A DNA stretch of 64,000 bases from Bradyrhizobium algeriense (GTDB taxonomy: Bacteria; Pseudomonadota; Alphaproteobacteria; Rhizobiales; Xanthobacteraceae). Location of the stretch: the NCBI RefSeq assembly GCF_036924595.1, contig NZ_JAZHRV010000001.1, forward strand, positions 6,661,501 to 6,725,500, read 5' to 3'. Position numbers and translations under genes: made by a program. Shown piece after piece: positions 1 through 64,000 of the stretch; position 1 is the first letter of the stretch; each line of letters starts with the position of its first letter. Below the pieces are notes generated by a model. It ran no database searches. It had not been told where the DNA came from and saw only the letters and a list, made by a program, of their open reading frames with translations.

Positions 1-1061
1 CGGAGACGACAATGCCGCCGTCGAAAAAGAAGTTGACGTGGCTGCTGTCCGAGGGGCTGGCCGAAATCCGGCTGAAGATCCCGACGCCGCTGTCGGGGCC
101 GCCGTTCACCGGGCGGTAGATCTGTTGATCGATGACGCCGTAGACACCGCTGTTGCCGCGGATCCGGCGGGCAATGCCATTGCTCAGGGGGGAGGCAAGC
201 GAGAGTCCATCCGTGCCGTACCTGTGGTCGTGGAATTCTCCAAAATGATGCCAGCCGCCCAGCCGGTAGATTCCTGCCAGCCCGCTGTCATCTTTTCCCT
301 GATTGTGGCGGTATTGAACCTCTCCCATCAGCAACGGAGGGTCGTTGACCCTGAAATTGGTCCCGGTGGTGTTGACCGTTCCTTGTTCTCCAGGATCTCC
401 ATTGAACACGGCGACGAGCGCGGACCAGTTCTTGTCGGGGGTCAAACCTCCAGCGTACGCCCGGTGTAGCGAGAGGATAGGCCGGTCCGCCGCTGGGCAG
501 GTTGGCGCCTGTGATCGTGGGCCAATCGCTGCTCAAGAACATCCTGCTGTAGTCGCTGATGAAGAACTCCGCATCGGCGGCAAGCTGGCCGAAGCGAAAG
601 CCAAACCGATCGTCGAATAGCTTTTGCCCGAGCCACAGTTCGGAAAGGCGCGTCGAAGGGACGGCCTCGATGTTGCTGATCGTGATCAGGCTGTTGAAAT
701 GCTCGCCGCGCATTCCGGCTGTTCGATGAATCTGAAAGGCATTGCCGAAGAAGCTCAAGCCCTGCCATCCGGCGAACTTCCCGAAATCGACCGCAGCAAA
801 CGCTTCAAGCTTGCCTTGATACAGGCTGCCCTGACGCAGTCCGCCGGACACATTGCCGAGTGCTTCGCCGGTGTAGACCAACCCGTAGGTTATTCCGCGT
901 CGGGCGAGCCATCTGCGGCTACCGGTCGGATCACCGTCGGCCGGCATGCTGGTCGCGATCGACACGGGCGGAATGCCATCGACAATATCCGTTTCCGCCA
1001 TCGCCGGTTCGGCCATCGCAACTGCTGCGAGGACGGAAATACTCAGCCTTAACTTACTCAC
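1..1061 (-). pseudogene. OprB-type carbohydrate porin, frameshifted and cut by window edge
   Basis: Outer-membrane porin of the OprB (carbohydrate-selective porin) family. A GTG start at 1061 is preferred because AAGGA lies 9 nt upstream and the next residues form a signal peptide ending near AMA. An ATG at 1100 would fall inside a predicted operator. The OprB pattern (SFFGNAFQIH, LWLGQKLFDDRFGFRFGQL, DPRMFLSSDWP-like) runs in one frame to about position 455. It then continues in another frame as TPDKNWSALVAVFNGDPG, a typical OprB segment, down to position 1. One base therefore appears lost near 450-457, by real mutation or sequencing error. The gene is divergent from the metal ABC importer and may serve the same substrate, which is inference. 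Confidence 0.75.
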
Positions 1062-1083
1062 TGAAAAGTAATCCTTACTGCTA

Positions 1084-1100
1084 TTGCAACTTAATTGCAT
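1084..1100. promoter_or_regulatory. 17-bp Fur/Mur-type operator, copy 1
   Basis: TTGCAACTTAATTGCAT, an imperfect palindrome lying 23 nt upstream of the GTG start of the OprB gene. It matches the pattern TTGC(A/G)A-N-T-N-A-N-T(T/C)GCA shared with copies at 1408, 1463 and 17653. TGCA-rich sites of this kind bind Fur-family regulators (Fur/Mur) in rhizobia, so metal-dependent repression is the inferred role. The binding protein is not in the window. Confidence 0.6.
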
Positions 1101-1407
1101 CTAAGGAACGGACACATGCCGTGGCTTGTGGTGCGGTTCATCCAAGCTGAGGTGACTCTGCGGATTGAGCGGCTATGGCGTCGGCTGGCGGGAAGGCTTC
1201 AAGCGAAGCACCACGTCGATGCCGATGAGGTCGTGGCGGACACATGTCGCCCGCCGGCGGCGAAAAGGAGTTCTGCAACCGCCAAACGCTGTCGGGTGGG
1301 CCGCAAGCCGGCCTGAGCGAGCAGGTCGCGTACCCGCGCCCCCCCTCGCGATCACCACATCCTTTTGGTCAAGCCTACTGCGCCCCACGAAACCACCTTT
1401 GATAACT

Positions 1408-1424
1408 TTGCGAATAAGTCGCAT
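1408..1424. promoter_or_regulatory. 17-bp Fur/Mur-type operator, copy 2
   Basis: TTGCGAATAAGTCGCAT, an imperfect palindrome 113 bp upstream of the importer's binding-protein gene. A further half site, TTTGCAAAATG, follows directly. It starts exactly 55 bp before copy 3, so the two sites face the same side of the helix. Confidence 0.6.
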
Positions 1425-1462
1425 TTGCAAAATGTCTGAAGGTTGGCTAGACGTCAAACTAG

Positions 1463-1479
1463 TTGCGAATGAATTGCAA
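1463..1479. promoter_or_regulatory. 17-bp Fur/Mur-type operator, copy 3
   Basis: TTGCGAATGAATTGCAA, 58 bp upstream of the ATG of the metal-binding protein gene. The arms TTGCGAAT and ATTGCAA are complementary apart from one position. It is placed where it could cover the promoter of the sitABCD-like operon. Confidence 0.65.
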
Positions 1480-1536
1480 TTACAGAATGTCGCAGGCCGT
1501 TGCAGACGGCGTGCGCGGACATAGGAGAGCAAAGGA

Positions 1537-2442
1537 ATGTCTGATCAGGGCAGGCGCGCCGTTCTTGCGGCGGTTGCGGGAGCTGCGGTGCTTGGGCTGA
1601 TGACGGGAGCCGCGTTCGCCCAGACAAAATTCAAGGCCGTCACGACTTTCACGGTTATCGCTGACATGGCCCGAAATGTTGCCGGCGACGCGGCAACCGT
1701 CGAGTCGATTACCAAGCCCGACGCTGAAATTCATAACTATCAGCCGACGCCCGGTGACATCCTGAAGGCGCAGGAAGCGAATCTCGTGCTCTGGAACGGG
1801 CTCAATCTCGAGCTTTGGTTCGAAAGGTTCTTCCAGCGCCTCAAGAATGTTCCGGGCGCTGTCGTCTCCCAGGGCGTCAAGCCGATGGGAATCGTGGAGG
1901 GCCCCTACAAGGGCAAGCCCAACCCGCATGCCTGGATGTCGCCGAATGCGGCGCTCATCTACGTCGATAATATCCGTGACGCTTTCGCAAAGTACGATCC
2001 GAACAACGCTGCGACCTACAAGGCAAATGCCGAGGCGTACAAGCAGAAGATATCAGCGGCGATTGCTCCGATCCAGACAAGGCTTTCGGCTATTCCGCCT
2101 GAGCGCCGATGGCTGGTGTCGAGCGAGGGCGCGTTCAGCTACCTCGCCCGGGACTTCGGCCTGAAGGAGCTTTATCTCTGGCCGATCAATGCCGATCAGC
2201 AGGGCACGCCGCAACAGGTCCGCAAGGTGATCGATGCGGTGCGCGCCAACAAGATCTCGGTCGTGTTTTCCGAAAGCACTATTTCGCCGGACCCGGCCAA
2301 GCAGGTTGCCCGCGAGACCGGGGCCAAATATGGTGGTGTTCTCTATGTGGACTCGCTCAGCGCCGCCGACGGTAAGGTTCCGACCTATATCGATCTCCTG
2401 CGCGTGACGTCCGAGACGATCGCAAACGGCCTCGCACAGTGA
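1537..2442 (+). CDS. sitA: Manganese/iron-type ABC importer, periplasmic metal-binding protein
   Basis: Cluster A-I (SitA/YfeA/MntC/ZnuA) binding protein that captures a divalent metal in the periplasm and hands it to the permeases encoded just downstream. A signal peptide ends near AAFAQ (residue 29). The four metal ligands expected for the Mn/Fe branch are in place: His66 (EIHNYQP), His131 (NPHAWM), Glu197 (SSEGAFSY) and Asp272. There is no His-rich loop of the kind usual in zinc-specific ZnuA, so Mn2+ or Fe2+ is more likely than Zn2+. At 301 residues it has family length. AGGAG lies 9 nt before the ATG. It is the first gene of a four-gene operon preceded by two Fur/Mur-type palindromes. 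Substrate choice is inference. Confidence 0.9.
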
Positions 2443-3344
2443 GCGCGATGAACGATCCGTTCCTCAATCCTGCGTCCTCGGATACGGGATCCGGCCTCTC
2501 CGTCAGAAGCGCGACCGTCACCTACCGCAACGGTCACACGGCCTTGCGCGATGCGACTTTCAAAATCCCGGCAGGCACGATCACCGCGCTCGTCGGGGTG
2601 AACGGCAGCGGCAAATCCACCCTGTTCAAGGCGATCATGGGGTTCGTCGGCCTCGCCGGGGGCGAGATCTCGATTCTCGGCCAACCGGTCAATGCCGCGT
2701 TGAAAAAGAACGTCGTCGCCTATGTGCCGCAGAGCGAGGACATCGACTGGAACTTCCCCGTTCTCGTCGAGGACGTGGTGATGATGGGCCGCTATGGTCA
2801 CATGAACATGATGCGCCTCGCCAGGGCTGCAGATCATGAAGCGGTCGCAGCAGCGCTTGCCCGCGTCGGCATGAGCGATTTCCGCAACCGCCAGATCGGC
2901 GAACTCTCCGGCGGCCAGAAGAAGCGTGTATTCCTTGCCCGCGCGCTTGCCCAGGACGGGCGAGTGATCCTGCTCGACGAACCCTTCACCGGCGTCGACG
3001 TCAATACCGAAGACGCCATCGTCAAGCTGCTGCGTTCGCTTCGCGATGAAGGACGGGTGATGCTGGTCTCCACGCACAATCTCGGCAGCGTGCCGGAATT
3101 CTGCGATCGCACCGTGCTTCTCAACCGCACCGTGCTCGCCTATGGACCGACGGTCGAGATTTTCACCCAGGCGAACCTTGAAAAGACCTTTGGCGGCGTC
3201 CTGCGGCATTTCGTGCTGAACGAAAGCGAAGGCGGCAAGCCGCGTGCGCTCGATGTGATCACCGATGACGAGCGGGCGGTGATCTTCCAGGACGGCCAGG
3301 CGACCAGGCGCAAATCGTCATCGGGTGATGAGGATCGTAGCTAG
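2439..3344 (+). CDS. sitB: Metal ABC importer, ATP-binding subunit
   Basis: ATPase of the Mn/Fe importer. Visible are Walker [10 protein letters not shown], the Q-loop region [13 protein letters not shown], the ABC signature LSGGQKKR, Walker B VILLDEPF and the H-loop STHNL. The segment [13 protein letters not shown] is typical of the SitB/YfeB branch. The GTG start overlaps the stop of the binding-protein gene by 4 bases, and an ATG 9 bases later is a possible alternative. The overlap implies translational coupling. The gene ends one base into the first permease gene. Confidence 0.92.
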
Positions 3345-4201
3345 TGTCCTCGCTGCTCGAACCCTTCACTTACGGATACATGCTCAATGCCATGTGGGTC
3401 TCCGCGCTCGTCGGTGGGGTCTGTGCATTCCTCTCCGCCTATCTGATGCTGAAGGGCTGGTCGCTGATCGGCGACGCGCTTTCTCACGCCATCGTGCCCG
3501 GCGTCGCCGGCGCCTACATGCTTGGCCTGCCGTTTTCTATCGGCGCTTTCTTCTCGGGCGGCCTCGCGGCAGCGGCCATGCTTTTCCTCAACCAGCGCAC
3601 CAAGCTGAAAGAGGACGCCATCATCGGCCTGATCTTTTCTTCGTTTTTCGGCCTCGGACTTTTCATGGTGTCGCTTTCGCCGACTTCGGTGAACATCCAG
3701 ACCATCGTGCTCGGCAACATCCTGGCGATCACCCCGGAAGACACCCTGCAGCTCGCCATCATAGGTTTCGTCTCGTTGGCCGTGCTCATCGTCAAATGGA
3801 AGGATCTGATGGTTACCTTCTTTGACGAGACCCACGCCCGCTCGATCGGGCTCAATCCGACCGTTCTCAAGCTCATGTTCTTCACGCTGTTATCAGCCTC
3901 GACGGTGGCGGCGCTGCAGACGGTTGGAGCCTTCCTCGTCATCTGCATGGTGGTGACGCCCGGCGCGACCGCCTATCTCCTGACCGACCGCTTCCCTCGC
4001 CTGCTCCTGGTCAGTGTTGCGATCGGATCCACGACGAGCTTCGTCGGCGCCTATGCAAGCTATTTCCTGGACGGCGCGACCGGCGGAATCATCGTCGTCC
4101 TGCAGACGCTGGCCTTCCTCGCGGTCTTCTTCCTCGCCCCCAAGCACGGCATGCTGGCGGCCCGCCGCCGCGCGGCCCAGGCGCTGGATGCAGACTCATG
4201 A
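3344..4201 (+). CDS. sitC: Metal ABC importer, permease subunit 1
   Basis: ABC-3 family membrane permease of 285 residues with about eight to nine hydrophobic segments. It carries the conserved early motif LKGWSLIGDALSHAIVPGV and the late segment VVTPGATAYLL typical of SitC/YfeC/MntB/ZnuB permeases. The GTG start shares one base with the stop of the ATPase gene. Its ATGA junction with the next permease (4 bp) shows tight coupling. With its paralogue downstream it is likely to form the heterodimeric channel of a SitABCD-type importer, since single-permease ZnuABC systems have only one such gene. Confidence 0.9.
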   Translation: MSSLLEPFTYGYMLNAMWVSALVGGVCAFLSAYLMLKGWSLIGDALSHAIVPGVAGAYMLGLPFSIGAFFSGGLAAAAMLFLNQRTKLKEDAIIGLIFSSFFGLGLFMVSLSPTSVNIQTIVLGNILAITPEDTLQLAIIGFVSLAVLIVKWKDLMVTFFDETHARSIGLNPTVLKLMFFTLLSASTVAALQTVGAFLVICMVVTPGATAYLLTDRFPRLLLVSVAIGSTTSFVGAYASYFLDGATGGIIVVLQTLAFLAVFFLAPKHGMLAARRRAAQALDADS

Positions 4202-5088
4202 CGCTCCTCGACACGCTCCTTCAGCCCCTCCAGCTCGAGTTCATGCGCTATGCGCTGATCATCTCGGTGCTGGTTGCGATCCCGACCGCACTTCTCTCCT
4301 GTTTCCTCGTCCTCAAGGGTTGGTCGCTGATGGGCGATGCGATCTCGCATGCCGTTTTTCCCGGCGTTGTGATCGCCTACATCGTCGGATTTCCCAATGC
4401 AGTCGGCGCGTTCGCAGCCGGCATGATCTGCGCGCTGGCGACCGGCTTCCTCAAGGAGAACAGCCGTATCAAGCAGGACACGGTGATGGGGGTCGTGTTC
4501 TCGGGGATGTTCGGGCTGGGGCTCGTGCTCTACGTCAAGATCCAGAGCGACGTGCATCTCGATCACATTCTGTTCGGCGACATGCTTGGGGTGGATCTCC
4601 GCGACATTGTCGAGACCGGAGTTATCGCGACCGTTGCGGCCGGCGTCGTCGTCGTTAAATGGCGCGACCTTCTCCTGCACGCGTTCGACCCGGCGCAAGC
4701 GAGAGCGATCGGACTGCCGGTCACGCTCCTGCACTACGGGTTGCTGGCGATCCTTTCCCTGACCATCGTCGGCGCCTTGAAGGCCGTCGGCATTATCCTC
4801 GCCATTGCGATGCTGATCGCACCGGGGGCCATCGCCTTCCTGCTGACACGCAAGTTCAGCGTCATGCTGGCGATCGCTGTCATCATCGCGGTGACTGCGT
4901 CTTTCCTCGGAGTCTATCTTTCTTTTTTCATCGACAGCGCGCCGGCCCCAACCATCGTGCTGCTGATGACCATCGCCTTCATTGCCGCCTTCGTCTTCGT
5001 CACGAGCAGGACTGCAAGCCTGCAAAGGCGTGAAGCCGCTCTAGCCGTAGAGCCCAACGACCCCGGAAGCGGTCAGTCCCGGATGTGA
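4198..5088 (+). CDS. sitD: Metal ABC importer, permease subunit 2
   Basis: Second ABC-3 permease, 296 residues and clearly paralogous to the preceding gene: LKGWSLMGDAISHAVFPGVV near the start and AMLIAPGAIAFLL late. Two permease genes plus one ATPase and one binding protein is the four-gene SitABCD/YfeABCD layout. ATG overlaps the preceding TGA (ATGA). The gene ends 9 bp before the convergent sigma-factor gene, leaving no room for a long terminator. Confidence 0.9.
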   Translation: MTLLDTLLQPLQLEFMRYALIISVLVAIPTALLSCFLVLKGWSLMGDAISHAVFPGVVIAYIVGFPNAVGAFAAGMICALATGFLKENSRIKQDTVMGVVFSGMFGLGLVLYVKIQSDVHLDHILFGDMLGVDLRDIVETGVIATVAAGVVVVKWRDLLLHAFDPAQARAIGLPVTLLHYGLLAILSLTIVGALKAVGIILAIAMLIAPGAIAFLLTRKFSVMLAIAVIIAVTASFLGVYLSFFIDSAPAPTIVLLMTIAFIAAFVFVTSRTASLQRREAALAVEPNDPGSGQSRM

Positions 5089-5097
5089 AGCCGCCCC

Positions 5098-6363
5098 TTA
5101 AGCCGACGCCGCGCCCGCCTCGGCGGCGCGCCGCTTCAGCAATTCGCGTTCGCGCTTGTTGGTTGCAAGCGTTGATGCAAGCTCGAACGCTGTGCGGGCT
5201 TCCGCAGCGCGGCCGAGCTTGTGGAGCAGATCGCCGCGGACACTCGGCAAGAGATGGTAGTTCTTCAGCGCGGGCTCGCTTGCCAGTCCGTCCACGATCG
5301 CGAGCGCCGCCGCCGGCCCCTCGGCCATACCGACCGCCACGGCGCGGTTGAGTTCGATGATCGGTGAGCGCACCAGCATCGCGAGTTCGGCATAGAGTTT
5401 TGCGATGCGCGGCCAGTCGGTGTCGCCAGGCGTTCCGGCTCTGGCGTGACAAGCGACGATCGCGGCCTGCAGTGCGTAGAATCCGCGCCCGCCGAGTTCA
5501 TCCGACCTTGCAAGCGCCAACATCCCGCGGCGGATCTGAAGCCGGTCCCACAGCATCCGGTTCTGGTCCATCAGGAGAATTGGGTCGCCAGCTGCATCCG
5601 TGCGCGCCGCGGTGCGCGAAGCGTTCAGCTCCATCAGCGCGAGCAGGCCGTGGGCTTCGGCTTCCAGCGGCGCGACCAGCGTGAGCACGCGGCCCATGCG
5701 CAGCGCATCGTTGCAAAGCTGCGGCCGCAACCATTCGTCGCCGCGGGCAGCCGTGTAGCCCTCGTTGAAGATGAGATAGACGACCTCCAGCACCGAGGCG
5801 AGCCGTTCCGAGAGCTCCTCGCCGCGCGGGGTTTCGTAAGCGAGCCCGGATTCCGACAGCGTCCGCTTCGCGCGCACGATGCGCTGGGCAATGGTTGCCT
5901 CCGGTTGCAGGAAGGCGCGCGCGATCTCGTCCGTCGTCAGGCCGCAGATCATCCTGAGGGCGAGAGCGGCACGCGCCTCACGCAACAGCCGCGGATGGCA
6001 GGCGGTGAATATCAGCCGCAGCAGTTCGTCGCCGATATCATCATCCAGGCCGGCGTCCGGATCAGGCATCGCCTGCTGCTCCTGCTCCAGGTCGCGTATC
6101 AGGATCTCGTGCTTGCGCGCGAGCATGCTGCGGCGGCGCAGGTCGTCGAGCGCGCGGCGTTTGGCGGTTGCCATCAGCCATGCGCCCGGCTTTTCCGGCA
6201 CGCCGCTGACAGGCCAATGTTCGAGCGCCGCCACCAGGGCTTCCTGCGTGAGGTCTTCGGCCAGCGTCACATCGCGCAACATCCTCGACAGGCCGGTGAG
6301 CAGGCGCGGCTGCTCGATGCGCCAGACCGCCAGGATGGTGCGATGGATGTCGGCGGCCGTCAT
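5098..6363 (-). CDS. ECF42-type RNA polymerase sigma factor with C-terminal TPR-like extension
   Basis: Extracytoplasmic-function sigma factor of 421 residues, about twice the length of a plain ECF. Region 2 lies at about residues 15-80 (LAEDLTQEALVAALEHWP, TAKRRALDDLRRR). Region 4 lies at about 125-175 (ALALRMICGLTTDEIARAFLQPEATIAQRIVRAKR). The remaining 240 residues are the DUF6596/TPR-like extension (VYLIFNEGYTAA, ELNRAVAVGMAEGP). This architecture next to a DGPF/YCII gene defines the ECF42 group, which has no classical anti-sigma partner and is thought to be controlled through its extension. It lies 31 bp downstream of the DGPF gene in the same operon. Confidence 0.9.
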   Translation of the reverse strand: MTAADIHRTILAVWRIEQPRLLTGLSRMLRDVTLAEDLTQEALVAALEHWPVSGVPEKPGAWLMATAKRRALDDLRRRSMLARKHEILIRDLEQEQQAMPDPDAGLDDDIGDELLRLIFTACHPRLLREARAALALRMICGLTTDEIARAFLQPEATIAQRIVRAKRTLSESGLAYETPRGEELSERLASVLEVVYLIFNEGYTAARGDEWLRPQLCNDALRMGRVLTLVAPLEAEAHGLLALMELNASRTAARTDAAGDPILLMDQNRMLWDRLQIRRGMLALARSDELGGRGFYALQAAIVACHARAGTPGDTDWPRIAKLYAELAMLVRSPIIELNRAVAVGMAEGPAAALAIVDGLASEPALKNYHLLPSVRGDLLHKLGRAAEARTAFELASTLATNKRERELLKRRAAEAGAASA

Positions 6364-6394
6364 CGCCGCCGATTGCCTCTCGCGAACGTCCGCA

Positions 6395-6793
6395 TCAGGC
6401 GTGGGCGCGTATGCCGGCCTCGCAGGCGCCGTCGACGCCGGGTGTCGCCATCACGCGAACCTCGCAGGTGCCCTCCCAGCCCGGCATGTGCTCGAGGTGC
6501 AACTGCATGAATTCCCGCGCCGCTGCCACCGCCTCGTTCATGTCGCGGAATTCGAAGATCGCGTAGCCGCCGATCAGCTCCTTGCTTTCCACAAACGGCC
6601 CGTCGGTTACGCTGAGCTTGCCATTGGTGATCCTGACCTGCGCGCCGCCCATGGCAATCGGCATCAGGCCGCCCATATCGAGCATTCGGCCGGCCTTGAT
6701 CTCGCGCTCGGCGAGCTTGCCCATCGCTTCCATCAGGGCGGGCGTCGGGGCTTTATCTGGCTGGGGTGAGGTAACGATAGACATGAAGCGCAT
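6395..6793 (-). CDS. YCII/DGPF-domain protein, partner of the ECF42 sigma factor
   Basis: Small cytoplasmic YCII-related protein of 132 residues. The diagnostic DGPF motif is at residues 64-67 (SVTDGPFVESKELIGGY), followed by the FEFRDMNEAVAAAREF helix. The ATG at 6793 has GGGAG 7 nt upstream. The open frame runs further upstream but has no homologous sequence there. DGPF proteins are characteristic neighbours of ECF42 sigma factors. Their biochemical role is unclear, as YCII folds resemble dimeric alpha-beta-barrel enzymes. The next gene in the operon is the sigma factor. Confidence 0.88.
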   Translation of the reverse strand: MRFMSIVTSPQPDKAPTPALMEAMGKLAEREIKAGRMLDMGGLMPIAMGGAQVRITNGKLSVTDGPFVESKELIGGYAIFEFRDMNEAVAAAREFMQLHLEHMPGWEGTCEVRVMATPGVDGACEAGIRAHA

Positions 6794-6859
6794 GGCAAAA
6801 CTCCCGTTGAGGCGAGTTGCGGCGGTGATCGCCCGCAAAACTGGCTCGCTATGGGAGAC

Positions 6860-6886
6860 GACGAACGGGAAGGCGCCGGATCGACA
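6860..6886 (-). promoter_or_regulatory. Candidate ECF42-dependent promoter of the DGPF-sigma operon
   Basis: On the minus strand TGTCGA (6886-6881) is followed after 17 nt by CGTC (6863-6860). This fits the promoter signature reported for ECF42 sigma factors (TGTCGA at -35, CGA/TC at -10). Transcription would start near 6853, giving a leader of about 60 nt before the ATG at 6793 and autoregulation of the operon. Confidence 0.55.
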
Positions 6887-6998
6887 GGAGGCTCGATAAA
6901 ATTTTCCCGGCTCCCTGGGATCGGCCGGCCCCATACGATTGCAACAGGGGATATTCGCCCTGTAGGGTTCCTGGGATTGATCCGTATGGGGGCCAAAC

Positions 6999-7508
6999 AT
7001 GAAATTGCGCGCCTTTCGGTTTGGATTTCTAGGTTCTTTGGCGATCACGGCCATATTCGCGCTCGCATCTGCGCCGGCCGGCGCCGCGACGATAGTGGCG
7101 CTTGGCGCCAGCAATACCTTTGGCAAAGGGGTAGCGCGCAGCCAGGCCTATCCGGCGCAACTAGAGGCGATATTGCGGGCCAAGGGGGCCAACGTCCGTG
7201 TTGTGAACGCCGGCATTAACGGCGACACCACGGAAGGCATGTTGCGACGTCTGGACCAGGTCGTGCCGAAGGGGACCAGTGCGGTCATCCTGCAGCCCGG
7301 CGGCAACGACCGGCGCAAGGGCTCGCCCGATCGGACGTCGGAAATCCAAAGCCGGCTGAGCGGCCGCGGCATCCCGGTGATCATGATTCCAAACAGCGCA
7401 TTCAGGGGATTACCGCATCAGCCCGACGGCCAGCATCTGACTCCAGAGGGCTACCACATGCTCGCTGAACAGGTTGCGTCCCAGGTCGCGGGAGTGATCG
7501 GCCGTTAG
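6999..7508 (+). CDS. Secreted SGNH/GDSL-family hydrolase, short form
   Basis: Lipase/esterase-like SGNH hydrolase of 169 residues with a signal peptide ending near APAGAA (residue 30). All four SGNH blocks are visible: Ser38 in GASNTFG, Gly72 in NAGING, Asn103 in GGND, and Asp143/His146 in PDGQHLTPEG. Exported thioesterase/lysophospholipase TesA-type enzymes are around 180-210 residues. This one is shorter between the GGND block and the catalytic Asp/His. It sits alone, divergent from the DGPF-sigma operon. The substrate is unknown, and an acyl ester or acetylated sugar is plausible. Confidence 0.82.
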   Translation: MKLRAFRFGFLGSLAITAIFALASAPAGAATIVALGASNTFGKGVARSQAYPAQLEAILRAKGANVRVVNAGINGDTTEGMLRRLDQVVPKGTSAVILQPGGNDRRKGSPDRTSEIQSRLSGRGIPVIMIPNSAFRGLPHQPDGQHLTPEGYHMLAEQVASQVAGVIGR

Positions 7509-7819
7509 GGCGTGTACTCATAAAAGCGATGTCGGCTTCTGAGGGCCGAGCGGAAATCTTCCGATCGGTTAAAGCACTACTGCTGGCGATCCCAAAGCGG
7601 ACGTAGCGGACGTTCGGCTTATCCCGAACCGGCCTTTGCGCTTTCACAGGAGAACTGAAGACACTGTTTGCTCGACAACCATGCAGTTTTTCCGGCGACC
7701 CAGCCGTGCGTAGGCTATCGAAAAGATGGTGTGCATCAACTGAATCCTTGAGGTGGAAGCGCACCGGAGTTGACCCTTGATCAATGACATCATCTCTCTG
7801 TTAGCCTTGCGAAATGACA
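7509..7819. other. Non-coding gap, no supported gene
   Basis: Between the SGNH gene and the disrupted regulator no reading frame has a recognisable product or a good ribosome site. The beginning (GGGCGTGTACTCATAAAAGC) and the middle (AAAGCGGACGTAGCGGACG) resemble non-coding debris often seen between bradyrhizobial genes. No clear inverted repeat with a U-tract was found. Confidence 0.4.
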
Positions 7820-8566
7820 TCACTCTGGGACGCCGGCCCTTTCCATACCTTCATAAATTCGGTTGCGCTGGAGTAAGAAGACGGGGTTGTCGCTTTGGAC
7901 TTCAACGCGGCACTTACCGATGCGGAAAATGGGAGCCAGCCGGCGCCCGATTTCGCAGGCCTGCGCCGCTTCCGATTTACGGTCCTGAAGAGCCAGAGCC
8001 GCCGCCAGATGGAAGTAGGGGAGTTCATTATTGGGAGCAATCTCGATAGCCTTCCGCAAACGGTCCACAGCCTTGTCAAGCCTACCGAGTTGCAGATCCG
8101 CCAGACCAAGACCGGCGTACCAAGTTCCGAGCATTGGATCGCGCGGGCTGAGGCGCATCGCGGTGGTCACATGGCCTTCGGCCTCCTCGGCACGCCCAAG
8201 AAAAATCTTAACCCACCCTGCTCTCATGTGAACATAGGGCAAATCCGGATCCAGGCTCATGGCGAGTTCAATCTCGCGAAGGGCTCGCTCCGGTGCTCGC
8301 AGGGCGATCAACAACGCGGCCCGACAAAAATGCATGCGGCTGGTGATTGGCGTCAGTTCCGACGCTTTGGACATTGCTACTTCGGCCAGACGGACTTGCT
8401 CGGCACGCGCCTGGGACATGTAGGCGTTGACTTCCCATAGGTGGGTGTCGACCAAACCCATCAGCACATCGACGTTGGTATTGTCGATGCGGAGCGCCTC
8501 CTCAAATATACTCCGTGCTTCGCGGGCCCCGGCGACTGACACTCTTTGGAAAAAGACCGTCCACCC

Positions 8567-8576
8567 ACGAAGGGCG
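8567..8576. repeat. Target-site duplication, left copy
   Basis: ACGAAGGGCG, repeated exactly at 10065-10074 on the far side of the insertion sequence. A 10-bp duplication fits the 9-13 bp range of IS4-family transposition. Confidence 0.88.
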
Positions 8577-10064
8577 CTAGGGTTTCTACACGTCTGGCGC
8601 GACAGATTGACTCGGTGGGTCATGATGTTATCCCGCGTTTGCGGTTTGTATGATTCTGTTTCTGACGCTTTGATTCGAAGGAGCGTCGGAGATGGAGCAC
8701 GAGCCGGATTTGTCACTGGGTGAGTTTGGCGACGTTCGCCTCGATAAAAGGGGGCGGCGTTTGTGCAGGCTATGCTTTGCACGCGCAGTGTCTGCTTGCG
8801 CCGGATGGCGCAGGGTGACTGGGCCGCGTACATGGCGTACTGGCGGTTCGTGAACAATCCGCAAGTCACGACCGATCGACTGATTGAAGGCTGGAGCAGG
8901 CAGACGGCGACCGTGGTCGGCGGGCGTCATGTGCTGGCGATCCAGGACACCAGCGAGGTCAAGTTTCAGACGCGGCAGGGATGTCGGCGTGGACTGGGCA
9001 AAGTCGGCAAAGGCAATGCCCGCGGCGTGTTGCTGCATGCCATGATAGCGGTCGATGCCGACAGCGGGGCCTGTCTCGGTCTCACCGGCGGCAAGGTGTG
9101 GACGCGCAGGGGCAAAGTTAAGACCCCTCACGACGAGCGGGAGTTGGCCAACAAGGAGTCGGCGCGCTGGGTTACGACGGCTGAGCAGGGCTGCGAGGTT
9201 CTGGCTGCGGCGCGCATGATCACCGTCATCAATGACCGTGAAGGGGAGTTCTTTGCGCACTGGGCGCTGACGCCCGGCGACAACGTCCACCTGCTGACGC
9301 GGGCTATGCATGATCATGCGCTGGCCGACGGCGGAACCCTTTATCAAGCGGTGGAGCGAGTTCGCTTCTGCGACAAGGCGGTGATCGATCTGCCGCAGCG
9401 GATGGATCGCCACGGTCGCCAAGCCCATCTCTCGCTGCGCTTTGGAACCGTCGTGCTTAAGCGGCCGGCGCGACCCGGCGTGAAGGAACTGCCTGAAGGC
9501 GTCAAAGTCAGCTTCGTGGAAGTCGTCGAGTTGCACCCCCCGAAGGGGGCTGAGCCCGTTCATTGGCTGCTCTTGACCACTCATTCGATCGCCAATGCGG
9601 CCGATGCTTGGCGGATCGTCTCCTGGTACAAGCAGCGCTGGATCATCGAACAGCTCTTTCGCTCGTTGAAGAACCAGGGCTTGCGAATCGAGGACAGTCA
9701 GCTCGAAAGCGCCGAGGCCCTGATCAAGCTCGTGACGATCGCTACTAAAGCGGCATGTATCGTCATTCAACTCGTTCAGGCCCGCAATGGTGGCGAACAA
9801 TTGTCGGTCAAATGCGCCTTCACCCCCGAAGAAATCGAAGCACTTGCCGCCATCAACAAAACCATGAAAGGCAGGACCGAGCTTCAGAAGAACCCGCATC
9901 GCCCCCACACGCTTCAGTGGGCGGCATGGATCATCGCCAAGCTCGGCGGATGGACCGGCTACGCCTCGCATCGGCCACCCGGACCAATCACATTTCACAA
10001 CGGAATGGCTCGCTTCCAAATCATCGTCGCTGCCAGAGCCATCGAAAATGTGTAGAAACGCTAG
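8577..10064 (+). mobile_element. IS4-family (IS50-like) insertion sequence, 1488 bp
   Basis: Bounded by terminal inverted repeats: left CTAGGGTTTCTACACGT at 8577, right end reading CTAGCGTTTCTACACAT on the opposite strand from 10064 (15 of 17 match). Flanked by the 10-bp direct repeat ACGAAGGGCG. It carries a single transposase gene in the plus orientation, opposite to the regulator it interrupts. Length, ends and transposase all fit an IS4-family, IS50-like element. Confidence 0.92.
8692..10055 (+). pseudogene. IS4/IS50-like transposase with an early frameshift
   Basis: DDE transposase. D1 is in AIQDTSEVKF, D2 in INDREGEFF, and the Y-R-E-K signature is YKQRWIIEQLFRSLKNQG. GDWAAYMAYWRFVNN is the usual IS50-group N-terminal segment. 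The natural start appears to be ATG 8692 (AAGGAG 8 nt upstream), encoding MEHEPDLSLGEFGDVRLDKR. The frame is lost at about 8763 (RGRRL then, in the next frame, VQAMLCTRSV), as if one G were missing. The rest is open from a GTG at 8763 for 430 codons. The element is therefore either inactive, translated from the internal GTG, or affected by a sequencing error. Programmed slippage cannot be excluded, but no clear slippery run is seen. Confidence 0.8.
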
Positions 10065-10074
10065 ACGAAGGGCG
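10065..10074. repeat. Target-site duplication, right copy
   Basis: ACGAAGGGCG, identical to 8567-8576. Within the interrupted gene the duplicated segment encodes part of LALR. Confidence 0.88.
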
Positions 10075-11063
10075 AGGTCAACTGCATCCAATTCCTTTGG
10101 TTTCTCGCGCTCTAGACGCCGCGTCTCCGCTGCCACCAGCTGGATATCCATAGCCCGTGCAAGCCGGGCTGTGATCTCATCTTGCATGTCGAACGGATCT
10201 GCCCGTGGCTTGTCGAATCGCTCGGCCCAGACGTGCGCGCCTGATTCTGCGTCGATGAGTTGTACGTTCACGCGCAGGCGATCGGTCCCGCTCTGGACGC
10301 TGCCTTCCAGCACGTAGCGAACTCCAAGCTCGCGGCCAATCTGCCGAGCATCCACAATTTTGCCCTTGAATGCGAAAGCCGTCTTGCACGAAATAACGAA
10401 ATAATCGGGAAGGCGAGATATGTCGGTGGTAAGATTTTCGGTAATCGCATCGACGAAGTCGTCCTGCTGCTTCTCGCCACTGAGATTGGCGAAGGGCAGC
10501 ACAACAATGGAAAGACGGGGCGCTGAAGACGACACCATTCCAAAGTCGCCGCCATGCGTCGCCAAACTAGCCGATCCGCCCGCGCACTGCTGGTCCTCGA
10601 ATATAGTGCCGACGAAGCGGAAACCTTGTCGCGCCAGCGTTTTGATCAGACGCTGCTCTTGCCCCGAATCGCCGACCGCATTTCGGGCAACGTTGAGGCG
10701 AGTCGTCAACGCCGCATCGGATACAATGCGTCCATTCCAGATCGCGTTAACAAGATCGTCCTTGCTGACGACGCGATCCCTATTGCGGATCAGGTAATCA
10801 AGCAGAGCGAAAACCTGACGGGTTATGGGGACAATCTCGGTCCCGCGCTGCAGCTCGCGCCGCTCGGTATCGAACGAATAATCCTCGAAGAAATAGCGCA
10901 ACGCACCATTCCCCAAATTGCCCTCTGATCGCCTGACGGCGCTCGGGCACGGTCTGGCGGGGAAAGAATAAGCCGCTGGTGAGGAAAATGTAAGCAGTAT
11001 GTCAAGCAGGCCTTCCGCTGTCCTGGCACTCTTATGAAGAGAAAAGACGTCGGGAGATGTCCA

Positions 11064-11342
11064 ATGGATGCGCCCTACAATTCGGTTGCGCCGAAGCATA
11101 CGATTGCGCCCAAACGCCCGCGCCTCACCGCCTTCAGCTGGTGCTGGGCTGCGCTTCTAGATTGGCAAGAACGCGTGCCGTTACGAGAGCGCCTCTGCGA
11201 TCTGAGTGACAGAGAGCTACGAGATATCGGCATTACGCGTGGTGAGATCGACTACGTTGTCGCGAATCGCTCGGTCGACCCGCGAAGTGTTGTCTACCCA
11301 TCATTAACGTCAGTGCCTCGCTCCAAGAACAGCCCGCGATAA
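11064..11342 (+). CDS. DUF1127 (YjiS-like) small protein
   Basis: A 92-residue basic protein with the DUF1127 core RERLCDLSDRELRDIGITR followed by GEIDYVV. Some alphaproteobacterial DUF1127 proteins bind RNA or influence phosphate, carbon and stress physiology. This one has a longer N-terminal lead than the minimal 45-50 residue forms. ATG 11064 is chosen because GGGAG lies 8 nt upstream. An earlier in-frame ATG at 11034 has no such site. It is divergent from the disrupted regulator. Confidence 0.75.
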   Translation: MDAPYNSVAPKHTIAPKRPRLTAFSWCWAALLDWQERVPLRERLCDLSDRELRDIGITRGEIDYVVANRSVDPRSVVYPSLTSVPRSKNSPR

Positions 11343-11377
11343 AAAGCGCCTGCATCGCCTTGTCGGAGGATCGCGTC

Positions 11378-11575
11378 ATGCCACCACAAAAGGCTCTTCT
11401 CATGGAATTCGAGCGAGCGATTGGCGCGTTTCGGGTTCAGCCTGATTGGTATGAGGAATACTGGTTAAGGCCGAAAAAGGCCGCCCCGCCTGGTGCAGAA
11501 AGGCGTTGGCGCTGGAATTTGCTTTTCTATTCCATCTTGTCCGCAGCCACCCTGGTCCACGATCCGAACGACTGA
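11378..11575 (+). CDS. Hypothetical small protein, possibly membrane-associated
   Basis: A 65-residue frame with GGAGG 8 nt before the ATG at 11378. It is rich in Trp, Tyr and Arg (PDWYEEYWLRPKK, RRWRWN) and ends with a short hydrophobic stretch, LLFYSILSAATLV. No family was recognised. It follows the DUF1127 gene by 35 bp in the same direction, so the two could be co-transcribed. It ends 3 bp before the convergent AprI/Inh gene. Confidence 0.45.
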   Translation: MPPQKALLMEFERAIGAFRVQPDWYEEYWLRPKKAAPPGAERRWRWNLLFYSILSAATLVHDPND

Positions 11576-11578
11576 GCG

Positions 11579-12277
11579 CTACTGTCCCCGCAGCATGATC
11601 AGGGGATCGGCGGTATCGGGCACGCGGCGCCATTGCGCGTTGTCGTCGGCCTCGAATTGCCAGATCTCGCCGGCCTTCGACGTCAGGATCATTTGCCCGC
11701 GCTCCAGCCGCCACTCCGTCGGCGCAAAGGCTGCGACCGCGGGATCGCATTTCGGCTTCAAAAACACCTGGAAATTATCGCCCGTCGCTTCGGTATTGGT
11801 CAGCGTCAGGCCGCAGATCGTCTGGCCGTTGCCGCGAACCATCGACCAGTCGCCGATCATCTGGTCCATCGACTTGGCGAGCGAGCGGGCGGCGGCGAGG
11901 TTCTGCAGGATGTAGACGCCCTCGCCGGTCCGCAAGCCTTCGAAGATGCCGCTCTCGACTTCGGTAAAGTCGATCACCGGCTGGCCGGCCGCGTCCTGCA
12001 GCCGCACGATATCCAGCCCCTTGATACTCCAGGCGGTGATTTCCTTGGTGAACGGCAGCGCCGCGGCGCATCCGGGCTCGAGCTCGAGCTTGAGCCCCTG
12101 CGGCGTCGTATCGCCCTTCAGCGTGACGACGCAGGTCTTGCTGCGCTCGGTGGTGGCCAGCTCCCACTGCCCGACCATATCTTTCTTCAGGGTCGAGGCA
12201 TCCTGCGCCGCGGCCTGCGACCCAAGTGCAAGCAGCGCCGTCAGCGCTGCCGCCATGCTCGAACACCCACGCGACAT
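11579..12277 (-). CDS. Periplasmic AprI/Inh-family protein with two inhibitor-like domains
   Basis: Secreted protein of 232 residues with a signal peptide ending near GSQAAAQ. Two AprI/Inh beta-barrel-like modules follow in tandem: about residues 35-120 (GQWELATTERSKTCVVTL) and about 140-230 (GDWSMVRGNGQTICGLTL). Each has the W and Cys pattern of the family. Classical AprI is a single domain of about 110 residues that blocks serralysin metalloproteases. The duplicated form may bind something else. ATG overlaps the stop of the 2-hydroxyacid dehydrogenase gene by one base (TGATG), so it is translationally coupled as the last gene of the ABC-importer operon. The link in function is not obvious. 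Confidence 0.8.
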   Translation of the reverse strand: MSRGCSSMAAALTALLALGSQAAAQDASTLKKDMVGQWELATTERSKTCVVTLKGDTTPQGLKLELEPGCAAALPFTKEITAWSIKGLDIVRLQDAAGQPVIDFTEVESGIFEGLRTGEGVYILQNLAAARSLAKSMDQMIGDWSMVRGNGQTICGLTLTNTEATGDNFQVFLKPKCDPAVAAFAPTEWRLERGQMILTSKAGEIWQFEADDNAQWRRVPDTADPLIMLRGQ

Positions 12278-13266
12278 CAGCGTCCCTTCACCGGGGTTTC
12301 CGGCACGGGCGTCAACGGCGCCTTGCCGGCAAACCAGTTTTTCAGATTGTCGACGACAAGCTGATCCATGGCGTTGCGCGTTACCACCGAAGCTGAGCCG
12401 ATATGTGGCAGCAGCACGACATTTTGCATGGCCTTCAGCTCGTCCGGCACGTTCGGCTCGTTGGCGAACACGTCGAGGCCGGCCGCAAGAATGGTGCCGG
12501 ATTTCAGCGCCGCGACCAGCGCCGGCTCGTCGACGACGGAGCCGCGCGCGACGTTGATCAGGACGCCACGCGGACCGAGCGCCTTCAACACGTCGGCATT
12601 GATCATCTTGGCGGTGGATGCGCCGCCGGGCACGATCACGATCAGCGTGTCCACCGCCTCCGCCATTTCCATCAGGTCGGGATAGTGCTTGTAAGACACG
12701 GCCGAAGACGGATTGCGCGAGTGATAGGACACCGGGACGAGCGAGGCTTCGAGCCGGCGCCCGATCGCCTGGCCGATGCGACCCATGCCGACGATGCCGA
12801 CCTTGCGGTCACGCAGCGAACCGACGCTCAGGGGATAGTTCTGGGTCTGCCACAGGCCGGAGCGCAGGTAGCGGTCGGCCTTGACGAACTCGCGCAGGGT
12901 AGAAATCAGGAGCCCCATGGCGACGTCGGCGACCTCTTCGGTCAGCACATCGGGCGTGTTGGTGACGACGATATTGTGTTCGCGCGCATAAGCGGAATCG
13001 ACATGGTCGTAGCCGACGCCGAAGCTCGCGATGATTTCGAGCCTCGGAAATTGCGACAGCGCCTTCGCATCGGCCGGCACCATGTGATAGGTCACCGCCA
13101 TGCCGCGGATCTTCGCTATCGTTTCGGGCGTCAACCGCTCGAGGTCGGCGCGGCTCTCCGCCATATGCAGGACGTACTGATCCGAAAAGCCGTTTTCCAG
13201 GATCGGCCGGACGGGCCCGTAGATCAGGAGATCGACCTTTTCGGACGAAACATTCGCGGCAGCCAT
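12277..13266 (-). CDS. D-isomer-specific 2-hydroxyacid dehydrogenase (glyoxylate/hydroxypyruvate reductase-like)
   Basis: NAD(P)-dependent reductase of 2-keto acids, 329 residues from ATG 13266. The Rossmann motif GMGRIGQAIGRRLE and the catalytic Arg/Glu/His set are visible (Arg in NVARGSVVDEPAL, Glu in FANEPNVPDEL, His in LLPHIGSAS). The GxGxxG is followed by SYHSRNP, which favours NADPH and thus a glyoxylate or hydroxypyruvate reductase role. The start codon shares one base with the stop of the permease gene upstream, so it is part of the ABC operon. It probably reduces a keto acid derived from the imported compound, which is inference. Confidence 0.88.
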   Translation of the reverse strand: MAAANVSSEKVDLLIYGPVRPILENGFSDQYVLHMAESRADLERLTPETIAKIRGMAVTYHMVPADAKALSQFPRLEIIASFGVGYDHVDSAYAREHNIVVTNTPDVLTEEVADVAMGLLISTLREFVKADRYLRSGLWQTQNYPLSVGSLRDRKVGIVGMGRIGQAIGRRLEASLVPVSYHSRNPSSAVSYKHYPDLMEMAEAVDTLIVIVPGGASTAKMINADVLKALGPRGVLINVARGSVVDEPALVAALKSGTILAAGLDVFANEPNVPDELKAMQNVVLLPHIGSASVVTRNAMDQLVVDNLKNWFAGKAPLTPVPETPVKGR

Positions 13267-14054
13267 CAATTTTCCTTTCCAAGCGCGCTCTCATGCCAGC
13301 GCCGTAATACCAGATGCGAAACTAGCGCCAGCAGCCCATAGATGACAATCCCGGCGACCGACAGCAACAGCAACGCCGCGAACATTCGGGGAATGTTGAG
13401 GCGATAACCGGATTCGGCGATCCGGAAGGCCAGCCCGGAGCCGGCGCCCGCGGTGCCCGCCGCGATTTCGGCGACCACGGCGCCGATCAGCGACAGGCCA
13501 CCCGCGATCCGCAAGCCGCCGAGAATATACGGCAGAGCCGCCGGCAATTTCAGGTACCGCAGCGTCTGCAGCCGCGACGCGCCGTAGAGTTGAAACAGCC
13601 CGGCCAGATTGCGGTCCACCGAATTCAGCCCAAGCGTGGTGTTGGACAGGACCGGAAAGAAACCGACGATCCAGGCGCAGACGATCACTGCCGTTTGCTG
13701 CGGCAGATAGATCAGCAATAACGGCGCAATTGCGATGACGGGCGTGACCTGCAGAATCACGGCATAGGGAAACAGCGAATATTCCAGCCATTTCGATTGA
13801 TTGAACAACAGCGCCAGCGCGACGCCGCCGACGGCGGCGGCGACAAAACCTTCCAGCGTGGTGAGCAGGGTGACGCCGAGCGATTCCGACAGCACCTGCC
13901 AGTCGCCGACCAGCGTCCAAAACACGACATAAGGGCTCGGCAGCACATAAGGCTGGATGTCGTTGACGCGTACCACAAGTTCCCAAAAGCCCAGGCCCGC
14001 GGCGAGCACGGCGATGGGCAGCAGCATCCGGCCGATATTCTGGAAGGCGCTCAT
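13266..14054 (-). CDS. ABC importer permease (SsuC/TauC/ThiX type)
   Basis: Binding-protein-dependent permease of 262 residues with about six membrane segments. The cytoplasmic EAA-like loop is LFQLYGASRLQTLRYLKLPAALPYILGGLR. Start at ATG 14054 is fixed by the ATGA overlap with the upstream ATPase gene. It belongs to the family that carries sulfonates, nitrate, pyrimidine precursors and aromatic acids, so sequence alone does not settle the substrate. It pairs with the ATPase and the THI5-like binding protein of the same operon. Confidence 0.88.
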   Translation of the reverse strand: MSAFQNIGRMLLPIAVLAAGLGFWELVVRVNDIQPYVLPSPYVVFWTLVGDWQVLSESLGVTLLTTLEGFVAAAVGGVALALLFNQSKWLEYSLFPYAVILQVTPVIAIAPLLLIYLPQQTAVIVCAWIVGFFPVLSNTTLGLNSVDRNLAGLFQLYGASRLQTLRYLKLPAALPYILGGLRIAGGLSLIGAVVAEIAAGTAGAGSGLAFRIAESGYRLNIPRMFAALLLLSVAGIVIYGLLALVSHLVLRRWHESALGKEN

Positions 14055-14863
14055 GCGCTGGGCTGCCCGGAATATGAAGGCGCGAGCGCGCTGGAGACTT
14101 CGCGGCAATAGCCGGCATATTCGGCCGAGGTGCGGAACTCCTCCCCGCGCGGCTCCACGGTGGCGATGCGAAACTCGCTTGCCAGGCGGCCCGGCCGCGC
14201 CGTCATCACGGTCACCCGCTGCGACAGATAGACCGACTCGAACACCGAATGGGTGACGAAGATGATGGTCTTGTGCAGCTTGCGCCACAGATCAAGCAGA
14301 TCGTTGTTGAGCCGGAAGCGCGTGATCTCGTCGAGCGCCGCGAACGGCTCGTCCAGCAGCAGAATATCCGGATCGGTGACGAGCGCACGCGCCAGCGAGA
14401 CCCGCATCTTCATGCCGCCGGACAGTTCACGGGGATAGGCATCGGAAAATTCGGCAAGACCGACCTGCGCCAGCGCCGCCTCGATGCGGCTGTCGGCCTC
14501 AGCCGCCGGCGCATGCGAAAGTTTCAGCGGCAGGCGAACGTTTTCGCGCACGCTTGCCCACGGCATCAGCGTCGGCTCTTGAAACACGAAACCGATGGGA
14601 TGCCGCCCGTCCGCCCGGCTGGCGCGATGGGAAACATTCACCGTGCCTGCGCTCGGCGCGCTGAGCCCCGCGATCAGCCGCAGCGCGGTCGATTTTCCGC
14701 AGCCGGAAGGCCCGAGCAACGAGACGAATTCGCCTTTTGTGACATCGAGATCGAGCGGCCCGAGCGCGGTCACGCCATTGTCATAGATCTTGGTAACGGC
14801 GCGCAGACGCACGGCAAGGCCGGCCGCATCGATATCCTTCTCGGACAAAGCGGGCTCGGCCAT
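14051..14863 (-). CDS. ABC importer ATPase (SsuB/TauB type)
   Basis: ATPase of 270 residues. Walker A is GPSGCGKST, the Q-loop VFQEPTLMPWASV is characteristic of nitrate/sulfonate/taurine/pyrimidine-type importers, the signature is LSGGMKMR, Walker B is ILLLDEPFAALD and the H-loop is VTHSVFES. It lies 6 bp downstream of the binding-protein gene and overlaps the permease gene by 4 bp. Confidence 0.9.
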   Translation of the reverse strand: MAEPALSEKDIDAAGLAVRLRAVTKIYDNGVTALGPLDLDVTKGEFVSLLGPSGCGKSTALRLIAGLSAPSAGTVNVSHRASRADGRHPIGFVFQEPTLMPWASVRENVRLPLKLSHAPAAEADSRIEAALAQVGLAEFSDAYPRELSGGMKMRVSLARALVTDPDILLLDEPFAALDEITRFRLNNDLLDLWRKLHKTIIFVTHSVFESVYLSQRVTVMTARPGRLASEFRIATVEPRGEEFRTSAEYAGYCREVSSALAPSYSGQPSA

Positions 14864-14869
14864 CCCGCG

Positions 14870-15889
14870 TCAGTTCTTCGGCCGCAGATCGACACCGACG
14901 CCCTTGTTGACGAAGCGCAACGTGTAGGCCTGGCGGTAATCGATATCGCGGCGAACCACGCCGGCCCGCACCATCTTGTCGAAGAAGTTCGCCACCCGCG
15001 CGTCGGTCATGGCGCCGATGCCGTCGCGCAAGGTATCGCCGGAATCGACGATGCCGTATTCCTTCATCTTGGTGACGGAATAGCCGAGCAATTCGTCGGT
15101 CATTTCCGGGTTCATCTTCTTGATCATCGCATTGCCGGCCGAATTGTCGCCGTAGAGATAATTGTACCAGCCGATCGCGGAAGCATCGACGAAGCGCTGC
15201 ACGAGGTCGGGCTTCTTGTCGACGATCTCGCGGCGGGTCTCGATCAGGGTCGAATAGGCGTTGAAGCCGTGATCGGCGAGCAGGATCACGCCCGGCTTGA
15301 AGCCGGCCGCCTTCTCGACGGCATAGGGCTCGGAGGTGACATAGCCCTGCATCGCGCTCTGCTTGTTCACGATGAAGGGCTGCGAATTAAAGGTGTAGGG
15401 TTTCACCTTGCTCTCGCTGAAGCCGTATTCGGATTTCAGCCACTGGAAGTAGCTCGCGACGCCTTCCTTGGACACGAATAGCGTGAGCGGCTTGAGATCT
15501 TCGAGCTTGGTGAATTTGGTTTCCGGGTGGGTCAGGAAAACCTGCGGATCCTTCTGGAAGATGGCAGCGACCGCGACCACCGGTACGTTGTTGGTAACCG
15601 CATCGAACGATTGCAGCGTGTTCGCGGTCATGAAGAAGTCGATTTTGCCGGCGGTCAGCAGGATGCGATTGTTGGTGTTGGGACCGCCCGGCACGATGGT
15701 GACGTCGAGGCCGTATTTCTTGTAGGTGCCGTCGGCAACCGCCTGGAAGAAGCCACCATGCTCAGCCTCCGCCACCCAGTTGGTTCCGAATGACACCTTG
15801 TCGAGGGTTTCCGCGCGCGCAGGCATCTCTGCCGCAGCCAGCGCCAGAAGGCCTACGGTTAACGCTCGCGGCAAAAAGGCAGGGTTCAT
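14870..15889 (-). CDS. ABC importer substrate-binding protein (NMT1/THI5-like)
   Basis: Periplasmic binding protein of 339 residues with a signal peptide ending near EMPARAE. The NMT1/THI5-like fold is recognisable from NWVAEAEHGGFFQAVADG, VTIVPGGPNTNNRILLTAG and KIDFFM. Family members bind thiamin-pyrimidine precursors, riboflavin precursors, sulfonates or N-formyl compounds. The divergent creatininase-type amidohydrolase and the downstream 2-hydroxyacid dehydrogenase point to a small amide or keto-acid-yielding compound, but this is inference. ATG 15889 is preferred as the signal peptide begins there. First gene of a five-gene operon. Confidence 0.87.
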   Translation of the reverse strand: MNPAFLPRALTVGLLALAAAEMPARAETLDKVSFGTNWVAEAEHGGFFQAVADGTYKKYGLDVTIVPGGPNTNNRILLTAGKIDFFMTANTLQSFDAVTNNVPVVAVAAIFQKDPQVFLTHPETKFTKLEDLKPLTLFVSKEGVASYFQWLKSEYGFSESKVKPYTFNSQPFIVNKQSAMQGYVTSEPYAVEKAAGFKPGVILLADHGFNAYSTLIETRREIVDKKPDLVQRFVDASAIGWYNYLYGDNSAGNAMIKKMNPEMTDELLGYSVTKMKEYGIVDSGDTLRDGIGAMTDARVANFFDKMVRAGVVRRDIDYRQAYTLRFVNKGVGVDLRPKN

Positions 15890-16035
15890 GGTTGGACTCC
15901 GTCGATCGTTCTGGCCCATGATGGGAGGCAATGGACGTGGATCACGTCCCCGGGGAGCTATCCAGGGTGCGGATAACGTCCCCGGAATATCTAACAAACT
16001 ACCTCGCAAATTCATCCAAAGAAACGCTTCGCTCG

Positions 16036-16845
16036 ATGGCTTCAACTGTTCCGCCCCACGACTGGACCGAGATCCGCTGGCCCGGCATCGCAAGCGCCGA
16101 CGCCGCGCGCTGGATCGCGGTGCTGCCGCTGGCGGCGACCGAACAGCACGGCCCGCATTTGCCGCTGGAAACCGACGTCCTGATCGGCGAGGCCTATCTG
16201 GCGCGGGTGCGCGAGCTGTTGCCTGTCGCGCTTCCCGTCACCTTTCTGCCACTGCAGCCGGTCGGCATTTCCACCGAACATATCGATTACCCGGGCACGC
16301 TGACGCTGCCGACCGACGTCGCGTTGAAGGAATGGATGGCAATCGGTGAAAGTGTCGCGCGATCCGGAATCCGGAAGCTCGTGATCGTGACCAGCCATGG
16401 CGGCAACAGCGCGGCGATGTCGCTGGTGGCGCAGGATCTGCGCGCGCATCACGGACTTCTCGTGGTGACCACGAGCTGGTCGCGCTTTGGTGCGCCGGAT
16501 GGACTGTTTTCCGCGGAAGAAATCCGTCACGGCATCCATGGCGGCGCGGTCGAGACATCGATCATGCTGGCGCGCTATCCGCACACCGTGCGGCGAGAGG
16601 CGATCGCCGATTTTCGTCCCGCCAGCATCGCGATGGAGAAAAAATTTCGTTGGCTCTCGGCGCATCGGCCGGTGCCCTTCGCATGGCAGACGCAGGACCT
16701 GCATGAAAGCGGCGCGGTCGGCGACGCCACCAAGGCCTCCGCGGAGAAAGGCGAACAACTGCTCGATCACGGCGCGCGCGCGTTCTGTGAATTGCTCGAC
16801 GATGTCGACAAATTCGATCCGGAATTGTTTCTTCGGAAACCATGA
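16036..16845 (+). CDS. Creatininase-family amidohydrolase
   Basis: Metal-dependent amidohydrolase of 269 residues. The conserved metal ligands are present: Glu and His in ATEQHGPHLPLETD, His in TSHGGNSAAM, and His/Glu in IHGGAVETSIML. The family includes creatininase, mycofactocin MftE and the FAPy deformylase ArfB of riboflavin/F420 synthesis. ATG 16036 (MASTVPPHDW) starts just before conserved sequence. An upstream in-frame start at 15931 adds 35 unconvincing residues. The gene is divergent from the NMT1/THI5-like ABC operon, with about 146 bp for shared control. The two units probably act on the same compound. Confidence 0.85.
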   Translation: MASTVPPHDWTEIRWPGIASADAARWIAVLPLAATEQHGPHLPLETDVLIGEAYLARVRELLPVALPVTFLPLQPVGISTEHIDYPGTLTLPTDVALKEWMAIGESVARSGIRKLVIVTSHGGNSAAMSLVAQDLRAHHGLLVVTTSWSRFGAPDGLFSAEEIRHGIHGGAVETSIMLARYPHTVRREAIADFRPASIAMEKKFRWLSAHRPVPFAWQTQDLHESGAVGDATKASAEKGEQLLDHGARAFCELLDDVDKFDPELFLRKP

Positions 16846-16998
16846 AATCGGGATTTTCTTCCCCTAACCGCCTGAAATACCAAAGAAATAATTGACGAAA
16901 CCATATTTCCAGGCGCGTTTTCGAACCGCTTTCCAGCACGCTCCGTCCAACTGGGCATGCGGACCACAATGGCCGCTCAACACAGGATGGAGATTTCC

Positions 16999-17253
16999 AT
17001 GTCGATCAAGACCAAGTTCACCGCTCTCGCCCTCGCTACCGTTGCCGTTACCAGCATGGCTTCCACGCAGGCTCAGGCCAAGCCGCTGCACTGGGGTGTC
17101 GGCGCCGGCCTCGTTGGCGCAGCTATCGTCGGCACTGCGATCGCCGCTTCAGGCCCCGGCTACTACTACGACGGCTATCGCCGCTGCGGCTGGGTTCGCC
17201 AGTTCGACGCTTTCGGCAATTACATCGGCCGCGTCCGGACCTGCGGTTACTGA
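16999..17253 (+). CDS. Small secreted Gly/Tyr/Cys protein, unknown function
   Basis: An 84-residue protein with a clear signal peptide (MSIKTKFTALALATVAVT to TQAQA). It then has a short hydrophobic Gly/Ala stretch and a C-terminal CGWVRQFDAFGNYIGRVRT with two Cys. Small secreted proteins of this look are common in bradyrhizobia and have no assigned role. ATG 16999 follows a GGAG-containing leader. An ATG at 16987 is an alternative. Confidence 0.7.
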   Translation: MSIKTKFTALALATVAVTSMASTQAQAKPLHWGVGAGLVGAAIVGTAIAASGPGYYYDGYRRCGWVRQFDAFGNYIGRVRTCGY

Positions 17254-17341
17254 TTTCTGCGGCTGACTTGGTTTCTGTTTGAGAAGCGACTTTCTTCAAG
17301 CAAGCCATTTCAAGACCTGACAACGCTTCCTCTTGTTTGAC

Positions 17342-17386
17342 GCGTTTTCTTCACGCGAACCGGAATACCACTTCGCTCGAAAACGC
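17342..17386. repeat. Palindromic intergenic repeat
   Basis: GCGTTTTC at 17342-17349 is the exact complement of GAAAACGC at 17379-17386. The interior (CACGCGAACCGG, CCACTTCGCTC) matches an intergenic palindrome that I recognise as frequent in Bradyrhizobium genomes. Confidence 0.6.
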
Positions 17387-17442
17387 TTCTGTCGTGGATT
17401 TGCGTCCAGCACGGGCGCCTCATCCACCCCCGTGCTGAACCC

Positions 17443-17481
17443 GACCCGCCCGGTTGTCCCCCCGGGCGGGTCACCCTTTTT
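17443..17481 (+). terminator. Intrinsic terminator
   Basis: An 11-bp perfect stem, GACCCGCCCGG (17443-17453) with CCGGGCGGGTC (17462-17472), and an 8-nt loop. It is followed by ACCC and a run of five T. It reads on the plus strand and lies 190 bp after the small secreted protein gene. Confidence 0.8.
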
Positions 17482-17652
17482 GGGATGCAGGCTGGCAGTC
17501 AGAGCCCGGCCCGTCGCGATGTGTCAGCGATGTCTCCGAACACCCGTCAGCGATCTGTCCGAACGGTAGCTGCGATGACGCACTGGGCCAATGTTGCAGC
17601 AACGTCACGCAGGCGTGTCATCGAATCGTAGTTGCCGGTCCTCTTCTTGCTA

Positions 17653-17669
17653 TTGCGAATTACTCGCAA
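17653..17669. promoter_or_regulatory. 17-bp Fur/Mur-type operator, copy 4
   Basis: TTGCGAATTACTCGCAA, the most symmetrical of the four copies (arms TTGCGAAT and ACTCGCAA). It lies 173 bp upstream of the fusion-porin gene and matches the three sites around the metal importer. Confidence 0.6.
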
Positions 17670-17841
17670 TAAAGATCGGCCAGAATGCGGATAGTTCCGG
17701 TCTGGTGCTGACCGGGGGCACGGTGGGAATGGGATAGGGGCGACGGGGTTGATGACTTCAATTGTTGGGTGGCGGCAGGCATTCGAATCTGCAGTGATGG
17801 CAGGCAGCGACAGCATGGGTCGCATCAGGAATGTCTAAACT

Positions 17842-19860
17842 GTGAACCGCAACCGCCGATCCCTGGAACATGCGCTGGCTGGCGTCGCGTTCGGCGCGCT
17901 GGCGCTCGGCAGCCAGGCGATGGCAGCCGACATGCCGCTCAAGGCGCCGCATCTTCGTCCGGCGTTCGACTGGAGCGGCTTCTATCTCGGCGGCCATGTC
18001 GGCTACGGCGGCGGCAGCTTCGGTCCCGGTACCAATCCGCTGCCGCTGCAAGGCGTGTTCTTTCCCCACAGCATCACGGGTCTGATCGGCGGCTATCAGG
18101 CGGGTTACAATTTTCAGCTCCCGAACAATCTGGTGTTGGGCGCCGAGGCCGATGTTTCGTTCCTGAGCACGCTTGATCGTCCAAGGCTTGATCATCCAAG
18201 GCTTGCGCCGGCCCCTTTCAACACCAGCTTCGACTACATTGCCACGGTCCGGGGACGCGTCGGATACGCATTCGGAACGCTGCTGCCCTATGTGACCGGC
18301 GGCGTCGCCTGGGCCCGAACCCGCGTCGACGTCAATGATGTCGACGGCAGCCTGTTATCCGAGCGGGGGCACGCACCTCTTGGCTGGACCGCAGGTATTG
18401 GCATCGAATATGCCGCCGATGCCAAATGGAGCGCAAAAGTCGAATATGGCTACATCGATCTGGGAGCCCGAACCTACGGACTTGCGGATGTATCGCTGCC
18501 GGACGTCGCCATCGACCCGAAGGTCCACACCGTCAAGCTCGGATTGAACTACAGGATCTGGGACGGGCCGGGTTCCGCGACATCAGGCGATTATGTCATC
18601 AAGCCGCCCACCCCTCCCGCATCCAGGGACTGGAACGTTCACGCCCAGACGACCCTCATATCGCAGGGCTATCCGAGCTTCCGCTCGCCGTATCAAGGGT
18701 CCAATAGCTTGCCCGGCGCCGGACGCGTGCGAGAGACCTGGACGGTCGGAGCCTTCCTCGGATGGCGGTTGTGGGATGGCGGAGAGTTCTATTTTGGTCC
18801 GGAGCTTGCGCAAGGTTTTGGAATCGGCGGCACATTAGGCTTGGCAGGGTTTTCAAACGGCGAAGCGCAAAAAGGCGGCGCCGAATATCCGAGATTCCGC
18901 GCACAGCGCTATTTCTTCCGGCAGACTTTCGGGCTGGGAGGCGAACAGGAAGAGGTGGCCGATGCGGCCAATCAGTTGCCGGGCAAACGCGACATCGACC
19001 GGGTTACAGTAACGGTCGGGCGATTTGCCGTCGGCGATTTCTTTGACGGCAATTCCTACGCAAAAGATCCGCGCGTCGATTTCATGAACTGGTCAATGTG
19101 GGCGTCGGCGGCCTATGACTTTCCGGCCGACCTTCCCGGATTTACCCGCGGCGCCGTGGTCGAACTCAATCGCAAGGATTGGGCCGTGCGCGCGGGCCTG
19201 TTTCAGGTGCCCTCTGCTCCCAACAGCGATGTCCTCACCTTCAAGACCGGCGGAGCTGTTGTCGAATTCGAGGAACGTCATACCGTGTTCGACCAGCCCG
19301 GCAAACTGCGGCTCGGCATCTTCGCCAATCGCGGCAATACCGGCAACTACCGCAACGCGCTGGCGATCAGCGCCGCAGACCCGGCACTCGATATCAACAA
19401 CGTCATGTCAGACATCCAGCGCCAAAATTTCAAATACGGATTTTACGTCAACGCCGAACAACAGCTCATGAAGGATGTCGGCCTGTTCGCCCGTGCGAGC
19501 TGGAACGACGGCCGGAACCAAATCCTGTCCTTTACCGACATCGACCGCAGCGTCGCGGCAGGCCTGTCGGTCAAGGGCAGCTATTGGGGACGGCCGAGCG
19601 ATACATTCGGTTTGGGCGGCGCAATCAACGGACTTTCCGGCGGGCACCGCGATTTCCTGGCGGCCGGCGGCCTCGGCCTGTTGATCGGCGACGGCCGTCT
19701 CAACTACAGCAACGAACGAATCCTCGAGACCTACTACGCCTACGCGATCGACAAGAACTTCACCCTCACCGCCGATTACCAGTTGATCACCAACCCCGCC
19801 TATAACGCCGACCGCGGCCCGGTCCACGTCTTCTCCGGCCGCTTCCACGGCGAGTTCTAA
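17842..19860 (+). CDS. Outer-membrane protein: Omp25-type barrel fused to OprB porin
   Basis: A 672-residue protein with a signal peptide ending near QAMAAD. Residues about 30-245 are an Omp25/31-type eight-stranded barrel (FDWSGFYLGGHVGYGGG, GLIGGYQAGYNFQ, VEYGYIDLG, HTVKLGLNYRI). Residues about 260-672 are a complete OprB-type porin ending in Phe (DYQLITNPAYNADRGPV, FSGRFHGEF), as outer-membrane barrels do. Both halves would insert in the outer membrane. The GTG start has AGGA 10 nt upstream. A Fur/Mur-type palindrome upstream links it to the metal importer. It might be a metal channel like MnoP of B. japonicum, but orthology cannot be judged here. Confidence 0.85.
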   Translation: MNRNRRSLEHALAGVAFGALALGSQAMAADMPLKAPHLRPAFDWSGFYLGGHVGYGGGSFGPGTNPLPLQGVFFPHSITGLIGGYQAGYNFQLPNNLVLGAEADVSFLSTLDRPRLDHPRLAPAPFNTSFDYIATVRGRVGYAFGTLLPYVTGGVAWARTRVDVNDVDGSLLSERGHAPLGWTAGIGIEYAADAKWSAKVEYGYIDLGARTYGLADVSLPDVAIDPKVHTVKLGLNYRIWDGPGSATSGDYVIKPPTPPASRDWNVHAQTTLISQGYPSFRSPYQGSNSLPGAGRVRETWTVGAFLGWRLWDGGEFYFGPELAQGFGIGGTLGLAGFSNGEAQKGGAEYPRFRAQRYFFRQTFGLGGEQEEVADAANQLPGKRDIDRVTVTVGRFAVGDFFDGNSYAKDPRVDFMNWSMWASAAYDFPADLPGFTRGAVVELNRKDWAVRAGLFQVPSAPNSDVLTFKTGGAVVEFEERHTVFDQPGKLRLGIFANRGNTGNYRNALAISAADPALDINNVMSDIQRQNFKYGFYVNAEQQLMKDVGLFARASWNDGRNQILSFTDIDRSVAAGLSVKGSYWGRPSDTFGLGGAINGLSGGHRDFLAAGGLGLLIGDGRLNYSNERILETYYAYAIDKNFTLTADYQLITNPAYNADRGPVHVFSGRFHGEF

Positions 19861-19887
19861 CCGACGTCCCTGCGAAGGCGGTGACAT

Positions 19888-19973
19888 GTAGCCCGGATGG
19901 AGCGCAGCGCATCCGGGTAAGCCTGTCCGCAGGCGAGACGTGCCCAGATTGCGCTTCGCTCCATCCGGGCTAC
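19888..19973. repeat. Inverted repeat between convergent genes
   Basis: GTAGCCCGGATGGAGCG at 19888 is complementary to CGCTCCATCCGGGCTAC-type sequence ending at 19973 (with an inner GCATCCGGG copy). This is a bradyrhizobial intergenic repeat. Lying between two converging genes it could act as a two-way transcription stop. Confidence 0.65.
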
Positions 19974-19990
19974 GCGGTCGTATTCGCGCC

Positions 19991-21622
19991 TCACCCCACC
20001 GGCTGGAAAGAATCCGCGCGTGCCATCGCCCAGGCGTCGCGGAAGCGCGGATCGTTGGTGCCTTCGATCAGCTCGCCCGGCCGCAGCGACGGATAGAGTT
20101 TCGCGAATGACAATGTGTCGTTCGTGGAGGATCGCTGCGTGAAGTGGATCGGCCGTAATTGCTGCGGATGTTCGAGGCCGGCTGCGGCGATAAGCTCGGA
20201 TAGGGCGTGCAGGGTGGCGTGATGATAGCTGTAGACCCGCTCGATCTTGAGCGGCACCACCAGCGCGCGGGCGCGGAGCGGATCCTGGGTGCTCACGCCC
20301 GTCGGGCATCGATCGGTATGGCAGCTCAGCGACTGGATGCAGCCGAGAGCGAACATGAACCCGCGCGCAGAATTGCACCAGTCGGCGCCGATCGCCATCG
20401 CGCGCGCCATGTCGAAGGCGGTCGCGATCTTGCCAGCGGCGCCGATCTTGACGCGGTCGCGCGCATTGATGCCGATCAGTGCATTATGGACGAAATTGAC
20501 GCCCTCCCGCATCGGCATGCCCAGATGGTCCATGAATTCCAGCGGCGCAGCGCCGGTGCCGCCTTCATTGCCGTCGACGACGATGAAATCAGGATATATC
20601 CCGGTCTGCAGCATCGCCTTGCAGATTGCCAGGAATTCCCAGGGATGACCGACGCACAGCTTGAACCCGGCGGGCTTGCCGCCGGATAATCGTCGCATCT
20701 CGCCGATGAAGGCCATCATTTCCAGCGGCGTCGAGAACGCGCTGTGCGTGGCCGGCGAAATGCAATCCTCGCCCATGGCGACACCGCGAATTTTGGAGAT
20801 CTCTTCAGAGACTTTGGCCGCCGGAAGGACCCCGCCATGTCCGGGCTTGGCGCCCTGGCTGACCTTCAGTTCGACCATCTTGATCTGATCGTCGCTGGCG
20901 ACGCGGGCAAATTCCTCCGGGTTGAACGAGCCGTCGCGGTTGCGGCAGCCGAAATAACCCGAGCCGATTTCCCAGATGATGTCACCGCCATGTTCGCGGT
21001 GATAAGGACTGACGCCGCCCTCGCCTGTGTCATGCGCAAAGCGGCCCTTCTTCGCACCCGCATTCAGCGCCCGCACGGCGTGGGGGCTGAGCGCTCCAAA
21101 ACTCATCGCGGAGATGTTGAAGACCGAGGCCGAGTATGGCTTGGTGCAATCCGGACCACCGATGGTGACGCGAAATTGCTCGACGGCACGAGCTTTCGGC
21201 GCCATCGAATGGTGCATCCATTCATAACCGTCGCGGTAGACGTCCTCCTGGGTGCCGAACGGCCGCTTGTCGAGCACCATCTTGGCGCGCTGATAGACCA
21301 AGGCGCGGGTGTCGCGGGAAAACGGCATACCATCCTTCTCGCTCTCGAAGAAGTACTGCCGTATCTCCGGCCGAATTTCCTCGAGCAAGAAGCGGATATG
21401 CGCCGAGATCGGATAGTTGCGTAAAACCGCGTGGTTCTTTTGCAGGAGATCGCGAATGCCGAGCAGCGTGAGCGCGCCAAAAATCACGATCGGGAGCAGC
21501 AACAGCTCCCACACCTTGATGTTATGGTCGAAAATCCCGATGCCGATCAGCAAGGCGGTGACGACGGCGCAGATCGTCAGAATGATGTAGCGTGGCGAGA
21601 ACGGCAGCAGCAGTGTTTCCAT
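19991..21622 (-). CDS. FMN-binding glutamate-synthase-family membrane protein
   Basis: 543 residues. Two hydrophobic N-terminal segments (residues about 10-55) are followed by a glutamate synthase central/FMN barrel domain: FNISAMSFGALS, HDTGEGGVSPYH, KPGHGGVLPAAKV and GNEGGTGAAPLEF. The Cys cluster CIQSLSCHTDRCPTGV resembles the 3Fe-4S motif of GltB. There is no amidotransferase domain, so it is not a complete glutamate synthase. Stand-alone members of this family are widespread and uncharacterised, and may oxidise or reduce an amino-acid-like substrate at the membrane. ATG 21622 has GAGGGA before it. Confidence 0.85.
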   Translation of the reverse strand: METLLLPFSPRYIILTICAVVTALLIGIGIFDHNIKVWELLLLPIVIFGALTLLGIRDLLQKNHAVLRNYPISAHIRFLLEEIRPEIRQYFFESEKDGMPFSRDTRALVYQRAKMVLDKRPFGTQEDVYRDGYEWMHHSMAPKARAVEQFRVTIGGPDCTKPYSASVFNISAMSFGALSPHAVRALNAGAKKGRFAHDTGEGGVSPYHREHGGDIIWEIGSGYFGCRNRDGSFNPEEFARVASDDQIKMVELKVSQGAKPGHGGVLPAAKVSEEISKIRGVAMGEDCISPATHSAFSTPLEMMAFIGEMRRLSGGKPAGFKLCVGHPWEFLAICKAMLQTGIYPDFIVVDGNEGGTGAAPLEFMDHLGMPMREGVNFVHNALIGINARDRVKIGAAGKIATAFDMARAMAIGADWCNSARGFMFALGCIQSLSCHTDRCPTGVSTQDPLRARALVVPLKIERVYSYHHATLHALSELIAAAGLEHPQQLRPIHFTQRSSTNDTLSFAKLYPSLRPGELIEGTNDPRFRDAWAMARADSFQPVG

Positions 21623-21798
21623 GGAATCCCTCGGCTGGATTGTCGTGGCGCCGGCGCCAGCTTAGTCCAACCGCCGGAACGAGCGCTACACGATATACGG
21701 GGCGATGCTCACGGAAGTGACGTCGGCTAAAAAAATAGTTGGCGGCTTTAATAAACCTGTCGCTTTTGCAGTGCAGCGTAACGGCCCGGGCCGGCCAG

Positions 21799-22671
21799 TC
21801 AGTGGCTGTGCAACCGCATCTCGTGCGGGATCTTGCCCTGCTGCAGGCCGTGCTGGGCCAGCCAGGCGTCGGTGGAGAGAATGGCGCGGTCGATGTGATC
21901 GGCGGTTCGCGAGAAATCGTAGGGCGAGCCCACCAGCGGGCAGAGCGGCGGCACCACGAAATACTCGATATCGGACGCAAGCATTTCAAGCTCGGTGACC
22001 AGTTGCCGCGCGATCAGGAGCGTGAGCGCGTGCAGCGCGTTGGCGACCGCCCCGACCGGCGGCGCCTGGTTCGCACAGGCGTGCCCGGTCGGCAGAATGA
22101 TCAGGCGCCTGGCGCCCTTCTTCACGGCGACCTGTATCGGCGTGTTGCTGGAGATCGCGCCGTCGGCGAGATAATGATCCTTGTAGCGGATCGGCGAGAA
22201 CGCGCCCGGGATCGCGGTGGACGCGACGATCGCCTCCGCCGTGGAGCCCTCCGACAACACCACGCTGTCGCCGGAGACGATGTCGGTGGTGACGATATGC
22301 ACCGGCAGCTTCGCCTCTTCCAGATTGCGATAGGGGATGTGATCCTCGATCAGCTTGCGGATGCCGTCATGAGGAATCAGAAAATCGCGGCGCCACAGAA
22401 AACTCAGCACCGTCCGCCAGCTCATCGGAAAGACGTCGTGCCGCGTCAAACCGCGCCAGATCGCGGCGAGCCGCTGCACGCCATCAAGCGTAGGATCGCC
22501 GGCATAGAATGCGCCGTTCAGGGCGCCAACGCTGCAGCCGACCACCATATCAGCGGCGACGCCATGCGCGGCAAGCGAATGCAGCATACCGACCTGAATG
22601 GCCCCGAAGCTGCCGCCGCCCGCAAACACGAAGGCGGTCTTTGCCGGACCGATCTCGTCGCGTACCGACAC
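21799..22671 (-). CDS. Patatin-like phospholipase
   Basis: Ser-Asp dyad acyl hydrolase of 290 residues. The oxyanion loop is AGGGSFGA (residues 18-24), the nucleophile is Ser47 in GCSVG, and the dyad Asp lies in LADGAISSNTP. The GTG start at 22671 is supported by GGGAG 7 nt upstream. No signal peptide is visible, so it acts in the cytoplasm or at the inner membrane, or is exported another way. The gene stands alone between the FMN protein and a repeat. The lipid substrate is unknown. Confidence 0.87.
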   Translation of the reverse strand: MSVRDEIGPAKTAFVFAGGGSFGAIQVGMLHSLAAHGVAADMVVGCSVGALNGAFYAGDPTLDGVQRLAAIWRGLTRHDVFPMSWRTVLSFLWRRDFLIPHDGIRKLIEDHIPYRNLEEAKLPVHIVTTDIVSGDSVVLSEGSTAEAIVASTAIPGAFSPIRYKDHYLADGAISSNTPIQVAVKKGARRLIILPTGHACANQAPPVGAVANALHALTLLIARQLVTELEMLASDIEYFVVPPLCPLVGSPYDFSRTADHIDRAILSTDAWLAQHGLQQGKIPHEMRLHSH

Positions 22672-22764
22672 GCGCGAACTCCCTCATCGCAGCGTCGGCA
22701 ACAGGCCGCACGGCGTTCGGGAGCGCTTATAGCAGTGGGAGATGGGGTGGGCTACACAGGCCCG

Positions 22765-22892
22765 CCGTCATTCCGGGGCGATGCGAAGCATCGAACTATG
22801 GGGCGCCCCTTGCGCCCCTGAGAATCTCGAGGTTCCCCGATGCGCAATTGCGCATCTGAGGTCTGGTCCTTCGGACCATCCCGGAATGACGG
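22765..22892. repeat. Long inverted intergenic repeat (CCGTCATTCCGGG type)
   Basis: Starts CCGTCATTCCGGGG and ends CATCCCGGAATGACGG, with GATGCGCAATTGCGCATC inside. It is a typical bradyrhizobial palindromic repeat lying between the patatin gene and the ferredoxin reductase gene. Confidence 0.7.
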
Positions 22893-22900
22893 TCAACTCA

Positions 22901-23674
22901 TCAACGCTCGACGAACGCCTTCTCGATCACGAAATGGCCGGGCGTGTTGTGGCTGCCTTCGAGGAAGCCGCCGGACTCGAACATTTGCTTCAACTCGTCC
23001 AGCATCCCCGGGCTGCCGCACATCATGACGCGATCGGTCTCGATATTGAGCGGCGCCTGGTGGATGTCGTTGAACAACTGCTCCGACGATATCAGGTCGG
23101 TGATGCGGCCGCGGTTGCGGAACGGCTCGCGGGTCACCGTCGGGTAATACAGCAGCTTCTCCGACAACAGCGGTCCGAACAGCTCATCCTCGCGCAGCTT
23201 GGCGACGAGTTCCTCGCCATAGGCGAGTTCGGAAACCTGGCGGCAGCCGTGAACGAGCACGATGGTCTCGAAGCGCTCATAGACGTCGGGATCCTTGATC
23301 AGGCTCGCGAACGGCGCGAGACCGGTGCCGGTCGACAGCAGCAGCAAACGCTTGCCCGGAATCAGATTGTCGGTGATCAGCGTGCCGGTCGCCTTGCGGC
23401 CGACCAGAATCTCGTCGCCCGCGCGGATCTTCTGCAGCTTCGAGGTCAGCGGCCCGTCCGCGACCTTGATGGAGAAGAATTCGAGCTCTTCCTCGTGATT
23501 GGCGCTCGCCATGCTGTAGGCACGCAAAAGCGGCCGGCCCTCGACCTCGAGGCCGATCATCGCAAACTGGCCGTTCTGGAAGCGGAAACCGGAATCACGG
23601 GTGGCCCGGAAGCTGAAAAGCGTATCGGTCCAGTGGCGAACAGAAAGAACCTTCTCTCTATAGAATGCGCTCAT
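22901..23674 (-). CDS. fpr: Ferredoxin/flavodoxin-NADP+ reductase
   Basis: FAD enzyme of 257 residues, the standard length of bacterial Fpr. The FAD-binding RAYSMAS motif, the NADP site STGTGLAPFASLI and MMCGSPGMLDE, and the C-terminal VIEKAFVER (aromatic residue followed by a short tail, alphaproteobacterial subclass) are visible. It passes electrons between NADPH and ferredoxin or flavodoxin, for example in redox homeostasis and iron metabolism. Start at ATG 23674 follows from family length. It is divergent from the ATP-grasp gene. Confidence 0.93.
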   Translation of the reverse strand: MSAFYREKVLSVRHWTDTLFSFRATRDSGFRFQNGQFAMIGLEVEGRPLLRAYSMASANHEEELEFFSIKVADGPLTSKLQKIRAGDEILVGRKATGTLITDNLIPGKRLLLLSTGTGLAPFASLIKDPDVYERFETIVLVHGCRQVSELAYGEELVAKLREDELFGPLLSEKLLYYPTVTREPFRNRGRITDLISSEQLFNDIHQAPLNIETDRVMMCGSPGMLDELKQMFESGGFLEGSHNTPGHFVIEKAFVER

Positions 23675-23963
23675 GGGTTTTCGTTTTTCCTGACGTCTCG
23701 ATGTAGAACGTTTCGGTCTTCGGGCCTTGAAGTGCCAGAAATCAGCGAAATTACTGGCGATTTGGCGCTTCATTTGCGCACAGCAGATACATAGTCAATA
23801 TGACCTACAGCACAATCGAGAACTCGGAATGGCTGTCGGTCTAATTTGCAGAAAGGTTCGATTGGCTTCGTTAACGCTTTCTCGCGCAATTAACTTGCTG
23901 AATTCGGCACCGATCTGGCAATAAATGACCATGTCAAATTAAGAACGTTTCAAAAGAGATCGC

Positions 23964-24962
23964 ATGCGGAGCCCAACTGAATTTCGAAAGGGAAAACCGG
24001 GCTTCTATCCGGACCAGGCGATCTATGCCGAATTTGCCTGCGCTGAATTTGGGCTCCATTTTCGCGACCTCGACGGCGGGTCGGGGTTGATCTTCAGCGT
24101 CGCCTCGCGCGACGGGCTGGTTCATTTCGGCGCCGGCCGATGCTCCTGGTATCCGCAGAACAGCGCGACCGCCTCGACGCTGGCGTCCGACAAACATTTT
24201 ACGAGCCGGATCTTGCGCGAAGCCGGCGTCCCGGCGCTTGGCGGCGAATATTTCTTCCTGCACGAGCGCTATCGCGCGCAGCGCCCGGCGGGACATGAGC
24301 GCAGCGATGCGCTTGCCCATTTCGAGACATTGGGCGGATCAGCTTTCGTCAAGCCTCTGACGGGATCGCGCGGCGATTTCGCGCAAGCCATTCACGGCGA
24401 CGCGGCGTTCATTCGCTATCTCGACGAGGTGCCGAAATATTACGACGCCGTGCTGATCCAGCCGATCGTCGAGGGAAGCGAGTATCGCGTTTTCCTGCTT
24501 GACGACGACGCGCTCTATTGCGCGCGAAAATATCCGCCGTCCGTCACGGGCGACGGCGTGCATACCACACGTGAATTGCTCACCGTCCACAATGATGCCC
24601 TGCGCGCGCGCGGTCTCTCGCCTGCTTCGCTGCCGAACCAGGATCCGTCGCTCGATACTGTCCCGGCAAAGGGCGAACGCCGCGAGATTCCCGGGCGCAT
24701 GAATCTGAGCGCGGGCGGCACGATGGTGCTGGCACCGGCGCCATCCGAAAAAGCCATCACCCTGGCGCGGCAGGCTGCGCGTGCGATCGGTCTCCGCGTC
24801 GCGGCCATCGACATGTTCGTCGATATCGGTGGCAAGCCGGATGCAATCGAGATCATCGAGATCAATTCCAATCCCGCGATCCGACTACTGGAGCAATCCA
24901 ATCGCGGCGATCTCATTCTAAAAATCTGGCATCACACCTTCTCCACCATGGGATTGCTGTAG
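23964..24962 (+). CDS. ATP-grasp amino-acid ligase resembling half of cyanophycin synthetase
   Basis: A 332-residue ATP-grasp enzyme. Similarity to the ATP-grasp core of CphA is seen in ASDKHFTSRILREAGVPA (residues about 74-90), SAFVKPLTGSRGDFAQAI, EYRVFLLDDDALYCARKYPP, VTGDGVHTTRELL and the metal-binding IEIIEINSNPAIR. CphA is one chain of about 870-900 residues with an N-terminal domain, ATP-grasp and Mur ligase. Here the ATP-grasp part stands alone, and a FolC-like Mur ligase follows as a separate gene overlapping by one base. It probably activates a carboxylate as acyl phosphate and joins an amino acid. Substrates are unknown. No thioesterase, cyanophycinase or RiPP precursor gene was seen nearby. 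Confidence 0.8.
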   Translation: MRSPTEFRKGKPGFYPDQAIYAEFACAEFGLHFRDLDGGSGLIFSVASRDGLVHFGAGRCSWYPQNSATASTLASDKHFTSRILREAGVPALGGEYFFLHERYRAQRPAGHERSDALAHFETLGGSAFVKPLTGSRGDFAQAIHGDAAFIRYLDEVPKYYDAVLIQPIVEGSEYRVFLLDDDALYCARKYPPSVTGDGVHTTRELLTVHNDALRARGLSPASLPNQDPSLDTVPAKGERREIPGRMNLSAGGTMVLAPAPSEKAITLARQAARAIGLRVAAIDMFVDIGGKPDAIEIIEINSNPAIRLLEQSNRGDLILKIWHHTFSTMGLL

Positions 24963-26278
24963 TGTTCGACCTGCCGAAATACGGCGACGGCATCTGCCTC
25001 GCGCGCATGGCCGGATTGCTGGAAGCGCTCGGAATCGATCGCCTGCGGCTGCAGCGCATCTCGGTGGTGGTGACCGGCTCGAACGGCAAGGGCAGCACGG
25101 CGGCGATGTGCGCCGGTATCGGCCGCGCCTACGGCCTGCGCACCGGCCTCTTCACCTCCCCGCATCTCTTCCGTTTCAACGAACGGATTCAGGTCGATGG
25201 CGTCGAGATCGACGACGACGCGCTCGCTCGCCTGAAGCGGCGGGTCGAAGCCGTCATCGCCGACGTCTCGAAGCGGATGGGCGAGCAGTTCGGCGCTTTC
25301 GAAGCGCTGTTCGCACTCGCCTGCCTGCACTTCCAGGAGAGCGGATGCGACTTCACCGTGTTCGAAGCCGGCATCGGCGGACGCTACGATCCGGTGCGCC
25401 TGATCGGCGCGCGCGAAACTTGCGTCACCTCGGTCGATTACGAGCATGTCGAACTGCTCGGAAACTCGCTTGAACTGATCGTATCGGACAAGAGCGACGC
25501 CTGCGCTGCCGGCGGCACGATCGTCTATGGCGAGAACTGCCGAGGCTTGCGGGCGCACCTCGTCGAGTATAATCGCGCGCGCGGCTGCACGCCGCTGTTC
25601 ATCCGCGATGATATCCGTATCGATAATGCGGTGACGGCAGCCTCAGGCCAGCATTTCGATTTCCAGTTCGGATATCATGATTATCGCCACCTCGAAGTGA
25701 GCCTGTCCGGCGCGTTCCAGTTCAACAACTCGGCCATTGCCGTCACCCTGTTCCTGCTCTGGCTGCAGCGCGAGCAGCCGCGCAAGCCTCCGGACCGAGT
25801 CGAGACTGCGATACGCGCCGGCTTGCGCGATGCGCGATGGCCCGGCCGCCTCGAGGTCATCAGTCAGGACCCGTTCACCGTAATCGACGTCGGTCACACC
25901 CCCGACGGCATCCGGCAATCGCTGGCAAGTCTGCTGGCGATCCATGGCAGCGAAGATTGGATCCTCGTGATCGGTGCATCTGGCGACAAGAAGGCGCAGG
26001 AAATCGTCGGCGCGCTGGCGCCGTCGTTTGATACGATCATCTGCACGGCGGCGCATCACAAGGGAGCGGACGCGCAACGCATCGCCGCCGCTGCCGCGCG
26101 CGCCAACCCCGCCGCGAGCCTCCGTGTCGCCGCCTCGATCGAGGAGGCGGTGCGACTGGCGGGGGACGTTGCTGCCGCGCATTCGCAAAGAATTTATGTC
26201 GCCGGCGGCCTGTTCCTGGCGATCGAATACGCAACGGCCGCCCGTGGCGGCCGCCCGCAAGACCTGCATTTCTTCTGA
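24962..26278 (+). CDS. FolC-like Mur ligase, partner of the ATP-grasp gene
   Basis: A 438-residue Mur-ligase-superfamily protein of the folylpolyglutamate synthase type. The P-loop is TGSNGKGST (residues about 38-46). FTSPHLFRFNERIQVDG, FEAGIGGRYDPV, VDYEHVELLGNSLELI, WPGRLEVI and VIDVGHTPDGIR each mirror FolC landmarks. Departures include GHTPD where FolC usually has DGAHNP, and DKSDA where FolC has EKAGI. It is therefore unlikely to be the housekeeping FolC. The GTG start shares a base with the TAG of the ATP-grasp gene, indicating co-translation. The pair suggests sequential ATP-dependent addition of amino acids to an unknown acceptor. Confidence 0.8.
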   Translation: MFDLPKYGDGICLARMAGLLEALGIDRLRLQRISVVVTGSNGKGSTAAMCAGIGRAYGLRTGLFTSPHLFRFNERIQVDGVEIDDDALARLKRRVEAVIADVSKRMGEQFGAFEALFALACLHFQESGCDFTVFEAGIGGRYDPVRLIGARETCVTSVDYEHVELLGNSLELIVSDKSDACAAGGTIVYGENCRGLRAHLVEYNRARGCTPLFIRDDIRIDNAVTAASGQHFDFQFGYHDYRHLEVSLSGAFQFNNSAIAVTLFLLWLQREQPRKPPDRVETAIRAGLRDARWPGRLEVISQDPFTVIDVGHTPDGIRQSLASLLAIHGSEDWILVIGASGDKKAQEIVGALAPSFDTIICTAAHHKGADAQRIAAAAARANPAASLRVAASIEEAVRLAGDVAAAHSQRIYVAGGLFLAIEYATAARGGRPQDLHFF

Positions 26279-27202
26279 CTAGTTGCTTCCGTGCTTGTCG
26301 TCGAGCACCCTGAAGGCTTCCTCGAGTTGCGGCGAGATCGCGACGCCGAGCTTTTCCCCGGTCGGCAGTCGCGCGACGAACCATTTGTTGTAGAGCGGGA
26401 TCAGGTCACGGCCCGAACCGAGTTTCTGGAAAGTGCGCTCGACCACGGCCTTCAACTGCGGCTCACCCTTGCGGAACATGATGCCGTAGGGATCGTAGGA
26501 CAGATACTCGCCGGTGACCTTGAATTGGCCCTGCGCCTTGTGCCGCGCGATCAGGCCGTAGAGCAGGATGTCGTCGGTCGCGAACGCATCGGCCTTGCCG
26601 TCCACCAGCGTCTGATAGGACTGTTCGTGATCGGGTGCCGTCACGATGTTGAGGCCGAGCGAAAACTTCTTGTCGATCGCGTGCATGGCCTGCTCGTTGG
26701 TGGTGCCCTTGGTCACCACCACGGTCTTGCCCTTCAGGTCCGTGGGCGCCGAGATGGTGGACGCCTTCGGCACCATCAGCTTGGTGCCGGCCACGAAGAT
26801 CAGCGGCGAGAACGCCACCTGTTTCGCGCGCTCGGCATTGGCCGTGGTCGAACCGCATTCGAGGTCGATCTTGTTCTGCACCACCGCCTGAATGCGGTCA
26901 TCCGAAGTGACCTTAACGTATTCAATCTTGAGATTGGCATCGTCGACCTCGACGCCGATCTCCTCGACGATCGCCTCGCACAGTTCGAGGCTGTAGCCGA
27001 TCGGCCGGTTGGACTGGTCCAGGAACGAGAACGGCGGCGAACTCTCGCGGTAGCCGAGACGCACGACATGCGTCCGCTTGATGTTGGCGAGCGTCGGGCT
27101 GAGCCCTTCGCTGGCGGTCTGGGCAGACGCCGGCGTGGCCAGCAGGCAGGCGGCCAGCAGCATTGCGCCGACCCCTGCCAACCTCCTTGGGAATTGATGC
27201 AT
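26279..27202 (-). CDS. Amino-acid-type periplasmic binding protein (GltI-like), no cognate ABC genes
   Basis: Family 3 solute-binding protein of 307 residues with a signal peptide ending near TPASAQ. LGYRESSPPFSFLDQ, GYSLELCEAIVEEI, DLECGSTTANAERAKQVAFS and FATDDILLYGL resemble the glutamate/aspartate binder GltI. The conserved Arg and Asp that hold the amino-acid group are plausible in NAERAKQ and FATDD. ATG 27202 has GGGGAGAG upstream. It lies 12 bp downstream of a DctA/GltP-type symporter gene in the same operon, and no permease or ATPase gene is adjacent, which is an odd partnership. Confidence 0.85.
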   Translation of the reverse strand: MHQFPRRLAGVGAMLLAACLLATPASAQTASEGLSPTLANIKRTHVVRLGYRESSPPFSFLDQSNRPIGYSLELCEAIVEEIGVEVDDANLKIEYVKVTSDDRIQAVVQNKIDLECGSTTANAERAKQVAFSPLIFVAGTKLMVPKASTISAPTDLKGKTVVVTKGTTNEQAMHAIDKKFSLGLNIVTAPDHEQSYQTLVDGKADAFATDDILLYGLIARHKAQGQFKVTGEYLSYDPYGIMFRKGEPQLKAVVERTFQKLGSGRDLIPLYNKWFVARLPTGEKLGVAISPQLEEAFRVLDDKHGSN

Positions 27203-27214
27203 TCATCTCTCCCC

Positions 27215-28504
27215 TCAATGTGCCGGAACAGGGTCGCCCGGAACGGCGTCGGTGGGCACGACGTCATCGGGTCCGAGCTCATGCTCGGCCTTCAGCTCGC
27301 CCTCCCATTTCGCCACCACGGCGGTCGCCAGCGAATTGCCGATCACGTTGGTGGCGCTGCGTCCCATGTCGAGGAACGTGTCGATGCCCATGATCATCAA
27401 CAGACCGGCCTCGGGAATGCCGAACTGGCTGAGCGTCGAGGCGATCACCACCAGTGAGGCGCGCGGCACGCCCGCGACGCCCTTCGAGGTGATCATCAGC
27501 GTCGCCAGCATCGCGAGCTGCGTGCCGAGCGACATCTCGATGTGATAGGTCTGCGCGATGAATATGCTCGCGAAGGTGCAATACATCATCGTGCCGTCGA
27601 GATTGAACGAGTAGCCGAGCGGCAGCACGAAGGACGAAATCCGCGAGGAGGCGCCGAAGCGATTGAGGCCTTCCAGCGTCTTGGGATAGGCGGCTTCCGA
27701 GGAGGAGGTCGAGAACGCAATCATCAGCGGCTCACGGATCAGTCGCAAGAGATGGCTGTATCGCGGCCCGATCACGATGAAACCGACCACGATCAGGATG
27801 GCCCACAGGATCAGAAGCGAGAGATAGAAGCCGCCCATGAACACGATCAGCTTCCACAGCACGCCGAGGCCGTTCTTCGACACCGTCGCCATGATCGCCG
27901 CCCACACCGCGATCGGCGCGAACAGCATCACATAGCCGGTCACTTTCAGCATGATGTGGGCGAGGTCGTCGATCAGCCCCATGATCGGCTTGGCGCGCTC
28001 CGGCATCGCGCCGAGCGCGACCGCGAAGAACACGGCAAACACCACGATCTGCAGGATTTCGTTCTGCGCCATGGCATCCGCGATCGAGGTCGGGATCAGA
28101 TGAGTCAGAAACTTCTCGATCGAGAACGCCGAGACCGGCAGGCCGGTCGATTGCGTCTTGTCGGGCAGCGTGCCGGGAAAGTTGGCGCCGGGCTGCAGCA
28201 GGTTGACCATCACCAGGCCAAGCAGCAGCGAGACAAAGGAAGCGCTGACGAACCAGCCCATCGTCTTGGCGAACACGCGGCCGAGCTTCGAGCCGGAGCC
28301 CATATGGGCGATGCCGCCGACAAGGGTGGCGAACACCAAAGGCGCGATGATCATCTTGATCAGGCGCAGGAACAGCATGGCGATCAGGTTTACGTCGGCC
28401 GCGATTTCCACCCGGCTGTCGGGCATATAGTTGAAGACGATGGTTCCCATCACAATGCCAAGCGCCATAGCGATCAGGATATACTGCGTAAACCTGCTGG
28501 ACAT
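27215..28504 (-). CDS. Dicarboxylate/amino-acid:cation symporter (DctA/GltP family)
   Basis: Secondary transporter of 429 residues in the DAACS family. The family landmarks are visible: a re-entrant Ser-rich loop STSSSEAAYPKTLEG, the NLDGTMMY motif of TM7, the TSKGVAGVPRAS hairpin loop, and MGIDTFLDMGRSATNVIGN in TM8. The Arg and Asn of the last motif bind substrate carboxylates. It imports C4-dicarboxylates, aspartate or glutamate with protons or sodium. The first gene of a two-gene operon with a GltI-like binding protein. No dctBD regulators are in the window. Confidence 0.9.
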   Translation of the reverse strand: MSSRFTQYILIAMALGIVMGTIVFNYMPDSRVEIAADVNLIAMLFLRLIKMIIAPLVFATLVGGIAHMGSGSKLGRVFAKTMGWFVSASFVSLLLGLVMVNLLQPGANFPGTLPDKTQSTGLPVSAFSIEKFLTHLIPTSIADAMAQNEILQIVVFAVFFAVALGAMPERAKPIMGLIDDLAHIMLKVTGYVMLFAPIAVWAAIMATVSKNGLGVLWKLIVFMGGFYLSLLILWAILIVVGFIVIGPRYSHLLRLIREPLMIAFSTSSSEAAYPKTLEGLNRFGASSRISSFVLPLGYSFNLDGTMMYCTFASIFIAQTYHIEMSLGTQLAMLATLMITSKGVAGVPRASLVVIASTLSQFGIPEAGLLMIMGIDTFLDMGRSATNVIGNSLATAVVAKWEGELKAEHELGPDDVVPTDAVPGDPVPAH

Positions 28505-28725
28505 TCTTGCACCCCCGTATTTCCGGCAACCACAAGTTTGGCAGATTTGAATGAGGACGCAACAAGCTTGCGGCGTTTTGTACGCTTGCCAGAATGTTCC
28601 CGTTGTGAAATGCGCGCGCGCCGACTAGCGTTCATGCAGCGCACAATCTGTGCAGGTGATCGCCTGATGCGCAGCCAATTGCATCCGGAAACGCCAGAAC
28701 AACAACGCCGAGGGGAGACAACATC

Positions 28726-29727
28726 ATGAACGACGCTGTCAATCGTCAGATCCTGCTGGTCGAGAAGCCGACCGGCAAGCTCGGGCCCGAGCATTTCAAG
28801 ATGGTCAACGGCGCAGTGCCCGAGCCGAAGGACGGCGAGGCGCTGGTGCGGACACGCTATATCTCGCTCGACGCCGCCAACCGGGCGTGGATGCACGGCG
28901 CGACCTATCGTGCCGCCGTCGAGGCCAACACCGTGATGGCAGGCGGCAGCATCGCCGAAGTCGTCTCGTCGAAAGCGCCCGGACTGACAGCGGGCGATAT
29001 CGTATTCGGCGACACCGGCTGGCAGGATTACGCCGCCGTACCAGCAAAACATCTCACCAAGATGCCAAAGATGGAACCGATGACGCATCTGCTCAGCGTG
29101 TACGGCATCGCTGGCCTCACCGCCTATTTCGGCCTGCTGCACGTCGGCAATCCGAAGGCCGGCGAGACCGTCGTGGTGTCGGCCGCGGCCGGCTCGGTCG
29201 GATCAATCGTCGGACAGATCGCGAAGATCAAGGGCTGCAACGTCATCGGCATCGCCGGCGGTAAGGACAAATGCCACTGGCTCACCTCCGAGCTCGGCTT
29301 CGATGCCGCGGTCGATTACAAGGACGGCGCCACCTTCAAGGCGCTGCGGGCCGCAGCGCCCAAGGGCATCGACGTCTATTTCGACAATGTCGGCGGCGAC
29401 ATTCTCGAAGCCTGCCTTTCGCTGATGAACAACCGCGGCCGCATCGCCTGCTGCGGCGCCATCTCGCAATATGACGGCGTGCCGTCGGCCCATGGCCCCC
29501 GCGGCGTGCCCGGCCTGATCGTGGTCAAACGCCTTATCATGCAAGGCTTCATCGTGATGGACTACATGGACCAGAGCGCTGCGGCGCTGGCCGACCTGCA
29601 GTCCTGGGTCGCCTCGGGAAAGCTGAAGGTGCAGGAAGACGTGATCGACGGAATCGAGAACACGCCGAAGGCGCTGATCGGCCTGCTCGCCGGCGAGAAC
29701 CGCGGCAAGCGCATGGTGCGGGTGTAA
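28726..29727 (+). CDS. NADP-dependent oxidoreductase, zinc-free MDR (CurA-like)
   Basis: Medium-chain dehydrogenase/reductase of 333 residues. It lacks the zinc-ligand Cys and His pattern of alcohol dehydrogenases. It has VVVSAAAGSVGSIVGQIAK (Rossmann entry), GGKDKCHWL and VYFDNVGGDILE, as in the leukotriene-B4 dehydrogenase/CurA/YncB group, which reduce double bonds of enones. GAGGGGAGA-like sequence lies just before the ATG. It is divergent from the symporter operon, with about 220 bp between. Confidence 0.88.
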   Translation: MNDAVNRQILLVEKPTGKLGPEHFKMVNGAVPEPKDGEALVRTRYISLDAANRAWMHGATYRAAVEANTVMAGGSIAEVVSSKAPGLTAGDIVFGDTGWQDYAAVPAKHLTKMPKMEPMTHLLSVYGIAGLTAYFGLLHVGNPKAGETVVVSAAAGSVGSIVGQIAKIKGCNVIGIAGGKDKCHWLTSELGFDAAVDYKDGATFKALRAAAPKGIDVYFDNVGGDILEACLSLMNNRGRIACCGAISQYDGVPSAHGPRGVPGLIVVKRLIMQGFIVMDYMDQSAAALADLQSWVASGKLKVQEDVIDGIENTPKALIGLLAGENRGKRMVRV

Positions 29728-29747
29728 GGCGAAGTCCGTAGCAATCC

Positions 29748-29865
29748 GTAGGGTGGGCAAAGGCGCAACGCGCCGTGCCCACCATTTCTTGCCGTGCTAG
29801 TGATGGTGGGCACGCTTCCGCCTTCGCTCGTTGAGCTACGGCGGACAGGTCGCTTTGCCCACCCT
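29748..29865. repeat. GTAGGGTGGGCAAAG-type repeat, copy 1
   Basis: GTAGGGTGGGCAAAG at the left, CGTGCCCACCA and TGGTGGGCACG inside, and CGCTTTGCCCACCCT at the right end. It shares its ends and inner arms with the copy at 42742 in this window. A bradyrhizobial intergenic repeat placed between converging genes. Confidence 0.75.
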
Positions 29866-29869
29866 TGAT

Positions 29870-32800
29870 CTAGTGCGTCGCAGCAGGCGCCGTCTGCGCG
29901 CCCGTCTTCTTCACCTTGCGCTCCTTCACCCAGTTCTCGAACCGCTGGATCACGACAAAGAATGTCGGCACAAACAGCACGGCCAGACAGGTCGAGGCCA
30001 GCATGCCCGAGGCCGCCGTGATGCCAATCGACTTCCGGGCGTTGGCGCCGGCGCCGGTTGCAAGCACCAGCGGGATCATGCCGAAGATGAAAGCAAACGA
30101 CGTCATCAGGATCGGCCGGAACCGGGCTCGCGCCGCCTCGATGGCGGATTCCAGCAACGGCTTGCGATCGCGCACGTGCAGTTCCAGCGCCACCTCGACG
30201 ATCAGGATGGCGTTCTTGGCCGACAGCGCGATCAACAGGATGATGCCGATCTGGGTATAGAGGTTGTTCTCGATCCTTAAACCGGTCAGCACGATCATAG
30301 GGCCGAGCAAGGACAGCGGCACCGCGAGAATCACCGAGATCGGCGCGTACCAGCTTTCATATTGTCCGGCCAGCACGAGGTAGACCAGCAGCAGGCCCAG
30401 GCCGAACGCCCAGTAGATCTGGCCGCCGACGACCTTCTCCTGGTACGACATCGCCGTCCACTCGAAGCCCGTGCCGGGCGGCAGGGTCTTCGCGGCAATC
30501 TGCTCCATCAGATTCATCGACTGACCTGAGCTGTAACCCGTCGCCGGCAGACCGATGATGGTTGCGGAAGGATACAGATTGTACAGGCTGATCAGCGACG
30601 GACCGACCGCCGGCGTAATCTTTGCCACCGTGCCGAGCGGGATCATGTCGCCATTGCTGTTACGCACCATCATGTTCTGCATATCACGCGGCGTCAGGCG
30701 GAATTGCGCGTCCGCCTGCGCATAGACCTGGAAGGTACGACCGAACTTGTTGAACTGGTTGACGAAGGTCGAACCCATGTAAGTGGACAACGTCGAAAAG
30801 ATCTGGTCGGTCGTGACATGCAGCGTCTGGGTCTTGATTCGGTCCACCTCGATGTCGAACTGCGGCACCATCGAGCGGAACGGCGAACTGACCCGCTGCA
30901 GCGCGCTCTGTGACGACGCATTGGCGACGATCGCGCCGGTGATCGCCTGCAACTTGCTGAAGTCGGAATTGCCGTCGCGGAGCTGGACCTGCATCGCAAA
31001 GCCGGCGGCGTTACCGATACCCTGGATCGGCGGCGGTGGAACCACCAGGATCCGCGCCTCCTCGATGACGGACAGTTTTTCGTTCAATCCGACGAACAGC
31101 GACCGCAGATCCTCACCTGGCCCTCGCGCGCTCCACTCTTTCAAGATCAAATAGGCGACGCCCGCATTGGCGAGACTGGAAGAATTGTCGAGCGCGGAGA
31201 TGCCGGAAATGGCGATCACCTGATCGACACCCGGGGCCTTGCCGGCTATCTCGCTGACCTGGGTAAGCACACGCTGGGTACGCTCAAGCGCCGCACCATC
31301 AGGCAATTGCACGGCGACCAGGAGATAGCCCTGGTCCTCGATCGGAATGAAGCCGGTCGGCACCCGCGACAGGCCGTAGCCACCGATAGCGATCAGAATC
31401 AGCGCGCAGACGACTGAAACATTGCTGTGCGCGACCAGGCGGCCGATCAGCCGGCTGTAGCCGGCCTCGACGCGGTTATAGACCGCGTTGAAGCCGCGAT
31501 AGAAAAAGTTGCGCTGTTCCGGCGGCACCGGCCGGCGCAGCCACAATGCGCATTGCGTCGGCTTCAGCGTCGCCGCGTTGATGGCGCTGAGCAGCGCGGT
31601 TGCGGCAATCACCAGCGCGAACTGCGCATACATCTGCCCAGTCAATCCCGGCAGAAACGCCGAGGGCAGGAACACCGAGATCAGCACCAGCGTAATGCCG
31701 ATGATTGGCGCGAACAGCGCGTCCATCGCACTGATCGCGGCGTCATGGCCGGACATGCCCTTCTCGATATTGTGGGCTGCGCCTTCGACCACGACGATGG
31801 CGTCATCCACCACGATGCCGATCGCGAGCACGATCGCAAACAGGGTCGAGATATTGACGGTGAAGCCGAGCGCCGCCATCGCAGCAAAGGCGCCGATGAT
31901 CGTCACCGGCACCGTGGTCGCGGGCACCAGCATCGCGCGCCAGTCCTGCAGGAAGATCAGGATCACGACGAGGACGAGCAAACCCGCCTCGATCAGCGTC
32001 TTGTAGACCTCATTGATCGATTCCGAGACGAATTTGGTGGTGTCGAACGGCGTGTCGTAGGTCACGTCCTGCGGAAACGCCTTCGCTAGCACCTGCATCT
32101 TCTTCTCGACGGCCTGCTGGACCTCGAGCGCGTTAGCGCCGGGCGACTGGAATACGCCGATGCCGGTGGCCGGCTTGTTGTTGAGCGAGAACGCCTGGCT
32201 GTAGGTCTGGGCGCCGAGCTCGACCCAGCCGACATCGCGAACGCGCGTGACGTCGCCGCTGGTGCCGGTCTTGACGATCACGTTCTCGAACTCGCTGGTG
32301 TCAGCGAGCCGTCCACTGACGTTCAGCGTATACTGGAACGCCTGCCCTGCGGGCGCTGGCGGTGCCCCGACCTGGCCCGCGGTGACCTGCTGGCTCTGCT
32401 GCTGGATCGCCGAAATGACATCCTGCGGCATCAGCCCGCGCGCATACAGCTTGTTCGGATCGAGCCAGACCCGCATCGAGTACTGGCCGGCCCCGAACAC
32501 GGTGACGTTGCCGACGCCGGGTAAACGCGACAGCTCATCGCGGATATTGATGGTGGCGTAGTTGCTCAGGAACAGGCTGTCATAGGTCGCTTTCGGCGAC
32601 GTCAGCGTCACGAACAGCAGGATCGCCGTCGATCTCTTCTGCACGGTGACGCCCTGGCTCTGCACCGACTGCGGCAGTTGAGCCAGCGCGCTCGACACCC
32701 GGTTCTGCACCAACACCTGCGCGAAGTTGAGGTCGGTGCCGATCTTGAAAGTGACCGTCAGCGTATAGGTGCCGTCGGCACCGCTGTAGGACTGCATGTA

Positions 32801-33031
32801 GAGCATGTCCTCGACGCCGTTGACCTGCTGCTCGATCGGCAGCGCCACCGTATCGATCACGGTTTTCGCGCTGGCGCCGGGATAGCGGGTGGTCACCTGC
32901 ACCGTCGGCGGCACGACCTCAGGATACTGCGCGACGGCCAGCCGGAACAGGCAGACGCCGCCGATCAGGATCATCAGGATCGCGATGACGTTGGAAAGAA
33001 CGGGCCGCTCGATAAAAAATTTCGAAATCAT
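29870..33031 (-). CDS. RND multidrug efflux permease (AcrB/MexF-like, HAE1)
   Basis: Inner-membrane proton-driven drug exporter of 1053 residues, full length for HAE1 pumps. The N-terminal ISKFFIERPVLSNVIAI, the proton-relay DD in GIVVDDAIVVVE (TM4), and the QYESWYAPISVILAVPLS and LSAKNAILIVE (TM10-11) segments are present. MexF/BpeF-like phrasing such as FGAGQYSMRVWLDP is seen. It lies 10 bp downstream of the adaptor gene. No outer-membrane factor gene is present in the pair, so it must borrow a TolC/OprM-type channel. Confidence 0.93.
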   Translation of the reverse strand: MISKFFIERPVLSNVIAILMILIGGVCLFRLAVAQYPEVVPPTVQVTTRYPGASAKTVIDTVALPIEQQVNGVEDMLYMQSYSGADGTYTLTVTFKIGTDLNFAQVLVQNRVSSALAQLPQSVQSQGVTVQKRSTAILLFVTLTSPKATYDSLFLSNYATINIRDELSRLPGVGNVTVFGAGQYSMRVWLDPNKLYARGLMPQDVISAIQQQSQQVTAGQVGAPPAPAGQAFQYTLNVSGRLADTSEFENVIVKTGTSGDVTRVRDVGWVELGAQTYSQAFSLNNKPATGIGVFQSPGANALEVQQAVEKKMQVLAKAFPQDVTYDTPFDTTKFVSESINEVYKTLIEAGLLVLVVILIFLQDWRAMLVPATTVPVTIIGAFAAMAALGFTVNISTLFAIVLAIGIVVDDAIVVVEGAAHNIEKGMSGHDAAISAMDALFAPIIGITLVLISVFLPSAFLPGLTGQMYAQFALVIAATALLSAINAATLKPTQCALWLRRPVPPEQRNFFYRGFNAVYNRVEAGYSRLIGRLVAHSNVSVVCALILIAIGGYGLSRVPTGFIPIEDQGYLLVAVQLPDGAALERTQRVLTQVSEIAGKAPGVDQVIAISGISALDNSSSLANAGVAYLILKEWSARGPGEDLRSLFVGLNEKLSVIEEARILVVPPPPIQGIGNAAGFAMQVQLRDGNSDFSKLQAITGAIVANASSQSALQRVSSPFRSMVPQFDIEVDRIKTQTLHVTTDQIFSTLSTYMGSTFVNQFNKFGRTFQVYAQADAQFRLTPRDMQNMMVRNSNGDMIPLGTVAKITPAVGPSLISLYNLYPSATIIGLPATGYSSGQSMNLMEQIAAKTLPPGTGFEWTAMSYQEKVVGGQIYWAFGLGLLLVYLVLAGQYESWYAPISVILAVPLSLLGPMIVLTGLRIENNLYTQIGIILLIALSAKNAILIVEVALELHVRDRKPLLESAIEAARARFRPILMTSFAFIFGMIPLVLATGAGANARKSIGITAASGMLASTCLAVLFVPTFFVVIQRFENWVKERKVKKTGAQTAPAATH

Positions 33032-33041
33032 GGCCCGGCTC

Positions 33042-34244
33042 CTACTTGGCCGCTATTGGCTGTGCTTCGATCTTTTTCAGTTGCGGATCGACCTTCTGGC
33101 CGGGAATCGCGCGCAACAGCCCGGCGGTGACGACGCGGTCGTCGGCCTTCAGACCTTCTTCGATGACACGCAGCTCGCCTTCGAGCGGCCCGACCCGCAC
33201 CTTGCGCTGTTCGACGATATTTTCGCCGTTCACGACCAGCAGGTAGCGTCCGGACTGATCGCTGCCCAGCGCAACATCCGGCACGAACAACGCGCTCTGC
33301 ACCTGATCCACGGGAACGCGGACCCGGACAAAGAACCCCGGCAGCAACGCGCGATCGGAATTGGGCAGCACGCCGCGCACCGGGAGCGTGCCCGTCGACT
33401 GGTTGAGCGTCACGGCGGCGTAGTCGAGCTTGCCCTTGTGCGGAAAACCGGTCTCGGTTTGCAATCCGACTTCGATCGGCAATTGTCTGAGATCGTCCGG
33501 CGTCATCCCACGCCGGCGGGCCTCCGTGCGGATCCGCAGCACGTCCTGTTCGTTGACGTTGAAATTCACCCAGATCGGGTCGAGCGCCACGATGGTGGCG
33601 AGCTGCGTCGGCGACGAGACGCCGACGAGTTCGCCGACGGCGACGAGATGCGCGCTGACGACACCGTCAAACGGCGCAGTCACATTGGTATAACCGTAAT
33701 TGACCGCCGCGATCTTGGTATTGACCTGGGCCTGCAGCAGGCTCGCCTGCGCGTTGTCGCGCGTTGACGTTGAAGTATCCAGCGTCGCCTGGGAAACGGC
33801 TTGCCGCTGCACCAATTCCTGCTGGCGCTTGAAGTCCGCCTCGGCCTGCCTCACGGTTGCCTGCGCGCCGGCTTCCGCGGCCTGCGCCTGTTCGAGCTTC
33901 AGCTTGTAGGTTTCAGGCTCGATCGTGAACAGGGACGTGCCTTCTTTCACAAAGGCGCCGTCCTGGTAATTGATCGATTGCAGAAAGCCCTGCACCCGCG
34001 CGACCAGATCGACATTCTTGATCGCAGCCGTATTGCCGGTCGCTTCCAGATAACGCGTGAAGGACCGTTGCACCGGCACCGCGACATCGACCTTCGGCGG
34101 CGGCGGCGGGACAAAAGTATTTTGTTCGCAGGCACTTAAGATGCCGAACGCGGCAATGGCGAGCGCCGCGCGCAGGACCGAAGCAGCTCCTTGTCCGATG
34201 GTGCGGTGCAGACTCAAGCGTGCTGGCGAACGCGTGGACTTCAT
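33042..34244 (-). CDS. RND efflux periplasmic adaptor lipoprotein
   Basis: Membrane fusion protein of 400 residues. A lipobox at GILSAC makes Cys39 the likely lipidated residue. The barrel-sandwich halves (VARVQGFLQSINYQDGAFVKEG and the matching NVTAPFDGVVSAHLVAVGE), an alpha-hairpin rich in Ala/Gln (about residues 115-180) and a C-terminal beta-barrel are recognisable. It links the AcrB-like pump to an outer-membrane channel. First gene of the two-gene operon. No adjacent regulator is seen on either side. Confidence 0.92.
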   Translation of the reverse strand: MKSTRSPARLSLHRTIGQGAASVLRAALAIAAFGILSACEQNTFVPPPPPKVDVAVPVQRSFTRYLEATGNTAAIKNVDLVARVQGFLQSINYQDGAFVKEGTSLFTIEPETYKLKLEQAQAAEAGAQATVRQAEADFKRQQELVQRQAVSQATLDTSTSTRDNAQASLLQAQVNTKIAAVNYGYTNVTAPFDGVVSAHLVAVGELVGVSSPTQLATIVALDPIWVNFNVNEQDVLRIRTEARRRGMTPDDLRQLPIEVGLQTETGFPHKGKLDYAAVTLNQSTGTLPVRGVLPNSDRALLPGFFVRVRVPVDQVQSALFVPDVALGSDQSGRYLLVVNGENIVEQRKVRVGPLEGELRVIEEGLKADDRVVTAGLLRAIPGQKVDPQLKKIEAQPIAAK

Positions 34245-34441
34245 TTTTCGTGCCTCAATTGGGTTGTTCAGAAAAATGTCTATTCAGAAATCGGCGTTCG
34301 GCGCCACCCCATGAAAATAGCAACAATCCGCTTGCAGTGAAACCGGAAAGCGAAAATGATGCCGGCCGTTAGAATTCTTACGACGAAATTTTACTGCGGT
34401 TGAAGCGGCGGCTTCCTGCGACGACAAAAGGATTTATTCAA

Positions 34442-35269
34442 ATGATCAACACGTGGAAACGTGCGAGCAAGCTTGCGCCGTGGCTTTCGGTTGCTGCGAT
34501 ACTGGCAACCGCAGCGCCGGCTTTCGCGCAAGCGCCGAGCCAGGCGCAACGCGACGCCATCAAATCGCAGTGCCGCTCCGATTACATCGCGCATTGCTCC
34601 AGCGTGCCGCCGGGCGGCGAGGCCTCGCTGCAATGCCTGCAGAAGAACATGTCGAGCCTCTCATCGAGCTGCCAGGGCGCAGTGCGCGCCGTGGCAGCGC
34701 CAGCGGCTGCGCCCGCCAAGGCGGCCGAGACTGCAGCGCCGAAAGCCGCTGCTCCCGCGACTGCAACGGCTGCTCCCGCGGCTGCAACGACGGCGCCGGC
34801 GAAATCAGCCGAGCCAAAGGCCGCAGCAGCGCCCGCAGCCGGACAGCCGACCAGCGCACAGATTTCCGCCATCCGCAGCGCATGCCGCTCCGATTATCCG
34901 AAGGTCTGCGCGGGCGTGCCGACCGGCGGCGCGCCGGCCCTGCAATGCCTGGAAAAAAACAAGACGAAACTCTCGGCCGGTTGCGAGAAGGCCGTTTCCG
35001 CCACGAGCGGCGGTGGAGGAGCAGCGGCGGCACCCGCGGCAGGCGCGGCGGCTGCCGCTGCACCGGCGGCGCCGGCCGTGATCGTGCTGCGGCCGATGCG
35101 GCCGCGCGAAGAACTGTTGGTGCTGCGATCGGCCTGCGGCGCCGACGTCCGCACGATCTGCGGCGGCGTGCAGCCTGGCGGCGGCCGGATCGTGCAGTGT
35201 CTGGCGACCAATGCCGCGCAGCTTTCGCCGGCCTGCAAGTACGTGCTGTCCCAGTTCGCGGCACGTTAA
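34442..35269 (+). CDS. Secreted protein with three cysteine-rich repeats
   Basis: A 275-residue exported protein (signal peptide to APAFAQA). Three copies of a roughly 42-residue module occur at about residues 35-80, 143-185 and 218-262. Each reads like C(R/G)(S/A)D...C..V..GG...(L/V)QCL..N...LS..C. The modules resemble the eukaryotic/bacterial cysteine-rich GLG1-type repeat. They are separated by long Ala/Pro/Thr/Lys linkers, likely disordered. AAGGA precedes ATG 34442. It could bind a periplasmic ligand through repeated disulfide-stapled modules. No specific role is known to me. Confidence 0.78.
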   Translation: MINTWKRASKLAPWLSVAAILATAAPAFAQAPSQAQRDAIKSQCRSDYIAHCSSVPPGGEASLQCLQKNMSSLSSSCQGAVRAVAAPAAAPAKAAETAAPKAAAPATATAAPAAATTAPAKSAEPKAAAAPAAGQPTSAQISAIRSACRSDYPKVCAGVPTGGAPALQCLEKNKTKLSAGCEKAVSATSGGGGAAAAPAAGAAAAAAPAAPAVIVLRPMRPREELLVLRSACGADVRTICGGVQPGGGRIVQCLATNAAQLSPACKYVLSQFAAR

Positions 35270-35282
35270 TCACACGCCCCTG

Positions 35283-35313
35283 CGGCGGTCCTTCATTGAT
35301 CTGGGGACCGCCG
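35283..35313. terminator. Hairpin between convergent genes
   Basis: CGGCGGTCC (35283-35291) pairs with GGACCGCCG (35305-35313). There is no T-run on either strand, so this is a weak terminator or a simple hairpin. It sits between the cysteine-rich protein gene and the converging membrane-protein gene. Confidence 0.4.
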
Positions 35314-35314
35314 G

Positions 35315-35674
35315 TCACTCGCCGCCGCGAAAGGCGAGGATGAGCTGAATGAGCCGTATCGATAGCGAGACATAAAGGATCGCCATCAGGGCTTGGTACG
35401 CAATATGCCAATTGAGCTTTGCGAGCTTGTAGAGGCCGTCGACGAAGTTCAGCAGAAGGAGAATGACGCCGAACAACATGACGCCGCGGCCGATGAGACC
35501 ATGGCGCAGATAGCCGAACAGCACGATTGCCGGCTCACTGCTCGAGACATGGGCGCCGGCCGATACGATCAACGTCCCGATGATCAACTTCTCGACGTGA
35601 GAAAATACTTCCTTGGAGACCGGCTCGACATGTTCGGAATAGAACGCCAGCCATTTGGCTCTGACCTCCGCCAT
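35315..35674 (-). CDS. Small integral membrane protein, unknown function
   Basis: A 119-residue protein with an amphipathic N-terminal third (KWLAFYSEHVEPVSKEVF). Three hydrophobic segments follow (about residues 30-50, 62-80, 92-115: LIGRGVMLFGVILLLLNFVD, AYQALMAILYVSLSIRLI). No family is recognised. GGAAAACC precedes the ATG, so the ribosome site is weak. It converges on the cysteine-rich repeat gene and is not in an operon. Confidence 0.6.
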   Translation of the reverse strand: MAEVRAKWLAFYSEHVEPVSKEVFSHVEKLIIGTLIVSAGAHVSSSEPAIVLFGYLRHGLIGRGVMLFGVILLLLNFVDGLYKLAKLNWHIAYQALMAILYVSLSIRLIQLILAFRGGE

Positions 35675-35917
35675 GGGTTTTCCTTGGTTTTCACTGCAAC
35701 GATGAATGAGAGCTTCACTACAGCGGGTCCGCGATCAGGAAGCAAGAAGGCCCGCCTGATTTGCGGTGGTCCGAGAAGAGATGAGGGGACGTCCGGCGTT
35801 CATGCCGGCCGTCAACCGAAGCGAGATCGGCGTGCGCGCACGCCGTGACGGGTATCCGCAGAACCTTCCGAAAAATTTCAACCTGAACATCAACCAGTAT
35901 CAGTCCGGGAGATTAAC

Positions 35918-36127
35918 ATGCGTTCCCTTCTGCTGATGGCAGCCGCCATGCTGTCCTTTTCCGCCACCATGACGTTTGAAGCCACCGAGGCCAACGCGGC
36001 GGTCTGTGCCCGCGGCGTCTATCGCGCCGGCTGCGCCGGAGCCCGCGGCGCAGTCGTCGTCCGCAAGCCTGCCGTGATCTGCAGGACCGTGTGGGTGAAC
36101 GGCGTGAAGGTTCGCCGCTGCGGCTGA
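35918..36127 (+). CDS. Small secreted cysteine protein, unknown function
   Basis: A 69-residue precursor. The signal peptide runs to about ATEANAAV. The mature part is about 40 residues, basic, with four Cys (CARGVYRAGCAGARG, CRTVWVNGVKVRRCG). A GGGAGATTAAC leader precedes the ATG. Proteins of this size and pattern are frequent in bradyrhizobia and lack a known role. The following gene starts 225 bp downstream with its own operator, so it is monocistronic. Confidence 0.65.
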   Translation: MRSLLLMAAAMLSFSATMTFEATEANAAVCARGVYRAGCAGARGAVVVRKPAVICRTVWVNGVKVRRCG

Positions 36128-36320
36128 ACCGCGGGCGTCTCCGTCGAAGACAAGCCGGGGTCACCGCATAGCGCACAACCGTTCGCGGACAGAACCGGGG
36201 AGGCGAAACGGCGCATTGGCGCCCGGTCCTGACGCGGCCGGGACCGGACGCCAGTTTCCGTTCCCCTTGTTATTTTTTGGTAGCGCAAATTTCCGGCGCG
36301 GATTAGTCTCCGGCCCAAAA

Positions 36321-36340
36321 TTAATCAGTATACTGTCGAT
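36321..36340. promoter_or_regulatory. AGTATACTGTC motif before the CoA-dependent aromatic operon
   Basis: TTAATCAGTATACTGTCGAT. The 14-base core AGTATACTGTC(A/G)AT recurs at 41630-41649 before the gentisate genes. Its TATACT could also be a -10 box. The core is palindromic (AGTATACT). The likely ligand is the MarR regulator encoded at 40439-40948, which is inference. Confidence 0.55.
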
Positions 36341-36352
36341 TGGGAGGAAGAC

Positions 36353-37492
36353 GTGCGTATCGCCGTCATCGGCGGAGGCCCCGGAGGCCTCTATTTCGCC
36401 TATCTCTGGAAGCGGCGTCATCCGGACGCACATATCGACCTGTTCGAACAGAACCCCGAAGGCGCGACCTGGGGGTTTGGCGTAGTGTTCTCCGAACAGG
36501 CGCTGGAATTTCTGCGCGCCGACGATCCCGAGACCGTCGACGCCATCACGCCGCGGATGGAGAGCTGGAAGAACATCACGCTCAACCTGCGTGGGCAAAG
36601 CGTCGAGATCGACGGCATTGGCTTCTCCTCGATCGGCCGGCTGGAGCTGCTGACCATCCTGCAGCAGCGCGTGCGCGCGGCGGGAATCACGGCGCGATAC
36701 AACACGACGATCCAGTCATTGGACGAACTCGGGGGGTACGACCTGATCGTCGCTGCCGACGGGCTGAACTCGCTGGTGCGCCGCGGCTTTGAGAAGGAAT
36801 TCGGCGCCTCGGTTTCGCACTCGACCAACAGGTTCGCCTGGTACGGCACCACCAAGCGCTTTGCCACGCTGTCGCAGACGTTTGTGAAGACCGGTCTCGG
36901 CTCATTCAACGCCCACCACTATCGCTATTCACCCTCCATGAGCACGTTCCTGGTCGAATGCGACGCGGCGACCTGGCAGGCCTATGGCTTCGAGCACAAG
37001 ACCATCGAGCAGTCGCAAGCGATCTGCGAGGAGATCTTTGCCGACACGCTGGACGGCCATGCGCTGGTTTCGAACAAATCGGTGTGGCGCAATTTTCCCT
37101 GGATCTGGAACGAGAACTGGTCGCACGGCAACATGGTGCTGATCGGCGACGCCCTGCATACCGCGCATTTCTCGATCGGCTCGGGTACCCGGCTCGCCAT
37201 CGAAGACGCGATCGCGCTGACCAAGGCGCTGGAGGCGGAGAACGATATCGCCGCGGCCCTCGCCCGCTATCAGGCCGAACGCAAGCCGATCGTGCAGAAG
37301 CTGGTGACGGCGGCGCGCACCAGCGCCGACTGGTATGAACACTTCGACGAACACATGAAGCTCGACCTGATGGATTTTGCCTACAGCTACATCACCCGTT
37401 CCGGGCGGATCGCCGACGCGCGGCTGCGCGCGATGTCGCCGGAATTCATGGCGCGCTACGAGGCGGAAAAGAAGATCGGGAGCCAAGCATGA
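36353..37492 (+). CDS. FAD monooxygenase resembling salicylyl-CoA 5-hydroxylase
   Basis: Group A flavoprotein hydroxylase of 379 residues. It has GGGPGGLYFAYLWKRR (ADP-binding GxGxxG) and LIVAADGLNSLVRR (DG motif). A late segment, GDALHTAHFSIGSGTRLAIED, replaces the usual GDAAH-P pattern and is typical of the SdgC/2-aminobenzoyl-CoA-monooxygenase group, which acts on aryl-CoA thioesters. The next gene, overlapping by 4 bp, encodes an aryl-CoA ligase. Together they could convert salicylate to salicylyl-CoA and then gentisyl-CoA. The GTG start follows GGGAGG by 5 nt. An anthranilate-type substrate is an alternative. Confidence 0.78.
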   Translation: MRIAVIGGGPGGLYFAYLWKRRHPDAHIDLFEQNPEGATWGFGVVFSEQALEFLRADDPETVDAITPRMESWKNITLNLRGQSVEIDGIGFSSIGRLELLTILQQRVRAAGITARYNTTIQSLDELGGYDLIVAADGLNSLVRRGFEKEFGASVSHSTNRFAWYGTTKRFATLSQTFVKTGLGSFNAHHYRYSPSMSTFLVECDAATWQAYGFEHKTIEQSQAICEEIFADTLDGHALVSNKSVWRNFPWIWNENWSHGNMVLIGDALHTAHFSIGSGTRLAIEDAIALTKALEAENDIAAALARYQAERKPIVQKLVTAARTSADWYEHFDEHMKLDLMDFAYSYITRSGRIADARLRAMSPEFMARYEAEKKIGSQA

Positions 37493-39102
37493 CATCAGAA
37501 ATTTACGATCTGGTTCCCCGCAACAATCCGGGCGCGCGCGAGATCGGATTTGCGATTCCGGAAAGCTATAACGCTGGCCGCATCCTGTTCGACAATCTCG
37601 CCCAAGGCCGCGGCGGCCGGCTGGCGCTGACCGGCCCCGGCGGCACGCGCACCTACGCAGAGCTCTGCGCCGAGGCTTCGCAATGGGGCCACGGTTTTCA
37701 ATCGCTGGGCCTGAAGCGTGGCGACCGCATCCTGATGTTCCTCGACGACACGCCGGCCTATCCTGCGGCGTTTTTCGGCGCGGTGCGCTCCGGCTTCGTG
37801 CCGCTATTGATCAACACGCTGACGCCGCCGGATTTGCTGCAATTCTACCTTTCGGACGCCGGCGCGGCGGTGGCGGTCGCCGAGGCCGAGTTTACCTCGC
37901 GGTTCAATGCGGAGGCCTGCAAGGACACGCCGCTGCAAACCCTGGTCGTGGTCAATGGCGCGGCGGGCGAACACGCCGTGCCGAAAGCCCTGATTGCGCA
38001 GCAATGGCTGCAGGGATTCTCCACTGATTTGCCGGAAGCCGACACCAGACGCGACGACATGGCGTTCTGGATGTACTCATCCGGCTCGACCGGTCGTCCC
38101 AAGGGCATCGTGCATCTGCAGCACGACATGGCCTATAGCGAGCAGGCGTTCGCGCGCAACGTGCTCAGGCTTACGCCCGATGACATCTGTTTCTCGGTGC
38201 CTAAGATTTTCTTCGCCTACGGCTTTGGCAACGCCATCACCTTCCCGTTCTCGGTCGGCGCGGCGACGCTGCTGCTGCCCGGCCAGCCGAAGCCGGCTAC
38301 AATCTTCGAGGCGATCGGAAAATACCGGCCGTCGGTGTTCTACGGATTGCCGACGCTCTACACCTCGCTGACCAAGGCCGAAGGTGCGGCCGCCACCGAC
38401 TTCTCCTCGCTGCGGATGGCGCTTTCGGCCGCCGAGGTGCTGTCGGCGGAAGTATTCAACGGCTGGAAGGCGCTGACGGGACTCGAGATCATCGAGGGGC
38501 TCGGCTCGACCGAAGTGCTGCACATCTATCTCTCCAACCGCCCCGAGAGAAAGAAGCTCGGCGCGGCGGGCCTGCGTGTCCCCGGCTACGAGATCCTGCT
38601 GAGGGACAAGGACGGCCACGAGGTCGGCGACAACGAGGAAGGCATTTTGTGGGTACGCGGCGATTCCAACACGCCGCTGTACTGGAACCGGCCGGACAAA
38701 TCGGCGGAGACCATTCGTGAGGGCGGCTGGATCTACACCGGCGACCGCTTCCTCCGCGATGCCGACGGTTTCCATTTCTTCCGCGGCCGCGCCGACGACC
38801 TGATCAAGATATCAGGCCAATGGGTCTACCCGCTGGAGGTCGAGCTCTGCCTTGCCGAGCATCCCGATATCAGGGAATGCGCTGTCTTCGCCGCCGAACT
38901 GCCGGATCGGCGCATGACGCTGAAGGCGGTGGTGGTGATGAACCAGGGCGAATTCGATCCGAACAAAGCCACGAAGAAGCTGCAGGACTACGTCAAGGAA
39001 AAATTGCTGCCCTACAAATATCCGCGCGAGATCAGGTTCATCGGCGAACTGCCGAAGACCGGCACGGGCAAGATCGACCGGCAAGCATTGATGAAGATGT
39101 AG
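37489..39102 (+). CDS. Aryl-CoA ligase, benzoate-CoA ligase family
   Basis: ANL-superfamily ligase of 537 residues. The P-loop is YSSGSTGRPKG, and GLGSTEVLHIYLSN is the aryl-binding/A5 region. YTGDRFLRDADGFHFFRGRADD is the hinge region, and the catalytic Lys lies in PKTGTGKIDRQAL. The sequence is of the BadA benzoate-CoA ligase type. It is translationally coupled (ATGA) to the FAD monooxygenase, so the activated acid is probably the substrate of that enzyme, salicylate being the best fit with the gentisate genes nearby. Confidence 0.85.
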   Translation: MTSEIYDLVPRNNPGAREIGFAIPESYNAGRILFDNLAQGRGGRLALTGPGGTRTYAELCAEASQWGHGFQSLGLKRGDRILMFLDDTPAYPAAFFGAVRSGFVPLLINTLTPPDLLQFYLSDAGAAVAVAEAEFTSRFNAEACKDTPLQTLVVVNGAAGEHAVPKALIAQQWLQGFSTDLPEADTRRDDMAFWMYSSGSTGRPKGIVHLQHDMAYSEQAFARNVLRLTPDDICFSVPKIFFAYGFGNAITFPFSVGAATLLLPGQPKPATIFEAIGKYRPSVFYGLPTLYTSLTKAEGAAATDFSSLRMALSAAEVLSAEVFNGWKALTGLEIIEGLGSTEVLHIYLSNRPERKKLGAAGLRVPGYEILLRDKDGHEVGDNEEGILWVRGDSNTPLYWNRPDKSAETIREGGWIYTGDRFLRDADGFHFFRGRADDLIKISGQWVYPLEVELCLAEHPDIRECAVFAAELPDRRMTLKAVVVMNQGEFDPNKATKKLQDYVKEKLLPYKYPREIRFIGELPKTGTGKIDRQALMKM

Positions 39103-39108
39103 CCGGCT

Positions 39109-39254
39109 CGTCATTGCGAGCCAGCGGGTCGCGCGAATGCGCGCCCGATGACAGGCTCCGCGAAGCAATCCATCTTTCCGCCCGGGGACAGATGGATTGC
39201 TTCGTCGCTTCGCTCCCTTGCGCAAACGCTTCGCGTTTGTCGCAGGCAATGACG
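39109..39254. repeat. CGTCATTGCGAG-type intergenic repeat
   Basis: Begins CGTCATTGCGAG and ends GCAATGACG. GAAGCAATCCATC and GATGGATTGCTTC form inner complementary arms. It is a common bradyrhizobial repeat, here between two converging aromatic operons. Confidence 0.7.
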
Positions 39255-39257
39255 GCC

Positions 39258-40439
39258 TTAGCTCCCCAGCCCTGTCCCGCCATATAGCCACGCCAGATCG
39301 CCGTACCACTCCTCCGACGTCTTCGCGCTCATGATCTCGTTGCGCAGCCGGGCATGTCCGCCTGAGGGGTGATAGATGTGCTCGCCGATGGCGCGGGACA
39401 TCAACTGTACCTTTGCGGTGCGCAGGAAACGCTGCGTGCGATAGGCTTCCAGCGCGACCGCATGATCGTCATGCGCGCCCATCATGTGCGACAGGCACAC
39501 CGCGTCCTCCATCGCCTGACAGGCGCCTTGCGCGAAATATTGCAGCATCGGATGCGCGGCGTCGCCGAGCAGCGCGACGCGGCCGTCGATCCAGCGCTCG
39601 ACCGGATCACGGTCGCACAGCACCCACAGTCGCCAGTTCTTGCCGTGTCGGATGATCTCCTGCGCACGCGGATGGATGTGCCCGAAGCCTTGCATGACCT
39701 CTTCGTCCGACACCGGCTTGCCCGCCACCGGCTCCGGCGCATCGTTGTGATAGGTGACGACGAGGTTGAACACCTTCCAGCCCGACAGCGGATAATGCAC
39801 GATGTGGCATTTCGGCCCGGCCCACAGCGTCGCCGCGTTCCAGCGCAAATCTTCCGGCATTTGCTCGGTCGGGATCACCGAGCGGTAGGTCGTGTGACCG
39901 GAAACCCGCGGCGGCCCGTCCGCGACAACCTGCTTGCGGACATTCGACCACAGCCCGTCGGCGCCGATCAACAGCCGGCCCGTGACGCGCTCTCCATTCG
40001 CAAGCCGCGCCGTCACCGACGACCCATCCTGATCGTAACCGACGACTTCGCTGCTGACGCGCAACTCGATCAACTGGTGATTCTGGCAGGCGCGCAGGAA
40101 AACACCGTGCAGATCGCCGCGATGCACCACCGCATAGGGATTGCGGAAGCGCGAGCGAAACGCTTCGCCCAGATCGACATGGGTGATCTCCTCGGCGGTC
40201 AGCGCATCCATCAACCGGAGCTGGTCGATATAGACGGCCATGCTTCGTGCGGCTTCGCCGACGCCGAGATAGTCGAAGGCGTGGAATGCGTTGGGCCCGA
40301 GCTGGATGCCGGCGCCGATCTCGCCGAGCTGCGAGGCCTTTTCCAGCAGGATCGAGCGGATGCCTTTTTGCGCCAGACCAAGTGCCACCGCGAGCCCGCC
40401 GATGCCGCCGCCTGCAATGAGAACCGGCCGCGTGTCCAT
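39258..40439 (-). CDS. 3-hydroxybenzoate 6-hydroxylase-like FAD monooxygenase
   Basis: Group A hydroxylase of 393 residues converting 3-hydroxybenzoate to gentisate with NAD(P)H and O2. GGGIGGLAVALGLAQKG, LLIGADGLWSNVRK (DG motif) and VALLGDAAHPMLQYFAQGAC (GD motif, with the QYFAQG typical of 3HB6H and salicylate hydroxylase relatives) are visible. Its stop is beyond that of the MarR gene: ATG 40439 shares one base with the MarR stop. Last gene of a three-gene operon with the isomerase and MarR. A salicylate 1-hydroxylase role is less likely because the ring-cleavage gene is for gentisate. Confidence 0.85.
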   Translation of the reverse strand: MDTRPVLIAGGGIGGLAVALGLAQKGIRSILLEKASQLGEIGAGIQLGPNAFHAFDYLGVGEAARSMAVYIDQLRLMDALTAEEITHVDLGEAFRSRFRNPYAVVHRGDLHGVFLRACQNHQLIELRVSSEVVGYDQDGSSVTARLANGERVTGRLLIGADGLWSNVRKQVVADGPPRVSGHTTYRSVIPTEQMPEDLRWNAATLWAGPKCHIVHYPLSGWKVFNLVVTYHNDAPEPVAGKPVSDEEVMQGFGHIHPRAQEIIRHGKNWRLWVLCDRDPVERWIDGRVALLGDAAHPMLQYFAQGACQAMEDAVCLSHMMGAHDDHAVALEAYRTQRFLRTAKVQLMSRAIGEHIYHPSGGHARLRNEIMSAKTSEEWYGDLAWLYGGTGLGS

Positions 40440-40948
40440 CAGCTCGACTTTCCCAGATGCTCGAGCGCGTCTTCGGCGCGCAGCGGCACGCGCGAGGCCT
40501 CATTGTTGAGATCGACCAGCTGCGTCAGCAGCGCCAGCAGGGCCCTGCGGTCGGCCGGCTTCAGCGGCTGCAGCATCCTTAGCTGCGCGCGCTCCACCGA
40601 GGGCATGATGTCGCGCAGCACGGCCGCACCCGATTTGGTCAGATGGAGCAGCTTGACGCGCTTGTCCTCCCGCGACGGCTTGCGCTCGATCAAGGCCTTG
40701 CTCTCCAGCCGCTCGATCACGTTGCCGAGCGTGGAACGGTCGAATGCGATCACCGCCGACAGCCGCGTGGCGTCGATGCCGGGATGGGTGTGGATCGCCA
40801 CCAGCGCCGCATATTGCACCGGCGTCAGGTCGAACGCCCTGCACTCTTCGACAAAGATCGAGACCGCGATCTGCTGCATGCGCCGGAACAGGTAGCCGGG
40901 CGCGGTGTAAACCGCGTCCATCGTGATGGGTGATGGCTTACTCGGCAT
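40439..40948 (-). CDS. MarR-family regulator of the gentisate genes
   Basis: A 169-residue winged-helix repressor. DLTPVQYAALVAIHTHPGID, LSAVIAFDRSTLGNVIERLESK (recognition helix) and REDKRVKLLHLTKSG (wing) are standard MarR features. It lies within the operon it probably controls, overlapping the isomerase gene by 11 bp if ATG 40948 is used. ATG 40921 is possible. MarR proteins of this kind release DNA on binding an aromatic acid or CoA thioester. Candidate operators are at 41630 and 36321. Confidence 0.87.
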   Translation of the reverse strand: MPSKPSPITMDAVYTAPGYLFRRMQQIAVSIFVEECRAFDLTPVQYAALVAIHTHPGIDATRLSAVIAFDRSTLGNVIERLESKALIERKPSREDKRVKLLHLTKSGAAVLRDIMPSVERAQLRMLQPLKPADRRALLALLTQLVDLNNEASRVPLRAEDALEHLGKSS

Positions 40949-41570
40949 CGGCTTGCTTGTCCGGCGCGGCGTCGGCGAACGCCTTTATTTCCCTGGCCGC
41001 AGCTTCTGCCTCGAGCAGGCGCGGATAGGCCGAAACATCGACGCCGAAGCGCCGCGCATTCCCGAGCTGCGGGATCAGGCAAAGGTCTGCAAGGCTGGGC
41101 TTGTCCCCGAAGCAGAACGGGCCGGCCTCACCTGTGACGAGCGTTTCGCAGGCGGACAATCCCTCCCGGTTGGCCCAGGCCGCCCATTCCGTCACTTTTT
41201 CCTCGGCCACGCCAAGCTGGCGCAGCCGGGCCAGGACCTTCAAATTCTGCACCGGATGGATATCGCAGGCGATGGCCAGCGCGAAGGCGCGCACCTTGGC
41301 GCGGCGCAGCGGATCCTTTGGCAGCAACGGCGGATTGGGATGAGTCTCGTCCAGCCATTCGATGATGGCGAGCGACTGGGTCAGCACGGCACCTGTGCCG
41401 TCTTCCAGCGTCGGCACCAGCCCCTGCGGGTTGATGGCGAGATAGGCTGGCGCGCACTGTTCGCCCTTGCGAAGGTGATGCGGCAGGTGATCGGTCGACA
41501 ACCCCTTGAGGTTGAGCGCGATCCTGACCCGGTATGCCGCGCTGCTGCGGAAATAGCCATGCAGCTTCAT
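40938..41570 (-). CDS. Maleylpyruvate isomerase (zeta-class GST)
   Basis: Glutathione-dependent cis-trans isomerase of 210 residues. The N-terminal motif YFRSSAAYRVRIALNLKG is the zeta-GST SSxxYRVRIAL signature. NPQGLVPTLEDG and TQSLAIIEWLDE shape the glutathione site. Zeta GSTs isomerise maleylacetoacetate or maleylpyruvate. The divergent gentisate dioxygenase makes maleylpyruvate the natural substrate here. It is the first gene of its operon. No fumarylpyruvate hydrolase gene is found beside it. Confidence 0.88.
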   Translation of the reverse strand: MKLHGYFRSSAAYRVRIALNLKGLSTDHLPHHLRKGEQCAPAYLAINPQGLVPTLEDGTGAVLTQSLAIIEWLDETHPNPPLLPKDPLRRAKVRAFALAIACDIHPVQNLKVLARLRQLGVAEEKVTEWAAWANREGLSACETLVTGEAGPFCFGDKPSLADLCLIPQLGNARRFGVDVSAYPRLLEAEAAAREIKAFADAAPDKQADAE

Positions 41571-41629
41571 CGGAACCTCCCTCGGATTTTGTCGTTTGCC
41601 TGTCGCGGCCTGTCATTGACGCTACCCAT

Positions 41630-41649
41630 ATTGTAAGTATACTGTCAAT
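41630..41649. promoter_or_regulatory. Palindromic operator between divergent gentisate genes
   Basis: ATTGTAAGTATACTGTCAAT, an inverted repeat ATTGxxAGTATACTxxCAAT in the 114-bp gap between the isomerase operon and gentisate dioxygenase. It shares AGTATACTGTC(A/G)AT with the site at 36321. Symmetry and position suit a MarR dimer controlling both directions. Confidence 0.65.
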
Positions 41650-41684
41650 CCATAGACGATACAAAAATGACGGGAGGCTTGACC

Positions 41685-42725
41685 ATGGAAGCCGTGCAGA
41701 AGACCCCGGAACGCGAGGCGTTCTACAAGAAGATCGACGGCGAGAATCTCTCTGCGCTGTGGAACGTGCTGGGCGATCTCGTCACGCCGGAACCGCGAAG
41801 CGCCTGCCGGCCGCATCTGTGGAAGTTCGATTCGATCCGTGATTACATGACCGAAGCCGGCAAGCTGATCACCGCCAAGGAAGCCGAGCGGCGGGTGCTG
41901 GTGCTGGAGAATCCCGGCCTGCGCGGCCAGTCGAAGGTTACGACTTCGCTGTTTGCCGGTGTGCAGATGGTGGTCCCGGGCGACGTCGCCCCCGCCCATC
42001 GGCACAGCCAGTCGGCGCTGCGCTTCGTGCTCGAAGGCAAGGGCGCCCATACCACCGTCGACGGCGAGCGCACCGCGATGGAGCCCGGCGATTTCGTCAT
42101 CACGCCCTCGATGACCTGGCACGACCATTCCAACGAAACGTCCGAGCCGATGTTCTGGCTCGACGGGCTCGATATCCCGATGGTGCAATTCTTCGATGCG
42201 TCCTTTGCCGAAGGGTCGAACGAGGATCAGCAGAAGATCTCAAAACCCGCCGGCGACAGCTTTGCGCGCTACGGCCACAACCTGCTGCCGGTCGACGAGA
42301 AGCGAAAGTCCAAGACCTCGCCGATCTTCAACTATCCCTACAGCTATACGCGCGAGGCGCTGGAACTGGCCAAGACGCGCAACGAGTGGGACGCCTGTCA
42401 CGGGCTGAAGCTGAAATTCTCCAATCCCGAGACCGGCGATTTCGCGATGCCGACGATCGGCACCTTCATCCAGCTATTGCCGAAGGGCTTCAAGACCGCG
42501 CGCTATCGCGCGACCGACGCCACCGTATTCGCCGCGATCGAAGGCAAGGGCCGCACACGGATCGGCGACCAGATTTTCGAGTGGGGCGCGCGCGATTTGT
42601 TCGTAGTACCGAGCTGGCACTGGGTCACGCACGAGGCCGACACCGACGCGGTGCTGTTCTCGTTCTCCGACCGTCCGGTACAGCAGAAGCTCGATTTGTT
42701 CCGCGAGGACCGCGGGAATGCGTGA
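41685..42725 (+). CDS. Gentisate 1,2-dioxygenase
   Basis: Ring-cleaving Fe(II) dioxygenase of 346 residues with two cupin domains: N-terminal APAHRHSQSALRFVLEGKGA with the metal His ligands, and C-terminal YRATDATVFAAIEGKGRTRIG with WHWVTHEA. It opens gentisate to maleylpyruvate. ATG 41685 is favoured over the ATG at 41667 because GGGAGG lies before it. It is divergent from isomerase-MarR-hydroxylase and receives gentisate from the 3-hydroxybenzoate route and possibly from the CoA-dependent route. Confidence 0.92.
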   Translation: MEAVQKTPEREAFYKKIDGENLSALWNVLGDLVTPEPRSACRPHLWKFDSIRDYMTEAGKLITAKEAERRVLVLENPGLRGQSKVTTSLFAGVQMVVPGDVAPAHRHSQSALRFVLEGKGAHTTVDGERTAMEPGDFVITPSMTWHDHSNETSEPMFWLDGLDIPMVQFFDASFAEGSNEDQQKISKPAGDSFARYGHNLLPVDEKRKSKTSPIFNYPYSYTREALELAKTRNEWDACHGLKLKFSNPETGDFAMPTIGTFIQLLPKGFKTARYRATDATVFAAIEGKGRTRIGDQIFEWGARDLFVVPSWHWVTHEADTDAVLFSFSDRPVQQKLDLFREDRGNA

Positions 42726-42741
42726 GGTGATGCGACAAATC

Positions 42742-42828
42742 GTAGGGTGGGCAAAGGAGCGTAAGCGACGTGCCCACCAGACTTGCTAAGGTCAAAGTGG
42801 TGGGCACGCTTCGCTTTGCCCACCCTAC
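42742..42828. repeat. GTAGGGTGGGCAAAG-type repeat, copy 2
   Basis: GTAGGGTGGGCAAAG ... CGTGCCCACCA ... TGGTGGGCACG ... CGCTTTGCCCACCCTAC. It is the same element as 29748-29865 but shorter in its centre. The nested arms form a near-perfect inverted repeat between converging genes. Confidence 0.78.
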
Positions 42829-42837
42829 TCCTCTACA

Positions 42838-43656
42838 TCACCGCCAGTGCAGCAACCGCGCTTCCAGCACGTTGATCGCCTTCCCCACCGCCAGCCCGAA
42901 CAGCGACAGGATCACGACGCCGGCGAGCAACTGATCGGTCTGCATCAGATTGCCGGCCTGCAACACGAAAGCGCCGATGCCGAACTGCGCGCCGATCATT
43001 TCGGCGCTCACCACCAGCAGCAGCGCCACTGACGCCGTGATGCGAAAGCCCGCGAGGATCGAGGGCAACGCGCCCGGCCAGACCACGCGGCGCACGATGG
43101 CGTGGAACGGCACGTTAAAACTCTGCGCCATCCGGATCAGGTTGCGCGGCACCGCATCGACGCCGCTATAGACCGAGATCGCAGTCGAGAAGAACACGCC
43201 GAGCGCAATGGTCGCGATCTTCGGCTCCTCGCCGATCCCGAGCCAGAGGATCAGAAGCGGCAATAGCGCGATTTTGGGAATCGGAAACAGCGCCGAGATG
43301 AATGTGATGCCGACGCCGCGCGCCAGCGTCGAGAGCCCGATCGCAAAACCTGTGATCACGCCGGCCACGGTGCCGAGAACCCAGCCGCTGCCTATTCGGA
43401 TCACCGAAGCCGATACATGCTGCCAGAGCGCGCCTGACATCGCGAGCTTGTAGATCGCAACTGCAATGGCCGATGGCGCCGGCAGGAACAGCGGGTTGAC
43501 CCAGCCAGCGCTGCCCGCGAGTTGCCAGATCGCAATCACCAGCACGAGCGCAATCCAGCCCGAGTAACGCCCCGCCGTTGGCACAAAGCCGGCGCCGCGA
43601 AATGCGACCGGCCGGGCTTCGGTTGCGCAATCGTCCTGCGGCGCGCGCTCAAGCAT
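42838..43656 (-). CDS. ABC importer permease (SsuC/TauC type), second system
   Basis: A 272-residue permease with about six membrane spans. The EAA-like loop reads RMAQSFNVPFHAIVRRVVWPGALPSILAGFR. ATG 43656 is chosen because it overlaps the ATPase stop by 8 bp. A start at 43677 would extend the overlap further. Last gene of the long crotonase/aspartate-dehydrogenase/importer operon. Substrate unknown, possibly an aromatic or amino-acid-derived anion. Confidence 0.87.
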   Translation of the reverse strand: MLERAPQDDCATEARPVAFRGAGFVPTAGRYSGWIALVLVIAIWQLAGSAGWVNPLFLPAPSAIAVAIYKLAMSGALWQHVSASVIRIGSGWVLGTVAGVITGFAIGLSTLARGVGITFISALFPIPKIALLPLLILWLGIGEEPKIATIALGVFFSTAISVYSGVDAVPRNLIRMAQSFNVPFHAIVRRVVWPGALPSILAGFRITASVALLLVVSAEMIGAQFGIGAFVLQAGNLMQTDQLLAGVVILSLFGLAVGKAINVLEARLLHWR

Positions 43657-44422
43657 GCTGCACCTCGCGCTCGGCATCGATCGCCTCCTCGCGGATCAGC
43701 GACCACAGATCGTTCTGCAGTGTCAGCAACTTGCCGCGGGCATCGATCGCACCGCGTTCGGCGCGCGTCATCGGGATTTCGACGATCTCCCTGACGCGGC
43801 CCGGGCGGCGCGACAGCACCACGATGCGATCGGCGAGCCGCACCGCTTCCTCCAGATTATGCGTGACATAGACCGCGCCCATCGTGCCGTCGGCCAGCAG
43901 GCCGATGAAATCCTCCATCAGCAATTCACGGGTTTGCGAATCCAGCGCCGACAATGGCTCGTCCATCAAGAGAATCGCCGGCCGCACCGCCAGCGCGCGG
44001 GCAATGCCGACGCGCTGGCGCATGCCGCCGGACAACTGCTTTGGATAGGCGCCGCGGAAATCGGACAGGCCCGTGCGGCGCAATGCGTCGTCGACGACGG
44101 CGCGGCGCACGGCGGCATCGAGTGCGGTATGAGCAAGCGGAAATTCAACGTTCGCTTCCACCGTGCACCACGGCAGCAGTGCGAAATCCTGGAACACGAA
44201 GGTCAGCGGATTGAGGCTGTCCGCCGGCGGTGCGCCGCGCAGCTCTGCTTTTCCCTCGCTCGGGCGCAGCAGCCCGCCCAGGATCGACAGCAGCGTGCTC
44301 TTGCCGCAACCGGAGGGCCCCACGATCGCGACCACTTCGCCGGAGGCAACCGTGAAGGACACCTTGTCGAGCACGTCGAGGCCGCCGAAGCGGTGAGTGA
44401 TTTGGTCGGCGATCAAATCCAT
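43649..44422 (-). CDS. ABC importer ATPase (SsuB/TauB type), second system
   Basis: A 257-residue ATPase. Walker A is GPSGCGKST, the Q-loop VFQDFALLPWCTVEANVEFPL is typical of the SsuB/TauB/NrtD group, the signature is LSGGMRQR, Walker B is ILLMDEPLSALD and the H-loop is VTHNLEEA. Start at ATG 44422 (MDLIADQITHRFGG) begins the conserved domain. A 169-bp gap filled by a repeat separates it from the binding-protein gene. Confidence 0.9.
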   Translation of the reverse strand: MDLIADQITHRFGGLDVLDKVSFTVASGEVVAIVGPSGCGKSTLLSILGGLLRPSEGKAELRGAPPADSLNPLTFVFQDFALLPWCTVEANVEFPLAHTALDAAVRRAVVDDALRRTGLSDFRGAYPKQLSGGMRQRVGIARALAVRPAILLMDEPLSALDSQTRELLMEDFIGLLADGTMGAVYVTHNLEEAVRLADRIVVLSRRPGRVREIVEIPMTRAERGAIDARGKLLTLQNDLWSLIREEAIDAEREVQHA

Positions 44423-44460
44423 GTGGTTACTGCATCTCTTCGAAGACCGGATTTTCTGCT

Positions 44461-44580
44461 CGTCATGCCCGGGCAAAAAGCGCGAAGCGCGTCTTCGCGC
44501 TAGATGTCCCGGGCATCCACGCTTTCACAGTCCAACGGCGACAAAGACGTGGATGGCCGGGTCAAGCCCGGCCATGACGG
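44461..44580. repeat. CGTCATGCCCGGGC-type inverted repeat inside an operon
   Basis: Starts CGTCATGCCCGGGC and ends CCCGGCCATGACGG. GGGCATCCACG and CGTGGATGGCC are inner arms. It separates the binding-protein gene from its ATPase gene and may form a stable mRNA structure that lowers or uncouples downstream expression. Confidence 0.7.
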
Positions 44581-44591
44581 AGAATGTCACA

Positions 44592-45596
44592 TCAATCCGC
44601 CTTCACATATTCCTTCGCGATGATCGCGTCCGCCGCAAACCCCTTGTCGACAAAGCCCTGCTCCTGCAGCCACGCGATCTGGTTGTCGACATTCTTGACG
44701 TCGAGCTTTCCGTCGGGGTCGATATAGGCGCAATTGCCGACCACCTGCTCGACCGGCAGATTGGTGTATTTGGCGATGATTTCCAGCAGCGGCTTTGTCT
44801 TGTCGTTGATGTCCGCCTTGCCATTCTTCACGGAAGCCAGAATCACGTCGTGATATTCGCGGTCGGCACGCGCCAATGCGGCGAGGAGCTTGGTCACCGT
44901 CGCCTTGTTGGTCAGCGTTTTCGGCGAGGCGAACACCGCCCCCAACTGCCACGGCGTCTCATCGCCGACCCAGCCGAGGAACTTTGCTCCACCGGAATCC
45001 ACCAGCGCGCGGGCAGTCGAGATCGGCAGCAACGCGGCATCGACGGTTTCGCCCTTCAGCGCGGCCGCGGCATTCGACAGCGACTGCAGCGGCAACACCT
45101 TTACGTCGGCGAGCTTGAAGCCATATTTGTCGGCAAGCAGGCCGAGCGAATAATGGAAGCTGGAGCCGACCTGCGTCACCGCGATCCGCTTGCCCGCAAG
45201 ATCCTTTGGCGTCTTCAGCCCGGCCGCATAGGCGTTGTTGCTGGCGAAGTAGCCGATCAGCGGGTAGCCTGCCTTCTCGCGACTCATGCCGCCGATCACC
45301 TTCAGCGTGCCTTTGCCGGCGAGATTGTAGAGTCCGGCGGTAAATGCCGTGATGCCGAAATCGACATCTCCTGAGGTCGTCGCCACCGCGATCGGCTGCG
45401 CCGCGTCGAAGAATTTCAATTCGATATCGAGGCCGGCCTCGCGGAAATAGCCCTTGTCCTGCGCAATGAACACCGGCGCCGACGACGACAGCCGGAGCAC
45501 GCCGATTTTCGCCTTTTGCGCGTCATCGGCCCGCGCGATCCCGCTTGCCGCAATGGCCAACAGACCCGCCAGCGCGAGCCGTGCAAACTTCGTCAT
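44592..45596 (-). CDS. ABC importer substrate-binding protein (SsuA/TauA/NMT1 type), second system
   Basis: A 334-residue exported binding protein (signal peptide to SGIARAD). IGVLRLSSSAPVFIAQDKG, LDIELKFFDAAQPIAVATTSGDVDFG and ITAFTAGLYNLAGKG show the SsuA/NMT1 fold. Phrases such as VAVTQVGSSFHYSLG fit aromatic- or sulfonate-binding relatives. It is 21 bp downstream of the FAD oxidoreductase gene. The enzymes upstream suggest the cargo is degraded by that set, which is inference. Confidence 0.86.
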   Translation of the reverse strand: MTKFARLALAGLLAIAASGIARADDAQKAKIGVLRLSSSAPVFIAQDKGYFREAGLDIELKFFDAAQPIAVATTSGDVDFGITAFTAGLYNLAGKGTLKVIGGMSREKAGYPLIGYFASNNAYAAGLKTPKDLAGKRIAVTQVGSSFHYSLGLLADKYGFKLADVKVLPLQSLSNAAAALKGETVDAALLPISTARALVDSGGAKFLGWVGDETPWQLGAVFASPKTLTNKATVTKLLAALARADREYHDVILASVKNGKADINDKTKPLLEIIAKYTNLPVEQVVGNCAYIDPDGKLDVKNVDNQIAWLQEQGFVDKGFAADAIIAKEYVKAD

Positions 45597-45617
45597 CCCG
45601 CCTCCTCCGTAATTCTT

Positions 45618-46982
45618 TTATAACCCCTCGGGCACGCTCTGGTCCCGCCCGATGAATGCGCCCTGTTGTTTCAGGCCTTGTTGCAACTTTTCAACCGCAA
45701 TGTCGCGCGGAATCGTGTTACCCGACAGCGCCAGCGCAGCCGCCGCGCCGGCTGCCTCCCCCATCGCAAAGCAGGCGCCGGAGACCCGCGCCGCCGACTG
45801 CCCCTCGTGGGTCATCGAGGCGCAGCGCCCGGCCATCAGGAGATTGTCTATGCCCTCAGGCACCAGCATGCGATACGGCAATTCGTTGAAGCCGCGCGAT
45901 TCCGGGATCGGCGGAAACGTGAAGGTCACATCTCCCGCGACATGCTGCTCCATCGGCCAGCCATTGACGCCGATGGAGTCGTCGAACGAGGCGCAGCCGA
46001 GCACGTCCTCGCCGGACAGCATGTAGCCGCCGATCACGCGCCGCGTCTCGCGGATGCCGAGCTGCGGCGGCAGGTCGACGATGTAGGATTTTTCGAAGCC
46101 GGGCACCGTGCGCAGGAATTCGAACGCCTGGAGGGCCTGCCGCCGGCCCTCGATCTCACCGCGCGTCATCTGGTCGGGGTCGATTCCGCTGACCGCCGTG
46201 CCGTCCTCGCGCGCAAGCTGGGTAAAATTCACCCGCCATTCGATCGCCGACCGCTGCGGCCGCACGATCGCGGTCTTGCGTGGGAAACGATGCGTGCCCG
46301 CGGCCTCGGCCTTTTCCATCAACGCCGGGATCGTCCGCCAGGCATCACCGGCCTTCTCGGGATCGATGCCGTTGAGGCGAAACATCATCGAGGGATAGAG
46401 CATGCTGCCGGCATCGTCGCCGACTTCAAACGGCGCGCCCGCCCAGGCCGCAAGATCGCCGTCGCCCGAGCAGTCGATGAAGATGCCGGCGCGCACCGCC
46501 TGACGCCCGGCCTTGGTCTCCACCATCAGCACGTTGATGCGCGTCTCGTCCTGCATCACCACGCCGGCGCCGAGCGCATGAAAGAGGATGTCGACCTTGT
46601 GCGACGTCAGCAGATCGTCCGCCGCGATCTTGTAGGCCGCCGTGTCGTAAGCCTGCGCAAAAATCTTGCCGAGGATCAGATGCGGCGCGTTGAGCCCGTC
46701 GAGCCGGTCGATCCGCGCGAGCAGATCGGAGGCGATCCCCTGCACCACCCGATGCATCTCGCCATGAACATTGGCGTGCAGCCCGCAGAAATTCGTGACG
46801 CCTGCAGCCGTGCCCATGCCGCCGAGAAAGCCGTATCGCTCGATCAGGAGCGTGCGGCGGCCGGCACGCGCGGCGGCAACGGCGGCCGCGATGCCCGCCG
46901 GCCCGCCACCGAGGACAGCGACTTCATATTCGCCGTAGAGCGGAATCTGGCGCGCGGGTTCGGTGATGATTTTGGCGGGCAA
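45618..46982 (-). CDS. FAD-dependent oxidoreductase (FAD_oxidored family)
   Basis: A 454-residue flavoprotein. The dinucleotide site is AVLGGGPAGIAAAVAAARAG, followed by FIDCSGDGDLAAWAGAPFE and the C-terminal NLLMAGRCASMTHEGQSAARV, as in the PF12831-type family whose members are mostly uncharacterised. The start appears to be TTG 46982 with GGGAAGG upstream, since no ATG lies before the FAD motif. It sits between the binding protein and aspartate dehydrogenase genes in one operon. Probable oxidation of a hydroxy or amino acid substrate, but this is not shown. Confidence 0.8.
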   Translation of the reverse strand: MPAKIITEPARQIPLYGEYEVAVLGGGPAGIAAAVAAARAGRRTLLIERYGFLGGMGTAAGVTNFCGLHANVHGEMHRVVQGIASDLLARIDRLDGLNAPHLILGKIFAQAYDTAAYKIAADDLLTSHKVDILFHALGAGVVMQDETRINVLMVETKAGRQAVRAGIFIDCSGDGDLAAWAGAPFEVGDDAGSMLYPSMMFRLNGIDPEKAGDAWRTIPALMEKAEAAGTHRFPRKTAIVRPQRSAIEWRVNFTQLAREDGTAVSGIDPDQMTRGEIEGRRQALQAFEFLRTVPGFEKSYIVDLPPQLGIRETRRVIGGYMLSGEDVLGCASFDDSIGVNGWPMEQHVAGDVTFTFPPIPESRGFNELPYRMLVPEGIDNLLMAGRCASMTHEGQSAARVSGACFAMGEAAGAAAALALSGNTIPRDIAVEKLQQGLKQQGAFIGRDQSVPEGL

Positions 46983-47053
46983 GGTGACCTTCCCGGATGG
47001 TGCCTGGGCGATAATGCCCCGGACGAGGGATTTTAGCTATTGCGGCAGGATAC

Positions 47054-47887
47054 TCAGGTTCCGACCTGCAGCGGCGAGGTCAGCTTGCGCAGCGCGGCGA
47101 TCACCGAGAGCGCGGTGATGCGGCCGGTCTTCGGGTTTTCCGATGGGATGTTTTCGATTCCCATCGTGAACGAGGCCGAGTCGGACTCGACCCTGATCTG
47201 ATGACAGTTCCGCGTCACGGCCGGATCGGCCCAGATTTCGATGGTCGTGCGATCGGGGCCGATGCCGGCCAGCGACAGCGCCGCCACCACATTGACGTTG
47301 GCGGGAAACGCCGCAGCCGCGTCGCGCGCCGAGCCCTTGAAGACGCACAGGGCCGACTTTACCCCCTCCATGGAGATCCCGTTCTCGACGAGATAGGGCG
47401 CGCCGGCGAGACCGCCGGGCGGCTTGCGCGTGACCATCTGCACCGAATGGATAGTGCCTTCAGCGGCAGCCGAAACCGCATCGAAGCCGATCAAGGCGCC
47501 AGTCGGCACGATGATCTGACCGCCATGCGCCCGGGCGAGATCGATCAGATCGGGACGGGGCAGCAGCGCACTGGAACTGAGCACCATGACCTGCTTGCCG
47601 GCGGTCAGCATCGGGCGGCAGATCTGATCGAGGATCGCCGCCGGGGCGCATTCGACAACGAGGTCGGCGTGAGCGGGCAGTTCATCGAGCGAGACCAGCG
47701 GGCAGGAGATACCTTCGCGATCAAGCCAGGCCCGTGCCTTCGCCTGATCCCTAACCACGACCGCCGTGAGAGCAAGTCCCGGCAGCCCCTGCGCCAGCTT
47801 GCGCGCCACGGTTTTGCCGATCTCCCCCAGCCCGGCAATGGCGATATTTTTTGATGGCAAATCCAATACTCCTGCAAGAAACGTCAT
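47054..47887 (-). CDS. L-aspartate dehydrogenase-like enzyme
   Basis: A 277-residue NAD(P)-dependent enzyme of the NadX/AspDH family. The Rossmann motif is IAIAGLGEIGKTVARKLAQG. VVECAPAAIL, IIVPTGALIGFDAV (conserved PSGAIGG-like loop) and the C-terminal NCHQIRVESDSASFTM contain the family His. It would oxidatively deaminate aspartate to iminoaspartate/oxaloacetate or act on a related amino acid. NadX usually neighbours NAD synthesis genes. Here it lies 15 bp from a crotonase gene and upstream of an importer, so a catabolic role is more likely. Confidence 0.83.
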   Translation of the reverse strand: MTFLAGVLDLPSKNIAIAGLGEIGKTVARKLAQGLPGLALTAVVVRDQAKARAWLDREGISCPLVSLDELPAHADLVVECAPAAILDQICRPMLTAGKQVMVLSSSALLPRPDLIDLARAHGGQIIVPTGALIGFDAVSAAAEGTIHSVQMVTRKPPGGLAGAPYLVENGISMEGVKSALCVFKGSARDAAAAFPANVNVVAALSLAGIGPDRTTIEIWADPAVTRNCHQIRVESDSASFTMGIENIPSENPKTGRITALSVIAALRKLTSPLQVGT

Positions 47888-47902
47888 CGAGCGTGGCAGA
47901 TC

Positions 47903-48709
47903 CTAACGCTTATGCGTTGTGCCCCAATTCGCCGCCCGCTTCTCCGCAAATGACGCCAGCCCCTCCGACGCCTCTTTGGTTTGGCGCCTGTCCGAGTGCA
48001 TCTTTACCAGCCGTGCATAGGCCTCGTCATCCACGCCCATGCCGCCGAACGAGCTCTCCATCGCGAGCGCCTTGGTCTCTGCCAGCGCTTTCGGCCCATT
48101 GGCCAGCAGTTGCTCCACTACCTTCGCGCCCGCCGTCTCCAACTCAGCCAGCGACACCACCTCATGCACCAACCCGATCCGCCGCGCCTCCTCCGCGCCA
48201 AACCGTTCGCCGGTCAGCGCGTAGCGGCGGACCTGGCGGACGCCGATGGCGTCGCAGAGCTGCGGGATGATGATGGCGGCCGTCAGGCCCCAGCGCACTT
48301 CGGTGATCGAGAACAGCGCATTGTCGGCGGCGACTACGACATCACAGGCCGAGATCACGCCGGTGCCGCCGCCGAAGCAGCCGCCCTGCACCAGCGCCAC
48401 CGTCGGGATCGGCAGCGTGTTCAGCCGCTGCACGGCTTCGAACGTCGCGCGCGACACTTTTTCGTTCTCTTCCGCCGATTTCGGCCGCACGCCGTTGATC
48501 CATTTCAGGTCGGCGCCGGCCTGGAAATGCTTGCCGTTGCCCTTCAGCACCACGACGCGGAGATTGGCCTTCTGGCCGAGTTCATCCATCGCTGCGAGCA
48601 CGCCGTTGATGAGCCCGGCGTCATAGGCATTGTTCACCTCGGGACGGTTCAACGTGACGGTTGCGACGCCGCGCGCGTCGAGATCCCACAAAACCGGATT
48701 GGCAGTCAT
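47903..48709 (-). CDS. Enoyl-CoA hydratase/isomerase (crotonase family)
   Basis: A 268-residue crotonase. The two oxyanion-hole segments are KGNGKHFQAGADLKWI and GGCFGGGTGVISACDVVVA, and the catalytic Glu region is ITEVRWGL. The sequence is closest in feel to methylglutaconyl-CoA/enoyl-CoA hydratases. First gene of the operon running through aspartate dehydrogenase, FAD oxidoreductase and the importer. It starts 77 bp after the LTXXQ gene, so read-through from that gene is possible. Confidence 0.87.
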   Translation of the reverse strand: MTANPVLWDLDARGVATVTLNRPEVNNAYDAGLINGVLAAMDELGQKANLRVVVLKGNGKHFQAGADLKWINGVRPKSAEENEKVSRATFEAVQRLNTLPIPTVALVQGGCFGGGTGVISACDVVVAADNALFSITEVRWGLTAAIIIPQLCDAIGVRQVRRYALTGERFGAEEARRIGLVHEVVSLAELETAGAKVVEQLLANGPKALAETKALAMESSFGGMGVDDEAYARLVKMHSDRRQTKEASEGLASFAEKRAANWGTTHKR

Positions 48710-48786
48710 CGGCGGCCCCTTTGTTCGGCAATCTTTGTTATGCCGGACAATAGGCCGGGATCGCAGGCGTTGTCACCGCCGCCAAT

Positions 48787-50142
48787 CTATCGGCGGCCGT
48801 ACCGCTGCATCATATCTGCCCTGTCGGTAACGGAGGTCCGCCGCGGGCCGATCGCCTCGAACTGGGCCTTCTGCTCGTCGCTCAGCATCGCATAGAAATC
48901 ATCGAGCGCGGTGCGCACGAGCTTGACGGAATCCAGCATGACGCCGAGCCGCTTGCCGACGGCGGTGAGCCGCGCCGGCGGCGTGGCCACCTCGTCGATC
49001 CGGCACGACGTGGCCAGCAGGTCGGCTGCCTTTGCGCTGGCTTTCTGCAGGGCGGTAAGGCCGGTGCGTTGCGCATCGGTCGGATGCACCCGCGCCTCGA
49101 TCTCCTCGGCCGGCCATTGCAAGCTCGAGGATTGCGTAACGTCACAGGGCCGCGCAATGGATCTGTTGCGGCGCCGCTCGATCTTCCTTTCCTGCTCTTC
49201 AGCTACCGCGTTCAGCCGCGCCTTCTGCTCGTCATTCAGCAGCCCGTATAGTTTGTCCAGCGCCGGCTGCACGGTCGCGACACCAGCAATCATCGCCTCG
49301 ATGCGTTGCTGCATCGAGGCAAGCCGGCCGGACGCCGTCAACGCCACCGTGGCCGGACACGCCGCCTTGATCTTTTGCGCCGAAATCACCGATGCATTGG
49401 CGAGATCGTCGAGGGCCGCGCGTTGCACCTCGGTCGGCTCGATCGCCTGCGCGATCAGGTCGATCGGCAGGCCGGCGATTTCGCGGCTGTCCTCGCCGCA
49501 TAACAGCGCGAGCCGGTCCTGTCCGGCGCCGGAAGCACCGCGCGGCGGCAGGTAGCCCGCAAGACCCTGATAGTCATAGGGGCCGAACAGTCCGGCATAA
49601 ATGTCGTCATAGCCGTAGTACCAGAACGGAGCGCCGACACGCGGCCCCCACAGCGCATAGTCGTAGATGTCGAAATAGGCGAACGGCCAGAACAGCGGCC
49701 CTACCCAGCCGTAGCCGCCATTGCCGTGCCGCCACCAACCGCCACCTCTGGACCGTCCGTACTGCCACCCGGCAAGCGCCGCGCCCGCGGTGACGCTGGT
49801 CCGCATGGCGGGACGATGGAGCGCTGCGGTATGGCGATAGCTGCGGGCGAGTGCGCGCGCGTTCAGCGCGCGACCGCCGCCCGCGAAGTTCATGCGATGT
49901 GCGGAGAATGAACGGTGTGAAGAGAATGAGCGGTGATGCGCCCTGCCGTGAAAATGGCCGCCATGATGCCGGCCGCCGAAATGGTGGCCATGACCACCAC
50001 CACGATGGCCCCCGCCATGATGACCGCCGCCGCGACCACCGCCATGGCCGCCCCCATGACCACCTTTCGCGATCGCAAAGTCCGCCACCGACAGCGCCGT
50101 TGCGAACACAATGGCGGCAATTCCCAGTGTGATCTTTGACAT
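48787..50142 (-). CDS. His/Gly-rich exported protein with two LTXXQ (Spy/CpxP-like) domains
   Basis: A 451-residue protein from ATG 50142 (50154 and 50163 are alternatives). A signal peptide ends near DFAIAKG. Residues about 25-70 are a GGHGGGHGGG... tract with more than fifteen His, able to bind metal ions. A Tyr/Trp/Gly-rich middle follows (FWPFAYFDIYDYALWGP). Then two Spy/CpxP-like helical domains occur: EPTEVQRAALDDL to LNDEQKARLNAV, and HPTDAQRTGLTALQ to LSDEQKAQFEAI. LTXXQ proteins act as envelope chaperones or metal-stress sensors. The coupling of a His tract with a duplicated LTXXQ unit is unusual. Confidence 0.8.
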   Translation of the reverse strand: MSKITLGIAAIVFATALSVADFAIAKGGHGGGHGGGRGGGHHGGGHRGGGHGHHFGGRHHGGHFHGRAHHRSFSSHRSFSAHRMNFAGGGRALNARALARSYRHTAALHRPAMRTSVTAGAALAGWQYGRSRGGGWWRHGNGGYGWVGPLFWPFAYFDIYDYALWGPRVGAPFWYYGYDDIYAGLFGPYDYQGLAGYLPPRGASGAGQDRLALLCGEDSREIAGLPIDLIAQAIEPTEVQRAALDDLANASVISAQKIKAACPATVALTASGRLASMQQRIEAMIAGVATVQPALDKLYGLLNDEQKARLNAVAEEQERKIERRRNRSIARPCDVTQSSSLQWPAEEIEARVHPTDAQRTGLTALQKASAKAADLLATSCRIDEVATPPARLTAVGKRLGVMLDSVKLVRTALDDFYAMLSDEQKAQFEAIGPRRTSVTDRADMMQRYGRR

Positions 50143-50345
50143 GGCGCGCCCCATCATCGTCGCACGTCCCATTGTCGCTATGCCGCGAGCTTGACGGCAC
50201 ATGGATGAACGTTGACTGAACGGTAGAGTTCCCGGCGCGGCCAGGCCGCGCCCTGCGCAACCCACCCTGTTCGGCGGACCGGTTGCGCCCAATCAAGGCT
50301 TGTGAAAACTAGCAACGCTCTTCCCTCCCTGCAGGATTTCCACTC

Positions 50346-51320
50346 ATGCGGATTTGCGTTTTCGGTGCGGGCGCCGTCGGCAGCCATTTTGCGGTGCGGC
50401 TCGCACTGGCAGGACATGACGTTTCCTGCGTGATGAGGGGTGCGCATCTGGATGCCGTGAAAGCCAACGGGCTGACGCTGCGGGTCGGAAATGGCGAGTT
50501 CAAGGCGAAGGTGCGCGCATCGGGCGATCCGGCCGCGCTGGGCCAGCATGATGTCGTCATTTGCACATTGAAGGCGACCGGGCTGCCGAGCCTTGCCTCC
50601 GGCCTCCAACCCCTGATCGGCGGGGATACCGCCGTGGTGTTCGCACAGAACGGCGTCCCCTGGTGGTACGATATCGGGCTTTCGCCAGGGCATCCGCCGG
50701 TGCCCGATCTGGCCTTCCTCGATCCGGGTGGACGCTTGCGCGCGGCGATCCCGAAGCAGCTTATCGTCGGCGGCGTGGTGTTTTCGTCCAACGAAGTCGT
50801 GACCCCAGGCGTGGTTGCGAACCTTTCGCCCGAGCGTAACCGGCTCCTGATCGGCGAATGCGACGACCGCCAGAGTGAGCGGGTCACGCGGCTACGCGCC
50901 GCGCTCAATGACGCCGCGATCGAATCGCCTGATATCGCCGATATCCGGGAGACGATCTGGTCAAAACTCCTGACCAACATGTCGATGTCGGTGCTGTGCC
51001 TGTTGACCGGGCAGACCGCGCGCGCCGTGCGCGACGATCCTGATCTCGCCGAGATCGTGCCGCGCCTGCTCGACGAGGCCAACAGCGTAGCGCAGAGCTG
51101 CTTCCCCGAGGTCAAGCGCGTAACGCGCTCCGGCCCCGCACCGGACCACAAGCCGTCGATCCTGCAAGACTATGAGCTCGGCCGCGCCATGGAGATCGAC
51201 GTGCTGGTGCGCGCGCCGGCCGCGTTCGCGCGCGCGGCAGGACTTCCGACGCCGATGCTCGACATGATGGCGGCGCTCGCGATCCGTCAGGCGCGCGACA
51301 AGGGACTCTATCAGGGCTGA
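50346..51320 (+). CDS. Ketopantoate reductase-like (PanE/ApbA family) dehydrogenase
   Basis: A 324-residue NADPH-dependent reductase. FGAGAVGSHFAVRLALAGHDV is the nucleotide site. The Lys in WSKLLTNMSMSVLCLLTG and the Asn/Ser/Glu pattern of the C-terminal domain (ILQDYELGRAMEIDVLV) fit the family. Many bacteria carry several PanE paralogues for other 2-keto acids, and no panB or panC is next to it, so a pantothenate role is not secure. CCTGCAGG-like sequence precedes the ATG, and the ribosome site is weak. Confidence 0.85.
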   Translation: MRICVFGAGAVGSHFAVRLALAGHDVSCVMRGAHLDAVKANGLTLRVGNGEFKAKVRASGDPAALGQHDVVICTLKATGLPSLASGLQPLIGGDTAVVFAQNGVPWWYDIGLSPGHPPVPDLAFLDPGGRLRAAIPKQLIVGGVVFSSNEVVTPGVVANLSPERNRLLIGECDDRQSERVTRLRAALNDAAIESPDIADIRETIWSKLLTNMSMSVLCLLTGQTARAVRDDPDLAEIVPRLLDEANSVAQSCFPEVKRVTRSGPAPDHKPSILQDYELGRAMEIDVLVRAPAAFARAAGLPTPMLDMMAALAIRQARDKGLYQG

Positions 51321-51342
51321 AGGCCTGCTGTTCCAACCTCGG

Positions 51343-52323
51343 TCAGAGCGCCTGCAGTCCCAGCCGCGTGAACAGCTTCCGGTCGGCCTCGTCCTCCGGA
51401 TTGCCGGCCGTCAGCAAGGTGTCGCCGACGAAGATCGAATTCGCCCCTGCAAAGAAGCAGAGCGCCTGCATCTCGTCGGTCATGGCCGAGCGGCCCGCCG
51501 ACAGGCGGACATATGATTTCGGCATCATGATGCGCGCCAGCGCAACGATCCGGATAAACTCGATGGGCGCGATCGGCGCCGCCTCGGCGAGCGGCGTGCC
51601 GGCGATCGGAATCAGCATGTTGATCGGAACGCTTTCCGGCGGCTCGGCGAGGTTCGCAAGCGTGACCAGCATTTCGACGCGGTCGGTTTCTTCCTCGCCC
51701 ATGCCGAGGATGCCGCCGCAACACACTTTCATGCCGGATTGCCTCACATTCTCCAGCGTGTCGAGACGATCGGCAAACGTTCGCGTAGAGATCACCCGCG
51801 GGTAATAGCGCTCCGACGTATCGATATTGTGATTGTAGTAGTCGAGCCCCGCCGCGCCGAGGCGATCCGACTGATCGCGGTCCAGCATGCCCAGCGTCAT
51901 GCAGGTCTCGAGCCCGAGCGCTTTCACCGCGCCGACCATTTCAACGATGGCGTCCATGTCTCGCGGCTTCGGATTGCGCCATGCCGAGCCCATGCAGTAG
52001 CGCGTTGCGCCGCCGGCTTTGGCTTTGCGCGCCTCGGCGACGACCTTTTCGACCTCCATCAGCTTCGAGGCGGCAAGCCCCGTCGAATGATGCGAGGACT
52101 GGCTGCAATAGCCGCAATCTTCCGGGCAGCCGCCGGTCTTGATGTTGAGCAGCTTGCTGAGCTGCACGCGGTTGGGATCGAAATGCCGGCGGTGAATGGA
52201 TTGCGCCTTGAACAGCAGATCGTTGAACGGCAGCCGGTAGAGCGACCAGGCCGCCTCGCTCGTCCACTCCACGGCGTCCGCAAGCGGCGCCGTCACAGCC
52301 AATTCATCTCGCACTTCGAGCAT
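51343..52323 (-). CDS. bioB: Biotin synthase
   Basis: Radical-SAM enzyme of 326 residues inserting sulfur into dethiobiotin. The 4Fe-4S motif CPEDCGYC is at Cys66, Cys70 and Cys73. [31 protein letters not shown] and the [2Fe-2S] Arg/Cys ligands ([16 protein letters not shown]) are characteristic of BioB. No bioA, bioD or bioF gene is near, so it is an unlinked bioB. It converges on the PanE-like gene. Confidence 0.95.
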
Positions 52324-52498
52324 CCCTTCAATTCTCCCGATCCTGATTGCCCCGCGCGGCCGTCATCGCATGCTGGCGAAGCGGACACCAGCGCCGCGCG
52401 CGTGCTTGCAAAAAATTGATCGCCGGCATTGACCGCGCAGCGCGCGTCGTATCACTCTCGACCCTATCCAAGAAAAAGAAACCAGGCGGGAACCGAAC

Positions 52499-53281
52499 AT
52501 GCATGTCAAAGGCAAGGTTTGTGTCGTCACGGGAGCTGCGAGCGGCATCGGCGAGGCGGTGGCGCGCGCCTATGCGGAGGCCGGTGCGCGCGGCGTCGTC
52601 ATCGCCGACCTCAAGACCTCGCGCGACAGACTGGCAAAGGTCGCTGGCGACATCGACGGCTTGCCGATCACGGCCGACGTCGGGCTGGAGGAAGACATCA
52701 AGGCGCTGATCGCCGCGGCCGAAGACAAGTATGGCCCGGTCGACGTGTTCTTTTCCAACGCCGGCCTCTCACGCAAGGGACAAGAGACCGCCTCCGATGC
52801 CGATTGGGACGTGAGCTGGCGTGTCCACGTCATGAGCCATGTGTTCGCGGCGCGCGCCCTGGTGCCGGGCATGCTCGCGCGCCGCTCCGGCTATCTCCTC
52901 AACACCGCTTCCGCGGCCGGCCTGTTGGCTTCGCTGAACGCGATGCCCTACGGCGTGACGAAAAATGCGGCGGTCGCACTCGCCGAACATCTCGCCATTC
53001 AATATGGCGACCGCGGCATCCGCGTGTCCGTGCTCTGCCCGCAATCGGTGCAAACCGGCATGACGACGCCCGGCCCGAGCGCCGCGCGGGTCGACGGCGT
53101 GCTGCAGCCGCCGGAAGTGGCGCGCATGGTGATGGAGGCGATGGAGGAAGAACGCTTTCTCATTCTGTCGCACCCGCAAGTCGCCGAATACATGCAGCGC
53201 AAGGCCTCCAGCCGCGACCGCTGGCTCACCGGCATGCGGCGGCTGCGCGACAAGATCTATGGCACGCCGCAATCAGCCTGA
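52499..53281 (+). CDS. Short-chain dehydrogenase/reductase
   Basis: Classical SDR of 260 residues. Cofactor motif is TGAASGIGEAVARAYAEAG, acidic ADLKTSRD after beta-2 favours NAD+, the structural motif is SNAGLS, and the catalytic Ser-Tyr-Lys is in NTASAAGLLASLNAMPYGVTKNA. The substrate is unknown. It converges on the racemase-family gene with a 9-bp 3' overlap. Confidence 0.9.
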   Translation: MHVKGKVCVVTGAASGIGEAVARAYAEAGARGVVIADLKTSRDRLAKVAGDIDGLPITADVGLEEDIKALIAAAEDKYGPVDVFFSNAGLSRKGQETASDADWDVSWRVHVMSHVFAARALVPGMLARRSGYLLNTASAAGLLASLNAMPYGVTKNAAVALAEHLAIQYGDRGIRVSVLCPQSVQTGMTTPGPSAARVDGVLQPPEVARMVMEAMEEERFLILSHPQVAEYMQRKASSRDRWLTGMRRLRDKIYGTPQSA

Positions 53282-54007
53282 GGCTTTTGGCGCGAACGAC
53301 GCCAATATGCCGTCGTATTTTTTCGCGCCGGGTGACGCGTAAGAGCCACGCCTGGACGTCGTGAGCTTGAGTCCAGCCAGCGCCTCAGCCTGCTTCACCG
53401 CGGCCGCCACGCCATCGACGACGGGAACGTCGAATTTACGCGACAGTTTCTGCGCAAGATCGGCCATGCCCGCGCAGCCCAGCACGATCGCTTCCGCACC
53501 CTTGTCGAGCGCGCGGGCAATCTCGGCTTCCAGCTTCGCTTCCGCACCCGAGCCGGGCTTGTCGAGATCGAGCACCGCGACGTCGCAGGCGGTGACCTGC
53601 GCCCTTTCGGCAAAGCCGTAGCGGCGCACCAGTTCTTCGAGCGGCACGATCGAGCGCGGCAGCGTGGTGACGACGGCGATGCGCTTTGCGATCTGGCCAG
53701 CCGTCACCAGCGCGGCCTCGCAGATGCCGACCACCGGAAAACGCGCGGCGGTCCGCGCAGCGTCGAGGCCGGTATCGTCAAAACATGCAACGATCGCTGC
53801 GTCGGCGTCCGGCGCATTCATCAGCGCCTGGATCAGGCCCGGCACGGCGAACGCCTCGTCGTAATATCCCTCGATCGAGACCGGCCCCATCGCCGACGTC
53901 ACGGCGGATATCTCGGTGTCGGGGTTGGCGACGGCGCGCGCGGCGGCGCCAATCGTTTCGGTCATCGAGTTAGTCGTGTTCGGATTGACGATCAGGACTT
54001 TTGCCAT
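53273..54007 (-). CDS. Asp/Glu/hydantoin racemase-family protein
   Basis: A 244-residue protein. The two catalytic Cys of the family are visible in AIVACFDDTGLDAAR and VLGCAGMADLAQ. IVNPNTTNSMTETI at the start is typical of the hydantoin racemase/allantoin racemase (HyuE/HpxA) branch. It may racemise hydantoins or allantoin. No hydantoinase gene is adjacent. ATG 54007 begins the conserved strand. Confidence 0.83.
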   Translation of the reverse strand: MAKVLIVNPNTTNSMTETIGAAARAVANPDTEISAVTSAMGPVSIEGYYDEAFAVPGLIQALMNAPDADAAIVACFDDTGLDAARTAARFPVVGICEAALVTAGQIAKRIAVVTTLPRSIVPLEELVRRYGFAERAQVTACDVAVLDLDKPGSGAEAKLEAEIARALDKGAEAIVLGCAGMADLAQKLSRKFDVPVVDGVAAAVKQAEALAGLKLTTSRRGSYASPGAKKYDGILASFAPKASG

Positions 54008-54051
54008 GAGTGCATCGTAGCTAGGATGGAACGAAGCGCAACTCCATCTAT

Positions 54052-54091
54052 CGTCCCAGCCTGGTGCGCAATTGCGCACTAGGCTGGGACG
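54052..54091. repeat. Near-perfect 40-bp palindrome
   Basis: CGTCCCAGCCTGGTGCGCAA followed directly by TTGCGCACTAGGCTGGGACG. The two 20-bp arms differ at one position (19 of 20). It lies between two minus-strand genes and may be an intergenic repeat and a terminator-like hairpin, though no T-run follows. Confidence 0.75.
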
Positions 54092-54100
54092 ACGCCTGAG

Positions 54101-54784
54101 CTAGCATACGATCCCATCCACCCACCCCACGAACGCATCCAGCGCTTCATCCATCACCTCGCGATCATTCCGTCCCGAGTTCTTCAGCACATGGAAGGAA
54201 TGATCAGCGCCATCCAGCAAACGGAGCGTCGCCCGCGATCCCAGGCCTTTGACGACCGGCTCGAGCAGACTCAACTCCGCCAGTGCGTCGCGCGTGCCCT
54301 GTAGAAACAGCATCGGGATCTTGACATCGGCGAGATGTTTGGCGCGGTCGCTGGAAGGCTTTCCAGCCGGATGCAGGGGGAAACCGAGAAACGCCAGCCC
54401 TCGCACGCCAGGCAAGGGTGAAAGCGCCTGCGCCTGTGAGGTCATTCGCCCGCCGAACGATCGGCCGCCCGCGATCAGCGGCAGTGCGAGACAGCGCCGC
54501 CCGGCTTCCGTCACTGCCGCTCGCACCGCGACGTGCGCGACCGCCGGCGCATCGGGCCGCTTGCTGCCCTTCTCCATATAGGGAAACTGATAGCGCAGCG
54601 TCGCAATGCCGCGCGCGCCGAGACCAGCAGCAACTGTCTCCATCGACCTGTGGATCATGCCGGCGCCTGCCCCGTGCGCGAACACATAACACGCGCGCGC
54701 CTGAGGCGGCTGGATCAGCAGGGCGGAAACCTCCTCACCCGGGCCGACCCCAATTCGAAGCGATTGCGCGTTAATAGCTGTCAT
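54101..54784 (-). CDS. Alpha/beta hydrolase (KANL3/Tex30-like)
   Basis: A 227-residue hydrolase. YVFAHGAGAGMIHRSM forms the oxyanion region, the nucleophile Ser is in GGRSFGGRM, the acid in LQGTRDALAE and the His in LDGADHSFHV. This small group resembles dienelactone hydrolases and the human KANL3/Tex30 domain, and is mostly of unknown substrate. No signal peptide. The ATG at 54784 is preceded by only a weak ribosome site. Confidence 0.83.
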   Translation of the reverse strand: MTAINAQSLRIGVGPGEEVSALLIQPPQARACYVFAHGAGAGMIHRSMETVAAGLGARGIATLRYQFPYMEKGSKRPDAPAVAHVAVRAAVTEAGRRCLALPLIAGGRSFGGRMTSQAQALSPLPGVRGLAFLGFPLHPAGKPSSDRAKHLADVKIPMLFLQGTRDALAELSLLEPVVKGLGSRATLRLLDGADHSFHVLKNSGRNDREVMDEALDAFVGWVDGIVC

Positions 54785-54865
54785 ATGATCCGACCGATAT
54801 CCAACTGCACGATCGAAACACTATACTGGAAACAGCCCGGCGAAAGCCGAACCTGCCGGGAACAA

Positions 54866-54898
54866 TTCCGGCCGTGGCCAAAAGCGCCACGGCCGGAA
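54866..54898. terminator. Strong hairpin after the hydrolase pseudogene
   Basis: TTCCGGCCGTGGC (54866-54878) pairs with GCCACGGCCGGAA (54886-54898), a 13-bp perfect stem with a 7-nt loop. On the minus strand it is followed by TTGTT, so it could end transcription of the pseudogene. Confidence 0.6.
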
Positions 54899-54918
54899 AG
54901 CTCATTGCAGAACGGGCG

Positions 54919-55483
54919 TCAGGCCGCGGCAAGGAAGTCCCGCTTCAGCTCCATCTGGTCGACGAACGGTCTTTCGTCCGCAAGCGCTCGCTGGAATGCG
55001 GCGGGCGGCGCCGACAAGGCCGGCCTTCACGACGTGGCGCCCGTTATGCCGCGAGAAGTAGCGCACCACCTCTCCGCCCCCCATCGAATAGCCGACGAGG
55101 GTTGCGTCGCGCACGCCGGTCTGCTCGATCACGTCGGCGAGATCGTCGGCAAAAATATCGAAATCGTAGCCGCCGGCCGGTTTGTCCGAGCGGCCGAACC
55201 CGCGGCGATCATAGGTGACGACGCGGAAGCCCGCGTTCGACAGCTGCGCGGCCTGATGGTCCTGGATATCGGCGTTCGGCGGCCATGCGTGGGTCATCAC
55301 CACGGCGCCGCCGGAGCCTCCGCTATCCTTGACGAAAAGCCCGATGCCGTTCCGGGTCTTGATCCCAAAGGTACGGCCCTGGCCTTGGGCGATGTGCGGC
55401 AAAGTGACAGCGGTGGAGCTGGCGGCAAGGGCGCCAAGGAAAGCTGGAGGGAAAGCTGGAGAAAGCTGCGGCGGTTGGTCATG
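54919..55483 (-). pseudogene. Degraded secreted alpha/beta hydrolase (chloroperoxidase-like)
   Basis: The remnant starts at ATG 55483 (GAGGAG before it) with a Tat-like MTNRRSFLQLSLQ. The frame breaks near 55430, where one base seems lost in TTGGCG-CCCTTGCC. It continues in the next frame as TLPHIAQGQGRTFGIKTRNG, GFRVVTYDRRGFGRSDKPAGG and the nucleophile elbow LVGYSMGGGEVVRYF. After AGLVGA most of the protein is missing, and a second frame gives the tail FVDQMELKRDFLAAA. Homologues are about 270-330 residues, so there are a frameshift and at least one internal deletion. It is related to non-haem chloroperoxidases/esterases and is not functional. Confidence 0.8.
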
Positions 55484-55833
55484 GGCGGCTCCTCTGTTTC
55501 GAGGAGCGCGTTATGCGGGTTTGACGCAGCGTCAAAGTCAAGCGGCTTTTTCATACATGCCGACGTCGCAAAACTGGCAAGCAATTCTGGCAAACAATTC
55601 CTGGGCATATTTCACGGTGTCACCTCGAAATAGATCGATGGGATTTCCGGCGCGCCTTAAAATGCCGCGATCGGCGCGAAATGGCTGGCTGCCGGATTTA
55701 TGGACAGACTCAGGATGCCACTATAAGATGGTACGATACTGCATCGCACGCCGAGGATGATTCATTTTCCGGCGCCTTTGATAGGCAGACGAATATTGCG
55801 CGCTAGCAGCGCGGTTTTGGGAAGGGGCAGGCC
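55484..55833. other. Intergenic region, no supported gene
   Basis: 350 bp between the hydrolase pseudogene and the cytochrome gene. Frames are short and lack recognisable products. The last 90 bp should hold the promoter of the cytochrome gene. GGGAAGGGGCAGGCC just before its ATG is the ribosome site. Confidence 0.4.
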
Positions 55834-57681
55834 ATGCGTGGCAAGAAGATTGCAGCAATTGTTTTCGGGGCACTGGTCGTCGGCGGCATTTACGTCGCCG
55901 TGAGGGACGATATCGCCGCGCTCTGGAACAACCTCCACGTCAAGATCGCGGAGTATCCGCAACCGAAGAAAACCGTCTGGCTCGACCAGGGCATAGCTAA
56001 GGAAAAGCTGAGCTGGTTCTATCATGCCGACCAGGGCACGCGGACGTTCGGCTTCCCCTACGAATGGTTCATGGCGCTGGAGCAGCCGACGATACCATGG
56101 CTGATTTTCAACAAGGTCGACGACTTCAGCGAGGCCGCCTATCTCGACCGCTACGGCTTCATTCCGGACACCATCATCCCGGGTAAGAAGGCGCTTCCGA
56201 TCGGCTTCGCAAAGGGCGGTCCGATGCTGGATCCCTCGGGCGCGCCGTGGAAGAACCCGCGCACCAAGGAGACCATGACCGGAGTAGGCCTGACCTGCGC
56301 GGGCTGTCACACCGGACGCTTCACCTACAAGGACACGGCGGTCGTCATCGACGGCGGACCGGCGCTCACCAATCTCCTTGCGATGAAGCAGGGCATGGGC
56401 GTTTCCCTGCTGCTGACGCGCTTTATCCCGACCCGATTCAACCGGTTCGCGGACAATATCCTGGGACCGGATTCCACGGTCGCCGACCGCGAGGTGCTGA
56501 AGGATCAGCTCAGCCAGGTCCTGAAGCAGTACGGTGAAATCCAGGCGCTGGAAAAACGCGTCGCTTCGCAGAGCATCCTGGAAGGCTACGGACGGCTGGA
56601 CGCGTTGAACCGGATCGGCAATCAGGTGTTTTCAGTCGACCTGAAGAAACCGGAAAACTACGCGGGCTCGACGGCGCCGGTGCATTACCCCCGGATCTGG
56701 AACACGCCGTGGTTCGACTGGGTGCAATATAACGGCTCGATCATGCAGCCGATGGTGCGCAACGCCGGCGAGTCGCTCGGCGTGTCGGCGGAGCTCAACC
56801 TGACCGATCCGTCCAAGGGACTCTACAAATCGAGCGTGAACGTGGAGTCGCTGTTCGAGATGGAGCAGATGATCAAGGGCAACACGCCGCCGAACGCGAA
56901 GGACGGATTCCCGGGCCTGAGGTCTCCGAAATGGCCGAACGATGTTCTGCCGCCGATCGACCAGAAACTGGCGGACAAGGGTGCCGAACTCTACAAGACC
57001 CATTGTCAGGAATGTCACCGCCCGCCGGTGTCGAGCGCAGCGTTCTGGGATTTCAACAACAAGGACTGGTGGACGAAGAACGAGGCCGGTGAACCTATCC
57101 TGAAGGTCGAGAACGTTCCGATCTCGCATATCGGGACCGACCCCGCGCAGGCCGCCGACATGATCAGCCGGACGGTTGCGCTCCCCGCAAATCTCGGCAT
57201 CGACAAGAGCGGCTTCGCCGACGCTCTCGGCGCTGTGGTCGCCAAGACGGTCAACTACGCCTTCGACCAGAAAAAGCCGCCGGTGGGCCCCGCCGAGCGG
57301 AAGCGGATCGACGGCTATATGCCGAACGAGCTTCGCGGCGAACTGGCCTACAAGGTTCGCCCGCTCAACGGTGTCTGGGCGACGCCGCCCTATCTGCACA
57401 ACGGCTCGGTTCCGACCGTCGAGGCCCTGCTGGGCCCGCCCGAAGACCGTCCAAAGAAATTCTATCTCGGCAACCGCGAATACGATCCCGTGAACCTCGG
57501 TTACAAGTTCGACAAGATCGACAACGGGTTTGAATTCGACACCTCCATTCGCGGCAACTCGAACAGAGGCCACGAATTCAGGAAGGACTACAACAAGGAC
57601 AAGGAAATCAAGGGCGTGATCGGGCCGGCGCTGTCGGCGGACGATCGAAAGGCGCTGATCGAATATCTCAAGACGCTCTAG
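55834..57681 (+). CDS. Di-haem cytochrome c of the RoxA/MauG-like peroxidase group
   Basis: A 615-residue protein with an N-terminal hydrophobic anchor or signal (IAAIVFGALVVGGIYVAV). It has two haem c sites, CAGCH at residues 155-159 and CQECH at 391-395. GVGLTCAGCHTGRFTYKD and the final VRPLNGVWATPPYLHNGSVPTVEALL are typical of the di-haem peroxidase/RoxA group. The length exceeds bacterial CcpA peroxidases (about 330 residues) and suits RoxA-like rubber oxygenases and their uncharacterised relatives. It acts in the periplasm. The gene is monocistronic, with a strong hairpin after it. Confidence 0.8.
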   Translation: MRGKKIAAIVFGALVVGGIYVAVRDDIAALWNNLHVKIAEYPQPKKTVWLDQGIAKEKLSWFYHADQGTRTFGFPYEWFMALEQPTIPWLIFNKVDDFSEAAYLDRYGFIPDTIIPGKKALPIGFAKGGPMLDPSGAPWKNPRTKETMTGVGLTCAGCHTGRFTYKDTAVVIDGGPALTNLLAMKQGMGVSLLLTRFIPTRFNRFADNILGPDSTVADREVLKDQLSQVLKQYGEIQALEKRVASQSILEGYGRLDALNRIGNQVFSVDLKKPENYAGSTAPVHYPRIWNTPWFDWVQYNGSIMQPMVRNAGESLGVSAELNLTDPSKGLYKSSVNVESLFEMEQMIKGNTPPNAKDGFPGLRSPKWPNDVLPPIDQKLADKGAELYKTHCQECHRPPVSSAAFWDFNNKDWWTKNEAGEPILKVENVPISHIGTDPAQAADMISRTVALPANLGIDKSGFADALGAVVAKTVNYAFDQKKPPVGPAERKRIDGYMPNELRGELAYKVRPLNGVWATPPYLHNGSVPTVEALLGPPEDRPKKFYLGNREYDPVNLGYKFDKIDNGFEFDTSIRGNSNRGHEFRKDYNKDKEIKGVIGPALSADDRKALIEYLKTL

Positions 57682-57696
57682 GGATTTCCGCAGGCA

Positions 57697-57753
57697 ACGA
57701 TCCTGGCGCCCCGCGCGCATGTCAGGCCCGCGTAACCGCGGGGCCAGGATCGT
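57697..57753 (+). terminator. Hairpin terminator after the cytochrome gene
   Basis: ACGATCCTGGCGCCCCGCG pairs with CGCGGGGCCAGGATCGT around a loop of about 20 nt, starting 16 bp after the cytochrome stop. The stem is long and GC-rich. No T-run follows, so termination may be partial. Confidence 0.55.
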
Positions 57754-57883
57754 GCCGGCACGATTGACCGCCAATGCGCTTTACGCTGTTCTAGCAGGCA
57801 TGATCGCGAGCGAATGAAAGCGCCGCCGGCAAAAGGAGCGGCGCGGGCGCGCGACTGGAAACGGTTCATTCTGGGAAACCCGC

Positions 57884-59632
57884 ATGCCGCCTGCGACGCA
57901 AGACCAGCCGCAACGTGCGCCGGAAGCCGGCGCGGCCTTTGACGCCATCATTGTCGGTGCCGGCTTCGCCGGAATGTACATGCTGCACCGCCTTTGCGGA
58001 CTCGGTTTCACCGCCCGGGTCTATGAGGCCGGTGGGGGCGTCGGCGGCACCTGGTACTGGAACCGCTATCCCGGCGCGCGCTGCGACGTCGAAAGCATGC
58101 AATATTCGTTCTCGTTCTCCGAAGAGCTCGACCAGCAATGGGACTGGTCGGAAAAATACGCACCTCAGCCGGAGATTCTAGCTTACGCCAATCACGTCGC
58201 CGACCGCTTCGACCTGCGCCGGCATATCCTGTTCGACACGCGCGTCACGGCGGCGACCTTCGACGAGACCGGCAAATGCTGGCGCATCGAGACCGATCGC
58301 GGCGACAAGGTGTCGGCCAAATTCTGCATCATGGCCGTCGGATGTCTCTCGGCCGCCAACCACGTCCCTTTCAGGGGCCGCGAGGATTTTCAGGGCCCGA
58401 TCTACCACACCGGCGAATGGCCGCATGAAGGGGTGGATTTCACCGGACTTCGCGTCGGCGTCATCGGCACCGGGTCGTCGGCGATCCAGTCGATCCCGAT
58501 CATTGCCCAACAGGCATCTGCGCTGACAGTATTTCAGCGCACCGCGACCTACTCCGTGCCGGCCTGGAACACGAAGTTGACGCCGGAGTACCGCAACGCG
58601 ATCAAGGCCGACTACCCGGCGCTGCGTGCCAAAGCCCGCGCACGGCCGACCGGCTTCTATTTCCCGTTCAACATGAAGCCCGCGCTCGAAGCCGAACCTG
58701 AGGAACGCGCGCGGCAATATGAAGAAGCCTGGCAACGCGGCGGGCTGCCCTTCCTGGGTGCCTTTGGCGACCTGCTGTTCGAGAAAGCCGCCAACGACAC
58801 CATCGCCGAATTCGCGCGCGACAAGATCCGCGCCATCGTCAAGGATCCAACCGCCGCCGAGCTGCTGCGCCCCCATAACGTGTTCGGCTGCAAGCGCCTG
58901 TGCGTCGATACCGGATATTTCGAGACCTACAATTTGTCTCATGTGAAGCTGGTCGATGTGTCGAAGACACCGATCGAGCGCTTCACACCCGACGGCATCG
59001 AAGTGAACGGCACGGAATATCCGTTCGACGCCATCGTCTGCGCGACCGGCTTTGCGGCGATGACGGGATCGTTCGACAGGATTGCGATCACGGGCCGCCA
59101 CGGCAGGACGCTCGCGGAGAAATGGCGGGCCGGCCCCCGCACCTATCTCGGCGTGGCGACGGCGGGCTTTCCCAATCTCTTCACCATCACCGGGCCCGGC
59201 AGTCCGTCGGTGCTGGCGAGCATGATCCAGGCGATCGAACAGCATGTCGACTGGATGGCGGACTGCATGGCGCACATGCGCGACGTCGGCGCTGTGACCG
59301 TCGAACCGTTGCAGGCCTACGAAGATGAATGGGTCGAGCATGTCAACGAGGTATCGAAGATCTCGCTGCGCTCGACCTGTAGCTCGTGGTATGTCGGTGC
59401 CAATATCCCCGGACGCCCGCGCGTCTTCATGCCCTATATCGGCGGCTTCCCGATCTATGTTCAGAAGTGCAACGAGGTCATGACCAACGGCTTCGAGGGC
59501 TTCGTCATGGAAGGCGCCGATACCGGCAACGAAGCGCCGCGCGTGCGGCTCACCGAGCGATGGCGCGTACCGCTCGACATCGAAGTGATCTCGCCCGCCG
59601 CAGTCACCGCGCGGCGCGTGCCTGTCGTGTGA
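57884..59632 (+). CDS. Baeyer-Villiger flavin monooxygenase (cyclohexanone monooxygenase-like)
   Basis: A 582-residue class B flavoprotein. The FAD site is IVGAGFAGMYMLHRL and the BVMO fingerprint FxGxxxHTxxWP is FQGPIYHTGEWP. The NADPH site is VIGTGSSAIQSIPIIA, and VYEAGGGVGGTWYWNRYPGARCD is typical of CHMO/phenylacetone-monooxygenase relatives. It converts ketones to esters or lactones with NADPH and O2. An HSL-type esterase gene follows 0.5 kb later and could hydrolyse the ester product. The native ketone is unknown. Confidence 0.9.
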   Translation: MPPATQDQPQRAPEAGAAFDAIIVGAGFAGMYMLHRLCGLGFTARVYEAGGGVGGTWYWNRYPGARCDVESMQYSFSFSEELDQQWDWSEKYAPQPEILAYANHVADRFDLRRHILFDTRVTAATFDETGKCWRIETDRGDKVSAKFCIMAVGCLSAANHVPFRGREDFQGPIYHTGEWPHEGVDFTGLRVGVIGTGSSAIQSIPIIAQQASALTVFQRTATYSVPAWNTKLTPEYRNAIKADYPALRAKARARPTGFYFPFNMKPALEAEPEERARQYEEAWQRGGLPFLGAFGDLLFEKAANDTIAEFARDKIRAIVKDPTAAELLRPHNVFGCKRLCVDTGYFETYNLSHVKLVDVSKTPIERFTPDGIEVNGTEYPFDAIVCATGFAAMTGSFDRIAITGRHGRTLAEKWRAGPRTYLGVATAGFPNLFTITGPGSPSVLASMIQAIEQHVDWMADCMAHMRDVGAVTVEPLQAYEDEWVEHVNEVSKISLRSTCSSWYVGANIPGRPRVFMPYIGGFPIYVQKCNEVMTNGFEGFVMEGADTGNEAPRVRLTERWRVPLDIEVISPAAVTARRVPVV

Positions 59633-59646
59633 AGGCTTTAATCTGG

Positions 59647-59889
59647 TTACCGGCTGGCGACCAGCCGCAAATGCGGCTTGATCGTCTCTTCCAGTTCGAC
59701 CTTGAGCTGCTGCACGCGCGGATCGTCCGAGCGCGCCGCGCACACCGAATATTGGTTGACCGAGCATGCCAGCGCGTGCCGCTCTTCGGGCGTCCGCGTC
59801 ACTTCCGGGCTGGACAGCCTCAACACCATTCCGCCGAGCTGCACCAGTATTTCGTCGAGCGCCCGATCCACTCTGGCTAACTGATTCAT
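59647..59889 (-). CDS. Hypothetical small cytoplasmic protein
   Basis: An 80-residue frame with GGGAG 9 nt before ATG 59889. It is helical and charged (MNQLARVDRALDEILVQLGG, DDPRVQQLKVELEETIKPH), with two Cys in HALACSVNQYSVCAAR. No family was recognised. It is on the opposite strand to both neighbours, converging with the BVMO gene. Confidence 0.5.
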   Translation of the reverse strand: MNQLARVDRALDEILVQLGGMVLRLSSPEVTRTPEERHALACSVNQYSVCAARSDDPRVQQLKVELEETIKPHLRLVASR

Positions 59890-60115
59890 GGCACCACTCC
59901 CTCTGGAAGTAGTAATGAGCGGCGCGCCCGCCCGTTCCCCATGCACGCCTGCTTAGGGATAACGAGAAGTAAACGGAGCACGCTTCTATCAACGCGTGGC
60001 CGGCGCATCTGCTTGCAGGAAGGAAATCGGTCGGTCTGCCCTGCAAATTGGCGCGATTGCGGCGGCCCCGCCCGTTACCTATGCTGCCATCTTGTTCCGG
60101 AATGAGGCACCCCGC

Positions 60116-61078
60116 ATGATCACGCCGCTCGATCCCGTCGTCGCCCAGATCATTCCGCTGCTGCCGCTGCGCGATCCCACGACGATGACGCCGCAGAGCG
60201 CGCGCGATGCGCTGCGCGCGCTGGCGGCCTCGCGCGCGGCGGTTCCACCGCCGCCGGTGATGAGCGCGGAGGACATCAAGGTGAAAGGCGCCGCCGGCTT
60301 CCTGAACGCGCGGGCCTACCGGAACGCGAGCGAGAAATCGCCGACGGTGGTGTTCTTCCACGGCGGCGGCTGGGTCGCCGGCGATCTCGACACCCATGAC
60401 CGGCAGGCGCGCTGGCTTGCGATCGAGACCGGTGCGGTCGTCGTCTCGGTCGATTATCGCCGCCCGCCCGAGGTGCGGTTCCCCGGTGCCTTTGAGGACG
60501 CCTTCGCCGCCACGAAAGACATCATCGTCCGCATCGCCGAATTCGGCGGCGATGAGAAGCGCGTCGGCGTGGCCGGCGACAGCGCCGGCGGCAATCTGGC
60601 GGCCACCACCGCGATCGCCTGCCGCGACGCCGGCATAAGACTGGCGGCGCAACTGCTGGTCTATCCCGTCACCGACGTCTTCGGCAATTTCGCGGATGCC
60701 AAAGAAAACGCGCGCTTTCCCTCGCGCAGCGAGAACGCGGAAGGTTATTTCCTGACCCGCGCCACCATGGAATGGTTTTGCGGCCATTATCTCGCCGACA
60801 AGACCCGTGGCACTGATTGGCGCGTATCGCCGCTACGCGCCAAAGACCTCGCTGGCGTAGCACCGGCGATCGTCGCGACCGCCTGGTTCGATCCGCTCCG
60901 CGACGAGGGCAAGGCCTACGCCGACGCGCTTGCCGCCGCCGGCGTTCCGACCAGCTATTACGACGGCCCAGGCCTCATCCACGGTTATTTCGGCCTCGGT
61001 GAGGCGTCGGAAACTGCAAAGCGCGAAGCGCAACGCGCGCGGGCGGATTTCAGGGCGCTGCTGGAAAAGGGCGCGTAG
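60116..61078 (+). CDS. HSL-family alpha/beta hydrolase (esterase)
   Basis: A 320-residue hormone-sensitive-lipase-type esterase. The oxyanion motif is FFHGGGWVAGDLDTHD, the nucleophile is in GVAGDSAGGNLAAT, the acid in TAWFDPLRDEGKAYA and the His in GPGLIHGYFGL. ATG 60116 starts the typical cap region (ITPLDPVVAQIIPLL). A longer frame upstream is not conserved. It could cleave the ester made by the Baeyer-Villiger enzyme, as in known BVMO-esterase pairs, but this is inference. Confidence 0.88.
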   Translation: MITPLDPVVAQIIPLLPLRDPTTMTPQSARDALRALAASRAAVPPPPVMSAEDIKVKGAAGFLNARAYRNASEKSPTVVFFHGGGWVAGDLDTHDRQARWLAIETGAVVVSVDYRRPPEVRFPGAFEDAFAATKDIIVRIAEFGGDEKRVGVAGDSAGGNLAATTAIACRDAGIRLAAQLLVYPVTDVFGNFADAKENARFPSRSENAEGYFLTRATMEWFCGHYLADKTRGTDWRVSPLRAKDLAGVAPAIVATAWFDPLRDEGKAYADALAAAGVPTSYYDGPGLIHGYFGLGEASETAKREAQRARADFRALLEKGA

Positions 61079-61126
61079 GCTGCGACATCGCGAGCCGCAG
61101 CAAGCGAAGCTGACGCATGCCGAAAA

Positions 61127-62533
61127 CTATTTCGAAACCTGCCCGGCCGGGCTCCAGCCGCGAAGCCAAAGGGCGCCTGCGACAATGGCGGCGGAAACGA
61201 TCGAGCCGGCGGCGCCTGCCATGAACAGCTCCCGCAATCCACCGCTGAGATCGACGACAATGATCCAGCCGATGCCGGCCGCGATGAACAGCCGAACGGT
61301 CCCACCGAGAACCGGCCACATCACGCGGCCCGCGCCCTGACCCGCGAAATACAGCAGCATCCCGAGACCTGATATTCCGTAGAACGGCGCCACGGTACGA
61401 AAATAGAGCGAGCCGGCGGCAAGAACCTCGGCATTGGTGCTGAACATCGTCAGCCAGGCGTGGGGAAACAGTGCCATGAAAAGCCCGAGGATCCCGGTGA
61501 CACCGGCCGCGAAAAACGCGGCAACCCACGCGATGCGTTCCGCCCTCGTGACCTGGCCGGCCCCGATATTCACTCCGACCATGGTGAGCGCCGCGCTGCC
61601 AAGCGCGAACAGCAGCGGAATCTGGATGTAATCGAGTCGCGAAGCGATTCCGTATCCTGCGATGGCGTCCGTGCCGAACAGCCCCACCGCGCCCGTGACC
61701 AGCACCACCGTCAAATTGGCCTGAATGGTGCCGATGGCTGACAATCCGCCGACGCGAAGGATATCGCCGAGCAGCCGCCTCTTGATGAGCCGCGCGTCGA
61801 AGGGTAAATGCAACGAGGTTCTGGCCGAACGCATGTAGGCGATCAACACAATCGCGGCGACGAGATAATAGAAGACGACAGCGAGCCCGGCTCCCATAAC
61901 TCCCAGTCGGGGGAAAGGGCCCCAGCCGAAAATCAGCGCCGGCGAAAGCGGAAGCAGCACGAACACGCCCAGCAGAATGACGGCCGCCGGCGCGACCGTG
62001 TTGCCCGCGCCGCGAAGGGCCGCCGCCAGCAGGCTGACGATCCAGACAAAGACCGCCCCGGAAAAGATGACGTGGCCATATGCGAGGGCCGCGCCGAGGG
62101 CTCCCGCCCGGCCACCGAGCAAGCCGTAAACAGCCTCGCCAAACAGCCATTCGGCGCCGGCAAAGATCACCCCGAAGACAATAGCAAGAGCCAGGGCGTT
62201 CAGCGCGAGCGCCTCGGCCTCCGCCACTTTGCCTGCGCCCATCGCGCGCGCGATCGACGATGCGACGCCGCCGCCGATGCCGCCGTTCGACATCATCTGC
62301 ATCAGCATGAATACGGGAAACACCAGGCTGACCCCGGCCAAGGCCTCCGTTCCGAGAAAGCTGACGAAATAGGTCTCCGCCACCCCGACTAGTGTTTGCA
62401 CGACCAGCACCACGACGGTCGGCAACGCGAGCTTCAGGAGCGTGGGCAGGATCGGGCCGCCGAGCATCGCGCTCTGTTTGATCGTGGTCGCTTGATTTCC
62501 CGGCGACGAGGATTGGGATGTCAGCGTCGTCAT
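61127..62533 (-). CDS. MATE-family efflux transporter
   Basis: A 468-residue transporter with about twelve membrane spans in two MatE halves (LPTVVVLVVQTLVGVAETYF, GGVASSIARAMGAG; second half GGLSAIGTIQANLTVVLVTGA, VGVNIGAGQVTRAERIAW). It exports cationic or aromatic compounds using a Na+ or H+ gradient. ATG 62533 overlaps the TGA of the epoxide-hydrolase-like gene (ATGA), so the two are coupled. This fits a detoxification unit under the divergent TetR regulator. Confidence 0.9.
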   Translation of the reverse strand: MTTLTSQSSSPGNQATTIKQSAMLGGPILPTLLKLALPTVVVLVVQTLVGVAETYFVSFLGTEALAGVSLVFPVFMLMQMMSNGGIGGGVASSIARAMGAGKVAEAEALALNALALAIVFGVIFAGAEWLFGEAVYGLLGGRAGALGAALAYGHVIFSGAVFVWIVSLLAAALRGAGNTVAPAAVILLGVFVLLPLSPALIFGWGPFPRLGVMGAGLAVVFYYLVAAIVLIAYMRSARTSLHLPFDARLIKRRLLGDILRVGGLSAIGTIQANLTVVLVTGAVGLFGTDAIAGYGIASRLDYIQIPLLFALGSAALTMVGVNIGAGQVTRAERIAWVAAFFAAGVTGILGLFMALFPHAWLTMFSTNAEVLAAGSLYFRTVAPFYGISGLGMLLYFAGQGAGRVMWPVLGGTVRLFIAAGIGWIIVVDLSGGLRELFMAGAAGSIVSAAIVAGALWLRGWSPAGQVSK

Positions 62534-63645
62534 GAGCGGCTCGGCAGCGCTCGAATGAATTCGACGAGCGCGGCACTGACTTCGTTCGGCCGCTCCTGCT
62601 GGGTCCAGTGTCCGCAGCCGGGGAGCATCTGGATCTTGCGCAAGCCGGGAACGAAGGTCTTCAGGTTTGCGAGCAACTGGTCCATGCCGGGGAAGGACAC
62701 CACAAAGTCGCGATCGCCCGCGACGTAGAGCGCCGGCACAGATACCTGCAGGCCGGCCATCGCGCCCGTGATTTCCCAGTTGCGATCGATGTTCCGGTAG
62801 TAGTTGAGCGCGCCGCGGAAGCCGCTGCGCTTGAATTCCTCGCCGTAAAAGTCGATGTCGCTTTCGCTGATCCATGACGGCAGGGTTTCGGGGGCGCCGG
62901 GGCCTTGCAGAAAGCCGCCGCCCCTCGGCACCATGCCAAGGTTAGGCGCGGGCCCGCCGGCAGCGATGGCCGCACGCGCCGCGGCCACGCCATCGCCGGA
63001 CGCTCCGAACAGCATGTTGCGAATGGTCGCGCTTGGATCGCGCCCGAGTTCCGCCTCCGCCGGCCCCGGCTCCTGGAAATAGAGCTGATAGAATTGCGCA
63101 TTCTCGTTACGGGGCATCAGGCTTGTCGGCGGCGCCTTGCTGCGCGGCCGGAACGGCACGCTGAGCGCTGCGACCGCGCTGAAACGGTCGGGCCGCATGA
63201 GCGCCGCCTGCCAGGCGACGCTGGCGCCCCAATCATGCCCGACGATGACCGCGGTCGCCGCGCCCAGCGCATCGAGAATGCCGACCATGTCGCCGACAAG
63301 ATGCAGGATCGTGTACTGGTCGATTGCCTGCGGCGCATCGCTCTTGCCGTAGCCGCGCATGTCGGGAGCGACAACGCGGAAGCCGGCGGCAGCAAGCGCG
63401 TCGATCTGATGCCGCCACGAGAACCAGGATTCAGGAAAACCGTGCGCCAGCAGCACCAGCGGTCCCTCGCCCTGCTCGGCGATGTTGATGCGGATTCCGT
63501 TGCATTCGATGATGCGTTGCGTTGTCTTGCTCATCTTTCCATCCCGCTCCGAAGTTGCCGCAAATGCCTTTGATGAGAGCGCGTCAGGGGCAGCTCGCCA
63601 TGCAAGCGGCGCCAGCGCAGCAGCCAATAGTTGGCGTCTGTTCAT
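62530..63645 (-). CDS. Epoxide hydrolase-like alpha/beta hydrolase with signal peptide
   Basis: A 371-residue protein. The N-terminus MNRRQLLAAALAPLAW looks like a secretion (Tat-like) signal. HGFPESWFSWRHQIDALA is the oxyanion loop, the nucleophile Asp lies in VGHDWGASVAWQ, and the catalytic Asp/His are in VAGDRDFVVSF and LPGCGHWTQQERP. An Asp nucleophile in HDWGA favours soluble epoxide hydrolase over haloalkane dehalogenase or esterase. ATG 63645 has GGGAG upstream. First gene of a two-gene operon with the MATE exporter and divergent from a TetR gene. Confidence 0.88.
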   Translation of the reverse strand: MNRRQLLAAALAPLAWRAAPDALSSKAFAATSERDGKMSKTTQRIIECNGIRINIAEQGEGPLVLLAHGFPESWFSWRHQIDALAAAGFRVVAPDMRGYGKSDAPQAIDQYTILHLVGDMVGILDALGAATAVIVGHDWGASVAWQAALMRPDRFSAVAALSVPFRPRSKAPPTSLMPRNENAQFYQLYFQEPGPAEAELGRDPSATIRNMLFGASGDGVAAARAAIAAGGPAPNLGMVPRGGGFLQGPGAPETLPSWISESDIDFYGEEFKRSGFRGALNYYRNIDRNWEITGAMAGLQVSVPALYVAGDRDFVVSFPGMDQLLANLKTFVPGLRKIQMLPGCGHWTQQERPNEVSAALVEFIRALPSRS

Positions 63646-63677
63646 GATCTCCCATCCTTTACATCCGGTTTCAGTTT

Positions 63678-63725
63678 GGTACGATCCGGTACCGGATAAA
63701 TCGAAATACGGTACTGATTGGTACC
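63678..63725. promoter_or_regulatory. Two GGTAC-N5-GGTACC repeats, candidate TetR operators
   Basis: GGTACGATCCGGTACC (63678-63693) and GGTACTGATTGGTACC (63710-63725), with starts 32 bp apart, in the 102-bp gap between the epoxide-hydrolase operon and the TetR gene. Duplicated part-palindromic sites of this kind are usual for TetR repressors that control both themselves and a divergent target operon. Confidence 0.6.
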
Positions 63726-63747
63726 AAGTCAAGCGGAAAATCAGGCG

Positions 63748-64000
63748 ATGAGTCCAAGGATGAAGGCGCGTGAGGAGGAACCCGGCGGGACCGAGGTTCG
63801 GAAGCGGATTCTCGGCGCGGCCCTTTCGGCGTTCATGGAGGGCGGCTATGCGCAGACCAGCACGCTGGAGATAGCGACGCGCGCGCGCGTTTCGAAACGC
63901 GAGCTTTACGCGCTGTTCGGCAACAAGGAAGCGATGCTCGTCGCCTGCATCACCGAGCGCGCCCAACGGTTGAAAGCACCGGCCGATCTCCCCGAACTGC
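63748..64000 (+). CDS. TetR-family regulator, cut by the window end
   Basis: The first 84 residues of a TetR repressor. The helix-turn-helix is clear: RKRILGAALSAFMEGGYAQT, STLEIATRARVSKRELYALF and GNKEAMLVACI. The ligand domain lies beyond the window. It probably represses the divergent epoxide-hydrolase/MATE operon. Confidence 0.88.
   Translation, partial: MSPRMKAREEEPGGTEVRKRILGAALSAFMEGGYAQTSTLEIATRARVSKRELYALFGNKEAMLVACITERAQRLKAPADLPEL

Follow-up and report, generated by a model that had tools for sequence, protein, structure and literature searches.

A two-gene ligase cassette of an ATP-grasp enzyme and an unrecognised FolC paralogue in an exchangeable slot of Nitrobacteraceae genomes

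Cyanophycin synthetase (CphA) combines an N, a G and an M domain in a single polypeptide, and the role of the P-loop residue His267 of CphA1 is treated in an excerpt of PMC9427784. According to excerpts of two further papers, MyfA and MyfB belong to the ATP-grasp ligases and attach tails of amino acids to cofactors (PMC8141765), and Mur-type (pMur) and ATP-grasp ligases take part in one pathway in pseudomurein synthesis (PMC11915815). Searches of an open-access library found no paper on the gene pair considered here, which lies in a window of 64,000 nucleotides of Bradyrhizobium algeriense, the whole stretch of DNA that was analysed; the source genome is a single contig of 8.1 Mb. The initial annotation of this stretch read the pair as a split cyanophycin synthetase. 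It is better described, in our view, as a two-enzyme ligase cassette in an exchangeable slot, whose second member, here called Mur2, is an unrecognised paralogue of FolC.

The two open reading frames reported in the initial annotation were recovered as described, with one base shared within TAGTG (Table 1), and the five motifs quoted there (VTGDGVHTTRELL, EYRVFLLDDD, IEINSNPAIR, GHTPDG and DKSDA) were all found in the translations of the pair. The same one-base overlap was present in 19 of the 22 junctions read, and it presumably couples the translation of the two genes. The pair forms a two-gene unit—a divergent reductase-like gene stands upstream across a gap of about 289 bp, a convergent binding-protein gene downstream—and the nearest relatives of its ATP-grasp enzyme are found in Bradyrhizobium. 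The sole Rfam match above the gathering score between positions 15000 and 35000, where an RNA element beside the pair was sought, is the Rhizobiales-2 sRNA listed in Table 1. Neither protein gave a PADLOC defence match at E 0.01, and no relatives were found on viral contigs.

Table 1. The ligase pair, its junction and upstream region, and neighbouring features, in coordinates of the window
Feature	Position	Strand	Remarks
Type A ATP-grasp amino-acid ligase, CphA/GshF-like, without N domain	23964..24962	+	332 aa, ATG start
Mur2, FolC-fold Mur ligase apart from housekeeping FolC	24962..26278	+	438 aa, GTG start
TAGTG stop/start overlap	24960..24964	+	one shared base
Intergenic gap between the divergent reductase gene and the pair	23675..23963	+	289 bp; 77% identical to the type B upstream region of G138
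Conserved upstream block GCAATTAACTTGCTGAA..GATCTGGCAATAAAT	23886..23926	+	sequence conservation
Single-domain glutamate-synthase-like protein, left flank of slot	19991..21622	-	543 aa; Pfam PF01645, synteny
Patatin-like protein, flank in part of the loci	21799..22671	-	
Ferredoxin-NADP reductase-like protein, left flank in Bradyrhizobium and some others	22901..23773	-	probable start near 23674
Glu/Asp-type periplasmic binding protein, to the right of the slot in some loci	26279..27202	-	
Sodium:dicarboxylate (SDF) symporter, to the right of the slot in some loci	27215..28504	-	
Zinc-type oxidoreductase (QOR), right flank of slot	28726..29727	+	
Rhizobiales-2 sRNA	17361-17472	+	64.5 bits, over Rfam gathering score
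Outer-membrane protein, OMP beta-barrel and OprB porin domain in one chain	17842-19860	+	

The relation of the ATP-grasp enzyme (type A below) to cyanophycin synthetase is confined to part of the latter. Against TIGR02068, the NCBIfam model of CphA with a cut-off of 850 bits, type A scores 92.3 bits and Mur2 31.8 bits, and a profile search of the source genome returned no gene above this cut-off. The match of type A to the CphA model begins at model position ~202, and the protein aligns only to residues 157-486 of the CphA1 structure 7wae, so that it lacks the N domain of CphA, in agreement with the initial annotation; the three-domain layout is not found in this short protein. In the alignment, the CphA1 ATP and acylphosphate residues Arg309, Asp431, Glu450 and Asn394 are kept in 26 of 26 type A rows, and the position of His267 is occupied by an arginine (Arg136) in 25 rows and by Gln in one. 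Since Gln also stands at this position in two of the four CphA-model matches compared, His267 is not a strict marker of CphA. The arginine with which CphA1 binds the alpha-carboxylate of its substrate (Arg458, corresponding to Arg307 of type A) has, as counted from the alignment, an equivalent in all 16 near rows of type A but in 0 of the 10 distant ones, so the amino acid used by type A may differ or may be bound otherwise. The proposal of a split cyanophycin synthetase thus stands for the ATP-grasp half, which is CphA-like, and is rejected for the Mur half, which is FolC-like and unlike the Mur domain of CphA. With the N domain absent, arginine or glutamine in place of His267 and CphA scores this far below the cut-off, a pair that makes beta-Asp-Arg or a similar storage polymer appears highly improbable.

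The FolC-like yet divergent character ascribed to the Mur half is borne out by the profile scores. Mur2 passes TIGR01499, the model of the broad FolC subfamily (248.4 bits, cut-off 162.65), and exceeds the Pfam cut-offs for Mur_ligase_M (25.7 of 24 bits) and Mur_ligase_C (67.2 of 28.4 bits); it fails both FolC equivalogs, NF047860 (171.7 bits, cut-off 700) and NF008101 (124, cut-off 360). In a Mur ligase tree from which the MurF of the source genome was left out, 13 Mur2 sequences are split from 17 alphaproteobacterial FolCs with support of 93/91 and 99/94. Mur2 is 29% identical to the FolC of its own genome, and a separate housekeeping folC is kept in 9 of 9 Mur2 carriers checked, the source genome included. 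The initial annotation had named placement inside housekeeping FolC, with no other folC in the genome, as the outcome that would speak against it; Mur2 branches apart, and the genome has another folC.

The active site diverges in a consistent manner. Among the best 120 of 1275 relatives retrieved with the Mur2 query, Arg146 and Thr/Ser313 are present in all 120, at positions that both hold Asn in 17 of 17 FolCs, and Gly111 of Mur2 corresponds to Thr in the same 17, all of them alphaproteobacterial; the Asn, AHN and GSLY features are also seen in the FPGS of L. casei. The FolC motifs DxTN, DH, EKAG, AHN and GSLY are not found in Mur2, which has Arg146, Glu161, Asp179, Thr/Ser313 and Gly416 instead. 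Where Mur2 has been given a name, among the matches listed, it is mostly dihydrofolate/folylpolyglutamate synthase, and in view of the changes fixed in all 120 relatives this folate-pathway annotation may be wrong in many genomes; new ligase chemistry may be hidden in the Mur2 family. The prevailing name and the TIGR01499 score are what one would expect if the pair were a duplicate of housekeeping folC beside an unrelated gene. Mur2 is, however, no recent copy, given its low identity to the resident FolC and its separate branch, and its pairing with type A persists at 34-40% identity; this explanation seems to us very improbable, and a plain copy of folC is disfavoured also by the other folC in the genome. 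Probes P0169 and P0202 (E 1e-40) found no Mur2 on plasmids. One 753-aa product (P0146) joins, in a single open reading frame, a FolC-like piece (DATS motif, no P-loop, as judged by eye) to a full Mur2, and may represent a fusion, an assembly artefact or tandem genes.

How stable is the association of the two genes? Type A and Mur2 lie side by side in 23 of 23 genome_contigs loci, where contig ends cut off Mur2 in L015 and the ATP-grasp gene in L028. Together with dN/dS values of 0.15-0.25 for the ATP-grasp gene and 0.17-0.27 for Mur2 (10 pairwise comparisons, five loci each), this adjacency indicates that both reading frames behave as real genes. Type A was detected at E < 1e-100 in 26 of 198 family genomes, and Mur2 adjoins it in 17 of the 17 inspected (the source genome and nine others, six more, and G026 by coordinates), a set that partly overlaps with the 23 loci; the other nine carriers (G066, G072, G088, G107, G124, G144, G155, G159 and G173) stand outside the adjacency count. 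The pair is therefore a regular neighbourhood elsewhere and not the rare one that would have told against the initial annotation. Scans of wider taxa scored mostly the best four or five candidates per genome, which makes their absences soft; they found Mur2 in 3 of 385 class genomes (G237, G320 and G424), each time adjoining a type A gene of 34-40% identity, and in 4 of 398 phylum genomes, all four of them type A carriers. The order of G237 comprises one genome only.

Distant type A-like genes (E ~1e-32) in G303 and G201 have no Mur2 within the 16 kb read, and another, in G264, lies at a contig edge of a genome in which no FolC-type gene was found. The gene of G303 (L070:7092-8102), from a 2-Mb alphaproteobacterial genome, is situated downstream of what by eye are phage-like genes. 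By a weak test of contig sharing, 9 of 17 ATP-grasp matches apparently share a contig with a listed Mur2, and 111 of the best 120 Mur2 are without such a partner, about 15 of these being of Nitrobacteraceae type by motif. The unmatched Mur2 may reflect the low sensitivity of the test or the existence of other partners in other phyla.

A weak type A match in G138 adjoined the same reductase gene, which led to a comparison of neighbourhoods. We observe that the slot of Nitrobacteraceae between the glutamate-synthase-like gene and the oxidoreductase gene is occupied either by type A with Mur2 or by a different, solo ATP-grasp gene (type B), an alternation that is new; the reductase and patatin genes on its left side are present or absent depending on the locus. 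Type B was found in the slot of all eight Bradyrhizobium of the family sample that are devoid of type A (L124-L128, L139-L141), and seven further type B loci have the same flanks, whole or partial. The seven non-Bradyrhizobium type B genomes were picked for a weak type A match, which among the eight Bradyrhizobium only G138 had; short type B genes would fall below the threshold of the family-genome scan. The slot of G064 is at a contig end, with the right flank beyond it. In none of 40 type A and 15 slot type B loci do the two occur together, at least two of the type A loci repeating a genome (L010/L145 and L026/L143, with identical flank proteins). The left flank gene is present in 34 of 40 type A and 13 of 16 type B loci and the right flank gene in 35 of 40 and 11, respectively, the 16 type B loci including L072, which is outside the slot.

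In the ATP-grasp tree type B forms its own clade (100/100), and type A forms another together with the distant genes (88/91); the outgroup comprised G444, G356, L070 and L136, all on long branches, and G201, G236 (20-residue fragment) and G212 were left out. According to the alignment, the residues for ATP and metal are retained in type B, but not Arg188, Ser249 or Arg136, and its NCBIfam matches are weak ones to RimK and CphA. Within this family of Nitrobacteraceae (L124-L135, L139-L141), part of Bradyrhizobium lacks, by eye, an inner segment of the central loop.

The flank trees point to repeated switching. The A/B label requires four changes when placed on the tree of the left flank gene (47 loci), all of them forced by well-supported branches, and three on that of the right flank gene (46 loci), two of which are forced. 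The clearest boundaries are seen in G138, a type B genome whose flanks show ~79-89% DNA similarity to those of the type A loci L016, L018, L020 and L021. This similarity ends 28-30 bp before the earliest possible type B start (TTG 7471; 55-57 bp if the likelier ATG 7498 is taken) and 31-37 bp before the type A start in the four loci; it returns 58-76 bp past the type B stop in G138. Of 24 type A upstream regions, 23 are 76-84% identical to that of G138 and one (L022) 68%. Six other type B upstream regions show 66-70% identity to it, no closer than the best shuffles (mean 61-62%, maxima 67-69%), so that the upstream region was kept in this one type B genome only. Taken together, the breaks in similarity and the upstream identity make it appear that in G138 whole genes were exchanged behind a kept upstream region. 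The conserved block upstream of the pair (Table 1) may act as a promoter. A repeat of ~100 bp occurs in the gap between the patatin and reductase genes of G138 (L124:6299-6403) and directly follows Mur2 in L016 (L016:7319-7401) and L018; inverted copies of it (48 and ~100 bp) are present in L020 and L021.

What could be the function of such a pair? We hypothesize, with a probability of roughly 0.55, that the two ATP-dependent carboxylate-amine ligases form a module working on one small-molecule product. The sequence-level evidence behind this reading comprises the stable pairing of two protein families, their predicted folds, the conserved catalytic residues and the replacement of the whole cassette by type B. 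The ATP-grasp enzyme would phosphorylate the carboxylate of a small acceptor, giving an acylphosphate held by Arg175 with Mg on Asp283 and Glu299, and would then couple it to an amino acid; Mur2 would perform a second, FolC-like ligation by means of its P-loop GSNGKGS, Glu135, His162 and Lys177. The replacement of the FolC Asn by Arg146 suggests that the acceptor of Mur2 bears, close to this residue, one more negative charge than folate. On this scheme a storage polymer is less probable as the product than a short, acidic amino-acyl amide or a small acid with a mixed tail. The neighbouring glutamate-synthase-like protein, binding protein and symporter would fit a product of glutamate or aspartate, but weakly, as the binding protein and symporter are present in only 9 of 40 type A and 5 of 16 type B loci, among fetched stretches of varying length.

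The pair might instead modify folate itself, extending its tail, once FolC has acted, by an alpha-linked residue or by another kind of amino acid. The gene order accD, folC, type A, Mur2, trxA in G320 (neighbours named by eye, folC confirmed) is suggestive in this respect, the two contig ends of G424 fit the same order and probably make it a second genome with folC directly upstream, and P0146 joins a FolC-like piece to Mur2. The Gly111 and Arg146 of Mur2, where the 17 alphaproteobacterial FolCs have Thr and Asn, nevertheless argue against a folate substrate, as do the separate housekeeping folC in every carrier checked and the lack of any recognised folate gene among the slot neighbours identified in Nitrobacteraceae; we consider this role unlikely. 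A part in methylofuran tail synthesis, by analogy with the polyglutamate ligases of one-carbon metabolism, is scarcely credible. MyfA and MyfB are indeed ATP-grasp glutamate ligases in Methylorubrum extorquens, as an excerpt of PMC8141765 has it, but FhcD exceeds its cut-off in 35 of the 198 genomes of the family and in none of the 26 that carry type A, the source genome being without it and the carrier G124 having a match below the cut-off (4e-4). This distribution disfavours methylofuran tailing as a general role.

If the two ligases do form a module, mutual replacement between the same flanks, once behind the same upstream region, suggests that type A with Mur2 and type B may do the same job by different chemistry, a shared slot being short of proof of a shared job. 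We tentatively suggest, as a possibility somewhat remote from the observations, that the slot holds chemical alleles: a single undescribed compound, an amino-acylated metabolite or a cofactor tail, would be made in alternative forms by related strains, in two steps (mixed) by type A and Mur2 and in one step by type B, and recombination in the conserved flanks would pass the cassettes from lineage to lineage, the upstream region being kept at least once, in G138. In that event the FolC fold would have another biochemical branch in Mur2, one spread over several phyla and hidden under folC annotations. The alternating slot offers a natural experiment, since the metabolomes of sister strains that share the flanks and differ in the ligases can be compared in search of the product.

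Among the described systems, MyfA/MyfB and the MptN/RimK glutamate ligases resemble type A in being ATP-grasp ligases, and they furnish cofactors with tails of amino acids, as far as the excerpted source goes; that excerpt mentions no Mur-type partner for them, and type A carriers are without FhcD over the cut-off. Pseudomurein synthesis likewise combines Mur-type and ATP-grasp ligases in the excerpted account, but it is archaeal, and the pMur models score far below cut-off on this pair. With the G domain of CphA1 type A shares the ATP-grasp fold, the GDG-HT-EL and Asn-x-Ser loops and the equivalents of Arg309, Asp431 and Glu450, whereas it is a stand-alone protein without N or M domain, has Arg136 at the position of His267, and retains the Arg458 equivalent in its near rows only. 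It differs from the ATP-grasp module of GshF in having no GshA half and in its P-loop arginine, where Tyr or Phe is reported for GshF in the excerpt of PMC9427784. Mur2, finally, departs from FolC and folylpolyglutamate synthase in occupying its own branch and coexisting with a housekeeping folC in the same genome, with Gly111, Arg146, Glu161, Asp179, Thr/Ser313 and Gly416 replacing residues that are fixed or common in FolC.
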